The translations under genes were made by a program, and so were the position numbers. 64,000 bases of DNA from contig JAECYW010000001.1 of NCBI GenBank assembly GCA_023014335.1, positions 3,162,001 through 3,226,000 on the forward strand. The letters run 5' to 3'. Under the pieces are notes generated by a model. That model saw nothing but the letters and a program-made list of their open reading frames with translations, was not told where the DNA came from and did not search any database. The DNA is from Galerina marginata. Lineage: Eukaryota; Basidiomycota; Agaricomycetes; Agaricales; Galerinaceae. Shown here one piece after another: positions 1 through 64,000 of this stretch (position 1 is the stretch's first letter; every line of letters begins with the position of its first letter).

Positions 1-574
1 TCGAATCTATAGTACGAATGCACTGAGTATATACTCGAGTATTTGAAGAAATGGTGAATTTCAAACTCACAGATACGGTGATTTGCCGAATCGTTTGTGG
101 ACTTTCCAGCTCGAGCTCAAGCACTCCCACCACTGGCCCATCGCCGTAGAAGAGTGGAAACTCTGGCCTGAAGCGAGGAGAATTCAACATCCCAGCGAGT
201 GACTCTTGCGTAAAGGTGCGCAGAGTTGCCCATGGATTAGCGCCTGGGATGACGAAGGAGTGTTCGAAGTGAGGGGTACTTCCGTTTTGAAGGCGACCCG
301 TCAACGATACTGGTAATGCTGATATCGTCGAGTACCTTGGGGGAGCGCTAGGCGCATATGTCGATTGTCTATCCGATTCAACGGTGACCCCCGGAACTTG
401 CGAGGTCTGGTCGTTTTGGGGAGGAAACGAATTAGACAGAGAATGAGAATGTTCAATCTGCAATCCAGGCACCTCTGAGGAGTGGGTGACACTGTAGGGG
501 GGTAGCTGCGAATTCGGAGTCGTGGAGAATGTCTGTATGGATGAGTTCGTTGAAGATCTGCGGAGATAAGGCAT
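1..574 (-). CDS. arrestin-like N-terminal domain protein, 5' part only (runs off the window)
   Basis: The frame starts at ATG 574-572 (minus) and begins MPYLRRSSTNSS. It stays open to a likely splice donor (GTGAGT) near position 71, after residues QTIRQITV. The N-terminus is Ser/Pro/Tyr-rich (LPPYSV, APPRYS). It is followed by an arrestin-type beta-sandwich opening: HFEHSFVIPG, NPWATLR, FPLFYGDGPVVGVLELEL. Fungal and basidiomycete arrestin-like proteins have this pattern of F/Y-x-x-G-D-x-x-x-G-x-V-x-L. In general, alpha-arrestins act as adaptors that bring ubiquitin ligases to membrane transporters; that role here is inference from the fold. The rest of the gene lies beyond position 1, so length and any C-terminal PPxY motifs cannot be judged. 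The other frames of this stretch contain stops and carry no motif. Confidence 0.6.
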   Translation of the reverse strand, partial: MPYLRRSSTNSSIQTFSTTPNSQLPPYSVTHSSEVPGLQIEHSHSLSNSFPPQNDQTSQVPGVTVESDRQSTYAPSAPPRYSTISALPVSLTGRLQNGSTPHFEHSFVIPGANPWATLRTFTQESLAGMLNSPRFRPEFPLFYGDGPVVGVLELELESPQTIRQITVSVSLKFTISSNTRVYTQCIRTIDS

Positions 575-2420
575 TGCAAAGTTTCTGGATGGGAACCGAG
601 GAGAAAGAGCTAGTCAGGTAAATCGGCCAGACTCGGAAGGGCTCTGATACCATCATGTTGTGGTCTACACCTGAACCAAGTTTAGCTTTCCTGAGAACAG
701 ATGCAGAGCCTGATCATGGTTGGATCGCTTCTCCGAAGCTCATCAACACCCATGGATGGCGATACATAGCAGCTATCATCAGGAGAAAACACGGCGGGGT
801 GTTCAGTCTGAGCGTGGCCGTCTAAGCGATGTAACATCTGGCGAGTTTCCACATTATGGCTGCCAGAAAACGACTCAGAGACCTGCAAGTATAGGGACTT
901 GATCTTGGTTAAAGCTGAAAGAGATATGAAGAACAGAATATTGAGTCCGTTCAACGACGATCTACGCAAAACAGAGGAGAATTATGCTGAGAGAGTACAA
1001 TGTGCGCTCGTGTTTTCAACATGAAGGTTGAAGGTTGAACATGCATACAACGATTGACCCACGATCGGCTAATTGACGTCGGGCCGTGGTCTCTTGACAT
1101 ATCCCGGCCCGAGACCGGACTCGGCGCCTAACTTTTCCCACTTTTCTTCCCACTGCCACGTCTCGCCCGGGGCAACTTGACTTCGGCTAGCCCGGAGAGA
1201 ATGTGGCTGGTGCTTAATCTTTTCTCGATGTTCTTCGATCTCTAGAGTTGTTCACTCTCGACCAAGTTTCGAAACAAAACCCTCGAACTTTGCGGAACTT
1301 GACCGAATCTACAGCAAGCACTCCGTAGCGCATTCTTGATTCAGATGTCATCGAATCCCTGATCTTTCTTAGCGCCTTATATATCACAATAAGCGCTCAT
1401 GATCATGTTGATGCAGATGTCAACGCTATCTGTTTCTTCCCGAGCGCATCTCCTGGTTTCCATTGGATAGCCTTTCGTTGCGTTGACGTTCTAACAGCTT
1501 TGTCAAGACTTTCTCCGAAATCCACCCTTGTCGTCGGTATCTGTCAATGTTTAACGCTGGACATCTTTGGAAGTGAAACGCTGTCGAACACGATGGAAGC
1601 AGTCTGAATCTAACCTGACTTGGGGCACTTGTCAATGTCAATCACATTTCCTGCCTACTCTATCACTTCACGTTTGGGGGTGTCTGTCGTAGACGACCAT
1701 GTATGGACGAGCGTGGTCTGCTGACCGTCTGCCTGCCTTGGTTCCGAATGCCGCTCTCTTGTGTAACAGGGACATTGGGAAGAAAGAAAATAACCGCTAT
1801 TGCATCAGTACTGCCACTGAACCTGCTGTTAGCTAGCCAGAAGATGCTTGATGGAGTATATTCTGTTCATGGAGTGGGGCTTTGAAGGGTCAGCATGTTG
1901 CTGATTTTTTGGAGATAGGTATCTTAGCGCTGACTCGGCATAGACCCGGCAGAACGTAATTCATCTCGACGTGAGGACAATGTTTCCACCGTGGAGGCAT
2001 AACATAACAAGACTGGATATTCCGCTTGCCCAGGACTACGAACGATTCAGAACAGAAGGTATCACCAGTGAGTAAAAATACCTTGAGGCGAGATGAAACG
2101 GCCTGGAACGGCCAGGAAGTGATCTAGGGTTTGCGCTTTACTTTCAACTTGTGCAGTACATATCATCGACATTTGACAGGTCACCAGGACGGGAATGCTT
2201 TATGCGATAAGACCGTGAAGCGTCGGCATGGTTCCTTAACGCAATTGCCGTTCATATGCCTCACTTCGTTTCGCTTTGTATTCGATTGCGCTGATCAAAG
2301 CAAACGATTGGATGTGTGAAGCCCGCTTCCCGTGCTGTCGTATTTAACGCCTGTCCAACGTTTCGACTTGTTCGTCTCTGCCCCATCTCTGCTCATCTTT
2401 GGACGACGGCTGCTAGCCCC
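575..2420. other. intergenic region, no gene recognised
   Basis: About 1.8 kb between the divergent arrestin-like gene (minus) and the DUF6535 gene (plus). Only short overlapping frames are present on both strands and none has a domain motif or believable exon borders. It should hold both promoters. An in-frame ATG at 2316 lies upstream of the chosen DUF6535 start but adds only low-complexity sequence. Confidence 0.5.
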
Positions 2421-4152
2421 ATGTCAGGGTCTACCCACAAGAACGTGTCTCCTTTACCGTATGAAGACCCGTCTGGGAGATGGGATGCAATCTTCAGTGA
2501 TGGCATAGAGAAGGACGACGAGCTATGGAAGCAGTACCTCGACTTCGCTACTGAATTCGATAACCGTCTGATCGACGATTGGAACAAGATTGTCGACACC
2601 ATCCTGGTCTACGTGAGTCTAGCGGATCAGTTAATTTGGGCCAAAAATTGATTTCATGCACCTTGAATCTCAGGTTGCACTGTTCATCGCCATTTTGACT
2701 GCGTTCATTATCGACACATCGAAGAACTTCCAACGCGATCCTGGGGACATCACCAACGACCTTCTCGTCGCCATCTACACCCAATTAACAAACAACTCAG
2801 CACCGGTCGTCGACCCACAGAGTTTCTTCAATGTAGATACGGAACAATTCAACAGCGCCATCTTCCAGAATTCGCTGCTGTTCGCCAGTCTTGCGATATC
2901 CATCCTGATATCCGTGCTTGCCAGTCTGACAAAACTATGGCTTCTCCGATATAGCCGCAAAGTGTCGGCACCAGGACCACCCTATAAGCGCGCAATGAGG
3001 CGTCATGAGGCTTTCCGCGGGATTTGGGCGTGGAAATTGCACAACATCGTCGAATCACTCCCAGTCATGGTGACCCTCGCGGTGATCCTGTTCGGAATTT
3101 TCATCCAGTAAGCGATGCTCAACCAGCGTGAACAAAATAAAATATTTATACAAATGCCTTTTAGCGCCGATATTCTGAAAGATCAAAGGGGTGTTGCCTT
3201 TGCCGTCGGGATAATCCTTGGCCTCGGCCTCGTATTCCTGCTCATGACATCGATCATTGGCGCGTTTATACCTGCTTCCCCCTTCCAATCGTCGTTTTCC
3301 GACCTCATCAGGAATATGTATCGGATTTTCCCAGATTATCCACTCACACGCAATGACAAGAGCCCAACTATCATTCGCATATCCGGCATCATGTTCACAT
3401 CGTTGGCCGTCATCGTAACGTCGGCATACCTCTCTCAACGATATTCGTCGGGTTTATATCAACCCCTTGTTTGCTTCTCTGCTGTCGGAGTGTTCGCATT
3501 GATGAGCAAGCACCCGAAGAAACATCCGGAGATGAAGCCTCGACTGTACGACCTTCCAGAGTGGGCCATATTTTCGACCATAACGATATCCGGGACGCTG
3601 CTAGTGTCAGCCTACCTCGCCCAATTCATAGTTCCGAATCTCATCACGTTTGGTATCGCTGGCATACTCCTGGTTGTACAGGGTTATTTTGGAATCAAGC
3701 TCTCGCGATTCGTCCCAGAGACAACGATGGCGGAAGCCGCTGCGTGGATGTTGAGGCAGTCCTCCGCGCAATACACCATCTGGTTCCAAAAAGCGGGTGG
3801 CATCGGGTCGACAGAGATAAAGAGAGCGGTCCTCTTCAAGGATCTCCTGCCTCTTTTGGCGCCTCTCATCACATCGATACCTCACCAAAGCGTACACAAG
3901 CCACTAAATCAAGACCAGGTCATTTATGTCGCGTGCCTCGCTCGATTCTGTCAATACACGCCTTCCGGTAGCTCGTTTTGGAGAAATGAGGTTGAGTTCC
4001 ACCGGCCTGTGTTTAGCCACGATTTGCGCAACACACTAGAGAAGCTGCGCGATTGCTCCCATTGTCCTCCACAGGTTTGCGAAGCTGCCAGAGTGGCTTT
4101 GGAATTATCTGGGGGAAAAGAGCTAGAAGGTTACCACCCTACGTCGGCGTAG
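2421..4152 (+). CDS. DUF6535 multi-pass membrane protein
   Basis: Three exons, 2421-2612, 2674-3107 and 3165-4152, join in phase to 537 residues. The N-terminal third carries the DUF6535 signature seen in Agaricomycetes: a soluble start with WDAIFSDGIEKDDELWKQY, then DNRLIDDWNKIVDTILVY leading into the hydrophobic VALFIAILTAFIID. Further membrane segments follow (SLAISILISVLASL, MVTLAVILFGIFI, VAFAVGIILGLGLVFLL). The C-terminal half, past about residue 250, has more hydrophobic stretches (FTSLAVIVTSAYL, FSTITISGTLLVSAYL, ITFGIAGILLVVQGY) and a soluble tail. The family has no established function; it is expanded in mushroom-forming fungi. I chose ATG 2421 because the domain starts shortly after it. 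An in-frame ATG at 2316 would add 35 residues. Confidence 0.85.
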
Positions 4153-4925
4153 AAGCAACGAAAAACCTTTGGACAACTTGTATCGCTTGGACTTTGTTCG
4201 TGTAATTGTGTAATAACTGTACCTAATTATGTTCTTCTGAATAAAATTTATGCTCTGTTATCCACAAGTCAGTGCTATCTCCGCGCGCAAAGGAGCAGTC
4301 AAGGCTTACCGCCTGGCCGGTACAGTCGTCGATAAAACAGGCAATGAGAGATGCGCCAGCGAAGAGTAGATGTCGATGGGTTATGCGTTTCGCTTGGAAA
4401 TGCAGTGAATGTTCCTACACTCAAAATTATTAGTGCCAGGAAATTGGTGCAAAAGTACTGACCAAGCAAGGACGTCGCTGCTATGGCCATGGTCCAAAGG
4501 AATCGAAACAAGCAGGACAATTTTACCGAGCGTGGTGCCCGTCGGATTACAAGACATTATTTAACATGATCCGTCATGGACGCACGAAAGTAAGTATCTC
4601 AGGCTAGAAAAAAGCAGAAATTGGATAAACGGTTGGCATCGCGGAGTGGCTTAAGCAATCGCGGCTGGATATTCAATAATAAAAATTAGTTTTTTGGGGG
4701 GCGATGGTGTAGAATTTTTTTAGGGCCAAGTTCCTAAAGGAGCCGATGGTTAGAACGGAAATATAGCCTTGGAGGATCCAGGAACAGATGTAATCGTCGA
4801 GAGAGTTTGTTTTTCCAGACTTTCGTCGGCATAGTTGACTTTGATGGGAGAGTCCAAGATGCTGGAGCCGTCGGCCACTTTTCTGTTTTCCTCTGTTTCC
4901 TCCCATTCTCTTCCAAAAGCCTCTC
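4153..4925. other. intergenic region
   Basis: About 770 bases between two plus-strand genes. It should contain the 3' untranslated region of the DUF6535 gene and the promoter of the Vps74 homologue. An AATAAA-like hexamer (gaataaaattt) lies near 4240. I see no further gene; short frames on both strands have no motif. Confidence 0.5.
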
Positions 4926-6335
4926 ATGGCGTCCTCAGGAGGTCTCTCTCGCCGGCGCGTTGGCGCAGCCGCCTCATCATCATCGTACAACGACGAGGAC
5001 GACAACACACCGCGCGTCGCGAATGGGCACTCGGCCGACGGCAGCAGGAGCAACACTCCGCCGTCTGCGCAGCACGCGGGTTCTGCGTTCGAAGGCGGGA
5101 GCAAGATTGCGTTCGATCCTCGGGATTTGCAGCAGGATGCTGGCGAAGAGGCGAGGGTTGGAGGGAAGATGCCCCGTTTGACTATCATGGAGGAGGTTCT
5201 GCTGCTGGGGATTAAGGATAAGCAAGTACGTTTCCTTCTTTCGTGGAATTTCACGACCTGGAGGGCATGAATTACTCGTCAACAACGTCTTTCTTGCTCA
5301 GCAACCATGAACGATGTCCAGTCACTGATATGCTGTCGTACAGGGCTATCTATCATTTTGGAACGACAACATATCCTATGCCCTCAGAGGGTGTATTCTC
5401 ATTGAACTTGCCATGCGAAGACGCATAGCCCTTGTAAAAGACCCAAACCGGCGACGGATACCCGTCACCGAACGAATTGTGGAAGTGATAGACGATCGAC
5501 AAACAGGGGAGACAATACTAGATGAGGCGCTGAAGATGATCAAGTCCCAACAAGACATTGAGAAGCTGAGCATTAATGCCTGGATCGACCTAATGAGCGG
5601 TACGTTGTGCTCCCCACCCCTGCCAGTCGTTTTCCCCGTCTCTTGTCCTGGTCGTTCGACCTCTTCATTCCAACCCCATCACCCACTGAACTCATGCATC
5701 CTATAGGAGAAACATGGAACGTCATGAAGATCGGGTTCCAGCTCAAACAAGTCCGCGAGCGACTCGCCAAAGGCCTCGTCGACAAAGGCGTCCTGCGCAC
5801 CGAGAAGCGCAACTTCCTGCTCTTCGACATGGCCACACACCCCGTCGCCGACGCACGCACGAAAGAGTCCATCGTCAACCGCGTCGTCACCCTCCTCACG
5901 TCGACAACCTCCGCCGTGCCCCCCGCCGCGCTCGACAAGGAGGGCGTGCAGTGCCGCGTGCTGCGCGCCGTGTGTCTCGTGTGCGCCGCGTACACCGCGA
6001 GCGTGCTGGACAACGCTTTTGGACGGCTCGGGTATGAGGAGCGCGAGGCGGCGTTCCAGCGCTGCGATGAGATTCTGGGCGAGTTCGTGTGCTGGCCGTA
6101 TGGCTCGGCGGGGATGAGCACTAATGGGCCGATGACGCCTGCTACGGCGGCGGGGCGGAGAAGACAGGCGACGCGGCTGGCTAGTGGCGGTGGTCTGGAG
6201 GTCAGTGGGCGGGAAGTGGTTCTTGGGCTGGTTCAGGAGGTCCGGAAAGAGACGGTGGGTGGGGACGAGGACGTAGGCTTTGAGTTGATCGCTGGTGTGC
6301 TGGAGGTGTTGTCCAAGCTCGACTCGCTGCTCTGA
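4926..6335 (+). CDS. VPS74: GOLPH3/Vps74 family phosphatidylinositol-4-phosphate-binding Golgi protein
   Basis: Exons 4926-5225, 5344-5599 and 5707-6335 join to 394 residues. Residues 1-80 are Ser/Asn-rich and disordered. The GPP34 domain starts at RLTIMEEVLLLGIKDKQGYL and continues through SFWNDNISYALRGCILIELA, RRIPVTERIVEVID, TGETILDEALKMIK, LSINAWIDLMSGETW, QLKQVRERLAKGLVDKGVLR and KRNFLLFDMATHP. In yeast and animals this family binds PI4P on the Golgi and the cytosolic tails of glycosyltransferases, packing them into COPI vesicles so that they stay in the Golgi. The W of SFWND and the R of ALRG match the conserved PI4P-binding pocket positions as I know the family. A Thr/Ala/Arg-rich insertion (about residues 315-345) near the C-terminus is longer than in yeast Vps74. 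Confidence 0.95.
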
Positions 6336-7097
6336 GGAACCACTGCCTCTTGCAAGAACGCTGGTTCAATTTACCGAGGAGCGCCCCCATATTTTTCAGT
6401 ATGTTTCTAGTCAACTTTTGCTTTCTGGGGTTGTGGGCCAGCTTTTCCCCAACCTAGCTATAATATTTTTGTTTCTTTCTACGTTCTTCGTTTCAGTTGT
6501 CATGTCCGTTGTCTATTTTATTCCGTGTTCTTATGGCGTCTAGGACCCTCTTCATATCCGCCATACCAACTCTATCAACGCCTGCGCATATGCCAACAGT
6601 ACTTGTGTTTACTCATACAAGTTATGTTCTTCATACCTTTCACTTTGTCGCCCGAGCTACAGCATTATATATGGTGCATGTCAATGCTGGGTTATGTTAT
6701 CCCCACTGTCCAGTACGGTTTGGATGAGACTCGTCGGGCTTTTTTCCCCCGAAAAGACAAACGCTGTTATCATCATCGGACCGACGCCAAACGCCCCGCA
6801 GGAGATTGGGTGTATCTCTTCACGTTGAACAGACCAGTAGCGTTGGAAGTCGCTTCTTCAAAAAGAGTGACAAGGCAACTGGGACAATAGTTGGATCTTC
6901 TTCTGAGTGAGTCTTTCAGCTCACTTATATTTACATCTGTTCTATGATAATTCTTTGCCAGGGCTCGACGTTCTATCAATCTTCAAAGGATAGACTCGCT
7001 CTTTGATTCCACTAATTGTACAGGGATACCTCAAACTCTGTATTTAATGTGCAACTGTATCAAGACCCTGATTCAACACAGTAACGGCACGACAGCC
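6336..7097. other. convergent intergenic region
   Basis: About 760 bases between the ends of the Vps74 homologue (plus) and the DUF5648 gene (minus). It should hold both 3' ends. The stretch is T-rich at 6400-6540. I see no gene, RNA or repeat in it. Confidence 0.5.
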
Positions 7098-7739
7098 TCA
7101 AAACCTGAAGATATAAGCTCTAATACCCTCATTGGAATACCCGTCGGCATCACCGGAAACAACATCTTGCACCTCCTGTGCATCCATGGTGTAAAAGTCG
7201 TTCTGCGCCTTTGCGCTCCACAAGCGATACAGCGGCAATCCGTCGCACTGTGCATCATTATAGACATATCCCGCTATGCCCTCGTTGTTGTATCCGAGGT
7301 TGTTGACGGCGTTGTCTCGCTCAGCCGTGGAAGTCGTGTAGAAGTGGTTCACGACAGTGGGGTTATAGACTCGGTAGAAAGGAATGGTTTGGAGTTGCCC
7401 TCCGGCGGTGGAGGTTGGCCAAACATATCCTGCGACGCCTTCGTCGTTGTATCCGTCGTTGGCTATGGCATTTTGCTTTTCTGGGGCGGAGGTGGTGTAG
7501 AAGTCGTCTTTCTTGACGGGGTTCCAGAGACGGAAAAGCGGAACTAAAAGACGCGGATCACCGCATGCTTGAGAGTCTGCTACGCGGCGCGCCTGGGTTT
7601 GATTGAGGAGGGCATGAGCAACGAAGACACAAAAGATACAAGGTCATACCTCGAGAGAGCGAGCTTCAATATTGGGCATGGAAAAGGCCCCATTGACGAT
7701 CAGAGAGAGAGAAATGAAGACTGCAGATGTGAATTTCAT
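7098..7739 (-). CDS. secreted DUF5648-type repeat protein
   Basis: Two exons on the minus strand, 7739-7650 and 7592-7098, are separated by a 57-nt intron and give 194 residues. The first about 20 residues (MKFTSAVFISLSLIVNGAFS) form a classic signal peptide. The mature part holds three copies of a roughly 45-50 residue unit: an aromatic start (PLFRLWNP, PFYRVYNP, PLYRLWSA), then DDFYTT / NHFYTT / NDFYTM, an acidic/Ala helix, and GY-x-x-EG(V/I)-x-(G/A)Y(V/I). This is the DUF5648 arrangement found in secreted basidiomycete proteins and in some bacterial surface proteins. No enzymatic role is established; carbohydrate or surface binding is only a guess. The protein ends right after the third repeat, so it is complete. 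Confidence 0.9.
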
Positions 7740-7804
7740 AGTTTGCCAAGTTTGTTCTGATAAGATTCTCGATATGAGATGGGGACGCTGAAAAAATTGG
7801 GACT

Positions 7805-7814
7805 GCTTTTATCC
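7805..7814 (-). promoter_or_regulatory. TATA-like box of the DUF5648 gene
   Basis: On the minus strand the sequence GGATAAAAGC lies about 66-75 bases upstream of the DUF5648 start codon, a normal place for a fungal TATA element. This is judged by position and sequence only. Confidence 0.35.
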
Positions 7815-8291
7815 TTTCCATAGTTAAAGGTAGGCGGTTGTTTGGCGGGAAATTTTGTTGGCAAATTTCTGTTTTTGGGAAAGTAGCAAACGCTAATTTG
7901 AAGGCCCTGCAGTTCAAGTTCGATGACGTGCCAACACAGGCATTCCGAACGCTTCGACCACCCCAGAAGTTGTTAACATCAGCGGAAAATAAGTTCCGCA
8001 CGATCTATAGTCATGTTGAAGATACCCGCTGTCTCAGGAAGTTTGTAGGTCTTGATTCTTAGAAGCACGTACTGACAGGAGGGAGCCAGTTCCATGCTTA
8101 ATATGGACCACTCTTCCCAAGGAAATGCAGCCATTATGGTCGTTGTTGTCGGGCCGAATTACGACAGGCGGTCCAGATTGTCTACTTAATACTCACCCGC
8201 TAAGCGCTTAAAAACATTCCACCAATTCACCCTCCGGTCATTTCAGTTCTCCGGTGGAGTAGAGAGATCTATACAAGTCTTCTAGTCGTGT

Positions 8292-8349
8292 CATTTAGAA
8301 TTTAAAGTTTAGGATTGGGTAGGCTGACTACGTTACCCAATTCTAAATG
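8292..8349. repeat. inverted repeat (hairpin) with an internal duplication
   Basis: The right arm (8334-8349, TACCCAATTCTAAATG) is the reverse complement of a left arm that is split in two (8292-8302 and 8315-8321). A 12-base insertion separates the parts and arises from an imperfect duplication (TTTAGAATT / TTTAGGATT). The loop is about 12 bases. It could be a remnant of a small inverted-repeat element or a 3'-end structure of the flanking gene. Confidence 0.5.
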
Positions 8350-8460
8350 CCACAGTACAATATTAGTTCGTCTGGAATATCCAGCAATTGGCCGAAAATT
8401 GAAATTTGTAAATGTTCGGATGTGCTTAGCAGCATTCTGCTTGTGCATGTCACGACTCTC

Positions 8461-10120
8461 TTAGCTATACCCTGTATTCAAATCAGGTGTGTCCATTCGC
8501 GAAAATCGAGGAGGCCCTGAAAGGCGTCGTCGATTAACGCGGCGTATGTCCAACACAAATCTTTGTCCTGCCACAGTCATGAGAGAGCAGGTGAAGCTGG
8601 AATAGAGGCGCATTTTAGAGATAGAAACCCTGTGAAGGTTTCAAAAGAAACATAGGCGTACGTGACAGCCAGCATATTATACGGTAATTTCCAGAACAAT
8701 CCCCTACAGAATAGATATATATTATTAGCGAACAGACGGCATTAGACAATCATGGTCGAAAAATCACTTACCACATCACCATGTTAAAAATATGGCAAAC
8801 CGTAGAAAACTATTTACCAGATATCAGTTCACATCGGGAGCGAGAAGGCCGCCTTACAAAAATGTAGATGAGAGCTGATTGCGGGAAAAATTAGACGAAG
8901 TGTGCCAGGAGAAAATTAGCCCGTGTTCAAATTACCTGAAAGGTACAACCTCCTTGCGAGGGGTTGCAATGCCCTAAACCCCGGTACGATACCAGTGTAA
9001 CTGCGAGAGATACTCGCAAGCGTAAACCCGAAGGCCACGTACTCCAAGACCAAGCTAGAAATATTCTCCATTATGTAAATCCTGCCGACGGGTGAATCGC
9101 ATATTTACCTTGCAACCCACACGTACCACTAGTTTAAATGTGTAGGTAAAACTTTGTTTGAAGGTTACGCAGATAAATTACGCACTAGTGTCGCTGTAAA
9201 TGGCTACACTCAGAAACTACGGTCGAGAAGAGCGGGCGAAGTAGCTTACGTGCAGTGAACGATATACATGTCCCGTGAATGTTTAGAATGAAGGAATCTG
9301 AGGGAGAAAGCATTATTAGCGTAGTGCTGGAAAATATTCCTACCCTAAAATTACACACTGGCGGCAGTAACGGTTGAGTAGACGATGAGTGCGATACAAA
9401 CAATGGCATAAATAATATAGGCTGCTGTGAGTGAGATAGTTATCCAAGGTTGACGGTTCCAGATCGCCCAAGCCCTCAACAAAACTAAGACTTCAAAAGA
9501 AAAAATGTGAGCCCATTCCAGTAAAATATGCAATCAAGATATATACCGTGAACCGAAGCCAGCATCAAGAAAACTACAACGCCGTATCCCACGACGTAAA
9601 AAGCGCAGGTCTTCGAGATAGTTCATGAAATTAGTGTCAAAAAGAGTGGCTGAATATTGGCCACTTACAAGGTGCGAATGCGCTGGACTCAACCCAGTAA
9701 AATGCACGATCATAGCCAATTGTGAGGTGGGGGTGATATACCGGTTGAGGAGGAAGATCGCCTTCGTCGCAGACCATTTTGCGGGCCAAATACCATTCAC
9801 CTAAAACACACCATGAGCCTTCCTATACAGAGACGGGGAATGAACACAATCACTTCTTCCTCAAGTGTGATGATCCAGTCATAGAGGACAATGACCAATC
9901 CGCATAAAGCGACGTAACTTGGAAACGAAAGGATTACACTAAGAACTGAAGGAAATGATTGAATAAGACAATTTACCGAGTCGTCATAAGCTGCGAAAGG
10001 AATTCAGTTTCGTCATCAAATGAAACTGGCGCAAGTCTATAGCGAGTGCAGCAGTAAGTATCGAGACACTTATAAAGGAATCAATACTAACTCGAGGGCT
10101 TGGGCCAGGGTGATCACCAT
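8461..10120 (-). CDS. DUF6533 seven-segment membrane protein with microexons
   Basis: Fourteen exons on the minus strand join in phase to 307 residues: 10120-10092, 10036-9977, 9938-9854, 9800-9669, 9610-9547, 9484-9359, 9297-9250, 9193-9186, 9128-9109, 9054-8936, 8874-8858, 8809-8772, 8703-8662 and 8596-8461. The DUF6533 signature is clear: YVALCGLVIVLYDWIITLEE, then IWPAKWSATKAIFLLNRYI. More membrane segments follow (AFYVVGYGVVVFLMLAS, AYIIYAIVCIALIVYS, WVASLVLEYVAFGFTLAS), then a C-terminal GQRFVLDIRRVN, which resembles the usual family ending (S/G-x-R-x-x-L-N-x-R). Family function is unknown; it is expanded in Agaricomycetes. Three exons are only 8, 20 and 17 nt, and all flanking introns have normal lengths (48-61 nt) and GT..AG borders. 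Without them the frame stops early at 9351. The 8-nt exon is the least certain part. Confidence 0.75.
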
Positions 10121-12123
10121 GTCAGACGTCGTAAATTTGTAAATATAGCCAACGAGGCAGAAAGACGATTTTGGAACCGAGCGAAAATGAAGGCCAAGGT
10201 CGCGAAAGGGATTGGATTGGAAAAAGAAATAGCGTTTCAAAGATCAAGCTCGAGTGAAGGTTAAAGTAGTCTCAAGGGCGAATGCGCAATAAAAGGTTCT
10301 CTTTTCTGCAGCAAAAAAAAGCAGCCGTCAGTGGTAACTTGCGTTGCCGGAGGGCTCCTTATGACAAGAGTCATAAGCAACAAAGAAGTCTAGTTCTATT
10401 ATACTCACAAGACGAGATGACTGGTTGCATTGGGTTGACGTTTTAATAGAAACAGCACCCGCGAAGCTGTTGGGGTGATCATGATGTTCTCATGTTAATA
10501 GGGCACTGAAAGCTGACCGGCCAGCAGATGCTTCCTAGTCGATCGACGTTTGAAGTCTGAGAAATCTTCAACCCTGATGAAATGTGAAAGACCCTGTTGG
10601 ATCCGGACGGTATTTTCAGGCCTGTTCCGTTGAACATACTTAGCACCAACACTTCGTCAATGAATAGAACGTGAAGACAAACGGAACAAATACCCATAAC
10701 TCAACTTGAATACCTAACGCCGGCGCCGAATCTCGCCGGACTGAGAGTCTGGGACGCGGGGTGCAACCCGAATTGCACCCATCCCAGTTCTCGTGAAGTT
10801 CCTTATTTGCAGACCACAGGTGCATTCGCACACCTGACTTTGGCTGGTGACGATTCCAATCTCATGTCAACCGCATTCAGAGTACACAGCTCCAACGAAT
10901 AAGTTACACACTCACTCCAGTTCTGTGTAGGGATATCACGAGCACCGCATTGGTGGGCTGCAAAGCGGGTTGCCAACGGGTGCAGTGGATTTAGCTGTCA
11001 AGATGGCATTTCCAAGAGTTCACAGCTCCTTAAAGCAGATAGTTCTATCCGCATCTCATGGGCGTTTTCGATGTTGAAGAAAAATTGGGTGTTCAGCTTC
11101 AGAAATGACCGTTGAGGCCCAGGATGCGGCACTTCAACAGTTGAACCTGAAGGAGGTTTGGGCGTGGCAGTGCCTTGATCATTGATGGCGATCATTCAGG
11201 AAAGTTCCCAAATTTAGTAAATGACCGGCACCTCAAGTAACCGGTATGTAACCGACGCGGACCGATCACCGAGTCGCCCATAAAAATCCGTATTCACAAA
11301 ACGAAATTACTGGTACAAAATCCGCACAAAAGAAAGGTATCCTACATATACTAGTTACTAGAACATGCAACTTGAAGCTATACTCAATAGCGATAACAAG
11401 GGTTTTACTGTAGGCTATTGTACTACTTAACAATACAAAACGAAGGTCCTTTATAAATGATGCACAAGGAGGAAGGGAAATTGGATTTGATTTCGTGCTG
11501 TAGCTGGGATGGTATCATGATCGCAGAACGAGCTAGTACAAAGAGTAGAAAAATAAAAAAATGAGATCCACAGACGCAGGTTGGATTGAAGAAAAAATTG
11601 AAAAGGAAGTAGTAGGTAGGATATTGGATATTTGTAGAATAGGATAGGATAAGAGACAAACAGGCTAGGGTGACGAGGGGCGGTAAACAAAACAAGAAAC
11701 AAGAACGCAACACTATAGACTGAGCGAGGAATAAACATGAAACAAATTCATAGAATGTGCAGTCAACTGACGTGGAGGAGCGAGCAATGACGGACACAAA
11801 TGATGCGAAGTATGATGGTACTAATGCTGAAGTAGAGGGGATAATACGAGGCGTGTTTGAAAAGAAGGGCCTGAAAAACCCCGTGCATCACCAACATCCG
11901 CGGGATAATGGTTGAAGGCGGCACTCGCGATTCAAACGAACGAAGAAAGAGAGGGGATGTATAAGACCAAAACTCCAACCAATAAAATATGAGATGATGG
12001 GGGTGTAATATTTGGGAAAACATAAGGAGGAGAACGAAGGTGGAAGAAAGAGAAGGGAAAGGGTCCGTTTCGTACATCGTTACGCATTACGCCGTAAGAT
12101 CTCGTGATGAGGAGACCAGCAAA
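10121..12123. other. intergenic region, no gene recognised
   Basis: About 2 kb. The right part (roughly 11400-12123) is probably the 3' flank of the minus-strand RRM gene and is pyrimidine-rich on that strand. A 65-codon open frame at 11195-10998 (minus) and a 63-codon one at 10831-10640 have no recognisable motif and no convincing exon partners. I do not call them genes. Confidence 0.4.
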
Positions 12124-15003
12124 CTAACCAGACCTGTGGCCAGAGGTCTCAGGCGACTTCCACGGGCGGTCGAGGTCAAGGCTGGCAAGCGTTCCATTTA
12201 GATCTTGCATAAGGTCGTCGTGCCCAGCCGCCGCTGAACCTGCCATCTGTCCCGACGATGGTCGCGAAATTGGTGCCTCAGCACGCCCCGGCGCACGGTT
12301 AAGAGGAGTCGGAGGATCAGAGTGCTCAGCGAATCCAAAGCGGCCACCGCTCGCAGGTCGCCCAGATGTCGGCGAGATCTTCCCAGTGCCAGGGTTACCA
12401 AGCGTAGTATTGACATTGAGCTCCTGCGGCTGCACCGGGAAGAATCCGGGAGCGTAGGCCTTTGATGGATGAGGCAGTGTCGAAAAAGGCGTCGACTCGC
12501 GCCTCGCACTCTCCGACGACATGTACAGGTTGTTAGGGTCAGGAGAGAACGGCGAGAAGCTTGACTGTGCGCGGTGTAGCTCTGGACGCGGCGCGTAAGC
12601 GCTCGTATTGGTATTGACGTTGGGTGGAGCATCCTCATTCTTCTCTTCGCGGCCGCTGTAACTGAGAAGAGCGTTCTCTATCTCACTGACCTCAAATGAA
12701 TTCGCCGGCCCTGTGCCATTGTAATATCCCTGAGCGGAGAAGCCTCGCAAAAGCTGGAGCGCCTGATCGGATGAGATGGCACTAGGCACCGGAGGCGCGC
12801 TGAACTGGGTTTGAAGAGCTGCTGTCTGGGCTGCCTGTGCAGCGGCCTGCGCGGCTTTGTCTGCAGAGAGAATCAGAACTCTGCTTTACGTCAGCAAGGA
12901 AGAGCTACACTCACATTGACTTCGGCCCCAACTCAGACGGATCCTACTACCTCCAATGGGGAAGCCCTGCATCTTCTCAATAGCCTTCTCTGCATCTGCC
13001 TTGCGAACAAACTGCACAAAGCCGCAATGTTTGCCAACAGGGACCTTGACCTGCAAAAATCGTCAATCGCCGAAAACAGCAGCATGTGGCGCACACATGG
13101 ACACGTACGTAATGGATATCACCAAAGGGGGCAAAAAATGTTCGCAGTGTTTCCTCTGAGATCAAAGGCGAAAGCCCTCCAACGAACACCGTTGTGTTGT
13201 AAGGATCTGTGGACGTCAGTTGCTCGCCGTTGGGGCCAATGAGGTTGCCTAAGATGGCCCTTGCCTGCGCGTGGTGTTTCCAAGACTCCTCTGAAACGAC
13301 ATATCTAGGCGCAGGGTCATCGGCCTGCTGGGCCAAAACTTGTCGCAGCTGGGCTTCGTGTGCATATGAATTGATACTCGCCATTTTAATAGGACTGGTA
13401 TCGAGGGAGTATTGGTGAGCAAGGTGTGCCAGAACGTTGTTGGGCATGTTTAGCATGTCCTCCGAGGACGCGAAGGCAGAGGTCGATATGCTCGCGCTGG
13501 ACCCTGTTGTCGAGCTCAAAGAATTCTGCGAATGAGACCCGCCCATGGACGACCCAGAAGCCGAGTTGGATGCAGTATTGCTGTTCAGCGATGCATGTGA
13601 CCCCGCAGCGGCGATAGGCGCTGAGACGCTCTTTGTCTGTGCAGAGTTGGGTATGGGCAGCGCAATCGTCACTGCTTTACTCGAGGCATCGGAGCTGCCA
13701 ATATTGGCCGGCGGAGTGAAGGACACTTGCGGAAGGTCAAACGCTGGAAGGGCTTGTGGCGCTTTGAACTTTGCGGTGGCGGGCGAAATGCGCACTAATT
13801 TGGGAGAAAAAGTGAGTATATGCGCATTATTTTCGTGATAGGAGCCTTACTAGGACGTGAGAGGCAATATAGACCATGCATCTCTATCAGCGCGCGCTGT
13901 TGGTCGGCTTCATCAGTGAAACTAGGGGTATAGATGGTTTGGTAAATATAAAGTCGATATATGCGCAGTCCATTGACTCACCGAACGAACCCATAGCCCC
14001 TAGAAACACCTGTCACTGGATCTAACATTATCTTCGCGCTTTTGCAACTTAGGAATGGCCGGATAAACTTAGGCTCTCTATCGTTCCGTAGTCCAAGTAC
14101 AGGATTGCGGAAGACGGCGACCAGGTCCGAGTTGGATGTTTCAGGCGCCAAATCGCCTACAAATATGCTGTATTCCTTGGGGTATTGCTGCGCTGGGGGG
14201 ACTGGCTGAGATCCGCTTGTGGCGGGGAATGCAGATGTCATGGGCGATGGCGAAGTCACTGAGGACGCCCAATTCATGACGAACGGCTTTGTAGAGTTCG
14301 GCATCGGGAGCGGACCGCCATTAGGGCCCTTTGATATCTGGGCGAGCACGGAAGCGGCGTGTGCGGGCGAAGGAAATGTGAGGAAGCAATATCCGGGGTT
14401 GTTGGCCTGCTGACCCGTTGTCGGGTCCGGGACTGCATGGGGCACTTTAATGCTCACTGGATCCCAGTTTAGCAGACCGCAGACTTGCTTGGCGTACTCT
14501 TCGTCCATCCAGGGTTCAAGTTCGCCCCACCAAAGTGTCGAGCGCGTGGCTACAGAGTTTGTGGCGGCGTTTGGCTGTGGATTAGACGCCTTGTAGAAAA
14601 AAGAATCGCGGTCGCTGGGGCTCGAAGAGGGATATAATACGCCCGCGGCGGTGTGGGACGTGGCGGGGAGAGGAGGCGGCGACGGGCGATGGTTGTGGTG
14701 GTTAAAGGTGAGGAAGGGTGAAGAGTTGGAGTGGTGCGCTAAACTTGAAGTCCCGTTGTGCCTGTTTGGTCCAGATACCTCTGCCTGCGCCCCATAGCTA
14801 TGTTCTGCCAATGCCAATGATCGAGTCATCGAGCCTGCGTATGCAGGTAGAGCCCCTACACCTCCTGATCCCCGTCGATCCTGCTGTACCCCATGCGTTG
14901 ACGAGTGATAGGCGCTGAATGGCTGGTCTCGTTCATAAGAACGAGGTCGGAAGCTCCCGAGGCCAGGAGGATATTCGTTATCGTATGGGTCGGTCCGTGA
15001 CAT
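12124..15003 (-). CDS. three-RRM RNA-binding protein of the Nam8/Ngr1/Csx1 type
   Basis: Exons 15003-13982, 13921-13851, 13794-13109, 13050-12915 and 12860-12124 join in phase to 883 residues. After a disordered N-terminus of about 155 residues come RRM1 (STLWWGELEPWMDEEY, then NNPGYCFLTF), RRM2 (YSIFVGDLAPETSNSDL, then SRGYGFVRFTDEADQQRA) and, after a Ser-rich linker, RRM3 (TTVFVGGLSPLISEETL, then GKHCGFVQFVRKADAEKA, ending RIRLSWGRSQY). An Ala/Gln helix (KAAQAAAQAAQ) follows, then a long disordered tail. The order of RRMs, the 'WWGEL' start of RRM1 and the 'WGRSQ' end of RRM3 match fungal Nam8/Ngr1 and S. pombe Csx1. Relatives act in meiotic splicing as U1 snRNP partners or in mRNA stability under stress; which applies here cannot be told from sequence. 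Confidence 0.92.
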
Positions 15004-18000
15004 GGGTGCTGGTGAATGAAGGAAGGGGGAGAAAATGAAGATTTAAAAAAAATTGATGGACGATATCGGTGATGGAGATGGATAGCAAAACTCCTCTTTT
15101 CTTTCTGTTTTCTTGCTTTGTAAAAGACAACAAAAAAGCCGAAAAACGACGATACGAGAAACAAGAAAGATGGATAGCGCAAGCGAAGCGAAGATGGCGG
15201 AAGGAACAGCGAGGAACAAATCGAAGAACGGAAGGACGTGCAAACGACGATTATCGACTAAGAGAGCAACGGGAAAGAAATAAAACTGGTGGGCGACAGC
15301 GAAGCGAATTCGACAAGAGGGATGATAGCGAAAAAAACGATGGAGCAGGAGCCAGGAAGGTCCAAGCCGAGTGGGCGAAAAAGTGTTTGTTTAGATTACT
15401 TGTCGTGCGTTTATAGGCCCGGCAAGAGGGGTCTCAAAATTTGCGGAGTAGAGATTTCGCGGCCAGTTTCCCGCGGCCGCCCCCCTGACTCATCCTCCTG
15501 CATCCTTCAACAAACCTCATAAAAGTCAATTCACAACTACCCCATCCCTCCTCCTTCATATGTGACGCCCAGGAAATAAGAGCCCGAGATTCACAGTTTG
15601 TTTAATCCAAGATCCCATTGTCCTCGTATAAATCACACCATAACAACAAACCCCCCATCACCCGATTGGGGGAACAATGAAGTGATGGGACGCCTAATCG
15701 TCCACGACACGCATCTGGCGATCCGGAAACGTCAAACCTGGGTCGTGCCGTGCTTCGAATGAATCGAATCACCCTTTTCTGGCATGTGTGTGTGACGTTC
15801 GAAACTTGTAGGTCCAGTGGCTGTGCTGTCCCTGCCAGATGTCAACGCTCTCAGGGCTCGCATGTGGCTCCTACCGCCATCCTCCACGATGAGCTCGATG
15901 ACTCGCTCACTGTGCTTGTGTCTATAAAAAGCCTGTTTCCATCCTTCATTCTCGTCCGCGCCACACCGAGCTGACAAACCACGCCATTCCGGTCTACAAG
16001 ACAGCTTGGTAACCCTGGCGTCCTTGACATCGCCGCAAATGGCTCGCAGGAGACGTAAAGTAACGCGCACTGCTGGAGCATACCTCAGTCTACTATACGC
16101 CGGTCATGCGATCTTGTACATTGTCCTGTCAGCCCGGTTTGGGTCTTGTGATAACAGATTAGGGAGTAATCAAGCCTTATCCCGGACCACCTTTCGCCGT
16201 CTTGCTGCCTCGCGTCATTCACGTTGTCGCCGCTGGATGTAGGACATTAAATAGGCATGCAAGTTGCTTCCTACTTACAGCTGCACGCTACTTTCTTGTC
16301 CTGCGGCGCCCTGGTAGCAGCAGTGCACCGTAGTAACGCCTCGAGTCAAATGCGTCGAACAATGCTTTGGGCTCCATAATGTACTTAAAATTACTCGCCA
16401 CCATTCCACGGTGTCCAGACGTACCACTGCAGTGCTTCGCAGTCGCAGTTATAGGTTAAGTATACTTGGCTGTTATATTTCCATCGTCGTGCTCATCCTT
16501 GTTCATCCACCGCGAACAATCAATCATCTCGGAAAGGCGATAGTTCATCAAGCTCTGAGTGCTATATGAAGGTGTTATTCTGTTTTGCTCCCGCATGAGA
16601 TATCTGTTCAACAGAGTCAGTTTCCTAAATGAACGGTGTTTCCTTGTAAACTAAAATCGAGATTACGCTACTTATAGATAAGTAACCCATGGACTTATAA
16701 CGCTTGACTTTTGCTTATTGTTTCGATACCGGCGTTTCTCCCGCCCGAGTAGAATCCGCTCATAAGGTCATCTGCCTAGCGTTCACCGAATCCACTTCAA
16801 GTTCTTCATGAGAAGCATTTAGCCGTCGTCCCACCATTGTTTGAAGAGATACATAGTAACCAAAACCCATTCACGCCATTGTTCTGTCTACCTGGGATCT
16901 ATCTATCAAGTTAGGACTGATTAATGTGAGCTACAAAAGCTATTCAACTACTCGCATCTTAGCCCTTTATAGTCGTTGACTCCTCGAGAACCAAGTCACG
17001 TATTAGCTATAGAATTAAATATGTATCACTATCAGTCATCCCCATCTTCTCTGAATAGTTTGATCAATCAACAAACTAATATTAACCCAGCGTTCGATCT
17101 GTGATTGGAGGCTCCCTATCAATATGCCGTCAACGAACATAGATCATTCGTTTTGATAATAGTTCACAGCCGGTTAGATATAAATTCCCTAGCTTACCCC
17201 GAGGCTCTCACAGGCTCACAGGCTGGTCGCTTGCTACATGACATTGTGTATGAATAATGAAGTCACTTCCTCAGGGCGTCCGGGTGCTTTTAATTATAAT
17301 TATAACATTCCCCGGTCCGGGTCCGAGTCGGCGCTCTTTGATTGCGGAAAGCACTTAAGCACTTACAGCTTATAATTATGCATATGAATATGAAGTGCCA
17401 GTGATGACGGACTTGACGGCATCTTCATATGACCCGTCCTGAATAGACCTCATACGTTTTGGACTCGGTGCTTAGTATTGTTATCAGTCCAATTTTGTAG
17501 TGATGCTCCGACCAGGTAGGTCTAAGCATTCATTTTGAACAGGGTGGAATGCATGTACATGACATACTTAGAACAGTGCCCTGCCCTGCAGGTTTTCGCC
17601 TGTGGATTGGGTTTGAAGACCGAGACGAAGGAAAATTACTTACATTGAATCACGTTTATTGATCCGGAATACGCGTTCCGAGCCTGAGTGGAACGGCTGT
17701 GTCCTGCATAAGATTTATTTACGTCGACGGAGGATCGGTCAAGGATTATGACTCCGCGTTTCTCGGTATGACGCAAGCGCCTGTATTGCTCATGCGCGGG
17801 CAGGGACAAGCAATTTGAAGCAAGGTGAACCATCACTTGTACTGTCCTTATACTTGATTACTCTGGGACACTGCAGGTAAATGAAATCGTATTAGAAGCC
17901 GTGTACACTTACGACTTTCGACTTCAGGAATGCCGACGAGTAGATTTCGGGTAGATTTATGAGCGGAGATCAATTAACACAGGCGCAGTGTGGTAGATAT

Positions 18001-19345
18001 CTTGAATACTTCGCAGAGGGACTGTCAGTTCCACGGCAAAGTCATAGGAGGGTTAGAGATCTTGACACGGAAGTGGGTGGACCAGAGCCAATTTTATGAC
18101 AAGACATAGGTTATAGCAAAGATGGACCCTTGTGATTCCACTCGGCCTGAATGAGGGATTTTGACTGTGTACCCATTTTGTCACCTGTATCATCGGGAAT
18201 CTCCCAGCACCTTGGTCCCAGAAATCCACAGCGCCGAGATATACTGATTGAGCCAGTCCAGGTCCACTGGTAATTCTGATTTCATACATCAGGAAAACTT
18301 CTGTTTTGCTTCTATACGGGTTTCACATTAAGATTGCGGACCATTCAAATCAACATAGAAGGAAACGAGACGAGAGGTTTGTAACCCTTGAAAACTTTCT
18401 CCAAAATTAGATCATAGCGGGAGGTACTCGACTCGGTAACGAGTAGAAGAGCATTGACCTGACAGAAAGACGAATCACAGCAAGGAATCCGAATCTTGGT
18501 TGGACCAGAAATTAGCGCCGGAGAGTGAGACACGAGCATTTTGATGTATGACGAGGTCTTCATTAATAATAATAATTGGCGGCGCCTTTTGGATCGGGGT
18601 GGTTGGGTGGGAGGGAAACCTAAATCTTCGGAGGTTTTGAAGGGCTGCTGGGACCCTTATGGCTAATAGTGATCGAAGCACTGAGTAGGCATTGTAAATC
18701 GTCCATCGCAAGTCGAACGTGGGCACTGGCCAGCTGAGCGCGCGCCAACGTTTCATGCGCGGCTCGGTAAGATCGGTTTCCAAGTATAAAAGCGCCTACT
18801 TGCTGGCTGGTGAAAGCAGAAGGATACTTGGTTTATCGGAGAATTTGACGGGCCACTGCTTGAGAAGGACTCGGAATGCAGGCCTTCCACCTCTTGATTC
18901 GAGTTCTGAACCAGAGCAGTTAGCTTTCCGAAGGTTCGTTAACATGAGTCTGTAAAGACATTGCACCGATGGATCAGCAAAGGCGGCGACTTCACTTCCC
19001 TGCAACCTTTTACGCTCGGACATCGTGTGATGAAGGGTCCAATATGTTGGAAAGATGGTGGCGGCCAAAAGCTGTATAAATGTGTCTAAATTTGCTTATG
19101 TCAGCTCAGTGCTAGGGGTCGAAATCAAAGAAGCACGGTTACTCTTTTGCTCTCGACCTCGTCGTCTTGAGATTTTTTCCTGAGTCGTTTCAGGATTGTC
19201 TCCAGACACCGTCGTCTCCAGGACTGGGAATACCCATTTCATTCCAAGTTTGTTCGAGTTCTTTCTTTGAAAATTCGTCCTTCTATCCATTCGGCACCGA
19301 CCTGCCTGCCAACAACTTTCAGGGAGCAAAAACCAAGTTGCTGGG
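15004..19345. other. long region without a convincing gene
   Basis: About 4.3 kb. The first 600 bases are the likely promoter and 5' region of the RRM gene and are purine-rich on the plus strand. The last few hundred bases should hold the promoter of the Furry-like gene. Between 17.6 and 19.1 kb the minus strand has several 60-100 codon open frames (17836-17636, 18289-18053, 18563-18345, 18783-18475, 19068-18796). I could not join them into a gene and recognise no family, so they may be chance or a decayed or unknown gene. The middle (16.2-17.6 kb) is AT-rich, with a small duplication (cacaggct twice near 17210). Confidence 0.4.
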
Positions 19346-22300
19346 ATGCCTCGACGACCTTCAGCGTCTGTGGGGACCTCCCATACCAGCACACCGAACG
19401 CCAGCTCGATTCTGGTGCACAGGACAACGGAATCCCATCATGCCTTCGCGTCGGTTACGCCATCTCTGCATCATCATTCGTTGCAGACCCTCGGGTCGTC
19501 TGCCACACCGCAGCAGAAGAACGTACAAGTTCTTGTCAATAGGCTAAAACACAAGGTACTTCTTGACCTCTTTACTTGCTTTCCATATTGTGGACTGACT
19601 GGTCGTCCTCCAGCTGCCATGTAATTCGGGTGTGTCATTAGACCGTGTCGAGTCGGATCGACCGACTCAGCAAGCTATTGAAACTCTGGTGGAACTTTCG
19701 AAGGATTCGTTGGATATGATAGCGTGGGCTTTATGCGAACTGTTGGACCGCCTCGCTAAGGTTTGTAATGCTTTTCTCTTTCAAAGGATATGAGGCATGA
19801 ATTCTTTTTTTTCTTTTTAGCAAACCGATTCTCAATCCGGGCATTTGACGATCGAAGTCCTTCAATCGCAACTGTTTATATTAAAGGTGCTGTCCATGAC
19901 AATGGCCTCACGCTGGTCCCAAGCCTATCCTTCTCGCGCATATGACGAATCCTTATCATCTCCCGACTCTCCCCTTCCCTCTGGTTCGTCGAGAAGCAGT
20001 AAACGACAGGCGCCTTCAGTGTATTCCACTGCTCCTTCATGGCAAGAACCGCCACCGCTCGACGATTCCTGCGTCAAATACATTCTTAGCGTCATGGTCC
20101 TTTTCATGCGACAAACGTCCTCGGGAGAAATCCCTCTCATGCTTCAAACGCGGTCTACGGACATAGGCTTCCGAGATTTCGAGGACAACATGCAAGGGGT
20201 TGATGTCAAGGAGGCACGGCGCGTCGTGTCTCCTGTGGATGGACGTCCAGCTTCGGGAGATATCCCACTGCGAAACCAGCCGTCCTCAAACTCTGTCAAG
20301 TCAGGTAGGGTGAGCATCAAGTCGACCATGCACATCGCTGCGACGAATACGGCATACGAGATGACACATATGTCGCTCGTCAAGGCACCTATGGCCATCA
20401 ACAACGCCATCGCCAAATATGTTGGGCGTATAATCTTCCACATTTCGGCATCCAATTGGAACGTCGTCTTCGAACGCCTCTCCACGAAAATTACATTTCT
20501 AGCCGCTCATCCCGAGGCGACAGCTGACCTGGTTGATCTTCAGCTAATGTCACATAGCGTGTTAGACCGACAACGTTTGGTCCATCTTCTCAACCGTAGG
20601 CCCATTCGATAGTTCCTTGATAAATCACAGGTTACTTATTATTTATTAGAACTCTCCTCATTGCTGGTTAATATGAGGAAAGAAGCCCAACTTGCCATTG
20701 CGGGTCACCTGAGATCCGCGGTTTGGAATTGGATAGATGTTTTCCCTGGAGAGTTCAACGAGGCCATTCGTACCAGAGGGAAAACCGAAGGTGCCCCGGA
20801 GCGCGTATTTGATCTGCTCTACTCCATGGTTCCGGTTGGAAGCGAGAAGATTTTCTGGCCTACTTTAATGATCTTAAACTGTATTACAGCGGACCGAATT
20901 TCTCCCGACTTTCAGTTCGGGTCCGCTACTCCTAAGAGTAGAAAGGTAGTTATACCAATATTTACTCTTTTGAGCCTATTCTCACTCCATGTTGTAGGAA
21001 ATCAAGTTTATGGACACTGTTGTGAAGTCCGTTGGAAGTAATACCAAACTTTCCGAGGTTGCCCTGGCCTGTGTTGTAGACTTCTGTCGAGCCGCTGCTT
21101 ACATCGAGACTGGTGGCGATGTTCCTCTTCGCATCGTCGCAGCTGATATTGCTCACGAAATTAAAGTGAGAATGTCCTTGCTTCATCACGAATTCAATCT
21201 GATAGTTCTAATTAGAGTGTGCTTTATAATTATGGCCCTTCGAGGAAACCATTCTGGGAGTCGCCGGACGACATCGACGTTGCTCTGTATGCCGATGCGC
21301 TCGTCGCGGTCTTCCGGTTCTTATCATTAGAAGATTCGACACCTCTATTCCAGGCTTGCGTCGAGCCCGAACGTTCGGATGCTGTTAAGACTAGTGCGAT
21401 TCGTGCCTGTGTGACTTTAGTGAACGATGCACCTCGATTTCAGTGGCAAAAGCCACTAAATGATCTGGAGTTTGCTATAGCAGGAAGATGTAGAGAGGTG
21501 CTCAAGGTCGGTCTTTGTTTTGACCTTCTAATTGGAATTTCATTGATGTTTGTTTTCCTATAGGGTGCAGGGACACGGCGACAAGAAGTAGAGCACAACG
21601 GTGTCGTGAAACGCGTCGCAAGCCGTCCGAAGGGCAAGCAAATCTATCCAGAACCACTTTCCGAAAGGGAGGTCCTCATCCTTGGCATTCTCTCCCTCTG
21701 GCGCTCGACTCCGCTCTTCTTCCTCAAAGGAATCAACACTATGGAGGAAATCGACAACTGGGTGACTGTAGCAGTGAAAATATGGGAGGCGCCGATCGAC
21801 GTTTCGGTGAAGATCTCCACTGCGAGCTGCATGCGCAAAGTGTCTGAGCATACCTTCATGACGCCGGCCACGGACCCTAATTACCGCGTCATGATGGATA
21901 TAGTGAAGTCGTCGTTGTAAGCATCCGCTTTGTCTTCTTTTGGATAGTTCATGACCTTTTTTCTTCTCTGGTTAGGCCTGTGACTCTTCTTAGTGTTGTA
22001 GGCAATCTTTTGATTACCAGGGTCGATTTGGATTCCCAGCGATTATGGGTGTCCATTGCTCATCAGGTCATAGATGTTTATGTCACCAAATCCGACGTAA
22101 GTGCCTTGTGTATCAACCTTTCTTCGAACTCTAACTTACAACCTCGTGCGTTGCAGCTTGAACATGTTCAACAAGTGCAAACTGACCCACGACGCATACC
22201 TGCATTCGCCTTGGCGGAGATTGCCTTCCTTGTTTCTCTAACATCTGCAGATAATGACATCTCGCAAATGGCGGCCAGAGGCCTTCGCCTCGTAGCGTAC

Positions 22301-25300
22301 GCTGAGCGTCAGCCGAATGCACCTCCGAACACTGCGATTACATCCGCGGATAGGGCTAAAAGATATCCTATCTACGAACAACTCGGAGATCCTCGTATCA
22401 CAGTTGCAGGTTCGTCCGCTTCTTCCTATCTTTACGATTCGCTTTCGAACTTTTCTGTTTTGCAGGACGTCTGGGCCATCAGAAGCGGATACGCAAACTA
22501 GTCCGGCAGCTAATATTCTCTGCAGGGACTCACCTCGTGGTCTGGGAGGAGTGCTATTGGCGCTGGAGGGGCTTGAATGAATCTATCAACAACGCCGTCA
22601 ACGAGGCTGCTGCTGCTTTAGATGGCGGAGAACCACCTCGAAATCATGTTCCTCTTGCACAGCAGGTAATTTTTGGTTCACGAAGCAAGTTTGATCTGAT
22701 ACTGACTTCCGACTTAGGAGGTCAGGTTCCAATGGCAGAATCTAACTCTATTCCTGGCAGCTTTAGGAGGCTCTTGCATTCAGGATAATCAAGATATGAC
22801 AGCACTCTCCAAAGTCATTCCAGCAAAATATCTCCCTGACAAACTGCGTGTTGCTTCGAACCCTCTCCCTCTTGTTGAGAGTTTTATCGGAGATCTCATG
22901 ACCTTGCTGGTTGCTGGTGATATGCAGATTCGGGATATCGTCCGGGATGCACTGGGCTCTGAGCTTAGCCCTCGCTTGTACCCCAAACTGATCAAGAATC
23001 TTGAAGAGTAGGTCATCTTACAAACTTCCTATTGGGTGATTACACGATTCTGATCGTGATTTAGGACAATTCATCTGCTCGAAGATTCTTCGGAATCAAG
23101 TGACATTGAATCTTTTGCGATAGTACTAGAGCAGGTGAGTTGGCTTGTCTATCTACAGCAATTTTTTTAATCATTCGTATCTCATGCAAGATCATGTCAA
23201 TTCTCAAACTGGTCGCGGATAACTCAGAAGCGACTCTCGAAGACGTCATGAACGTGGACATAAGTTCAACAATGATTGCTCTGGCGTCTTTCATAGCTCG
23301 CTCCTCTGCATCATCAGCGCATCGAATTAAGATTAAATTCTGCGTTCTTTGCGAAAGTGTATGCAATCGTACTGATACTCTGACTATCCGTAAGGATAGT
23401 CACGTGCGTCACGAAATCCTCAACCATGTTCTCCAATGGATGGTGCCGGTCACGGTTAGTGAAACTGCCTCATTAAACCTGCATAAAGATTGAATGAGCG
23501 TCACTTAGAGCGCAACGGATCAAAGTCATGGTACCCTGAATGAACTCAACATCGCTTGCCTCCGCGCCGCTGTCAAGCTACTGGAACGCTTAGAGCTCAA
23601 AGCAGTCGACCCTTCCAATGCTGGAGACGATACTGTCCAGGTCTCCCGTCTTTTCAACAAATATTCCAGCGCACTACTCGCGAGTATTGAGTGTATTGAC
23701 ACTTCTCAGCTTGACAACATGGTTAGAAATTCGTCTTTCATTCATGCACTCGCGAACTAACTGTAACAGACCTCGGACAGCGTTTCTGACATGGGCTCAA
23801 TCCATCAGGTATGAACAGATGTCATCCTCAAGATTTTTTGCTGATTGAGCTCTCTTTAGAAAATGCGGGCGTCGCAGAAAGAGGCTGAGCTTCGCGAACT
23901 CATTATTACTGGTCTCACACATTTGGTCAGCGCAAATAGCGAGAGTGGCTTCAAACAATGTCTTCCATTAGCATACGATCCAGACAGCCGCAAACGGACT
24001 ATTTTTGCCCATGTCTTTGCCAGGGTTATCGGACAAGGCACTGTTTTCGACCCAGAAGACAAAACCGTCACCAAAGCTCGGCATGTCTCACTTTGCGAAG
24101 TAAGTAGTTGCACTCTTGTCATGGGGATAATATTCAATTCAAATCTTTCGCCCTAGCTGGTTCGAGGCTCTGACGTAAGTTCTGATCACTTTATAAGCTA
24201 TAAAACCTGCTCAAGTGCTGTTAGATGGTGCTCGCCATGACAATATGCGAGATCTGCCCACCTGCTGAAGTGGAAATGATGATCTCCGTGCTCCTCAACA
24301 TTTTCGATTCTCGTCCCGCTTTAATGGGCCTCATCAAACTCATGATAGAACGCGAAGTGGCACAAACAGGTCAAGCTTAATACTATCCAGTAAAAGACGA
24401 AATTCTGATAGTTATATATTGTAGACAACGAAGCGAGCCTTTTCAGAAGCAATTCTACATGCACAAGGTTCTTGTCAGCCTTTGCGAGGTTGCACGGATA
24501 CCACTATCTGAGAGGTCTGGTCAACCCGCTTCTCGAGTCGATGGTCCAAATGCCGCCTGGGACTGGTTACGAAATTGATCCTAACAAGGCGGTGGGACAG
24601 GATGTAGTCCAGAATCAGAAGAATGTGGAATATATTGCGGCGAATTTCCTTCAACTCATGTCAGCGTCGTTACCTACGCTTCCCGGGTATGAGCTTCGTT
24701 TCAACAACAAAGAGTCTACACTTAACATGATGCAGAATGTTTCGGGAAATCTGCGCTCATATTGCGAAGGTAGTGTACGTATGACCAGTTTTTACTCTTC
24801 AGGTTTGGTTCTCATCCTGTAATTAGGGCTGAAGTATGGCCAGAGGCAAAATACGCTGCGATGGGTGCCTTTATTTTCCTGAGGTACATTTACCTCGACC
24901 TTGTCTATCGAACTTTATTGATTAAGTGCATCCAGGTTCATTTCGCCGGCAGTGGTTACTCCTGAAACCATTGACATTGAAGTACCCAAAGGAGAGAATT
25001 CCCAAGTCTTGCGGCGGGGGTTAATGGTCATTGCCAAGATTATTCAAAACCTGGCCAACAACATCTTTTTCGGCAAAGAAGCACATATGACAACCTTGAA
25101 TAAATTCCTCGAGGGCAATATTGCTAACGTGACGCGTTTTCTTTCGGAACTGCATGTAGGGTTACTGCTATTCATATTCACAACTCAGTCTGATTTTCTT
25201 CCAAGAAACATCCTGTTCTAGCCGAGGAGTCAAGTGATGTTTGGTTGGGAATAACTTCTGATGACACGGACGTTGTTGTTCTACACCGCTTCTTCCACAA

Positions 25301-28300
25301 ACATGCCGACAAAATAGGGAAAGAGCTACTGAGTCTTTCTAAACCATCTGTGGAAGGTGAATCCTCAGCTGTAAGCGGCAAGCGGGCGTGGGATGGATTA
25401 TGCGCCTTGCTGGTGGATTTGGGCCCTCCAATGGACGTTCCTCAATTGTCCCAATCTGATTCCTCCCAACACAGAGATTACATCGAGCTCATGGCGAAAT
25501 GTGCCAACCGAAGCACCACCTCTGTGGAACATCTCTTTTTGGAGACCGACGTCCAGGTATTTGCACTAATTTCTATACGATTTATCCTTTATTTATTTAT
25601 TGATTCTTAGGAAAGCACTGCAGTATTTGTCCTTCGGTTATCAAGAATCGACGTGGAGAGCCTCGACATCGAACTATTCATGTACCACATTCTAAAGGTA
25701 AAAGCATGCAGCTTCTCAGCTTTTATTTCTTCAAATCTTTAACTTTCCGTTTTGCAGACGTTGACGTCAGATCTTTATCGTACACGGTCTTTCGACATCG
25801 TTCTTGACTGTACCGGTTTCACTGCAACATCTGAAGTTCCGCTACAGTGGTTAAAATACTGTGCCGAACTGATACCGAAGGATACTCGCGTTCGATTTTC
25901 AGCGACTCGCATCTTGAACCCGAACACCTTGACACAGAAATATCTCCGTCGACTTTACAATATTTCTGCCGGTATGGCTGTTTGTCTCAGTAACAACATT
26001 GCCTAATCTGTTGCCTATCAGGTACCCCACTCTGCTCCGAGATCAAAGCTTACACGTCCGTGTTGCAATTGATGGAGGATGTTCGAACAACAGCTCTTGC
26101 ACCATTGGCTTATCCAGGTATGCCTATAGCCAAAGAAAAACTATATTACTTATGTTCATTTTCTTCTCAGTTTCCTTGGAGCAAGAAGCCAACGAAACAT
26201 TCTATGACGTACAGATGAGAACAGCCTTGCGGGTGCCCGTAATTATGCGAGTTGGTTCTAGTCACATCCGAGTTACCTCAGTAAGCTTCGTTGAAGTCAG
26301 CTGTACGCGTTATCTGACACTTTCCAGGTGAAATCCCTGGCTATATCACCAGGAATAGGCTGCAAGTCAACTGATTTGATCCCGCTGACGGACGTCAGCG
26401 ACATTTATAATGTCTCGACCGGTCAGGAAGCCAATGAGTTCATTATTCGCCGGAGGCAAGGTGTCACCGTTTACTTCTCATCTCCTTCACGGGAACAAAT
26501 TGTCAAGGTAAATCCTTGTCTTATCTCTTTGCCATTACCCATTCTTACATTTGTTTAGTACATCCGAAGCTGCAAAGGCAAACTGAAAGAAGCTCAAGCT
26601 CCACTAACAGAGCGATTCTCGAGGTTTTCCAATGTTCCCGCCACTCTGCTCCATATTGGCTTCCTAAGCGTTGACCTCAACGACGAAGAGCTGCGTGGGG
26701 CGGCTTATGACCTTCTTGGAGCCGTTTGCACGTACCTCAAATACGATAAGAGTCCCATTGTAGCTCCTAAAGGTATTCATGTCCTTTTTCCTACACAGTA
26801 TTTGGATCTTATATTATTTATTAGCCGGGTTTATATCTGGAGATCCAATAGCATTCGTCGCCAACCTTAGCGAAAAACTTGCCGAATTTGCACCTCAGCT
26901 CACTCTCGATTTCATTCATGAAGTCTCGGCGGCAATGACCAGTATGGACAAAAGTTCGGTTTCTCAGCGCATAGGCTGTCTGCAGTACATGAGTCCTTGG
27001 ATCCAAAATCTGTCGCATTTCGCAAACTCCACACATCCGCTGTATGAAAGATCAGGAGCCCGGCTTCGGGATTGTATTCGCACATTATCCGATTTGTCTC
27101 TGGCCTTCCCCGAGGTACGCCTAACTTCGTAATATTTCGTCAACAAGAAAGACTTACAGCCGAATTTAGATGAATTCGACCATCCAGAAACATATCTGGG
27201 CCGAAGTCGCCAAATTGGATTCCAACATCGTCGATATCATCTTGGATGAACTAATCAGGACTGCAACTGATGGCGGAATTGGCACGCGGCGATGTGAAAC
27301 GATTTCCCATATCGTGGCAGCGCTATCATCAATTAACGTACGCGGCCGAATCTATTCGAAGTTGAGAAAGGTTTGCGTTTTTTATTTCGCCTTGACGTGT
27401 TTGGTATACTTATGAGTTGGCAGGCCCTGAGCAAGGTTTCCCCGAAGGCGTCCAACACTCTGATGGAACATCAGAATTGGAATGAAATTTCGACGTTGAT
27501 ACGGCTCACCCTCGTCGTCGGGTCGCAGTCAACTCAGCCGGGGACAAACTACCTATACGTCCCGGAAGTCGTTCATCTTGTGTCCCTCATTGCGGGAGAA
27601 GGCCCTACACTGGTCAGGAAGTCGGTTTATGGAATCATCATCAACCTCCTTCAATCTCTGTACATTGGCCGCCAGGATGATACCACGGAGTCTGCACTAA
27701 TGCAACTTATAAACGACTGCACGCTTCCCGAGAACCTCAAGCTGTTTGGCCTGCGCCGTGAAACGCCCACCAGCGAGTACACCAATCTAGACCCTATCAA
27801 TGAAAAGGACACATTGGATACCTATGAACGTCTGGTCCAGCTTCTCCTTCGCATCCTCAATGTATCCGCCGGCTCTCCAGGTTTGCAGTTTATTTTTGTT
27901 CATGTCCAACTTGCTGACATTTTTCTTCGTGCAGGTCTACTAAATGTTTGGAAAGCGCGTTGGATGAGCTTGGTAACCGCCACAGCATTCCAACAATCTC
28001 CCGCTGTTCAGACTCGTTCTTTCGTTGCCCTGGCCGCACTGGCCATTGCTGAAGTGGATGACGACTTCCTATACCAGATCCTGGTTGCGTTCAAGAGCGC
28101 ACTTATGAAGGCAAATGAGACGAACACGATGGCCATCGTCAGCATGCTCCGCTGCATGTCCAAGATCGTACCGGCCATTGTCGACACGTCGCGGTATATT
28201 ACCGTTCTTTTCTGGCTCGCAGTTGCTCTGCTGGAAGCGAGTCATTTGGGCTTCTACATTGAGGCACTATCCCTCTTGCGAGTCACTCTTGATAACATGG

Positions 28301-29257
28301 AGCAACAGGGCATGTTCAAAGTCAATAGCGTGCAAGTTGTCCTCATGGAAGCCCGGGAACAACTGGAGGAGGTGACCTCACAACTGGACGAGATGCTCCG
28401 TATATCATTCGAAACGAGCTTCTCGTTTTCGTTGGCTGCGATTATTTTCAAAGGGATGCGACATTCTGGGCTGAAGGATTCCGCTGAGGCTGCGTTAAGG
28501 ACACTCTTGCGTGTGACATCTGGTGCACAAGAGGAAATGGCGAACGGGTTCAAGCAAACCGTGCGGCCAGAAGCACTGGGCTATTTCGTTGCCCTCCTTC
28601 CTGTATCGACAACGCCGCGCTCGTACAAATGCCTCCTAAACGATGCCCATATCGAGGGTGCTTGGGTTACGGATGCCGAAGGCGACGATGAAGACAGCGG
28701 AATTCCGGACCTTGGTCACCTTAGCCTCGGAATCCACGACTCAATGACAGCCTTGCTCGTTGCATCGTTCGTTGGAACGATCCTTGCATCGGCGCAAGGC
28801 GATGACTCCGAGACGCAAATCCTTTACGGCCTACTCTCAAGCCTCGCCATGTCATACCCTGAGATCATATCGATCACGTACGTCACTGTTCTTGTCTCCA
28901 TACACATTTGCCTTTACTAACCTGTGCTGCAGATACGAAACCATTCAAGACCGCGTAAGGGAAGTCTTCGCAAACTCCTCAAATGCATCCATCATTCGGT
29001 CTGTCTCGACCATCTTCCGTGTTGCACTACAAGACCCCGTCCGGTCGAGTAACGCCAGCACCAGCCAGGCCTCGACGTCAACCCTCAGTGTTGTAGAAGA
29101 GAATTCTATCGGACCAGGACGATCACATCTGAATGCTCTGGAAGACCTCGGGATGCAAGGCCTCGCGAACAACTTCCAGTTCCTCCCTCCTGGCAAAGGC
29201 CACTCGACGAAGATGATCAATTGGATACCTGGTTTAATCACGCTGATGATATCATAG
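19346..29257 (+). CDS. TAO3: Furry/Tao3/Mor2-family cell morphogenesis scaffold (PAG1)
   Basis: A very large plus-strand gene with some 35 short introns. I estimate about 2,500-2,700 residues but did not join every exon, so the inner borders are approximate. It starts MPRRPSASVG and has an N-terminal helical-repeat region (TQQAIETLVELSKDSLDMIA, then ALCELLDRLAK, VLQSQLFILKVLSMTMASRW). The same type of all-alpha sequence runs through the mid region (LSEREVLILGILSLWRSTPL, RKSVYGIIINLLQSLY) to the C-terminus at KMINWIPGLITLMIS. This matches the fungal MOR2-PAG1 N, middle and C domains. The family scaffolds NDR kinase and MOB proteins (Cbk1/Orb6, RAM or MOR network) at sites of polarised growth and septation. 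The start is the first ATG that opens the family-like frame; a few upstream residues could be missed. Confidence 0.9.
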
Positions 29258-30078
29258 AACTGTTTCTGTAATACCCTGTCTAGTTGTGCCCTCGTGTCAA
29301 TGTGGGCCGTGTTTTTGGGCACCCGGGCTGGATCTATCACTCTTTTTTTGCAATTGCTGTCTCGTCACATCTTTCGTTACTCACCATGCTGCACCGCCCT
29401 TGTTTTGTTTTTATTGTATCATACTAGTCGCTCTCTTTCTCTCTCTCGTATGGGATGGATTTGTGTATATAGTATAGAGCAGTTTACTCTCATCTTTATT
29501 CTTTCTCTTCAATGCGCATTTCAAACTCACAATCAATTCTCCGTGGAATAATAGTTCTTTCTCATAAATTGCATGTTGAAAGTAATTCAAAATGTCATGT
29601 CGAGTCTTAGATGGCACAGGTGCCCACGTCGGTTGCGTAGTGAGTTGGTGGCCATGGAATATCCATGTGTAACTTCGTGGGCTTGCGAAGGTTTGTGTGA
29701 TAGATCTGACGGCGATATTTTACATGAGAGATCCACAATTAAATTTAGACCAGCATCTGACATATTCCGGCTCAAACTTCCCAAGCAAGCAAGGCGTTGT
29801 GTCCTTTCTTCCAGTCAACATTTCTGGCGTCTGTCTACATTTATCAATGTTCTGAGAAGAGCATACGAAGGAGCAGATTAGGAATCCTTCAGAATCTGCC
29901 ATCAATTTCGGATCACGTGGCTAGCAACACGAGCGCGGTATTGAACTTTAGGGAGGAGCTCGGCCCTAATCTCTTTCATTCCACTACCATATTGTCGCAA
30001 TGATCATTGAGCACATCCTATAGCCTCGAAACACCTTGAAACGCCTATTCTTAGTTTACCACGGACGCCCAGGACTCT
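29258..30078. other. intergenic region between two plus-strand genes
   Basis: About 820 bases. The first part is T-rich and fits a 3' untranslated region of the Furry-like gene; the rest should be the promoter of the coiled-coil gene. No gene or repeat is seen. Confidence 0.45.
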
Positions 30079-33000
30079 ATGAGCAGACCACGCACCCCAG
30101 AATCGCCTTTGACGAACAGTCTTTATCATGCAACGAGCACAATAGACGACCTGACGGCAGCATTGGCCAACTTTTCCCGTGTACCCTCACCGGAACCTGT
30201 TGCATCGCTTTCATGTTGTTGTGGGAGGGACGATTGCGAGAACTTGAAGGCATGGCTTGACTTGAAGTCACGTCTTGGAAGCCGATTAGTGCTCAGTGCT
30301 GGTGAGTCAGTCGGACCATAATTCGGAATCTTGACTGAACAGTGCGTACAGAGGTTGGTCAGGCATTGCTGCAGCGACATGCGGCTTATGTGCGGCAGAA
30401 TGAGGTTTGTGGATTTGCTCTTCACTGTGAAACGGCAGTATTAATTAACTGTTCATCATTTAGCGCAAGCTGCGGAACGACGACGATCCCTTCCTCGAAA
30501 ATAAAGAACCGGAACACCCGCAGACGACCGATGAAGACCTCCACCGTGAAATCGAGGAACTTGCGAAAGAGAAAGCTCAACTGGAGAAGGTAAATCGCCA
30601 ACTAAAATGTCAGAGGACGAGAATTTAAGTCGTTCGGGTAGCGGTTAAATCAAGCCCTCGTCAACAATGAGGTCACTGAAGTGTCTAACAAGACTATCTT
30701 GCAAGAACTTCACGAAGCTAGAGAGACAATTTCTCGGCTTACTGCTCATCACGCTCGTTCAGTGGGATGGGATACCCGTCTGTCGGCTGCACTAAAAGAA
30801 AGAGATGACATGCAGCAGGAAAGAGACGGAGAAACACATCGGGCTCGTCTGGCGGAATCTCGGTTCGCCGCTTTGAAGGAGAAGACAGGTTCGTTTTCCT
30901 TCTCAATATCATAACAACGACTGGCTGCTAAGATCCGGATCTCCAGCGAAGTTGCAAGCTGAGGTACGGCGCCTTCAAGATAGTCTAGAGGAGAAAAGGC
31001 ATTCACGCCTCGAATTTTCGGAGACTGTAATCCAGGACGCCAGGTCCAGGCTTGATTCTTTCAGGAATTCGGTAAATTATCAGAACTCTCCCCATCATTA
31101 TCTTCTGAACTTATCACAGCAACTCGGGCTGACTGCAAAGGTGGAAGAAGACGAATTGACTTCTGTGCTAGAATCGCTGGTGCAAGACAACGAAATCCTG
31201 AAACATGATAATGCGGAGTTGCAACATTTATTGGCCGAAGCTCGGGAAGATGTCCATGCGTTACAAGAGGAAGTGGAGGAGCAACGAGCTGCTGCACCAC
31301 CACCTCGTTCTGGAGGTAAATTCAATTTGTATGAACCTGCATTTTATGGCCTAATATCACAGCAGCGAATACACCCCTTAGGCATTTCCACACTGGCAGC
31401 GTCCCATCGATAACCATGAAGGATTTCAAGGTATGCACAACGACTTCATTTTCCAGGTTTATTTGAAATCAATTATACTTCAGATGTCAAAAGGACGCAA
31501 TGCTAGCGCGGAAGGACGGTCCCGTCGACGCTCAGGTCCACTATCCATCGACCTTCACATGAACACTCTTACTGTTCCACACCGAGAACCTTTGACCCCC
31601 GACACTGCACGTTCTCCCGTATCCTTTGCCGAATCCCTGAACCATTCAGAGGCAAAATGGAATGCCTTTGGACACCTATCGCCTCGATCATCCCACGTCA
31701 GTTACGAGGTCGAAGAAGACGCCGACAAAACAGGCGACCCAACGGAGTTGGAGAGGTCAAGAGGTCATAAACCCCTTCTTCTCTTAACAAGATCTCGGGG
31801 GGTGCAAACAGACTTCCTCCCTTCAGGCGCGATGTCGCCGTCGCCTTTGCCCTCTCATTTTTCATCAATATCGCCGCATGAACACCATTCTGAAACGTCC
31901 TCGTTCTCAGAGTCACAGTCCTCTCATCTGTCTGTAATCCTGGAGCGGGCTTCCAACCTCCTTAACCGCTTGACACAGGCCGACGCTTTGACCTTGACTA
32001 ACCGCTTGAAGCGCCAACATCTCAAAGGAGCCGACGTCGCGCATGTCTCTCGCAGTACTGTCAGCAATATCGTCGCCGAAGCAATTGCACTTCGCGCCCA
32101 ATTCCGAGGGCTGTTGGAGGATGAAAAGGTGGTCACAACGTGCACACGCAAAGACCTACGGATGCTGTTCAAATTTGTCAAGGATATGTTCACAGAAATG
32201 GGGCACATTAGAGTAACGCTGAACGACGTGGTTCTGGACCCCTCTACGGCGCCTCGGGTCAGCGAGTTGGCGTTGAATCCAGGCAAGGCGGAGGCAGAGA
32301 AAAGAGAGAAAGAGGAGAATTCGCTGGGAGGAGGGGTGGCGGGATGGATGGCGCCTATTTCCAAACTATTCTCGCCTACAGGACGGGTAGAGTTTCCTCC
32401 TATCGAACCGGGTGGGCTGACGCGAACTACTTCAGCTGGCGGAAAGGAACAACCCCGTCCGCCGCGTTTTGCGCCGAAGCTTGGGCCTGCGCTGGCTGCG
32501 TCTGCTACGACCGTCAACGTTGAGTTTTCTGGAACAGGTGTCGGGCGGGCAGTGTCGAGCACTCTCTCCGCGCAGCCTATGCCTGTGTCTACTTCCTCAA
32601 TGGATGCCAGTGTGACCCCGCAAGGTTCGTCTAGCTTGATGGGCATCTTCGCTGGCGCCCCGAGGACTGTCGAGCCCGACCCGTGGGTGGTACTTCCAGC
32701 TCCGTCCACTCAGCCGCTTCGGAAGAAGCAATCATTCATCAAACCACCCGAGAGCCAGAGCCAGATGCCGACTGCTGCGATTGCTACCATCGGACGGGCT
32801 AATGGGAGGAGGAATAGCAATAGACTCTCTCGCAACGTCGACGCCGTAATCGACGTGGAAAGACCGCCAGACATAGACGAAGAACCCGACTTCCTGCCCC
32901 CACTACTGCAGCGGACCCTGCGCCGGCGCGGGCTGTCCGATTCATCGATTCATTCGACGTTCACGAGCCAGGGAGACGACCCAATGTCTCCTACCCTCCC

Positions 33001-33517
33001 TCCGTCTCCGCAGAGGCCCGTCTTTGCTGGCCCATCTTCGAGGTTGCCTGCGTGGCCGGATAGGTCGTCGATGTTCCAGGTGTTGAGCCGGACTGTGCAG
33101 AATCTGCGGGCATCGACTGGGGCGGGTGGTGGTGTGTTGACTCCTCCGTTCTCCCCTCCGCGTGAGCCTGCGACGAGTGCTGTGAATAGTCGTCAGCCGC
33201 GGTCAAAGTCGAGAACCCGCGAACAAGCGAGCAGCAGTGCCAGTCCTGCTGGGGCTGGACATACCCCTGCCTCCGCCACACCCACACCTTCCACGCCAAA
33301 GAAGACTGCCCCGTCGAACTCGAAGCCTGTCCGGGTTGCAAGCCCGAACAGAGGGACCATCTTGCCCAACTTCAGCTCGTGGGCGGTGGCGGAAGGCATG
33401 TTCGACCCGAGCACTGATCCTGTCATCGCTAGCAGTATGAGGGACGAGTCGTACATGCAGCGGATCCCCCGCGGACGGACGGACAATAGCGAGTCCCATG
33501 CACGCGATTTTTATTGA
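30079..33517 (+). CDS. conserved coiled-coil protein of unknown function
   Basis: Eight exons (30079-30301, 30352-30404, 30464-30589, 30642-30888, 30947-31071, 31120-31315, 31363-31430 and 31484-33517) join in phase to 1,023 residues. Residues 1-75 contain a short Cys cluster (SLSCCCGRDDCENL). About residues 80-325 are nearly continuous coiled coil (DLHREIEELAKEKAQLEK, EVRRLQDSLEEKRHSRLEF, DNAELQHLLAEAREDVHAL). The large last exon is mostly disordered and Ser/Pro-rich, but holds one ordered helical block (ERASNLLNRLTQADALTL, then TRKDLRMLFKFVKDMFTEMG and VTLNDVVLDPSTAP) near residues 500-600. That block looks like the conserved core of a fungal family, which I cannot name. A structural or cytoskeletal adaptor role would fit the coiled coil but is only inference. 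It is followed 390 bases later by the DASH subunit gene. Confidence 0.8.
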
Positions 33518-33908
33518 GTAAAATAGTTTTTTCTTTCTCTGCTTGGTTTTCTATTTCGCCCCTTGGTTGTTTCTGCTCCACCTTTCTCCCGACTCCGAGG
33601 GACTGGCACTCGACTCGGCACATGTATATACATACCCAACCATCAACAGCATAATTCCGGTGCAGTTGAGCTGCACGTTCAACCGGATTTTCATGAATGT
33701 ACCATTGAACAATTATATCCTTATTTGAATATTGGAAATTGGAATGTATTTTGGCTTCCCAGAAGGAGGATTCAAATTGCGGCTGTAAGTGTAACGCGAC
33801 GCGACGCATAACGCTATCACGTGAGATATTTCAGCCAATCAGTAACTTGTGATGCGATGGTTTCAAGTTTGTGCTTTCGTCACCTCCTCCAATACGATCA
33901 ATAGTCAA
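33518..33908. other. short intergenic region
   Basis: About 390 bases between two plus-strand genes, holding the 3' end of the coiled-coil gene and the promoter of the Spc19 homologue. An in-frame upstream ATG at 33849 exists, but the family alignment starts after 33909. Confidence 0.4.
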
Positions 33909-34675
33909 ATGTCTCGATTATCGAGGGCCAATCTTAAAGCCAGGGAATCCATTTTTACAAGCAGACCGGAGCAATACATTGGCGACATCCAAGCTCGATG
34001 TCCACCGGATTTGGAGGAATGTGTGATGGCTATGGAAGATTGCTGCGAAGAGGTGTGTATCGAGATCTACCTTTGTCTACTGTCAGTCTTATTAAAAGAG
34101 TTACTAGGCGTATGAAGCACAGGTTCTGCTTCGGAATGGTACCAAGGATCTACCTCGTATGAACCAGATCCTACAGAGTGAGAGAGTACGTATATATATC
34201 GACTGATTTCGTTTGCGCTATTATACAAGCTGACTTAACTGTGCGTTTTAGGTGTTCTTACTTGTAAATGAGGATACGGTAAAGCGCTACAAGCGTGGGT
34301 TGGCAGACGAAATAGAGCCTGCCATAACAGAGCTCATTGAACGTGCAGAGCAGGGGCTCGTGTTGTTGGAAAGGAAAGAACAAACTTTGCAAGCCAAGGT
34401 CAGCTCCTTTGTGTTTTCTTTGTCAGGTTCACTTGTTTATCATGATCGTGTCAAGGTCGAAAACGCGAAGAGCGTGCCACGGAACGCTACTGGAACCAGC
34501 GCTGTCCAGAAACTTGAGGCGAGACGCCTTCAAACCCTTGTGAAGCAGCGAGAAAAACTGGAGGCTGAAGTACGAGCCCTGGAGGAAGAAGTGCTGCAAA
34601 CTGTGAGAGTGTTTTATTTTATTTTATTCTCGACGTTCAATTCTCTTTTTTCAGGGAACAAAGCGGCGGTCTTGA
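33909..34675 (+). CDS. SPC19: DASH complex subunit Spc19
   Basis: Exons 33909-34052, 34108-34185, 34252-34398, 34456-34602 and 34655-34675 give 178 residues. Family hallmarks in order: a short start, CPPDLEECVMAMEDCCEEAY, LLRNGTKDLPRMNQILQSER, VFLLVNEDTVKRYKRGLADE, IEPAITELIERAEQGLVLLE, RKEQTLQAK, then a C-terminal coiled coil (KLEARRLQTLVKQREKLEAE). Spc19 is one of ten DASH/Dam1 subunits. The complex forms oligomers or rings around microtubules and couples kinetochores to depolymerising ends. Length is typical of the family (about 150-200). Intron 3 (34399-34455) is 57 nt with no stop in frame, so skipping its removal would add 19 residues without breaking the protein. Confidence 0.85.
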
Positions 34676-35397
34676 AGCAGTCTGAGCTATCGGGTTCCTG
34701 CTCTTTATTATTGGCCGCACTGGACAACAGATACTCGTTACCGTCTTTCCAAATCCCAGGATAATGTCCCAGATGCCACCTTCTCCTCGTAGAAATCGGA
34801 CATGATATTAACAAACCTCATCTAATATCTACGCCTAGCGGCAGAGGATCTAACCATGTCGAAAACCGAAGAGTTGGGACTTCTAGCGAAATGCAGCCGC
34901 GTCATAGAGAGGCTTTTGGCGGAGAAGGCATCATCTTGATGTGTATCCCTGACGCAACCAGACGATGATGTGTATCATTCCAGATCTAATTGGAGGAAAG
35001 GAAGAGTCATGTTAGGATATACCCGCTTTTCGAGACAGCAATCAAATACGCACCTCCGTTCGGACCGACTCTATTCGCTTACCCACCGTCATAGTCGTGT
35101 TCACAAGGCGCAGTTTATCGCCTCTACGATTGTTATGAGTTGAGGCCGGAATACACGACGGGTCTGAAAGCTTACATCGCAGCAGGAGAATGGTATACGA
35201 TATTGAGGGCCTGCGAAACACTGGGAAGCACTTTCCCCGTTTCGGATAGGTTCATGAGCGTTAACGCGAATGAGGATGCCCTAATTATGAGCAGCGAAAT
35301 GATTAACCAAGCTTTGAAGGCAGCAAAAAGTAACCCTACATATCAATCAGAAATGCTGAGCATCCACCATGCATGTTTCCACCTCCATTGACCATGT
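34676..35397. other. region between Spc19 and a small minus-strand gene; unassigned open frame
   Basis: About 720 bases. An open stretch at 35110-35391 (plus) reads RLYDCYELRPEYTTGLKAYI, then GEWYTILRACETLGSTFPVS. It has protein-like composition and could be the last exon of an unrecognised gene or a gene remnant. I could not find a start or a family for it. Confidence 0.3.
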
Positions 35398-35709
35398 CTA
35401 GAGCATTATGACCGTCGGGTTCATCGACTTTTCAGAAGTGGCATGTTGGACGTACTTGCCTTCAGCAACGTCGAGCTCTAGGACTGCCCTTCCCTCCACC
35501 TTGTTTGGCTCCTCCGCTTTCTTGACGATCGATAATTCGGTGACCTTCAGCCGCTCCTGAATTGCTTTCCCAAACATATTCAACTGGCGTTGACCGGGCT
35601 TCCTGAAGCTCGCGAAGTATGCTTTCGCGTTGCCGAGTGAACGCTTGATTTCCTCTGGCGCGTTGCCCGCAACTTGAGAGACGTCAAATTCTTCGCTCAT
35701 GGATGCCAT
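35398..35709 (-). CDS. small conserved-looking protein of unknown function
   Basis: A single-exon frame of 103 residues, starting MASMSEEFDVSQVAGNAPEE and ending NPTVIML. The middle is charged (FRKPGQRQLNMFGKAIQERL, then VTELSIVKKAEEPNKVEGRA and VLELDVAEGKYV). There is no signal peptide or membrane segment. Amino acid make-up and the clean uninterrupted frame suggest a real gene. I do not recognise a family. An Alba-type nucleic-acid-binding fold was considered because of the alternating beta/alpha look, but no Alba motif can be shown. Confidence 0.5.
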   Translation of the reverse strand: MASMSEEFDVSQVAGNAPEEIKRSLGNAKAYFASFRKPGQRQLNMFGKAIQERLKVTELSIVKKAEEPNKVEGRAVLELDVAEGKYVQHATSEKSMNPTVIML

Positions 35710-36261
35710 ATAGTGTTGATTCGTGCTGGCTAATGTCTACCGAGAAGCTTTCAGAGAGGAGTTCAACAACGACCACTACCCGAGGAGGTCATTGCCGTTT
35801 TACAGAGATTTTACAATCAGGCACCGGCTATGTGGTCACCATTATAACCGGTTAACCAATCGTGACATTATATCTTGTCCTCCTGTACATACTGTAGGAT
35901 CAGTGCTGAACCATTTTCGCCAGAGCAAACAGCAAGGTGTCCAGGCGGCGCCAAGCCGACCCCTAGTACTGTAGGACCAGTGCTGAATATTGGAATTTCG
36001 ATGGAGAGTATGTTGTGGTGAATTTTAAATATAACTATCATGGCATTCATATGGAACAATACAACATAGCACTTCGTAAAAACAGACATGGCAACACGCG
36101 ATAACGTTTGGAAAACACGACACAGCGAGAGAGCAAATGGCAACAAAAACACGACTGCATAGGCGGACGACGATCTTTTGTACAACGGATAACGACCTTT
36201 CCAGCTGGTCGGTAACGTAAATGTTCTGAGTATCAGCGAGACATTGTGGCTGGGCGGGTGA
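35710..36261. other. intergenic region with a 20-bp direct repeat
   Basis: About 550 bases between the starts of the small gene at 35709 and the end of Argonaute (both minus strand). It contains two copies of a 20-bp sequence at 35890-35909 and 35968-35987 (see repeat entry). No gene is seen. Confidence 0.4.
35890..35987. repeat. pair of 20-bp direct repeats, 78 bp apart
   Basis: ACTGTAGGATCAGTGCTGAA (35890-35909) and ACTGTAGGACCAGTGCTGAA (35968-35987) differ at one base. They lie upstream of the small gene that starts at 35709 (minus) and could be a duplicated regulatory site or a chance local duplication. Confidence 0.45.
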
Positions 36262-39200
36262 TTACTGCGTAAGGATTAGGCATAATCACAGGAAGAAAAA
36301 TTCAGTGTCGCCACACACCATGAAGTACATGAGGTTCGCCATATTCGCGTGGAGGGGCTTGTAACCTAGCTTGAATGCCTCCAGTTGAGTATCAGCATGG
36401 GAGGTCTGCGTCGCGGTTTCCGATAAATCCAAGTCACTTCCTGGGGTGTAATGGTTCTTGGCACGCGCGCAGATAATATCAGCATCTGTTGGAGGTGTTT
36501 TGTTATAGATGCGTCGCTGAACAGGGCAAGGAATGTGCCTACAGTATACCGGGGCAGGTATAGAAACGGAGCGAGTTGCGCGTGCATAAACGTGGCAAAG
36601 CGAAAACGACAGGTTTTGCATTGCATCGGCGCTATAGACGATTGATGAGAAATGAAAACAAAGGTACTTTTCCAGGAGAAACATACTTGAAGTTGTTTTC
36701 CTATTTACCGAGGGGAATGCCAAATATGAGCGCAATGTTTAAGCTGGTGAAACTGAGGGACTTACGTCGAGGATTACCTGATAGACATATACGTTTAGTG
36801 GTTTATTCCCAAGAAGGCTGTAATCGGGTATCTCACAGAATAATGAGCAGGCCTGCTTGTTCCTAACAAGCCACCATGAGTGAGCTGATAATAGTCGAAC
36901 TCGGTTGGGTGACCAAGCCCTTCATCGATTGTTGTTCCTGCTTGGCAGTTTCCGCTCCTGTCGCCGTCGCCTGGGTTCTGAGGGAACATGCTGTTATTTG
37001 AGGCCATTGTCAATGTTAAGCAACTTCAAACATGGCACAAAAACTTGCCGAATATGATGCCGTTTGCCAACAATGATAAGCGTGATCTTCAGGTTCAATT
37101 TCACGTCGCGGCAAGCCTCTGTCAAAAAGATAAATCCGTCATTACGAGGACCAAAACCCTATGGCGCTGGGAACGTACTCTTGATCTGTGGCAATTCTTG
37201 GGAGGAATATAGTAAATTTTGAGAGCAGGGACAGTTGTGCAGACCGCTCACCGTTATCCAGAACTTGTTGGAACTGTCCTTCAGAAACACCATCTGGAAA
37301 ATACCGCTGAGAAAGAATCGTGAGTAGAGGCAACAATATGTACCTCGGTAGAAAATGAGACGTGTAGGCGGTGGTCGTCCCTTTTCGAATGCTCGCTGGT
37401 ACCCAATGTATTTGGTGAGTAAATTCTGGAAATTGTCAATAACATATACCAGTAATTTGAACAACATACATACCTTGCACATTTCTTCAAGGTCCTCGAT
37501 CATCTCGACTCGGCCGGTTTGGACACGACTGTCTGAAACATACTTCGCAGTTGTTCCGTCAACACTTGAAACGAGGGTCGTGAAGGACGGACGGCCTTCG
37601 GCACCAGGAGCGGGATGAATAACGTCAGCACCTATAGAGTAAATGTCAGTCAAAAGTACCAGATAGCATCACCCAAATTCTAGGCACACACCCATAACGA
37701 TTGTAGGATGATGAGGATCATTAATCGGAGAGTTCTCTAACACGTTGTTGATACCACCAAGTTTGACATTGACTCTGAAATAATGGAGATTTTATTCAGC
37801 CTCAATAGTTCGAAAATAAGATACCGCGTACTTGAGCATTACGTTCGCCCAATACTGAGGCTTTGCGCGGCTACACTTTTGGGATTTGAGGCACTGAGTT
37901 GCGACGCCCATCTAGATATACACATTAGTTACAACATCAATATCCGGCGTGGTTTGTCCTTACTGTTACATCACCAAAGCTGGGAAACAAAGACATTACA
38001 GTAAGGACTAGTAACAAATGAAAAGCGGCAGCACTGACTGTTTGACAGCGGTGTAAATCTGATTGCCACCTTCAGGCAAAACGACAACAATGAGGTTAGG
38101 TGGAGATTTCTTCTGATCAACGCAGGCTTTCCCAGCCTTCCTCAAGTGCTAATAACGATTTGCAATCAGTACCTTTCAGCAGATAATTCTAGGACACTTA
38201 CATCTGCGACAACTTGTTGGCCGTTCTCATAGAAAATGAGGGGACGTTTATCTTCGACATTCATCCCTACGGTTGAGAACGTTAGTGCAAGGTCCCTCGC
38301 TGCAAAACATCATACGTGCCTACACTGGCGGCCCCTTCGCAAAACGAGGTCGCCATGTCTTGCGCCGTGGCAAGATTGAATCGGTTCTGGGATTCGTAAA
38401 CGACGATCGCCCAGACTTTTATCGTCATGGGTTTGACGAATTTCTTGTCTCGCCTAATCAAACAGTTAGCAAACGGTACTGGACGTCAAGAAGCTGCGAC
38501 TCGCATGTTCCATTGCCCATTGGCCGGTTTCTGGATAAGTAAAACATTCGGTTAGCATCACTTTTACACGCTATGAAACGGAAGGTTGTTACAATAGTGT
38601 TTTCCCGGCCTCCTTGTCCATATCTCAGAACTGGCGCAGCTATGACGCGGGCTCTGACACTGAGAGGGGTTGGCGTGATGTTCATACCGAACTGACGGAC
38701 GTATTCGCTTTGACCGTATTGAAGAACCTAACAGATTCGTACGTTATAGCCTTCAAGTACATGTTCATTACCACGGCATCACTCACATTGAGGCCCTGCT
38801 TAATGGCATCCAAACGGGCAGGGGGATCAAGTTTTGAAAACTCCAAAACGTCGTTGGTCTTGTCGGCCGGAATTTGTTTTCGCATAATCTGCCCAGGAGG
38901 TACCTCACAAAGCTCAAGAGGAATAACGGCTCCCGATCCAACCTGAGAGAAATTATTAACTATGTCATATCACTCGACAAGCGAAAGAGGTACCTCGATA
39001 CAGATGACATCTGGGAACCTCAATGGACGGCCCAAAACGGTCTTGAAATAATTGGCGACAGACATCGATTGTCCTTCTCGAGTATTGAACATCCGACTGC
39101 TTGCTCCTTCCGCCGTGAGCCTCTTGATGACGCGAGGCCGAACTTGGTCACCATGTTTAGTTATGACGCGCATATTGCTGACGAAGCGCTGGAGGCGAAT

Positions 39201-40394
39201 TCGCTCCCGGTCCGGAAATCCTTTTTTCGCGGACATGATGCTGGGGTCCGTAGCAGGCCTTCCGAGGAATTCGAGGCAAAGGTTGATCAGAGGCCCTGGC
39301 TTGTACATTATGCCAGTGGCGATATCCAAGTTGATGTACATGCTTCCTTGAGATGGCCGCAGAGACTGAAAATATCCACGCCAGAGTTCCATCCCGCCTC
39401 CGATTGCTCTCTTTCCCCTGTCGGTGAAGAAGGAGCGTGTATTGAAAGGATATTTGAGATTGGGGCCCATTCTTATGGCGACATTGAGGGCCTGTAACAA
39501 GAATATATCAGTGCGATCGAACTAATATTCATGAGGTGAGAAGCCTACCATGACAGACGTCTGAGCGTCACCTTCTTGCGATTGTTTGCCATCTATGAAC
39601 CGATGAAGCATTCTTTTCGAAAGAAAGATAAGCCGCTCGGAAACACCTCCGTAACGGACGACTCACTCGGCGTTGATTTCTACTGCGAAGGTAATTTTCA
39701 TTTTGTAAATCTTGGGTGGTCGCGAGTCTGAAGACGCAGGTCCCAAACGCTCCATGGTGACATCAAACTGTAGACGCCAATATACTAAACATAAAGGATC
39801 TTTGTAATGAAAAAAATATCCATACCACCGCAGAGTCCGTTGGACCCAACGGCAACTTGTACATGGCGTACACATTCTTTCTGCCGTCGTAAACAGTAGG
39901 GGCGGAAAAGATCGTAGGTGCTACATTCTTCTGGAGACGATCGAAGAGCGTCATGTTAACCCGTGCAGGTAATTTATCCGGCGTGATATCTAAAGCTCAT
40001 CAAAGGGATGAAAGGCTTTACTTCCAACTACACTTACCAACTACATGGTATTATTCAGACACAAAGAATGATATGAAATCTTACAAGTGACTGACCGTCA
40101 TAGTGGTATATAATGCCATCTGGAACGGTTACCGGGAAGGCGTTAACAATCGTGTTGACCGGTCTTCCACCGGTTCCAAAATTAGGTCGCTTTACTCCAA
40201 CTGTCTTCACGGACGCTTGAGATATGAAAGAAAGTACGTATGAATTCGAATACAATTAAACAATATTACATCAAGAGACAATACTCACCCGCAATGGCAA
40301 CAGGTACGCCTCCACGTCCCGCACCACCGCCGCGAGCAGGTCCACCGCCTCGTTGTGGGCCTGAGCCGCGGCCTGGAGCGACACGGGGTGGCAT
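36262..40394 (-). CDS. Argonaute protein (QDE-2/AGO type), 27-exon model
   Basis: My model joins 27 exons from ATG 40394 to TAA 36262 in phase: 887 residues. An RG-rich N-terminus (residues 8-31) is followed by the N domain (GVKRPNFGTGGRPVNTIVNA, IYHYDVDITPDKLPARVNM), linker and PAZ region (ALNVAIRMGPNLKYPFNT, QYGQSEYVRQFGMNITPTPL), MID (NLIVVVLPEGGNQIYTAVK, TMGVATQC) and PIWI. Catalytic residues are all present: D621 (GADVIHP), E661 (GRVEMIEDL), D699 (FYRDGVSEGQF) and D834 (VYYADII). The tetrad is thus DEDD rather than the DEDH of human AGO2, both slicer-competent in known proteins. The protein ends MYFM, as expected. Role: small-RNA-guided silencing of repeats and transposons. Exons of 16 (37979-37964), 18 (37196-37179), 12 (36777-36766), 14 (36700-36687), 26 (38530-38505) and 3 nt (40040-40038) are needed to restore conserved motifs. 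Confidence 0.93.
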
Positions 40395-42048
40395 AGTTGA
40401 CAAAAAGGCGTTTGTAAAAGATAGATTCCTTTAAGGAAGGTTGTGGTAAGAGGACAAGAGCAGGATTAAGGTTCCGACGTCTTTTATAGTTGCTTCCCTT
40501 TACGGAAAGATCCGAGTTGCTTTTAATAAAGGGACTTTACTCAGGCTTGACGGCTCTGGAAGCACCACGACCTCGATTCCTCGAACGTTCGAACATCTAT
40601 AGCTTCCCAAGGCTGCCTGGGCGTAGGAAAGGTGGCTGTATCTGATGAACATGAACGCCTACGACCTGACTAGCTAACCACGGTAACGTGCTGTTGAAGC
40701 GATCCATTGTGCATGGTTTCTATTAAGTTCCTGTTCAAACTCCAAACTAAACTTCAAAAGTTCACTGCTAGGTGCTGCGGTTATGACCATTGCACTCATG
40801 TTGACCGCTTTGAACATTGCGGTATTCTGCGGTATTCGCCTGCCTTCTATGAACATAATGTAGACCGCTGACCCTTCTGCATTTGTACAATAATATAGCA
40901 CATGGTGGAATCCAAGGAAGATAAGTTTTGCCGTGGTACTAAGCCGTTGTTCGAAAACAATGTGAGCCGATGCCGAGTGCCGCGTGTGCGGGTACGTGTT
41001 CGATATTTTGCCTACCTGTGTGAAGGTGAATCTACCCAGACGAGAGCGACTGTCAGCCCTAGGGATCGATCAAAATATTTTATGGCTTGAAACGAAATAT
41101 GGACAAGCATTAGCCTTTTGGTGTCAACTTGGAGAGAAATCTATTCGTGGACGGACTCGGAGTGTCACCATGAATAAGACGCACGGACATTTGGATGCCT
41201 TTTTGCTGTCAACTTCGGCCTACATCCATGGTCAACGATGAAAGATGTCTACCGCCTTGTTGCGAATAGCTTCATAAGGGCCAGCTTTAACGATGATAGG
41301 ACAAGGACCCTTGGAGAACGGGAAGTGTGGTTCCTTGACTATACCTTGGAGTCCACTATTCATTGCCTCGGTTGACGCGGTTCTGGTCCGACAGCATTAG
41401 TCGACGCCTTTGATCGATTTCGGTAAGCTTCTGACATGTTCTTCCCACTTCAATACCCCCTACTTACTAATAGAGGTGTTAGGACCATAAATTTTTTATC
41501 CTTATGCTTTCAAGAAAATATGCTTCATGGAATAGCTCGAGGAGGCAAGTTTGGAGTAGGCCAATCAGGCCTGCCCAAGCAGCTGCGGTCTGGCAAGGCT
41601 CGAAGGCGCGTCGAGCAGGCGCGTGGTTAGGCAAGCACGCGATGGCGAGGAGCAAGATCGGATTTATTCATCACAGGACCGCGTCTGTCTACCGAGCGTG
41701 GAATCTAATCTAATCGAGACTCGGCCAGCTCGGGTCAGAGTCCTCCACTCCGACGCGAGTAACGAAAAGGCCCAAATAATGGCCATGGTTAGCTGCTTTC
41801 TCCTGATTCTTGGGAAACATGCACCAAAATTAAAGAATTTGTTTTCTTTCGTGTATAGACGTCTACCAAAGTATTATTGATTGGGCCACTGCCCACTGTG
41901 TCATGCAGGATCTCACTACCAGGACGGCTAAGCAAGGTCTCCCGGCGCCTGCCTGTAGAAGGTCATACAGATAGATATCTCAGTTGACTCTCCACATCTT
42001 TTGGCTTTCAGTTTCGTCTACTCACGAAGGACTTTCGTTCCGTGCCAT
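40395..42048. other. region upstream of Argonaute, no gene recognised
   Basis: About 1.65 kb holding the Argonaute promoter and, at the right, the 3' flank of the small minus-strand gene. Open frames of 60-86 codons occur on both strands, for example 40901-40674 minus. None has a motif. Base composition is unremarkable. Confidence 0.4.
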
Positions 42049-42462
42049 TCAACGAGATTCCTTGGAACTTTTGCCCTTTTTCTTATCAGCCTTGAAAGAC
42101 TTCGCCGTCCCAGAGGCGCTCCCAACTTGGTCAACCATCCCAATTCCTTCAGGATTTCCCTTGGTTTTATCTTCGGGATCTGGTTTCGTTTTGGCTGATG
42201 CAGCGTCAAGGCTCGAATTGTCAGCTGAGCGTGCAGCTTTGCCACTTCTAACGCTCTGTGACTGGACGTCCTGTGGGTGTAGGTTTGAACTGTCGGCTGC
42301 ATGCCCCTGGGATATACCACCTTTCTTTGGAATAGGGGAATCTGACGCCGACGAACTTTCAAAGCGAGCTCCCGTTCTGGCCTTTCGTGTAAGGTCAAGA
42401 CGAATATATGTTCTCTTTGAAATGGTTGATTGCCACATCAGGGATCTCGAAAGTGAGTTCAT
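42049..42462 (-). CDS. small basic protein with mitochondrial-like N-terminus
   Basis: A single-exon frame of 137 residues. The N-terminus (MNSLSRSLMWQSTISKRTYI) is rich in Ser, Arg and Leu, lacks acidic residues for more than 20 positions and looks like a mitochondrial targeting sequence. The rest is hydrophilic and probably disordered, with a short more conserved-looking segment (GNPEGIGMVDQVGSASGTAK) before a Lys-rich tail (KADKKKGKSSKESR). Small mitochondrial proteins of this make-up are common in basidiomycetes, but I cannot name a family. The promoter is upstream at 42463-42600. Confidence 0.6.
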   Translation of the reverse strand: MNSLSRSLMWQSTISKRTYIRLDLTRKARTGARFESSSASDSPIPKKGGISQGHAADSSNLHPQDVQSQSVRSGKAARSADNSSLDAASAKTKPDPEDKTKGNPEGIGMVDQVGSASGTAKSFKADKKKGKSSKESR

Positions 42463-42669
42463 AGCTTGTTGATAGTAGGATTTAGGATTTAGTATATAGT
42501 AAGTAGCTTTATCTGCCTTTATTTACGGTTACCGGTAAATCACATCATAAATACCGGCAAATGCCTCAGCAGGGATTCTGATACGCGGCAGGATTCCCCT
42601 CAATCCCAGTTGAATCCCTCCAATCCATCAGGCTACCCTTCCTCCATTTCACGCCGCCTCATTGTCGCG

Positions 42670-42700
42670 CGTCCTTCACTCGTCCTTCACTCGTCCTTCA
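42670..42700. repeat. short tandem repeat, 11-bp unit
   Basis: The unit CGTCCTTCACT is repeated almost three times in a row. A simple microsatellite-like slippage product. Confidence 0.7.
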
Positions 42701-42909
42701 ACCCCACTCCGCCCTTCACTGTCGTATTCCCCTCCTCAAACGGACGATAGACTTACACGTCTTTCCCGCGGCAGTCCGAATCACACATATGGCGTTCAGT
42801 GCCCTCGCCTTCACCCTTTTCGCATTCCACGGTGGGGTATTGAGCTCACGCTGGGTGTAGGATGTTCGTCGAGACCGGGGGTCAAGGTAGCTCAGTATTA
42901 GTTCTCGTT

Positions 42910-43510
42910 CATGTCAAAAACTTGCTTACCTCGTTGTGTCTAGCAGCATTGTATGTCCACATTGCCGCTTCAATGTCCCACCTTGGTGTTGTCAACGTTG
43001 AAGAAATTTTTGCAAATGACAAGGTAAGTATCAGCTCATATTGGCACTGAATGCTACTCACCTCGTCTCCAGCGCCTTCCCAACCGTCTGAATCACCAGA
43101 GCCCGGCTCCACCGTTGAGCCTGTACTTTCTGGCCTGCAGCTGAACCTGTGATCGGGAAGCGGAAAAAGGTGGTACATAACGCGGATGAGCATGCTAGAG
43201 GCGGGCGGGCACGTCAGCGACGGACGGCTGGAATGTTCGGCGGGTGTGCAACATTTGTTGAAAGCAGAGGAGCTGCCAAATCCAACATGGGTCAGTCTCG
43301 ATTTTTGGCATTTGCTCGTGTCAATAACTTACTTACCTCGTTTCTAGAAGCCCTATACAACGACGTTGCAAGTTCAAAAGTTCCACGTTGAGTTGTCGAT
43401 GTTCCGCTTTGGGCAACTCAACATTAATGGCATTCCACCAACGAAAAGGTAGGTGTCAACTTATCATCAGTTTTGAATGCTGCTCACCTTATTTGCACCT
43501 TCCCAAGCAT
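42910..43510 (+). repeat. two diverged copies of an exon-intron block
   Basis: Two stretches about 400 bp apart share the same layout. Each has 'acttrcttacctcgtt..ctag' as an acceptor, an open block of 80 or 101 nt (42944-43023 and 43348-43448) ending in AG, and a donor (GTAAGTATCA / GTAGGTGTCA). Each is then followed by a similar 50-nt intron-like sequence (..tgaatgcTactcacct../..tgaatgctgctcacct..) and 'cttccca'. Read in phase, the blocks give CMSTLPLQCPTLVLSTL and PYTTTLQVQKFHVELSM. They look like duplicated exons of an unknown, probably dead gene, possibly an older relative of the array units that follow. Confidence 0.5.
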
Positions 43511-44532
43511 TGCCTGACACCTGGACAACATTTCGCCACCGGCCTAGTGCTACCACCCATTGCCAGACTCAGCTCAACCCTTCAGCCCTGCAACCTCGAC
43601 TATGAAGCACTACTACAATCTCTCCTCAAACGTGACTCTGAGAATTTTTATGGGAGGGAGAACCATGGGATTGCGGCGCGCCTGAGATGAGCCAGAGGTG
43701 GATCATATCCGACAGGTACCAGTATGAATGGAATCTTGTATCTAGTCACTCGGTCACTGTTTAGAGTATAATGTCCTTGTACGACAATGGCTTAAAATAA
43801 GATAATTTTAGTTGATTTGCAATTCCTGGGATTCAAAGCACACTGGATCCTGAGCGCTGAGCTTTGGAGATGGCCACCAGCACCAGCAAAGCCTCAGTGT
43901 TTCTTACGAGCATTTACAATTGTCGGTAGTATTACCTTAAATTTGAAATCCGAAGAGATTTACAACCTGGTACCATCAGTGTGATCGGTTTCCTTGCTGG
44001 GGTGCTTTACAAATGATGCGCACAGGCCAGGCCATTTACGATTTTTACGATTTTTACCGTAAAATTAAATAGACATCCACTTTCCTTCACTTTCCTCTGC
44101 CATTGTGGGTGCTTACTCGTGCAAAAATCATGTATTTCATTTACCAAAAGGCGAATTCCTGAGTTTCAAGCCTGAAAATTTTGCTGTACATTGCTTGTAT
44201 CTATTATAACATTCCTACAAAACATGGAGGAAAATTGTTGACTCTGAGTCATGCAAATGCTTGAGCGGACATCTAGCGGGAGGCTGAGCTGGCCGAAATG
44301 GGCAGGTGCCGGTCCGGAAAAGGAAATTAGGAATCAACAAACGCCGTGGGGGAAAAAGTTGGTATTGGTTCTCTCCTCTTCCCGCCCACATCCTGGAACC
44401 TCCTCTTTCCGCTCATCTTCAACACCATCTGTCTTGTAGGCTCAATAGCCATAATCTTCTTCAGCTTCAAACATTGGGATGCCTTTGTGATCATTGCAAT
44501 ACATGGATGCCAAGACTCGGAGTGGTGTACCC

Positions 44533-47528
44533 GGTAGGTCTATCAATTATCCACTGTTCCTGATTATTCTGGTCTTAAATAAAACACTTATAGGCCCTAC
44601 TTAAGACTCTCTTGAGATGACAGTCATCTCTCCATTCTTTCTTGTGGAAATTGAACATTTGCCAGCAGAGGGGGAAATCAGAGAGATCTGTGTGTAAGCC
44701 TGTCAAATATCAACCGATTTCAACGATACTGGACTCAAATGAAACACTTATAGGTACTATTTAAGACTGCATTGAAACGACAGCCATCTCTCTGTTCGTT
44801 CTTGTGGAAATTGAGCATTTGCGGGCAGAGGAGGGAATTAGAGAGCCATGTGTGTAAGTCTGTCAAATTTCAACATGATTTCATGATTCTGGATTCAAAT
44901 GAATTGCTTTTAGGTCCCGCTTAACACTGCGTTGAGACGACAAGGCTCGCTCCGCTCGTTCTTTTCGAAATCGGGGCATTTGTGGGCAGGGAGGAAATTT
45001 GGGGGGATCCATGTAAGTCTGTCAATTCTCAACCTCTTTTTATGATTCTGGGCTTAAAGGAAACGCTTATAGGCCCCGCTTAAGACTACGTTGAGACGAC
45101 AGGCCTCGCTCCGTTCGTTCTTGTCAAAATCAGGGTATTTGTTGGCAGGGAGGAAAATTGGGGGGATCCATGTAAGTCTGTCAATTCTCAACCTCTTTTT
45201 ATGATTCTGGGCTTAAAGGAAACGCTTATAGGCCCCGCTTAAGACTACGTTGAGACGACAGGCCTCGCTCCGTTCGTTCTTGTCAAAATCAGGGTATTTG
45301 TTGGCAGGGAGGAAAATTGGGGGGATCCACGTAAGTCTGTCAATTCTCAACCTCTTTTTATGATTCTGGGCTTAAAGGAAACGCTTATAGGCCCCGCTTA
45401 AGACTACGTTGAGACGACAGGCCTCGCTCCGTTCGTTCTTTTCGAAATCGGGGTATTTGTGGGCAGGGAGGAAATTTTGGGGGATCCACGTAAGTCCGTC
45501 AATTCTCAACTTCTTTTTACAATTCTGGGTTTAAAGGAAACGCTTATAGGCCCCGCTTAAGACTACGTTGAAACGACAGGCCTCGCTCCGTTCGTTCTTG
45601 TCAAAATCAGGGTATTTGTTGGCAGGGAGGAAAATCGGGGGTTATCTATGTAAGTCCATCAAATCTCAACTGCTTTGTATGATTCTGGGCTTAAAGGAAA
45701 CACTTATAGGCCCTGTTTACGACTACGTTGAGATGGCAGGCCTCGCTCTGTTCGTTCTTGTCGAAATTGGGTATTTGTTGGCAGGGAGGAAAATTGGGGG
45801 TGATCCGTGTAAGTCCATCAAATCTCAACTGCTTTCTATGATTGTGGGCTTAAAAAAAACATCTATAGGTCTTATTTAAAGCTACGCTCAGACAACAGCC
45901 ATATCTCCCTTTATTCTTGTCGAAATTGAGGATTTGTGAGCAGGGAGGAATATTAGGAGGATCCATGTAAGTCCGTCTGATTTCAATCCTATTTCATGAT
46001 TCTGGACTCAAATAAAACACTCATAGGTACTATTTGAAACTATGCACACAATAAAACTGTTCATAGTCTTAACCCTCTCATGACCCAGCATGAACTGACA
46101 GCGGCGGGCCTGAATCTGAAGTTGCCCTTTGAGTAAGCTGCTGTCTCATCGCGCCTTCATCGTCCTCTTGCTGATGTCACATTTATTTAGGCAGACTGTA
46201 AGAAGAACTGGAGTAGTTGCCGTTGCAGCCAAGTTGCTGCCTTGATTGAGGTATCATGCATGGTCCTCACCTTGTTCAGCAGCTGGAGGATGTGGAGTCA
46301 GCAGACATGGCTGTAAGTCCATCAAATTCTAACCGCGCTTCATGATTCTGGACTCAAATAAAACACTCATAGGTCCTATTTATTACTACGTTGAGACGAC
46401 AGCTGTCGCTCTGCCATAACTGTGGAAATTAATTACCTGCATGCAGGAGGAGAAATGGGAGATAATCCACGTAAGTCACTCATATTTCAATGATGTTCTG
46501 TGACTCTGGATTGAAATGAAACATCCATAGGCCCCATTTAAGATTGCATCGAGACGACAGCTGTCGTCTCGTCTGTTCTTGTGGAAATTGAGTTTCCGCA
46601 GGCAGAGGGCAGATTGGAGACCACCTTGTAAGTCCATCAAATTTCAACCACTTTTCGCGATCCTTGACTTAAACGAAACACTCATAAGCTCTACTTAAAA
46701 CCATGTTAAGACGACAGTCGCTGCTCCATTCGTTCTTCTGAAAATTGAGTATTCGCAGGCAGGGGGGGAATTGGAGAGAATTCCGTATGTCTGTCAAATT
46801 TCAACTGCGTTTCGCGATGCCGGACTCAAACAAAACATTTATAGTGCCCTTACTTCCTTAAGACAACAGTCGTTGCTCTGTTCATTCCAATGGAGATTGA
46901 GTATTCGTGCACAGGGGGGAAAATGGGAGAGAATCTATGTAAGTCTGTCAATTCTCAACTGCTTTTCATGATTCTGGGCTTAAAAAAAGTGTCCATTTGT
47001 CCTACTTAAGAATGCCTTAAGACAACAGCTGTTGCTCCATTTGTTCTTCTTGAAATCGATTGCAGGCAGGGAGGGGGGATTGGAGAGCATCCCGTAAGTC
47101 TGTCAAATTTTAACCGCGTTTTACGATTATGGACTCAAATGAAACATTCATAGGTCCTATTTGTCACTATGCTGAGACGACAGCTGTCGTCTCGTTCGTT
47201 CTTGTGGAAATTGAGTTTGTGCAGGCAGAGGGGGAAATCGGAGACCACCTTGTAAGTCCATCAAATTCCAACCGATTTTTGCAATCCTGGGTTTAAACAA
47301 AACATCCATAGGTCCTGTTCAAGACTGCGTCAAACGAGAATTATCACTCTGGTTGTGCTTGTGGAATTTGAGTCTTTGCGGTCTGAGGAGAAATTAGAGA
47401 TCTAAGTGTAAGTCCGTTAAATTTCAATCACTTTTCGCAATCCTGGACTTAAATGAAACACCCATAGGTTCTTCTTAAAACCATGTTAAGACGACAGTTG
47501 TCGCTCTGTTTGTTCTGCAGAAACAAAT
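44533..47528 (+). repeat. tandem array of about eighteen 159-bp exon-intron-like units
   Basis: Units start at a splice-donor-like GTAAGTC at 44533 (GTAGGTC), 44694, 44854, 45013, 45172, 45331, 45490, 45650, 45809, 45967, 46313, 46471, 46628, 46785 (GTATGTC), 46939, 47094, 47252 and 47408. In each, about 60 nt from donor to a TATAG/CATAG acceptor is followed by an exon-like block of about 99 nt. The block is open in one phase in most of the left units (LRRQASLRSFLSKSGYLLAG is a typical part). Units at 45013-45490 are nearly identical to each other, so they amplified recently; right-hand units are diverged. The first unit and several right-hand units carry stops or frame shifts, and the unit at 45967 is disrupted by about 190 bp of unrelated sequence. 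No complete gene can be assembled. Confidence 0.85.
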
Positions 47529-47773
47529 GTGAGTCACATCTCATCCGTCTCTTTGAAAGCTAGATGTACTAATTTATTTATATTGATAATTAGAGATATA
47601 CATTTATGAATTAGATACCCTAGGTATATATACAACTGAGATTTCTTATCCATCGTAGCAGTCATATTCGTCTTGAGGGGTATTTCCCAATTCATCAGTA
47701 AATTTGCTTCCGTTCCACCTTCGGCTGGCAACGGGGGTGGGCATATCATGCGCTTCACTCACCGCTCATTACC

Positions 47774-50300
47774 ATGCCCAAGGCCCCTCCGGCAACAACT
47801 AAAGCAAAGAGGCGGGTTGCCCCTGCTGCTACTCTGGCAGAGCTTCGCCAAATTCAAGCCAAGGGGAAGGAGACATTCCTCAAAGCCGGAAACACTTCGA
47901 GCAAGTATATGGAGATGGTTACTGCTGGCCGTAAATGGCTTGCTGGTCATTTTGCCAGAGCAAACTCGGGCAGAGAGTGCACTAACGAGGAGCAAGATGC
48001 TGGTGCTGACGAAGATCCAGATCCTGACTTTGGGTTATCTGGAGACTTGTCTGACGACGAACCACAGGATTCATTCAAAGATCCCGAATTTGCGAGGGCT
48101 TTCGACGATATACCCAATGTTTTCTCGGACAAAGCACTGGCCCTTTACATTTCATTCAAGTGTATTCACCAAAATCTGAAGGCAGGGACAGGTGCAAGTA
48201 TTCGTGCTGCCTTCAAGCACCTCTGGGACCAAGTGTATGTTCTTTACTCACTGCTCAGTAATTGATGATTAGCTAAATCTTGTCACTAGTGATGGGAGCA
48301 CCTTTCGCGATAAATGGCAGTTCAATTCCCAAAATAAGCGATGGGAAGGAAACCCTGTTAAGTCAGCGGAAGTTGAAGATGTGATGACCAGTGTGAAGCA
48401 TAAAGGTGGTGCAGGAGGAGGTGATCGCACACATTCAGCCGCGATGTCCAAGGAGTATATGGAAAAGATGTTCAACTGGTCCGAATCTGTTTGCGACACA
48501 GATAGTCCATCACCTGCCCGAAATATGGAGGAACGCACCTTAAAAACCAAGCACCTTGAATTCAAGGCCTTTTCGTCAACCGGTTGGACAATATGGGCTC
48601 GGTATGATTCTGAAATATCATCTTTTGCACACCTTATTCAAATGACTCAATATTTTTAGTTGTTTCGAGATGGTCAAGCTGAAGAAGCGCCATCTTATCC
48701 TTAATGTTTCTGATCCCAGAGTCTCGTTTGGCGCAAAGCATCACATTCTGCATTTGATAGACAGGAAGGGATGGCAGCGAAAGCTGAGCAAAACACAGCA
48801 TGAGACTGATCTTCGAAGTAAATCCTCCTTTTTCGAGTCTTTCCTGTTCCAAATATCTGATGAGAAAAATAATGCCAGGTAATTTATTCAATATCTATTC
48901 ACAGCCAGACCTCCCTGCTTGCGACTCTTTCCACTGGTTGAATCAATGGGTTACATTTCTAGAGAAAGAGCACTACAAACGGCCCCTCGAACCTGATGAC
49001 TACATCTTTCCTGCGATGGGCGCTAATGGGATCATTCAGCCGCGAGAACCAATCTCGCACGACACCGTCCAGAAATACATTAACGAATTCACATCGGCGG
49101 CCGGCCTCTCGCATATGAGCCTCAGTTTCTCTACCCATTGCTTTCGTAGAGGTGGAGCCCAATATCGTTTCATGTTTGCCCCAGTTGCGAAGCGCTGGAA
49201 TTTACGCAAGACACGGTGGTGGGGAGGATGGGCTGAAGGTGAACAGGTAAGCTGCAATTTACATTGTGAGTGCTATAGCCATGATAACGATGTCTTGCAG
49301 CGTGATACTCTCATGCGTTACCTTCTGGATGAGCTCTCTTCATATGAGGAGGATTACTCTAATGCATTGGCTCCAGAACAAACCGAAATGAATGTCTCGT
49401 TTATGGGTGGACATCATTCGGTTGCTCCGGTTACGAATGAAGCTCTCCACCTTGTACATAATCACCTCTCTGACCAGATACAGAATGCCAAGGCTGAGCT
49501 AAAGAACGATGTGATTTGTGTAGTCACGGAGCTGTTCGCTGCTGCCCAACTGGGACAGGTACCACCAGGTCATGGTAAGGAATTTGAGTCCTCAGTTGTC
49601 TTTGTGTCTTAAACTAATATGTACAATTTTTTTTATTAACATTAGTGGGTGTAAGTCCGGCTACCAATTCAACTTCAAGTTGTACGATTGCAAATCCAGC
49701 CCAAGTTTTGTCAGCCACATCTACAACTCCGAGTCTGCGATTCACTGCCCGTGCCTCAACTCGCGAAATCATTCCAATTCCATTGGTTGGCCCAGCAGGC
49801 TCACCCCTAGTCCTGCACGCACACCGTAATCAGCAAATTCAATCGAGCGGAAAGAAGTCCGGTACGCCACTGCCTACGAAAGGCCTTGTTATTCCAGACA
49901 TCCCAGTCAAGAATGCGGATGGAACTCACCCTCCGCCATCGGAGTCATGGCGCTGGATTGTAAAACACTGGTCAGAGGGTGATCCAGAGCGAGGACTTGA
50001 TGTTCCGCTGAAAGATTGGCCAAACGAGTGGTTGCAAGGCCCTAACCGACAGCTTTTTGCCTCCAAAAGAAATCAACGGCGGATGATCGCAACCGAGTTT
50101 CTTAATTAGTACGTGGTTCTCAACTCACTGTCCTTGTTCAAGTTTGACTCAAAAAACTCTATAGTTATGCTCAAGATGAAGCGCGGTTCCTTGAAGCATA
50201 TCCCGTTGCAAATCTAGGACATTCGCAATTATTTAAAGCCATCGAAACGGCGCGAAAGGAACGTGGGGAAATAGCAGCAAGGCCTCGAAATAAGCATTGA
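47774..50300 (+). CDS. Crypton-like tyrosine recombinase with GCR1_C-type C-terminus
   Basis: Seven exons (47774-48234, 48290-48601, 48660-48817, 48879-49246, 49301-49574, 49646-50108 and 50165-50300) join in phase to 723 residues without a stop. Tyrosine-recombinase catalytic residues line up: R258 with E261 (ARCFEMVKL), a Lys candidate K302 (SKTQHE), H397-x-x-R400 (THCFRRGGAQ), W424/W428 (WWGGWAEGE) and Y440 (TLMRYLLDEL). The C-terminal part (SWRWIVKHWSEGDP, PLKDWPNEWLQGPNR, then RRMIATEFLNYYAQDEARFL) resembles the GCR1_C DNA-binding module found in fungal Cryptons. Cryptons move as circular DNA by recombination and leave no terminal inverted repeats. The reading frame is intact, so it is either a young copy or a domesticated gene. 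It lies 245 bp after the 159-bp array. Confidence 0.8.
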
Positions 50301-50493
50301 CATATTCATTTCCTGTCCCTTTGTTAGTCCTGGCTGTAGTGATCAACAATTACATTATGTTCCATCTTAATGACCCAAAGACCTGAGATAAATACCCTCG
50401 AACATCCCCAAATATTAAGACATTAACATATATATTCACAAAACTACTTTTATTGACAGTGCTATATAGATTGCTTTCGTACCTCATTGCCAC

Positions 50494-51297
50494 TCAGCAG
50501 TACCCAAAACCCGGTGCCCACCATGTACTGCTTCCTAACCGGAAAGTGAAATGAGTGCACTGACACTCAGTGGCAGGACAAGCCCAGCGGTACAAACGCG
50601 GGTACAAGTATCGTACCCGCGTTCTTGCACCTGTCATTGAGAACGTGAGCAACAAAGAAAGATCTCATAAAAGAAGCGACAGCTCTCACCAATTCTCAAG
50701 GGCACCGCGGAGGGCCGCCGGGCGATCTCGCAGAAACAGCGGACATCCAGAGAGTGCCCGCACCTGAGCACCACAAAGGACAACGGGCCAAAGGGATGGA
50801 ACGGGGCATGGCACCGCACACAACGCATATTCGGCGACAGCGTGTCGCGGTGGTCGTCGTTGTCCAGAGGGTCGTTGTCCAGAGGGTCGTCCATGAAATG
50901 TGGCAAGGCTGGGAAAGGGGGAGAGAAGTGTGTTCGGGCAGAGACTCTGTCCCAGTTTGTGAGGTCCTCGATAGGACGGCGCAGGTCCAGCTCGTCGCTG
51001 TTAGCAACGGCACGGATATCTGGTTCAGACTCGGCTGAACGAGGGCGAGGGTCCACCCAGACCTGGAAAGGAGGAGGAGAGAGGCCTGCAGCACGAGCAG
51101 GAGGTGGCCGAGGAGCAACACGACGGGGTACTGGAGCTTGAATGATCATGACGGGTGGTGGGCGAGTGTACTCGTCGTGAGCACTGCCGATGTCGTAGGG
51201 GAGCTCTGTGTTAATTTGAAAAGGCCGCAATAAATGAGCCTCGGAATCTTGGCACAACATGCAGTACAAGGCACTCACCTAGTCTCGTTGGCTGCAT
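50494..51297 (-). CDS. RING-finger-like protein
   Basis: Three exons on the minus strand (51297-51279, 51205-50690 and 50630-50494) join in phase to 223 residues, starting MQPTRLELPYDIG. The middle is Pro/Arg-rich (PPPVMIIQAPVPRRVAPRPP) with an acidic repeat (DDPLDNDPLDNDD). The C-terminal half carries a zinc-binding pattern: C-x2-C (MRCVRCHAP), LRCGHSLDVRCFCE and, only after the second intron is removed, WACPATECQCTHF. This is a RING-type C-x2-C...C-x-H...C...C-x3-C layout, with unusual spacing in the last pair. RING proteins usually act as E3 ubiquitin ligases; ligase activity here is inferred. The first exon is only 19 nt of coding sequence. Confidence 0.75.
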
Positions 51298-51790
51298 TTC
51301 CAGTCGTCGTTTGCAGGTTGCAAGTTGCAAGGTGGGAGCAAAGGTGTGTGGAAGAGAGGAGCCTGAGGGGAGACGTTATCGTCGTCTTCGCCACACCCCA
51401 GAGACAGGAAGGGTGCGGAGACCGATGGGCGGCTCCATAGAGCCAGCGATCGAATGTCTTGAGTCGCGCCAAGGGAGGTGGAGAGAGAGGACGTGGACGG
51501 AGGGAGGGACTCAGAGTAGAGAGCCTGTCACGGTCCACCGCGACGCGACCGAAAAGAGTGAGTGAGAGCTGGTTTGTTGGCTCGCGGAGCCCGAAAACAC
51601 AGCCGAGAGGGGCGAGTGATTGGGATTCCGCTAAAGGCGCCGAGGCGGCCACGATCGGACCCGGAAAGGAAATTGATCGGATGAGTCAGCCATCTGGCGG
51701 GCAGCCCCCGTAAATATCTCAGAGTAAGTTAATACACAGGTCTGATTTTGTTCCAAACGTGAACACTTATGATGTCACAAAGTAGGCGCA

Positions 51791-51806
51791 GAAATGACGT
51801 CATTTC
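51791..51806. promoter_or_regulatory. 16-bp perfect palindrome with CRE core
   Basis: GAAATGACGTCATTTC is a perfect palindrome with TGACGTCA at its centre. TGACGTCA is the classic binding site of ATF/CREB-type bZIP factors, which fungi have (for example Atf1 relatives). It lies about 500 bases upstream of the RING-like gene and 1.7 kb upstream of the molybdenum cofactor gene. Function is inferred from the motif only. Confidence 0.45.
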
Positions 51807-51852
51807 TTGCCCAAAAAATCTGGCTACACAGCCAGACCCTCGGATGCGTTTG

Positions 51853-51898
51853 GCGCAAAAGGGGTAATTTGCAACTGACGCAAATAGCCCTTTTGCGC
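51853..51898. repeat. inverted repeat with 11-bp perfect arms
   Basis: GCGCAAAAGGG (51853-51863) and its exact reverse complement CCCTTTTGCGC (51888-51898) are separated by 24 bases. It lies 47 bases from the CRE-like palindrome. It could be a regulatory structure or an end of a small mobile element. Confidence 0.6.
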
Positions 51899-52788
51899 TG
51901 TGTTTATAGCCGTGTTGAGCCCGAATCAAATCTTGCGTTTTTGCGTCCAGGTTAAACCACTGGATGCACCTAGTTTAAAATTGCCAAATTTCAAGCCCAA
52001 CACAACTTTTATCTGCGTGAAAGATATGGTAACCATGTGCCAAGTATATTCGGAGACTGATTATGAAGTTCAACATCCGAGTACGGTAATTCTTGCACTT
52101 CAACAAACTTTCTCTCCAACCACCACCATCACGGCTCTCCTCGCGCCTTCCCTCTGAATTTCTCTTACTCCCTGCATCTAGTATTATTGACGAGCATGAT
52201 ATTGCGAAGAAGCGTCTTCGGGAGCTGGATTGTGATCAGACCTGTATCCCTGATTGCCCGTTTGTGGGCACCATGTTGAATGGCACAATCCCCCTTCGTC
52301 TTCATGTCAATCATGTCTGTGTTGTTGGCTGACCTCCTTTTCCTCTAGGTTTCTGATATTTCTCATCCCGGTGAGCTCACCCATCAAAATTTATCTTCAT
52401 GCACCCTACTCACTGATATTTAGGAGCCCTCATTGCGATCTGCTGGTGGTTCTGGCGTTACTAGGAGTAGATTTGTTGGCACAACTTTCAGTATTCTGAA
52501 GGTACTCTGTAATTGTTGGTATTCTTGCACTGTACATGTTCAATATACATGTTTCCCCCCCTTAATATGCATTGTAAATACTAAAGCCTGGAGTGAGTTT
52601 GAGAACCCAAACGGAAACGGGAATGAACCGGATTAGGAAGCTTCGGATACCTGTGTTGCCGGAAGCCGACCTTTGTCGCGGGCCCAAACGGAAGATGCAC
52701 CAGGTGCATAAAAATATGCGCCAGGCTTAACCCTCGGCTAATTTGCACCAGATCTCTCCCACCGTTCTTAACACTTGTGCAAAATCTA

Positions 52789-52818
52789 TTAACCCTGGGT
52801 TGACTCACCCAGGTTTAA
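52789..52818. repeat. short hairpin
   Basis: TTAACCCTGGGT (52789-52800) pairs with ACCCAGGTTTAA (52807-52818) with one mismatch and a six-base loop. No U-run or neighbouring gene makes it a clear terminator. Confidence 0.5.
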
Positions 52819-53499
52819 CATTTGCTTAATAGCGCGACCTCCTTGTGTATACATTTAGTATTGGTTTAGTATGCAGGGTAAACTATGTAAGAGCTCTGGC
52901 AACAGACTTGCTCTCAAAGCTGCCTCAAGTAGTCTCGTATTTTCACTTGCACAGGAAAAATGCCAATTATCAAACCCCTGATGCCTCAGGCCACATCGCT
53001 CAGCTCTTGTATACGTTGAACTCCAGGCTGTGGTTAGTTGAATGGCACAATCTGTATACGTTATTCTTGACATAATTTTTATAACCTAGTGGTATGATGA
53101 TGATGTGAGACGACACCGTTCTAGCGCTTTAATCCAACTTTAATCTCTGCTCGCCGTCGCCTGCAACGGCGAGCTCAAGTAATTATGTTGGCGGGACCGC
53201 GTGCCGAAATGTTTCCCGCCGGTGCTTAGTAGAGTCAACTACCGCCGCTGTTTTCGAACTTACGGATGCCCTCCCTCAGTCTCACTGTAAATTTAGTGCG
53301 CGTCGCGTACTGAAGATTATTTGTCACGTGATGGTGATTCGGACAAGCGGCCCGGTGAGTAATGACTTTCTGTCACCCGTCGAGGGAAAGGTTGATTCAA
53401 ACCTTGTCAACGATAGTACTTAGGTGGACAAACTGGCGTCCTAAGTCTAGATTTGTTCGTCCTAACTTTGGATATTGCATCCATCTATCTCGAAGGCCA

Positions 53500-55956
53500 A
53501 TGACAACGACCGCCATACGTGTAGCAGTCTTGACTGGTGAGATATTCTGATTCTCTACGGGCAACCCTCTGATGACTTGGATTGCACATTTAGTGAGTGA
53601 CACTGCGTTTTCGGATCCAAGCGCAGATAAGTCTGGCCCGACTATAAGGGAAATTATCAAGCTTCGCCCTTCCTATGAAGTACTGGACGAACACCATCGC
53701 ATCGTCCCAGACGATAGCTCGATTATCCGAAACGTTGCTGAGGAATGGTGCAATTCTGGTTTAGTAGATTGGCTGATAACGACCGGTGGAACGGGATTTG
53801 GTGTGAGGGATGTTACACCCGAAGTAGGTGGTTATTACTCTCAGCTTATCTGGAATTTAACCTACAACAATCTAGGCTATAACACCCCTCATCGAGCGTC
53901 CAGCACCTGGTCTCGTCCATCTCATGCTAACCACGTCTCTCGAGAAAACCCCGTTTGCTGCGCTTGCGCGCCCTGTAGCCGGTACTATCAAAGGTACATT
54001 AGTAACGACCCTTCCGGGGAGCGTCAAGGCTGTGAAAGAAAATCTGGATGCTTTGTTCCAAGGCGGAGTCCTGGACCATGCAATCGACCTACTCAAAGGA
54101 GGATCGGGAAAACAACTGCATACTAAACTCTCAGAGACGTCCCCGGCGGGTACTTCTCATGACCATGGGCACCACCATCACCACCACCATGGTCATCACC
54201 AGCCAAAGCCTAGATCTCAAGCAGCTTTATCGCATGACCCCTCTGCTTCTGGTAAGATTTTCTGAAAGATTGTATGCCAGCCATTCTTACCGCTTCTTAG
54301 TTTCGGCTCGTCATAGAAAATCGCCGTTTCCCCAGATATCTTTGGATGCCGCTCTTGTTCTAATAAGAGAAAATATTAAACGGCTCCCTATCCAAACTTT
54401 ACCGGTTTGTTCGCACCTGGAAAATCCGTGCGTTTTCCATCTAATTCTATCCTTTAGGTGGATCACAAATTGGGTGGACACATCCTTGCCCAAAATGTGT
54501 ATGCCCCCAAAGACGTGCCATTCACCTCGACCACAAGTGTCGATGGATATGCACTTAGGTGTCAGTGACAATATCCTTTCTTAAAACCGCCCACCTAGTA
54601 ACTCTGTCTTAAGCTTCTGATCCTCCCGGAATATATAACGTCGTAACTGCTCAAACTCACGACCTTTCATCCCCTCTTCCAGAAGGCTCCATTTACCGCA
54701 TCAACACCGGAGGACCGCTCCCTGCAGGCGCAGATACAATTATCATGGTTGAGGACACCGAATTGGTTTCAACCTTCGAGGACGAGCCAGGCGTCACCGC
54801 CGAAGAAAAGGAGGTGAGGATCCTTGTTCAAGTTCCACCGGGAGACAACGTACGCGCGCCTGGATCAGATGTACGACAAGGCCAACTGGTGATGTCGGCT
54901 GGTGACCGAGTGACCAGGGGCGGAGGGGAAGTGGGCACTTTGACTTTCGTTGGGCGAAAGGAGGTGGGGTTTACTTCGCCATTGGCCCAAAAATTTGCGC
55001 ACTCAACTGGTTCAGGTCAATGTTTTCAAAAAGCCTGTTGTCGCTATCATGAGCACAGGCAACGAGCTCATCGATTTGAAGGACACTTCGCACGAGCATG
55101 CTAAACCGACTGACGGATGGGGCGGTATTTATGATACTAACCGCCCATCATTGCGGGCGCTTCTAGAGAGTATGGGCTATAGCGTCATTGACCTCGGAAT
55201 CGTACGTGACGAGTGGGTACCGGCGTGCTTACTATGTGGCGTTCATTGAATGTGCCCTAGCATAACTGCCCACGTCTCCGCTCTTCAAAAGGGATTGCAC
55301 GAGGCCGACCTGATACTCACTACGGGAGGAACCTCGATGGGCCCTACCGATCTCCTCAAGCCTGTGATCGAACGATATCTCGACGGTGTCGTCCATTTCG
55401 GTAGAGTCAGTGTCAAACCCGGTAAACCTACCACTTTTGCCAGCGTTCCTTATCAACATGGGGAAAGCACTATCCGCAAGCCAATTTTCGCTCTTCCTGG
55501 CAATCCAGCCTCTGCCTTGGTCACCTTCTACGTGTTCGTCGTTCCTGCGCTGAGGAGGATGGGTGGATATCCCGAAAATTTGTGTGAATTACCGAAGGTC
55601 ATGGTTCAGGTGGCGTCCTCACATTTTTACATGAGGAGGGCCTTGCTGAGCTCGACGAATATTTGACACAGATCCAAAACTCGATGCCACTAGACCCCCG
55701 CACAGAATTCCATCGGGTTGTTATCAAGAGCTCTTTCGAAGATGGGGAAGGTGGGTCTGGAATGGTACTGAAAGCTTACAGCACTGGCGGGCAAAGATCA
55801 AGCCGCGTTGCGAGCTTGTGTGAAGCCAACGGCCTCGTGATACTCCCTCCCTTACCTCCCCCCGATCAGGAAGCTCCCTCGGCGTCGACGAAAACGAGAT
55901 TGGAAGAGGGAGAATTCGCACGTGCTGTCGTGATTGGAGAGATCGAAATGGCTTGA
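53500..55956 (+). CDS. molybdopterin adenylyltransferase / molybdopterin molybdotransferase fusion (gephyrin/Cnx1 type)
   Basis: Nine exons (53500-53536, 53594-53823, 53876-54251, 54301-54404, 54458-54560, 54614-54963, 55016-55212, 55261-55609 and 55672-55956) join in phase to 676 residues. The N-terminal MogA/G domain has LTVSDTAFSDPSADKSGP, LITTGGTGFGVRDVTPEA and TLPGSVKAVKENL. A linker near residues 183-200 is very His-rich (SHDHGHHHHHHHGHH). The C-terminal MoeA/E domain has VPFTSTTSVDGYAL, INTGGPLPAGADTIIMVEDT, VVAIMSTGNELID, LTTGGTSMGPTDLLKPVIER and FALPGNPASALVTF. Together they adenylate molybdopterin and insert molybdate, finishing the molybdenum cofactor used by nitrate reductase, sulfite oxidase and xanthine dehydrogenase. 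Domain order MogA-MoeA is as in fungal CnxE and animal gephyrin, the reverse of plant Cnx1. Confidence 0.95.
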
Positions 55957-56083
55957 TCTTTTTTTCATTAAAAAAACAAATGTATGACGATTCTGTGCAC
56001 TAATAGTTACAAATTATCTGCAGAAAGGCATCCAGGATCTTTATTGTTCGTAGTTAAAATGGTTTGTGGTCTCAGCTTCTAAA

Positions 56084-58083
56084 TTAACCCAACAACGAAA
56101 GATGTTCCTTCGAGCGAGGCTTGATTTGACACTCGAAAGGTTTCAAATGCCTTGGTAGCTACTTCAGCACGGATAGGACACGAAGATCAGAATTAGGGAA
56201 ACGAACCTAGTGGTTCCAGAGGTCCACTCAATTTCGGGCTCTTTCTCCAACCCATTATTGTCGACTGGTTTCGAAATGTTGAAGACAGCTAAGATACTAG
56301 CCATGTTCAGAAATAATGACATTTCTGCCAAGTGGGCGCCTAACGACGACCCTGAATCAGAATAATCTCATTTCAGAACAATGGATGACCAACCTGGACA
56401 GATTCTCCTTCCGTACCCAAATACAAATTTAAAAGGATCAGGCTGAGGAGCACTTCCAATGTGTCGAGAGGGGTCGAAAGTTTCGGGGTCTGGGTATATT
56501 TCTTCGTCGTGTGTAATGGCCCTAGGAAATGCGACCCTCTTGGTAAGTAAATCGTTTACATTGGAGTAAATATGGCGGAATCTACCATATGTTTGCGAGG
56601 ATCATGGCGCCTTTGGGAATGAAATAATTTTCGTAAATATCAGCTTCTATGACTCGATGTGGAAGACCCATAGGCGCAACAGGAGCCCAGCGCAAAGTTT
56701 CTTTGACTATGGCTCTGATGAACGGCAGCGACTCAAAGTCACCCAGTGCAGGAAGGCGGTTGGGGGAGATGGAATCAATGTCTTCCTGCGCTCGTTTCTG
56801 GATTTCCGGGTGGAGAGCCATCAACAAAATAAAACTTTTCAATGCGGAGACAGTCTAAAATTTTAATGTCAATAGAAAATAACTGTGAAGGGGGATTTGA
56901 CCAACGGTATCTCCGCCTCCGGCATACAGTGCTGCGGCACACCACCTGAGGTCATCTACTTCACTTTGATCCAGGACTTTGCCTTCTTCGAGAAGGTGTT
57001 TCGAGGTAAACGATTCTACGAAGTTTCCCGTGGCCTATTAAAAAAGCACACCAATTAGAATAAATCTAGTTCGAACGAGAGACTACCACACAATTTCTTT
57101 CGTAGCCCATTCGAAAGGGACACTTTCAATCCGGGACAGCTTTTTTCCTGTCTCCAGCGCGAGTCGCTTGAAGCCTGCTCCTGGGAGCCACGATGGTACG
57201 AATCGTACTAAAAATATGCATTTAGCGCCATGCACAACATCAGTGGACTGGTGAGGAAATATCCCTTACATATCGGAATGAACTCGACCCAAAATTTTCC
57301 AGGAACGTTCAAGGTGCCAGCCAGCTTGAATCCCTCCTCAAGCTGGAGAACAAAAGGATCATCGTTAGATTCGACCTGATACCCATAGGCGACTTTGAGA
57401 ATGACAGCCACGGCATTTCTTGACAATATAGTCAGATTAACCGTTACGGTAATAATAGAAATGAGTCATTTCACCGTCGGATATGCGCACTAAAATCTTC
57501 AGGAGAATTAGCGAGGCCCTGGAGCAGGGTTTGAGTTTCCGTGGTTTGAATCGGACGGTAACTCTTGGACGCCCTTGCGTTAAGCCCATTTTGGAGGAGC
57601 CGGCGAAATATTTTGAATCGAGGATCGAGCAACGACGCCCTGAAAACAGAAAGCTTGCGTCCGGCAATCTCTCCTCCCATATACGAGACAGGTCTGTCAG
57701 AATATATGGCTGATCGCGACTCCAATAGATCTAAGGCAACCTTTCCTGAATTCAATACTATAGCGTCCTTGTTTAAGACTCGGAAGTATACGATTGGCCC
57801 TGAAGCGTTTGTGTGCATGAAGACATCTCAGTATAGCTTAACCAGAAGTATAATGACGTTCAGGCTTACCGTAAAGCTTGGACCAGGAAGTGAAGGTCAG
57901 CCATGGCGCGATCTTTGGTAGTTGGTGGAGATTGCCTGTTAAGAACCTTGGTTTCGGCCCAGGAGGAAGTCGGATACCTCCTGCTCTCAAGCGCCAGCCT
58001 GGGAAGTACCAGAGACAGCCGTAATAGACAATAAGACCAGAGAATATGAAAGCGAGGCTACTAGGCTGAAGGATGCTTAACAT
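56084..58083 (-). CDS. cytochrome P450 monooxygenase
   Basis: Nine exons on the minus strand (58083-57870, 57799-57475, 57418-57270, 57207-57092, 57034-56906, 56854-56586, 56521-56394, 56351-56207 and 56150-56084) join in phase to 513 residues, the normal length. The N-terminus has one membrane anchor ([18 protein letters not shown]) and a Pro-rich hinge ([14 protein letters not shown]). All core motifs are present: I-helix AGGGDTTVSAL, K-helix ExxR in [15 protein letters not shown] in the PERF place, and the heme loop [10 protein letters not shown] with its Cys ligand. It therefore looks active and ER-bound. The closest type is the O-methylsterigmatocystin-oxidoreductase-like group abundant in mushrooms; substrate and CYP family number cannot be given. 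No other secondary-metabolism gene lies next to it. Confidence 0.95.
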
Positions 58084-58126
58084 AATGATGCTGACTGTGT
58101 GAGGAAGCAGAGGGGTAGTAGACCTC

Positions 58127-58135
58127 TATATATAT
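58127..58135 (-). promoter_or_regulatory. TATA box of the P450 gene
   Basis: A run TATATATAT lies about 44-52 bases upstream of the P450 start codon on the minus strand. Such a strong TATA so near the ATG fits a short 5' leader and an inducible gene; this is inference. Confidence 0.5.
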
Positions 58136-58400
58136 CAACTTTACCTCCTGCCGGTGGAGTCACAATCTTCAGACTGTGCACGCGATACCTATCAGGTTCT
58201 TAAATAGAGCTGTGGCCGCTGACATTCGTCATCGGTAGTCCAACAATTAGCTATTTCTCCCTTGTACAAGTGAAGAAAGCGGCAAGCAGAAAACCCAGTC
58301 TAAGATGTTGATCGGCAACAAGCTAGCGTGGAAACTTGAGCGATTTGCCCTGAAAAACACAACTATTAACTGAAATAGGAAATAGGAAATGGAAAATGGA

Positions 58401-58406
58401 AAAAAA
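58401..58406 (-). terminator. RNA polymerase III terminator of the tRNA gene
   Basis: A run of six T on the minus strand directly follows the discriminator base of the tRNA, the standard Pol III stop signal. Confidence 0.85.
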
Positions 58407-58490
58407 TGACCACCGCAGGACTCGAACCTGCAACCTTTTGGTGCCATTCAGCAATCGAAGCCAAACGCGCTACCATTGCGCTAGGTAGCC
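58407..58490 (-). tRNA. tRNA-Arg (anticodon UCG) with a 12-nt intron
   Basis: The minus strand folds into a full cloverleaf. The acceptor stem GGCTACC pairs with GGTGGTC, including two G-U pairs. The D stem is GCGC/GCGC, the anticodon stem TTTGG/CCAAA, and the T arm GCAGG-TTCGAGT-CCTGC. The anticodon loop reads C-T-TCG-A, giving anticodon UCG (58458-58456, minus), which reads CGA arginine codons. A 12-nt intron (58454-58443) sits one base 3' of the anticodon, the usual place for nuclear tRNA introns. The mature tRNA would be 72 nt. The last base listed is the discriminator A; no CCA is encoded, as expected for a eukaryote. Confidence 0.92.
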
Positions 58491-58506
58491 ATACTTCAGG
58501 TAGCGT

Positions 58507-58845
58507 TTAGTGTCTCACCACTCTCTGTTTGTCTGTTTGTCTGTTTTCCTTTTTTTTTTCATCGATGGGTCGTCGACCTCGACCTTGACTTTGACCACAG
58601 TTCGCTAGAACGACCTCCAAAGTCGCTGCCACCCGGGTCCTGTAAAACTTCGAAACCTCGCCAACAGTGTAAGCGCGTGTACTTGTTCGACCATCGGGAA
58701 GTCTCTTCAACAAGTCATCGAAAGAGGCGACGACGTCGGGAATAACCTGTCCACAGAGCGAGGACTGCAAACTGTCCTCGAAGAACTCAGCTCCTGCGCC
58801 TCGCATGTCGTGTGTCTTGCTGTAGGAAAGATATATCTCGACCAC
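58507..58845 (-). other. possible coding remnant or small unknown gene
   Basis: An open frame of 112 codons just upstream of the tRNA gene. It reads MVEIYLSYSKTHDMRG, then SLCGQVIPDVVASFDDLLKR, TSTRAYTVGEVSKFYRTRVA and ATLEVVLANCGQSQG before a basic tail. The middle looks like a real protein segment but has no recognised motif. Sequence further upstream (58850-59110, minus) has short open pieces such as MGDNSWKETARDRSARRNP that may belong to the same, broken gene. No splice borders join them convincingly, so it could be a pseudogene. Confidence 0.35.
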
Positions 58846-60029
58846 TTACTTTGTCCGGGCGTATATTCCTAAGGTCTTCTACTCATCCTGAGACCCCACG
58901 ATCTGACCGTCCACCTGTCCGAGTCCGAAGCAACACAGACCGTACACGAACACCCCCTGATTTACCCCTTCGTTCCGTGGAGGCACCTCAGTTCTGATCT
59001 AACGCCAAAGGATTCCGTCTTGCACTCCTATCTCTAGCCGTCTCTTTCCACGAATTGTCGCCCATTTGTCTTGATCAGGCTCTTATCTGCGATAGTCTCT
59101 GTTGTGCAGTGACTGAGGAATACGAGGACCACTCGGTGTTCGAAATCCAAGAACTGTACAATCTAGACTCGTCGGACTTCAGTGAAAGGGCGGGGCTTTG
59201 GAAACTTATTTACTGAGTCCACTAAACCTGCCTTGGCCGCCACCTAGTCGCTTATCAGGCTATCTCCGTGGTGTTTCTATTTTTCTGATACCTCCACATG
59301 TATAGCCCTTCTCCTCCACCGGTTTGTCAAAGCTGACCACATCCATAATTTATCCAAGTAAGCCAAGGCAGGGGGGCCACTACCGTGAACTTCGACGGAG
59401 CCTGGCAGGTGCTGCAGCTTGGAATTCTCCGCTATGAATTGCACGTAATGCCGGTGCCCCCCGGTTCCTCCAGTGCAAGAGGCTCGACCAGTTCGACAAG
59501 CTTGGCCAGAAGCCGAGGCAGCCTGATTTTCAATATTGCCAAGTGTACTGGAACGCAAGATTGTTCTTTCTATTGACTACTAACTTAGGAGTTTCTTGTC
59601 TGACTCGTATGTCTAATCTTCCTGACGTCCTATGGCTTCAACTTATTGACGAAAAGAGCGGGGCTCAGTTTACATCAACAGCATATTCTGCTATAAGGAC
59701 ATTTTTTTTACTCGAGCAACGGTGACTAAAACTAGCATACTGGTAGCTCAGCTCACTGGCAAGTAGCTCATAGTTTACCAATCGCCTCAGCATCAAGATG
59801 AAGGTATATTATCCTTTGACAAAAGTGACTCGAGCTGACCCTGGGATTTCTGAAGCGTTCTCAGCTTCCTCTATTATTAGGCTGCCGAGTTCGCGATTAG
59901 GCAATGATGTCAGACACTGATATTGTTTCATCGATAAGCATCCTTTCACTTAGGCTACTACCTATACCAACGATTCAACGATAAACCGCATTCCCCAACG
60001 CTCAATAGATCCACTACCCTACCAGAAAA
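58846..60029. other. region without a clear gene, with left copy of a direct repeat
   Basis: About 1.2 kb. It carries the promoter of the gene at 60030, including a repeat copy at 59763-59900 that recurs near the right window end. Short open frames on both strands have no motif. Confidence 0.4.
59763..59900 (+). repeat. left copy of a diverged ~140-bp direct repeat
   Basis: The copy shares blocks GTAGCTCATAGTTTACCAA, AAAAGTGACTCGAGC and CTATTATTA with a second copy at 63822-63950, in the same order and similar spacing. It ends 130 bases before the start codon at 60030, so it is probably promoter sequence duplicated with a downstream gene. Confidence 0.65.
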
Positions 60030-60545
60030 ATGGGCACACGTGGACTTCTAGGCTTTATCATCCGCGGTCAGCGCCATGCCGCTTACAACCACTTCGACTC
60101 TTATCCCTCTGGCCTGGGCAGAGATATCGTAGAATTCATCCTGGGCCTTAGCCCAGAAGAGTACGACACCATGGCGCGTCTCGTCAACGAGATCATATGG
60201 ATCGACTCGGAATCGACCCCAAGCCCTGAGCTTCAAGACCGTTACCAAAAGGCGGGCTTCACCAACCTCCGTGTCGGCATGCAGCGCCCGTCTGACTGGT
60301 ATTGCCTTTTGCACAAGACGCAAGGCGCTGCCGCACTTCCCGCAATCAAAAGTGGGGAACTCCAGCATATGCCAGAGTCGATCGACTTCCTCAAGGACAG
60401 CTTGTTCTGCGAATGGGCATATTTCATTGACTTTGAGAATAAGAATCTGGAAACGTGGAGGGCCGGGAAGACGGTGGAAATTACCTTTGAGAAGTTGGTG
60501 GAAGTAGGGAAAGTTTACATGGAGAATCTAGAGGACAGTATGTGA
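60030..60545 (+). CDS. conserved protein of unknown function
   Basis: A single-exon gene of 171 residues, beginning MGTRGLLGFIIRGQRHAAYN. Other conserved-looking parts are HFDSYPSGLGRDIVEFIL, DWYCLLHKTQGAAALPAIKS, and DSLFCEWAYFIDFENKNLE. There is no signal peptide or membrane segment. I recall uncharacterised proteins with the same opening (MGTRG..GF...G....YNHFDSYP.GLG) in fungi and some bacteria. That opening looks like a small Ntn- or peptidase-like strand pattern, but no function is established and I assign none. The lack of introns contrasts with its neighbours and may point to a compact, perhaps laterally acquired gene; this is only a hint. The ATG follows a promoter that is partly duplicated at the right end of the window. 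Confidence 0.75.
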   Translation: MGTRGLLGFIIRGQRHAAYNHFDSYPSGLGRDIVEFILGLSPEEYDTMARLVNEIIWIDSESTPSPELQDRYQKAGFTNLRVGMQRPSDWYCLLHKTQGAAALPAIKSGELQHMPESIDFLKDSLFCEWAYFIDFENKNLETWRAGKTVEITFEKLVEVGKVYMENLEDSM

Positions 60546-61055
60546 TCCTGAAGCTGGCCAGTTCGGGTTGCGCATGAGATTTCAATTTGTGGAAAGGTCT
60601 ATGTAAGAGGTTTCGAATTTTTCTACTAGTGGATAGAAATATGTCTCAACGTACCCTCCCTCAAATTTGACAATTTTCACCCGTCGAGGGAGTTCTGAGC
60701 AGAACGCCTCCCCATTTACGCCAAAACGCATGCCCTAAAGCTAAGTCATGTGCATATTCGGCAAGCACGCAACACACGAACAGTGGGTCTGGACTTTCAA
60801 CTTTGCATCAAACCACCATCAACAGTGACTAGCCGGTCATGTTGCAGAAAAAGAGAGGTATTGTGTATGACAATATTGCTGAATATAGATTTGGGCCAGC
60901 GATTGGAGACCGCGGGACTCACCTATTTTGTGGCACGGCGTCATTTGGCATGGTTCTCATAAGATCTCAGTTGCAACTTGTGCCCCATCGCGTCTGTGCC
61001 ACTCAGTAGGACGCTTTTATTCTTTGGTAAGCTTTTCTACATCTCCTTTCCAATC
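60546..61055. other. intergenic region
   Basis: About 510 bases between two plus-strand genes. It should hold a 3' end and the promoter of the FunK1 gene. No other feature is seen. Confidence 0.45.
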
Positions 61056-63446
61056 ATGTGGACCAGTCCTGTTGATAATCTCACTGCCCATGCGCAGCCT
61101 GCCACCGCCACAACTTCTACGCCTCGGAAGAAAAATCTTCGAAATTCAACTCAAATCGCCCAGGTTATTCGAACGGCAGAGCAAACGAAGAAATTCATGG
61201 CTCAGGAGCTCGATGGGCAATGGGTCGGACCTATGCCTCCCCAAATCTTTCTTGACGAATTCCTTCCTCTTGAACCGGGAACGCCAGACCGAACATCTTT
61301 CCCTGATAGTCAGACTTTTTTCTCTCATGTCTTTCACGGCTGTAGAGTCGAAAGTGAGATGTATCCACCCTTGGTATGGCATTCCACTTTGGTCATCGAG
61401 CAATAGACACTAACCTGAGGCACAATTAAGATTCAACGCATCGGAGACGCAGGCGTGTTCCCTGGCTTCCAGCTCGTCCATACATCCAATGACCCTGATC
61501 CTGCTTCACTTGGTGGAAAGAAGACTCGTCCCGACATATCCTGGTACGAAGATAACGCGCCGCTTCGGGACGACAAAATGCGGTGGGACTTAATCCGAGG
61601 CTTCTTCGAATTGAAAACGTTGAAAAGAAAATGCGACCCATTCCAGGAGAGCCCTCTCGATGATGAAGATCCTTTCTTCTCTGAGTCCACCACCATTGGT
61701 GGCCAGGAATGTCGAGGACAACTTGTGGGGTATGGCACGCAGATGTGCACATGCCAACACCTTACCCATGCTTTCGTCGTCTGGATAGGCGATCCTTTTG
61801 TTCGTTTCATTCGTTTTGACCGCTGCGGTGGGGTCGTGAGTCGGAGGTTCAATATCGAGTCAGAGGGCGACTTCCTCCTCGATTTCCTCTGGAGGTTTTC
61901 CCATATTAGTGATGCCAAGCGTGGCATGGATCCTACCGTTCGTCCAGCGGTGGAAGCAGAAGTACGGCTTGCACGCGAACACCTTTCCCGATGGAAGCCA
62001 GTAAAGGAGCGACCTGTCATCGTCATGCGAGTTCCAGATGTAGCAGATTCGATTCGAGAGGTCATCGCTTGGGGTAGCAAGGCCGAACCGGATTCCCTGT
62101 TAGGACGAGCCACTCGCGGATATCCCGTGTGGGATACAGTGCTGAAGAAGGTCGTATTTCTCAAAGATTCTTGGCGCGCTCTCGGGCCAGATATGGAACA
62201 AGAATCGGCAATACTGCAGAAGCTTAACGCCAAGGATGTTCAAAACGTGCCCAAATTTGTCTGTGGGGACGACATTCCTGGACAGGTCACCGTCACTCAC
62301 CTGTACGCATCGGCCACTTGGAATCTTGGCGCCATGCCAGAGGAATTGTTTGTGCGAGCGCACAATCGGTTTTGCGAGGACTTTGTCGGACATTCCCTTG
62401 ACACTTTTACATCGTCGAAGCAGTTCTTCCAAGTTGTTTTTGATGCTTTCATTGGTATGATTATCTTCCGGTTTTAATCTAAACTATTTCTTATTCATTC
62501 TTGCTAGCCCATCAAGAAGCGTTCGAAAAATGCGGCATCCTCCACCACGACATCAGTGCAGGAAATATCATGATAAATGACGAAGGTCGTGGGATCCTCA
62601 ACGACTGGGACCTTGCCAGGACAGTTTCCGAAATGGAATCTGGTCCACGACAAAAGTACTACTCAGTATGTCCACTCTACACATCTGTCATTAGCGAGCC
62701 TAACTTTCTTTGACCCATAGGGAACCTGGCAATTCATGTCTTATCCCGTCTTAATCCAACCCGACAAGCTACACGAAGTACCAGACGACATCGAATCGTT
62801 TGTCTATGTCGTCTTATACTTCATTTTGAGATATATGAAACACGCCCAACTGCATAATCTCGAATGTATCCTGCTTGGCGTTTTCGAAAAATGGGAGACC
62901 ACCGCTGACGGGACAATCGTCGGCGGAGGAGGAAAGTATCATCTAGTCACCTCCCGTGCCTACATCGGGCGAAATTTCGAAGTGACCAACAACCAACCCT
63001 TGACGGATTGGCTGGATTTTGCCTTGGATGCCGTCCGAACCTGGCATGCATATTACACAGCACCTTCCAAGTGCTTTACCGGCTGGAAACGATTTAAAGT
63101 ACAGGAACGAGACCTCAAATCCGTCATAATCAGGAATCACCAGGAGCTGGTCAAGGCATTCAAGGATTGTTTGGAGTCCGAGAGCGTTATCTGGCCTACT
63201 GACGACGCCGCTTCCGATAACCTCCTTACTTTAAAACGCAAATGCCCAGACGTACCCCAGAGCTCACTTCCAAACAAAAAGCTCAAGTCCGGATTCATCC
63301 AGTCGATGAATATCCCAGCAGGAGGTCTCGGTACAAATCTCGGTGTAAAGCATCCTACATCTCTCCCGCTCGTTAAAGAAACGCGATTCAGTACTCGTCT
63401 GTTGACAAACCGAGGAATAGTACCCTGCCCTTCTCATCTTCGTTAA
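61056..63446 (+). CDS. FunK1-family protein kinase
   Basis: Exons 61056-61373, 61431-62454, 62508-62665 and 62721-63446 join in phase to 741 residues. The N-terminal part (LDEFLPLEP, RPDISWYEDN, RGFFELKTLKRKCDPF, ECRGQLVGYGTQ, RFIRFDRCGGVVSRRFNI) is the typical FunK1 region before the kinase core. The core has a catalytic loop HHDISAGNIMI, a metal-binding LNDWDLA in the DFG place, SGTWQFMSYPVLIQP in the activation segment and DDIESFVYVVLYFI. The C-terminus is Lys-rich and disordered (PNKKLKSGF). FunK1 kinases are expanded in mushroom-forming fungi and have been linked to multicellular development there; substrates are unknown. The catalytic Asp and metal-binding Asp are present, so it is likely active. 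The ATG at 61056 is the first in frame after a T-rich leader; an ATG at 60978 would add 26 residues. Confidence 0.92.
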
Positions 63447-64000
63447 CTCACATCATTCTCGTGCTTTAGACGACTATCTGTTTGTATCGCTTTCTCACTG
63501 GAATTGCATTTATGTATCATACAGACATGTATCCTACCAATGCACATATGTCCAAAATTATGCCAGGTTTTCGTGTATCCAACTTTGTTATATCTGTTTT
63601 TGTTACTCGCGACTTCGACTCAAGGCAACACCATCCCACTGAAATCGGAATAGTTACCTTTTTTGGCAATTGCATCTTGATTAACATGTTGAAACGCGAA
63701 GGCCTTAAGGAAGGGAAGGGAAGAGAACAGTTCGAGCTAGAAAGGCTTGAAGAACATAAGCGGGCGAGGGCTGGGTTTAACTGCAGTCTGTAAGCAATTT
63801 GCGTCGCGACTCCAAGATCGGGTAGCTCATAATTTACCAACTTTGGGTCTAGCCGGTTATAAAAGTGACTCGAGCCAACCATGGCGTTTCTGCAACGTTT
63901 CTGAGGCGCTGTCAGCTCCCACTATTACCAAACTTCCGAGTCACAATTTCGGAAGAGAAATCAGATCTGATTCAGATGATAGCGAGCCCTGAACTTCTGA
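63447..64000. other. 3' flank of FunK1 and right copy of the direct repeat
   Basis: About 550 bases to the window end. No gene is seen. The repeat copy at 63822-63950 suggests a gene, perhaps a paralogue of the one at 60030, starting a little beyond the window. Confidence 0.45.
63822..63950 (+). repeat. right copy of the diverged ~140-bp direct repeat
   Basis: GTAGCTCATAATTTACCAA, TATAAAAGTGACTCGAGCC and CTATTACCA match blocks of the copy at 59763-59900. This copy contains a TATA-like TATAAAA (63858-63864) where the left copy has GACAAAA. Confidence 0.65.

Follow-up and report, generated by a model that had tools for sequence, protein, structure and literature searches.

A tandem array of intron-like units lies inside a transposon-like element of the Galerina marginata genome, upstream of a tyrosine-recombinase-like gene. 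What is constrained in it are splice signals, most strongly the donor, and not a protein. No tandem-intron leader in a recombinase transposon was found in the literature (open-licence PMC papers). The explanation that fits best, to which we give about an even chance, is that the array forms an untranslated multi-intron leader of the recombinase mRNA and has grown by tandem duplication.

The window, the whole stretch of 64,000 nucleotides that was analysed, corresponds to C1:3162001-3226000 of a genome of 69.3 Mb in 43 contigs. The features are summarized in Table 1. TRF and a unit HMM confirm the tandem array described in the sequence-only reading and resolve 18 units at a spacing of 154-160 bp. 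The array is divided by a non-repeat segment of 267 bp (46046-46312). TRF describes the younger part as 159 bp x 9.2 copies with 84% matches (44566-46027) and the older part as about 157 bp x 6.0-7.7 copies with 68%, ending at 47516. The unit HMM places the donors of the first block at 44534, 44694, 44854, 45013, 45172, 45331, 45490, 45650, 45809 and 45967, and those of the second at 46313, 46471, 46628, 46785, 46939, 47094, 47252 and 47408. Each window unit opens with a 5′ splice-site-like hexamer, with the donor GT present in 18/18, and an AG is situated at intron positions 57-62 in 17/18. The intron is exactly 60 nt long in 39 of the 46 TAG-bearing units, the C13b copy counted. The description of the unit as one exon plus one intron is thus borne out for the intron and for an exon-like block, with the splice signals as the slowest-changing parts, while the exon does not look coding. 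The proposed branch-like TTCAAC is present but lies about 40 nt before the acceptor; CTTAAA or CTCAAA, about 15 nt before the AG, is better placed.

Table 1. Features of the array, its element and the adjacent gene (window coordinates)
Feature	Coordinates	Strand	Basis
Dispersed transposon-like element containing the array, about 9.2 kb	42522..51713	+	homology to C13a, C4a, C13b, C4b
CT-rich stretch to the first donor, possible promoter or first leader exon (inferred)	44360..44533	+	aligns in C4a, C13a, C4b
Array block 1, ten units, the last one incomplete	44534..46045	+	TRF; unit HMM
Example 60-nt intron-like module, GTAAGT...TATAG	45013..45072	+	unit positions
Example exon-like spacer, 99 nt	45073..45171	+	unit positions
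Non-repeat segment, 267 bp, separating the array blocks	46046..46312	+	78% identity to C4a 5877-6157
Predicted canonical intron in the unique segment, GTAAGC...CTGAT...TTTAG	46133..46190	+	donor and acceptor kept in C4a
Array block 2, eight older units	46313..47528	+	TRF; unit HMM; 72% identity to C4b array
Predicted last leader intron, GTGAGT...AACTGAG...GTAG	47529..47658	+	before recombinase start codon
Tyrosine-recombinase-like gene, several exons, HCFRRGGAQYRF...WWGGWAEGE...RYLLDEL	47774..50109	+	Phage_integrase, homologues, dN/dS, tblastn of homologues

Among the youngest copies (45013-45490), which had been described as almost identical, a single difference in 159 sites separates units 45013 and 45172. 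Unit 45331 differs from these two at 7 and 6 sites, respectively, all in its 3′ half, which resembles the 3′ half of unit 44854. Together these relations point to unequal exchange or slippage as the way in which units are exchanged and multiplied.

The array was found at at least six places, namely the window and the loci C10, C4a, C4b, C13a and C13b, with 9-18 units per locus. C13a and C13b are inverted duplicates, and C13b was left out of the counts unless stated; the two copies (L012 C13:944000-953900, L013 C13:727300-737200), about 216 kb apart on one contig, are 99.8% and 99.6% identical in two long pieces. The homology between the window and C13a extends over 42522-46045 (81%) and 47607-51713 (82%), that to C4a comes in four pieces, and that to C13b and C4b is partial. 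Because flanks are shared as well, the array is internal to a dispersed transposon-like element, a context that the sequence-only reading had not recognized. A free satellite independent of a mobile element was rejected on the same ground, the element flanks being shared by the window, C4a and C13a and partly by C13b and C4b. The sequence common to the window and C13a begins with TTTACGG and ends with CCGTAA, a 6-bp inverted match recognized by eye; the left end is uncertain by 24 bp, since the window and C4a share 24 further bases on that side (from 42498). Just right of the element, 51825-52500 is 99% identical to C2:320233-320908. An ORF on the minus strand inside the element (50637-51278) gives a weak RING-finger-like match (E 0.044), below the cut-off.

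C4a and C13a align without a break through the upstream flank and the array (86.6% over 2144 columns), and the array probably predates the spread of the element copies. The counterpart of 46046-46312 in C4a sits downstream of one single array block, and C13a and C13b retain just the last ~80 bases of this segment. The order is rearranged in C4b, where sequence resembling the unique leader segment (GAGTAAGCTGCCG) precedes the array (L011 vs L032, about 2910 on the reverse complement). The divergence between the window and C13a is 5-6% in the left 1.5 kb and 5-15% right of 50007; the array and the recombinase gene over its first half diverge by 15-31%. This suggests that the element is a mosaic, which looks like the result of exchange between diverged elements. 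With C10, nothing is shared beyond the array and some 55 bp ahead of it; the CT-rich stretch 44360-44533 is matched there only close to the first donor. No recombinase match was found on the C10 contig although the array is present there, which counts against the leader reading.

The start codon of the recombinase gene at 47774 was chosen from the ORF, and the 3′ end of the gene lies at about 50109. The Pfam matches of the gene are weak: Phage_integrase at E 0.0021 (18.3 bits, below the cut-off of 27.1) and DUF3435 at E 0.041 (13.3 bits, cut-off 25.8). The homologues number 169, of which 120 are listed, and the named ones among these come mostly from fungi that we take to be agaricomycetes. 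Four of the 120 listed are named Tyr recombinase domain-containing and one carries a precomputed PF00589. Six homologues compared with Pfam gave no match save one weak DUF3435 (E 0.0079, 15.6 bits). The block THCFRRGGAQYRF of the gene contains an HxxR motif, which we take to be typical of tyrosine recombinases. A sequence search of solved structures returned no recombinase, and the structure model of the homologue P0009 is of low confidence (pTM 0.29). The dN/dS values against C4a and C13a are 0.05-0.27, and the recombinase has therefore been selected for function. The C13a copy carries stops, and C4a is without the part matching 49057-49416. Synonymous differences from C4a and C13a amount to 0.57-0.65 in exons 1-2, whereas the C-terminal exon shows 0.14-0.24. 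Two related recombinase genes, at C42 and C12, lack an array within about 4 kb upstream (TRF; best hit of the unit model E 0.53), so this kind of recombinase does not as such require one.

The most variable columns of the unit are CpG sites, with a mean conservation of 0.68 vs 0.86 elsewhere, and conservation was therefore judged by parsimony steps with a CpG-aware expectation. GTAAGT took 8 steps over 59 units, fewer than any other window (mean of 47 CpG-free 6-base windows 35, s.d. 9.9); among non-overlapping windows, TCAAAT, CTTAAA, TCTCAA and TATAGG follow with 21-23 steps. The rate multiplier of the donor is 0.28 (p 1e-5; 0.001 over 154 windows). Those of the branch-like CTTAAA (0.57, p 0.014) and the TATAGG acceptor (0.65, p 0.04) would not survive correction. 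The intron body has a multiplier of 0.87 and the exon one of 1.05-1.32, i.e. exons change faster than introns. Two observations weigh on the other side: the acceptor G, with 6 steps, is as variable as the average column, against the splicing reading, and the intron body shows more conservation than splicing by itself would demand, against the leader reading.

The GT is present in 56/59 units after realignment and in 53/59 in fixed register, all 53 fitting GTRNGY. Both donor and acceptor are present in fixed register in 17/18 units of the window, 11/11 of C10, 9/11 of C4a, 7/9 of C4b and 3/10 of C13a; the low count in C13a is partly a register effect, as GT is found in 8/10 of its units after realignment. 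The units had first been found with a model starting at the donor, and the repeat run was for this reason made with the donor masked. When the model was trained on the window and the other loci were read, GT appeared in 36 of 40 lettered hits (43 hits) with a GTAAGT identity of 0.954. With the acceptor masked, AG appeared in 33/39 (41 hits) with an identity of 0.906. Four control stretches at about the masked place gave 0.825-0.898, and the intron-internal one (0.898) nearly equals the acceptor. Hence the donor stands out in the masked test and the acceptor slightly.

The alternative that survives best is that the units are promoter or enhancer DNA repeats in the style of the mouse L1 5′ monomers, which would bind factors so that copy number sets recombinase transcription, the likeness to GTAAGT being incidental or one of several binding sites. 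The location of the array upstream of the ORF and the unit number that varies from 9 to 18 by locus agree with such a role, as does conservation over the whole unit, which includes exon-side blocks such as TGAGAC and GTTCTT. The promoters of mouse L1 are themselves tandem monomers of varying number, as described in the portions of PMC6454616 and PMC9022269 that treat them. Nevertheless, the slowest motif is exactly a 5′ splice site, with variants that stay within GTRNGY, an AG follows ~60 nt on in fixed register in 52/59 units, and two further canonical introns are predicted in the same leader. We consider promoter repeats unlikely.

A passive satellite would have originated where the element can spare sequence, travelled with the element and decayed neutrally, its conservation reflecting common descent and CpG decay. 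The concentration of variability at CpG sites and the neutral look of the exons are what such a history would produce. It leaves the donor outlier unexplained, which persists when expectations allow for CpG and when the donor is masked and read at held-out loci. Outside CpG, moreover, the arrays of the window and C13a differ by 0.13-0.28, below the synonymous 0.57-0.65 of exons 1-2 (vs C4a and C13a), a comparison that is weak and only indicative because the copies are mosaics. We judge neutral decay of this kind to be quite improbable.

The sequence-only reading had proposed that the array is a serially amplified coding exon that lengthens a protein by 33 residues per copy, in a phase-neutral unit of 33-codon blocks. 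The exon blocks of the window are 94-100 nt long rather than uniformly 99, with multiples of 3 in 6/16 measurable exons, and the unit is consequently not phase-neutral. Over 46 TAG units (C13b included) the lengths fall into the residues mod 3 as 19/16/11, and C10 has a run of five consecutive 100-nt exons. Across 58 unit rows, 57 exon indels were counted, shared ones once per row; 55 are frame-shifting, and 45 of these lie in the roughly 40 G-rich nucleotides at the 3′ end of the exon. Conservation by codon position is absent from the exon blocks (p 0.27; 0.74 outside CpG). An excess of synonymous changes among units, whose absence had been named beforehand as one observation that would speak against a coding array, is likewise absent: the unit tree carries 235 nonsynonymous to 127 synonymous changes, a ratio of 1.85 vs 2.04 in the neutral CpG-aware simulation (p 0.23). 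Translated units matched no protein at E <= 0.001 in the protein database (21 and 766 word-sharing candidates). C4a and C13a have not kept the ATG that immediately precedes the first donor in the window copy.

In favour of that proposal, one phase is open far more often than the others. The phase that starts at the acceptor is open in 26/42 TAG exon blocks, as compared with 5 and 4 for the other phases (C13b excluded). Whether stops are avoided in this phase is equivocal across three nulls. A plain neutral simulation gave 20.7 expected stop gains vs 7 observed, with 0/200 runs as low. A column-rate simulation gave 19.9 vs 8 observed (0/150), and this was the sole departing frame among 12. Conditioned on each column's own substitutions, 13.7 were expected and 12 observed (p 0.19). 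The ratio and stop-gain tests were run with rare-insertion columns removed, which flatters the frame. With C13b excluded, they used 55 of 58 unit rows, three gap-rich rows having been dropped. With mixed results on stops and negative ones in the other coding tests, an exon encoding some 33 residues per unit of a repetitive protein, perhaps only in an active ancestor, is not supported and appears very unlikely.

An untranslated leader with several introns was proposed because the recombinase ORF opens only after the predicted introns of the array, of the unique segment and of 47529-47658. In the last of these, the donor GTGAGT (47529) and the acceptor GTAG followed by C (47658) are kept in all four copies that retain the region (window, C4a, C13a and C4b), with AACTGAG, AACTGAT, AACTAAT or AACGGAG preceding the acceptor. 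A molybdenum cofactor gene is located nearby at 53551-55956 (+), with gephyrin-like domain order (MoCF_biosynth, MoeA_N). By eye, it has a 52-nt intron starting with GTAGGT, which indicates that 60 nt is an ordinary intron size here. Start codons are not avoided in the exons (19 ATG gains vs 18.1 simulated), which is mild evidence against a scanned leader; a raw count of 38 vs 81 had hinted at avoidance, and the simulation gave none.

The folds give a mixed picture of a possible RNA structure in the unit. Single-unit folds do not surpass shuffles, with a mean z of -0.07 over 52 units on the plus strand, with 6/52 below -2, and a mean z of +0.41 on the minus strand. The alignment fold of -2.07 is below all 60 column shuffles and consists of one six-pair helix, in which intron columns 4-9, starting inside the donor, pair with columns 37-42, just before the branch-like motif. 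This helix pairs in 93% of cells vs 4-51% when slid, and most variants keep pairing by wobble. Redealt 3′ letters pair equally well (mean 92.9%, 248/500 reaching the observed value), hence there is no covariation signal in the helix. The block GAGACGACAGCTGTCGTC forms a palindrome by eye in some units, and its apparent paired changes fall at CpG sites. Two Rfam matches were sub-threshold and taken as chance.

Among known systems, the nearest analogue in layout is the 5′-UTR of mouse L1, in which tandem promoter monomers, variable in number between copies, lie upstream of the ORF of a mobile element (as set out in parts of PMC6454616 and PMC9022269). L1 is a retrotransposon whose unit is a promoter, whereas the array here belongs to a DNA element of the recombinase type and preserves a splice donor better than any other motif. 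The nearest element class is the Crypton, for which the relevant sections of PMC3212892 describe a fungal host and a tyrosine-recombinase-like gene as the only clear gene. In contrast to Cryptons, for which these sections describe no array, the element here is about 9.2 kb long and no GCR1_C was found. The search for GCR1_C (CryptonF) in the C-terminal exon gave no match up to E 10, a search in which distant relatives may be missed. Cryptons are also marked by short direct repeats at their ends and a lack of terminal inverted repeats; the ends compared here show the 6-bp inverted match between TTTACGG and CCGTAA. A Starship with a DUF3435 captain was rejected, as DUF3435 stays below the cut-off in the gene (13.3 bits vs 25.8) and reaches 15.6 bits in 1/6 homologues.

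Introners resemble the array in that a short intron of spliceosomal type, its splice sites preserved, occurs in many similar copies; as portrayed in part of PMC9860276 they insert in many host genes, whereas the copies here follow one another head-to-tail within a single leader, each together with spacer exon sequence. An introner was rejected: all 24 zero-mismatch matches of a genome pattern search are inside these arrays, and an off-array family GTAAGTACATCAATTCTCAAC read at C7 (L069, C7:1676251-1676850) resembles just the first 43 of the 159 unit positions (9.3 bits). About nine near-matches of this dispersed pattern occur in the genome. It was also rejected as a founder gene, being unrelated beyond those first 43 bases at C7, the one place read. 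Intron gain by tandem genomic duplication likewise multiplies splice signals by tandem duplication; the account given in part of PMC4974935 concerns one duplication in a host gene, in contrast to the long array in a transposon here.

In the preferred explanation, that of an untranslated multi-intron leader, a tyrosine-recombinase-type DNA transposon would bear an intron-plus-spacer cassette, tandemly duplicated between the upstream region and the recombinase ORF. Transcription would start upstream of 44534, and the 60-nt introns would be removed singly or skipped as blocks. The last intron would link the leader to the exon with the recombinase start codon. The cassette may have grown via unequal exchange or slippage, and extra units would be tolerable because each brings its own donor, branch site and acceptor. 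That the array is transcribed and its units spliced is the probable meaning of their signals. Regulatory use of such a leader may lie in intron-dependent expression, in U1 recruitment or in the avoidance of splicing-coupled silencing. More tentatively, and as a possibility that we regard as doubtful, a selfish element might amplify a self-contained intron cassette in its leader. The number of introns, and not protein or promoter sequence, would then set the level of expression or protect the transcript against splicing-coupled silencing, the introns being selected and the exons free.

The pattern of selected introns and free exons is the reverse of that in an ordinary gene. If spliced, the array would offer a naturally graded set of near-identical introns within a single leader, from 9 to 18 units between loci, and a case of intron constraint with drifting exons. 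It would also provide a system for testing the effects of serial introns on expression and silencing in a basidiomycete, and it illustrates how introns can multiply through tandem duplication with no protein-coding exon involved.
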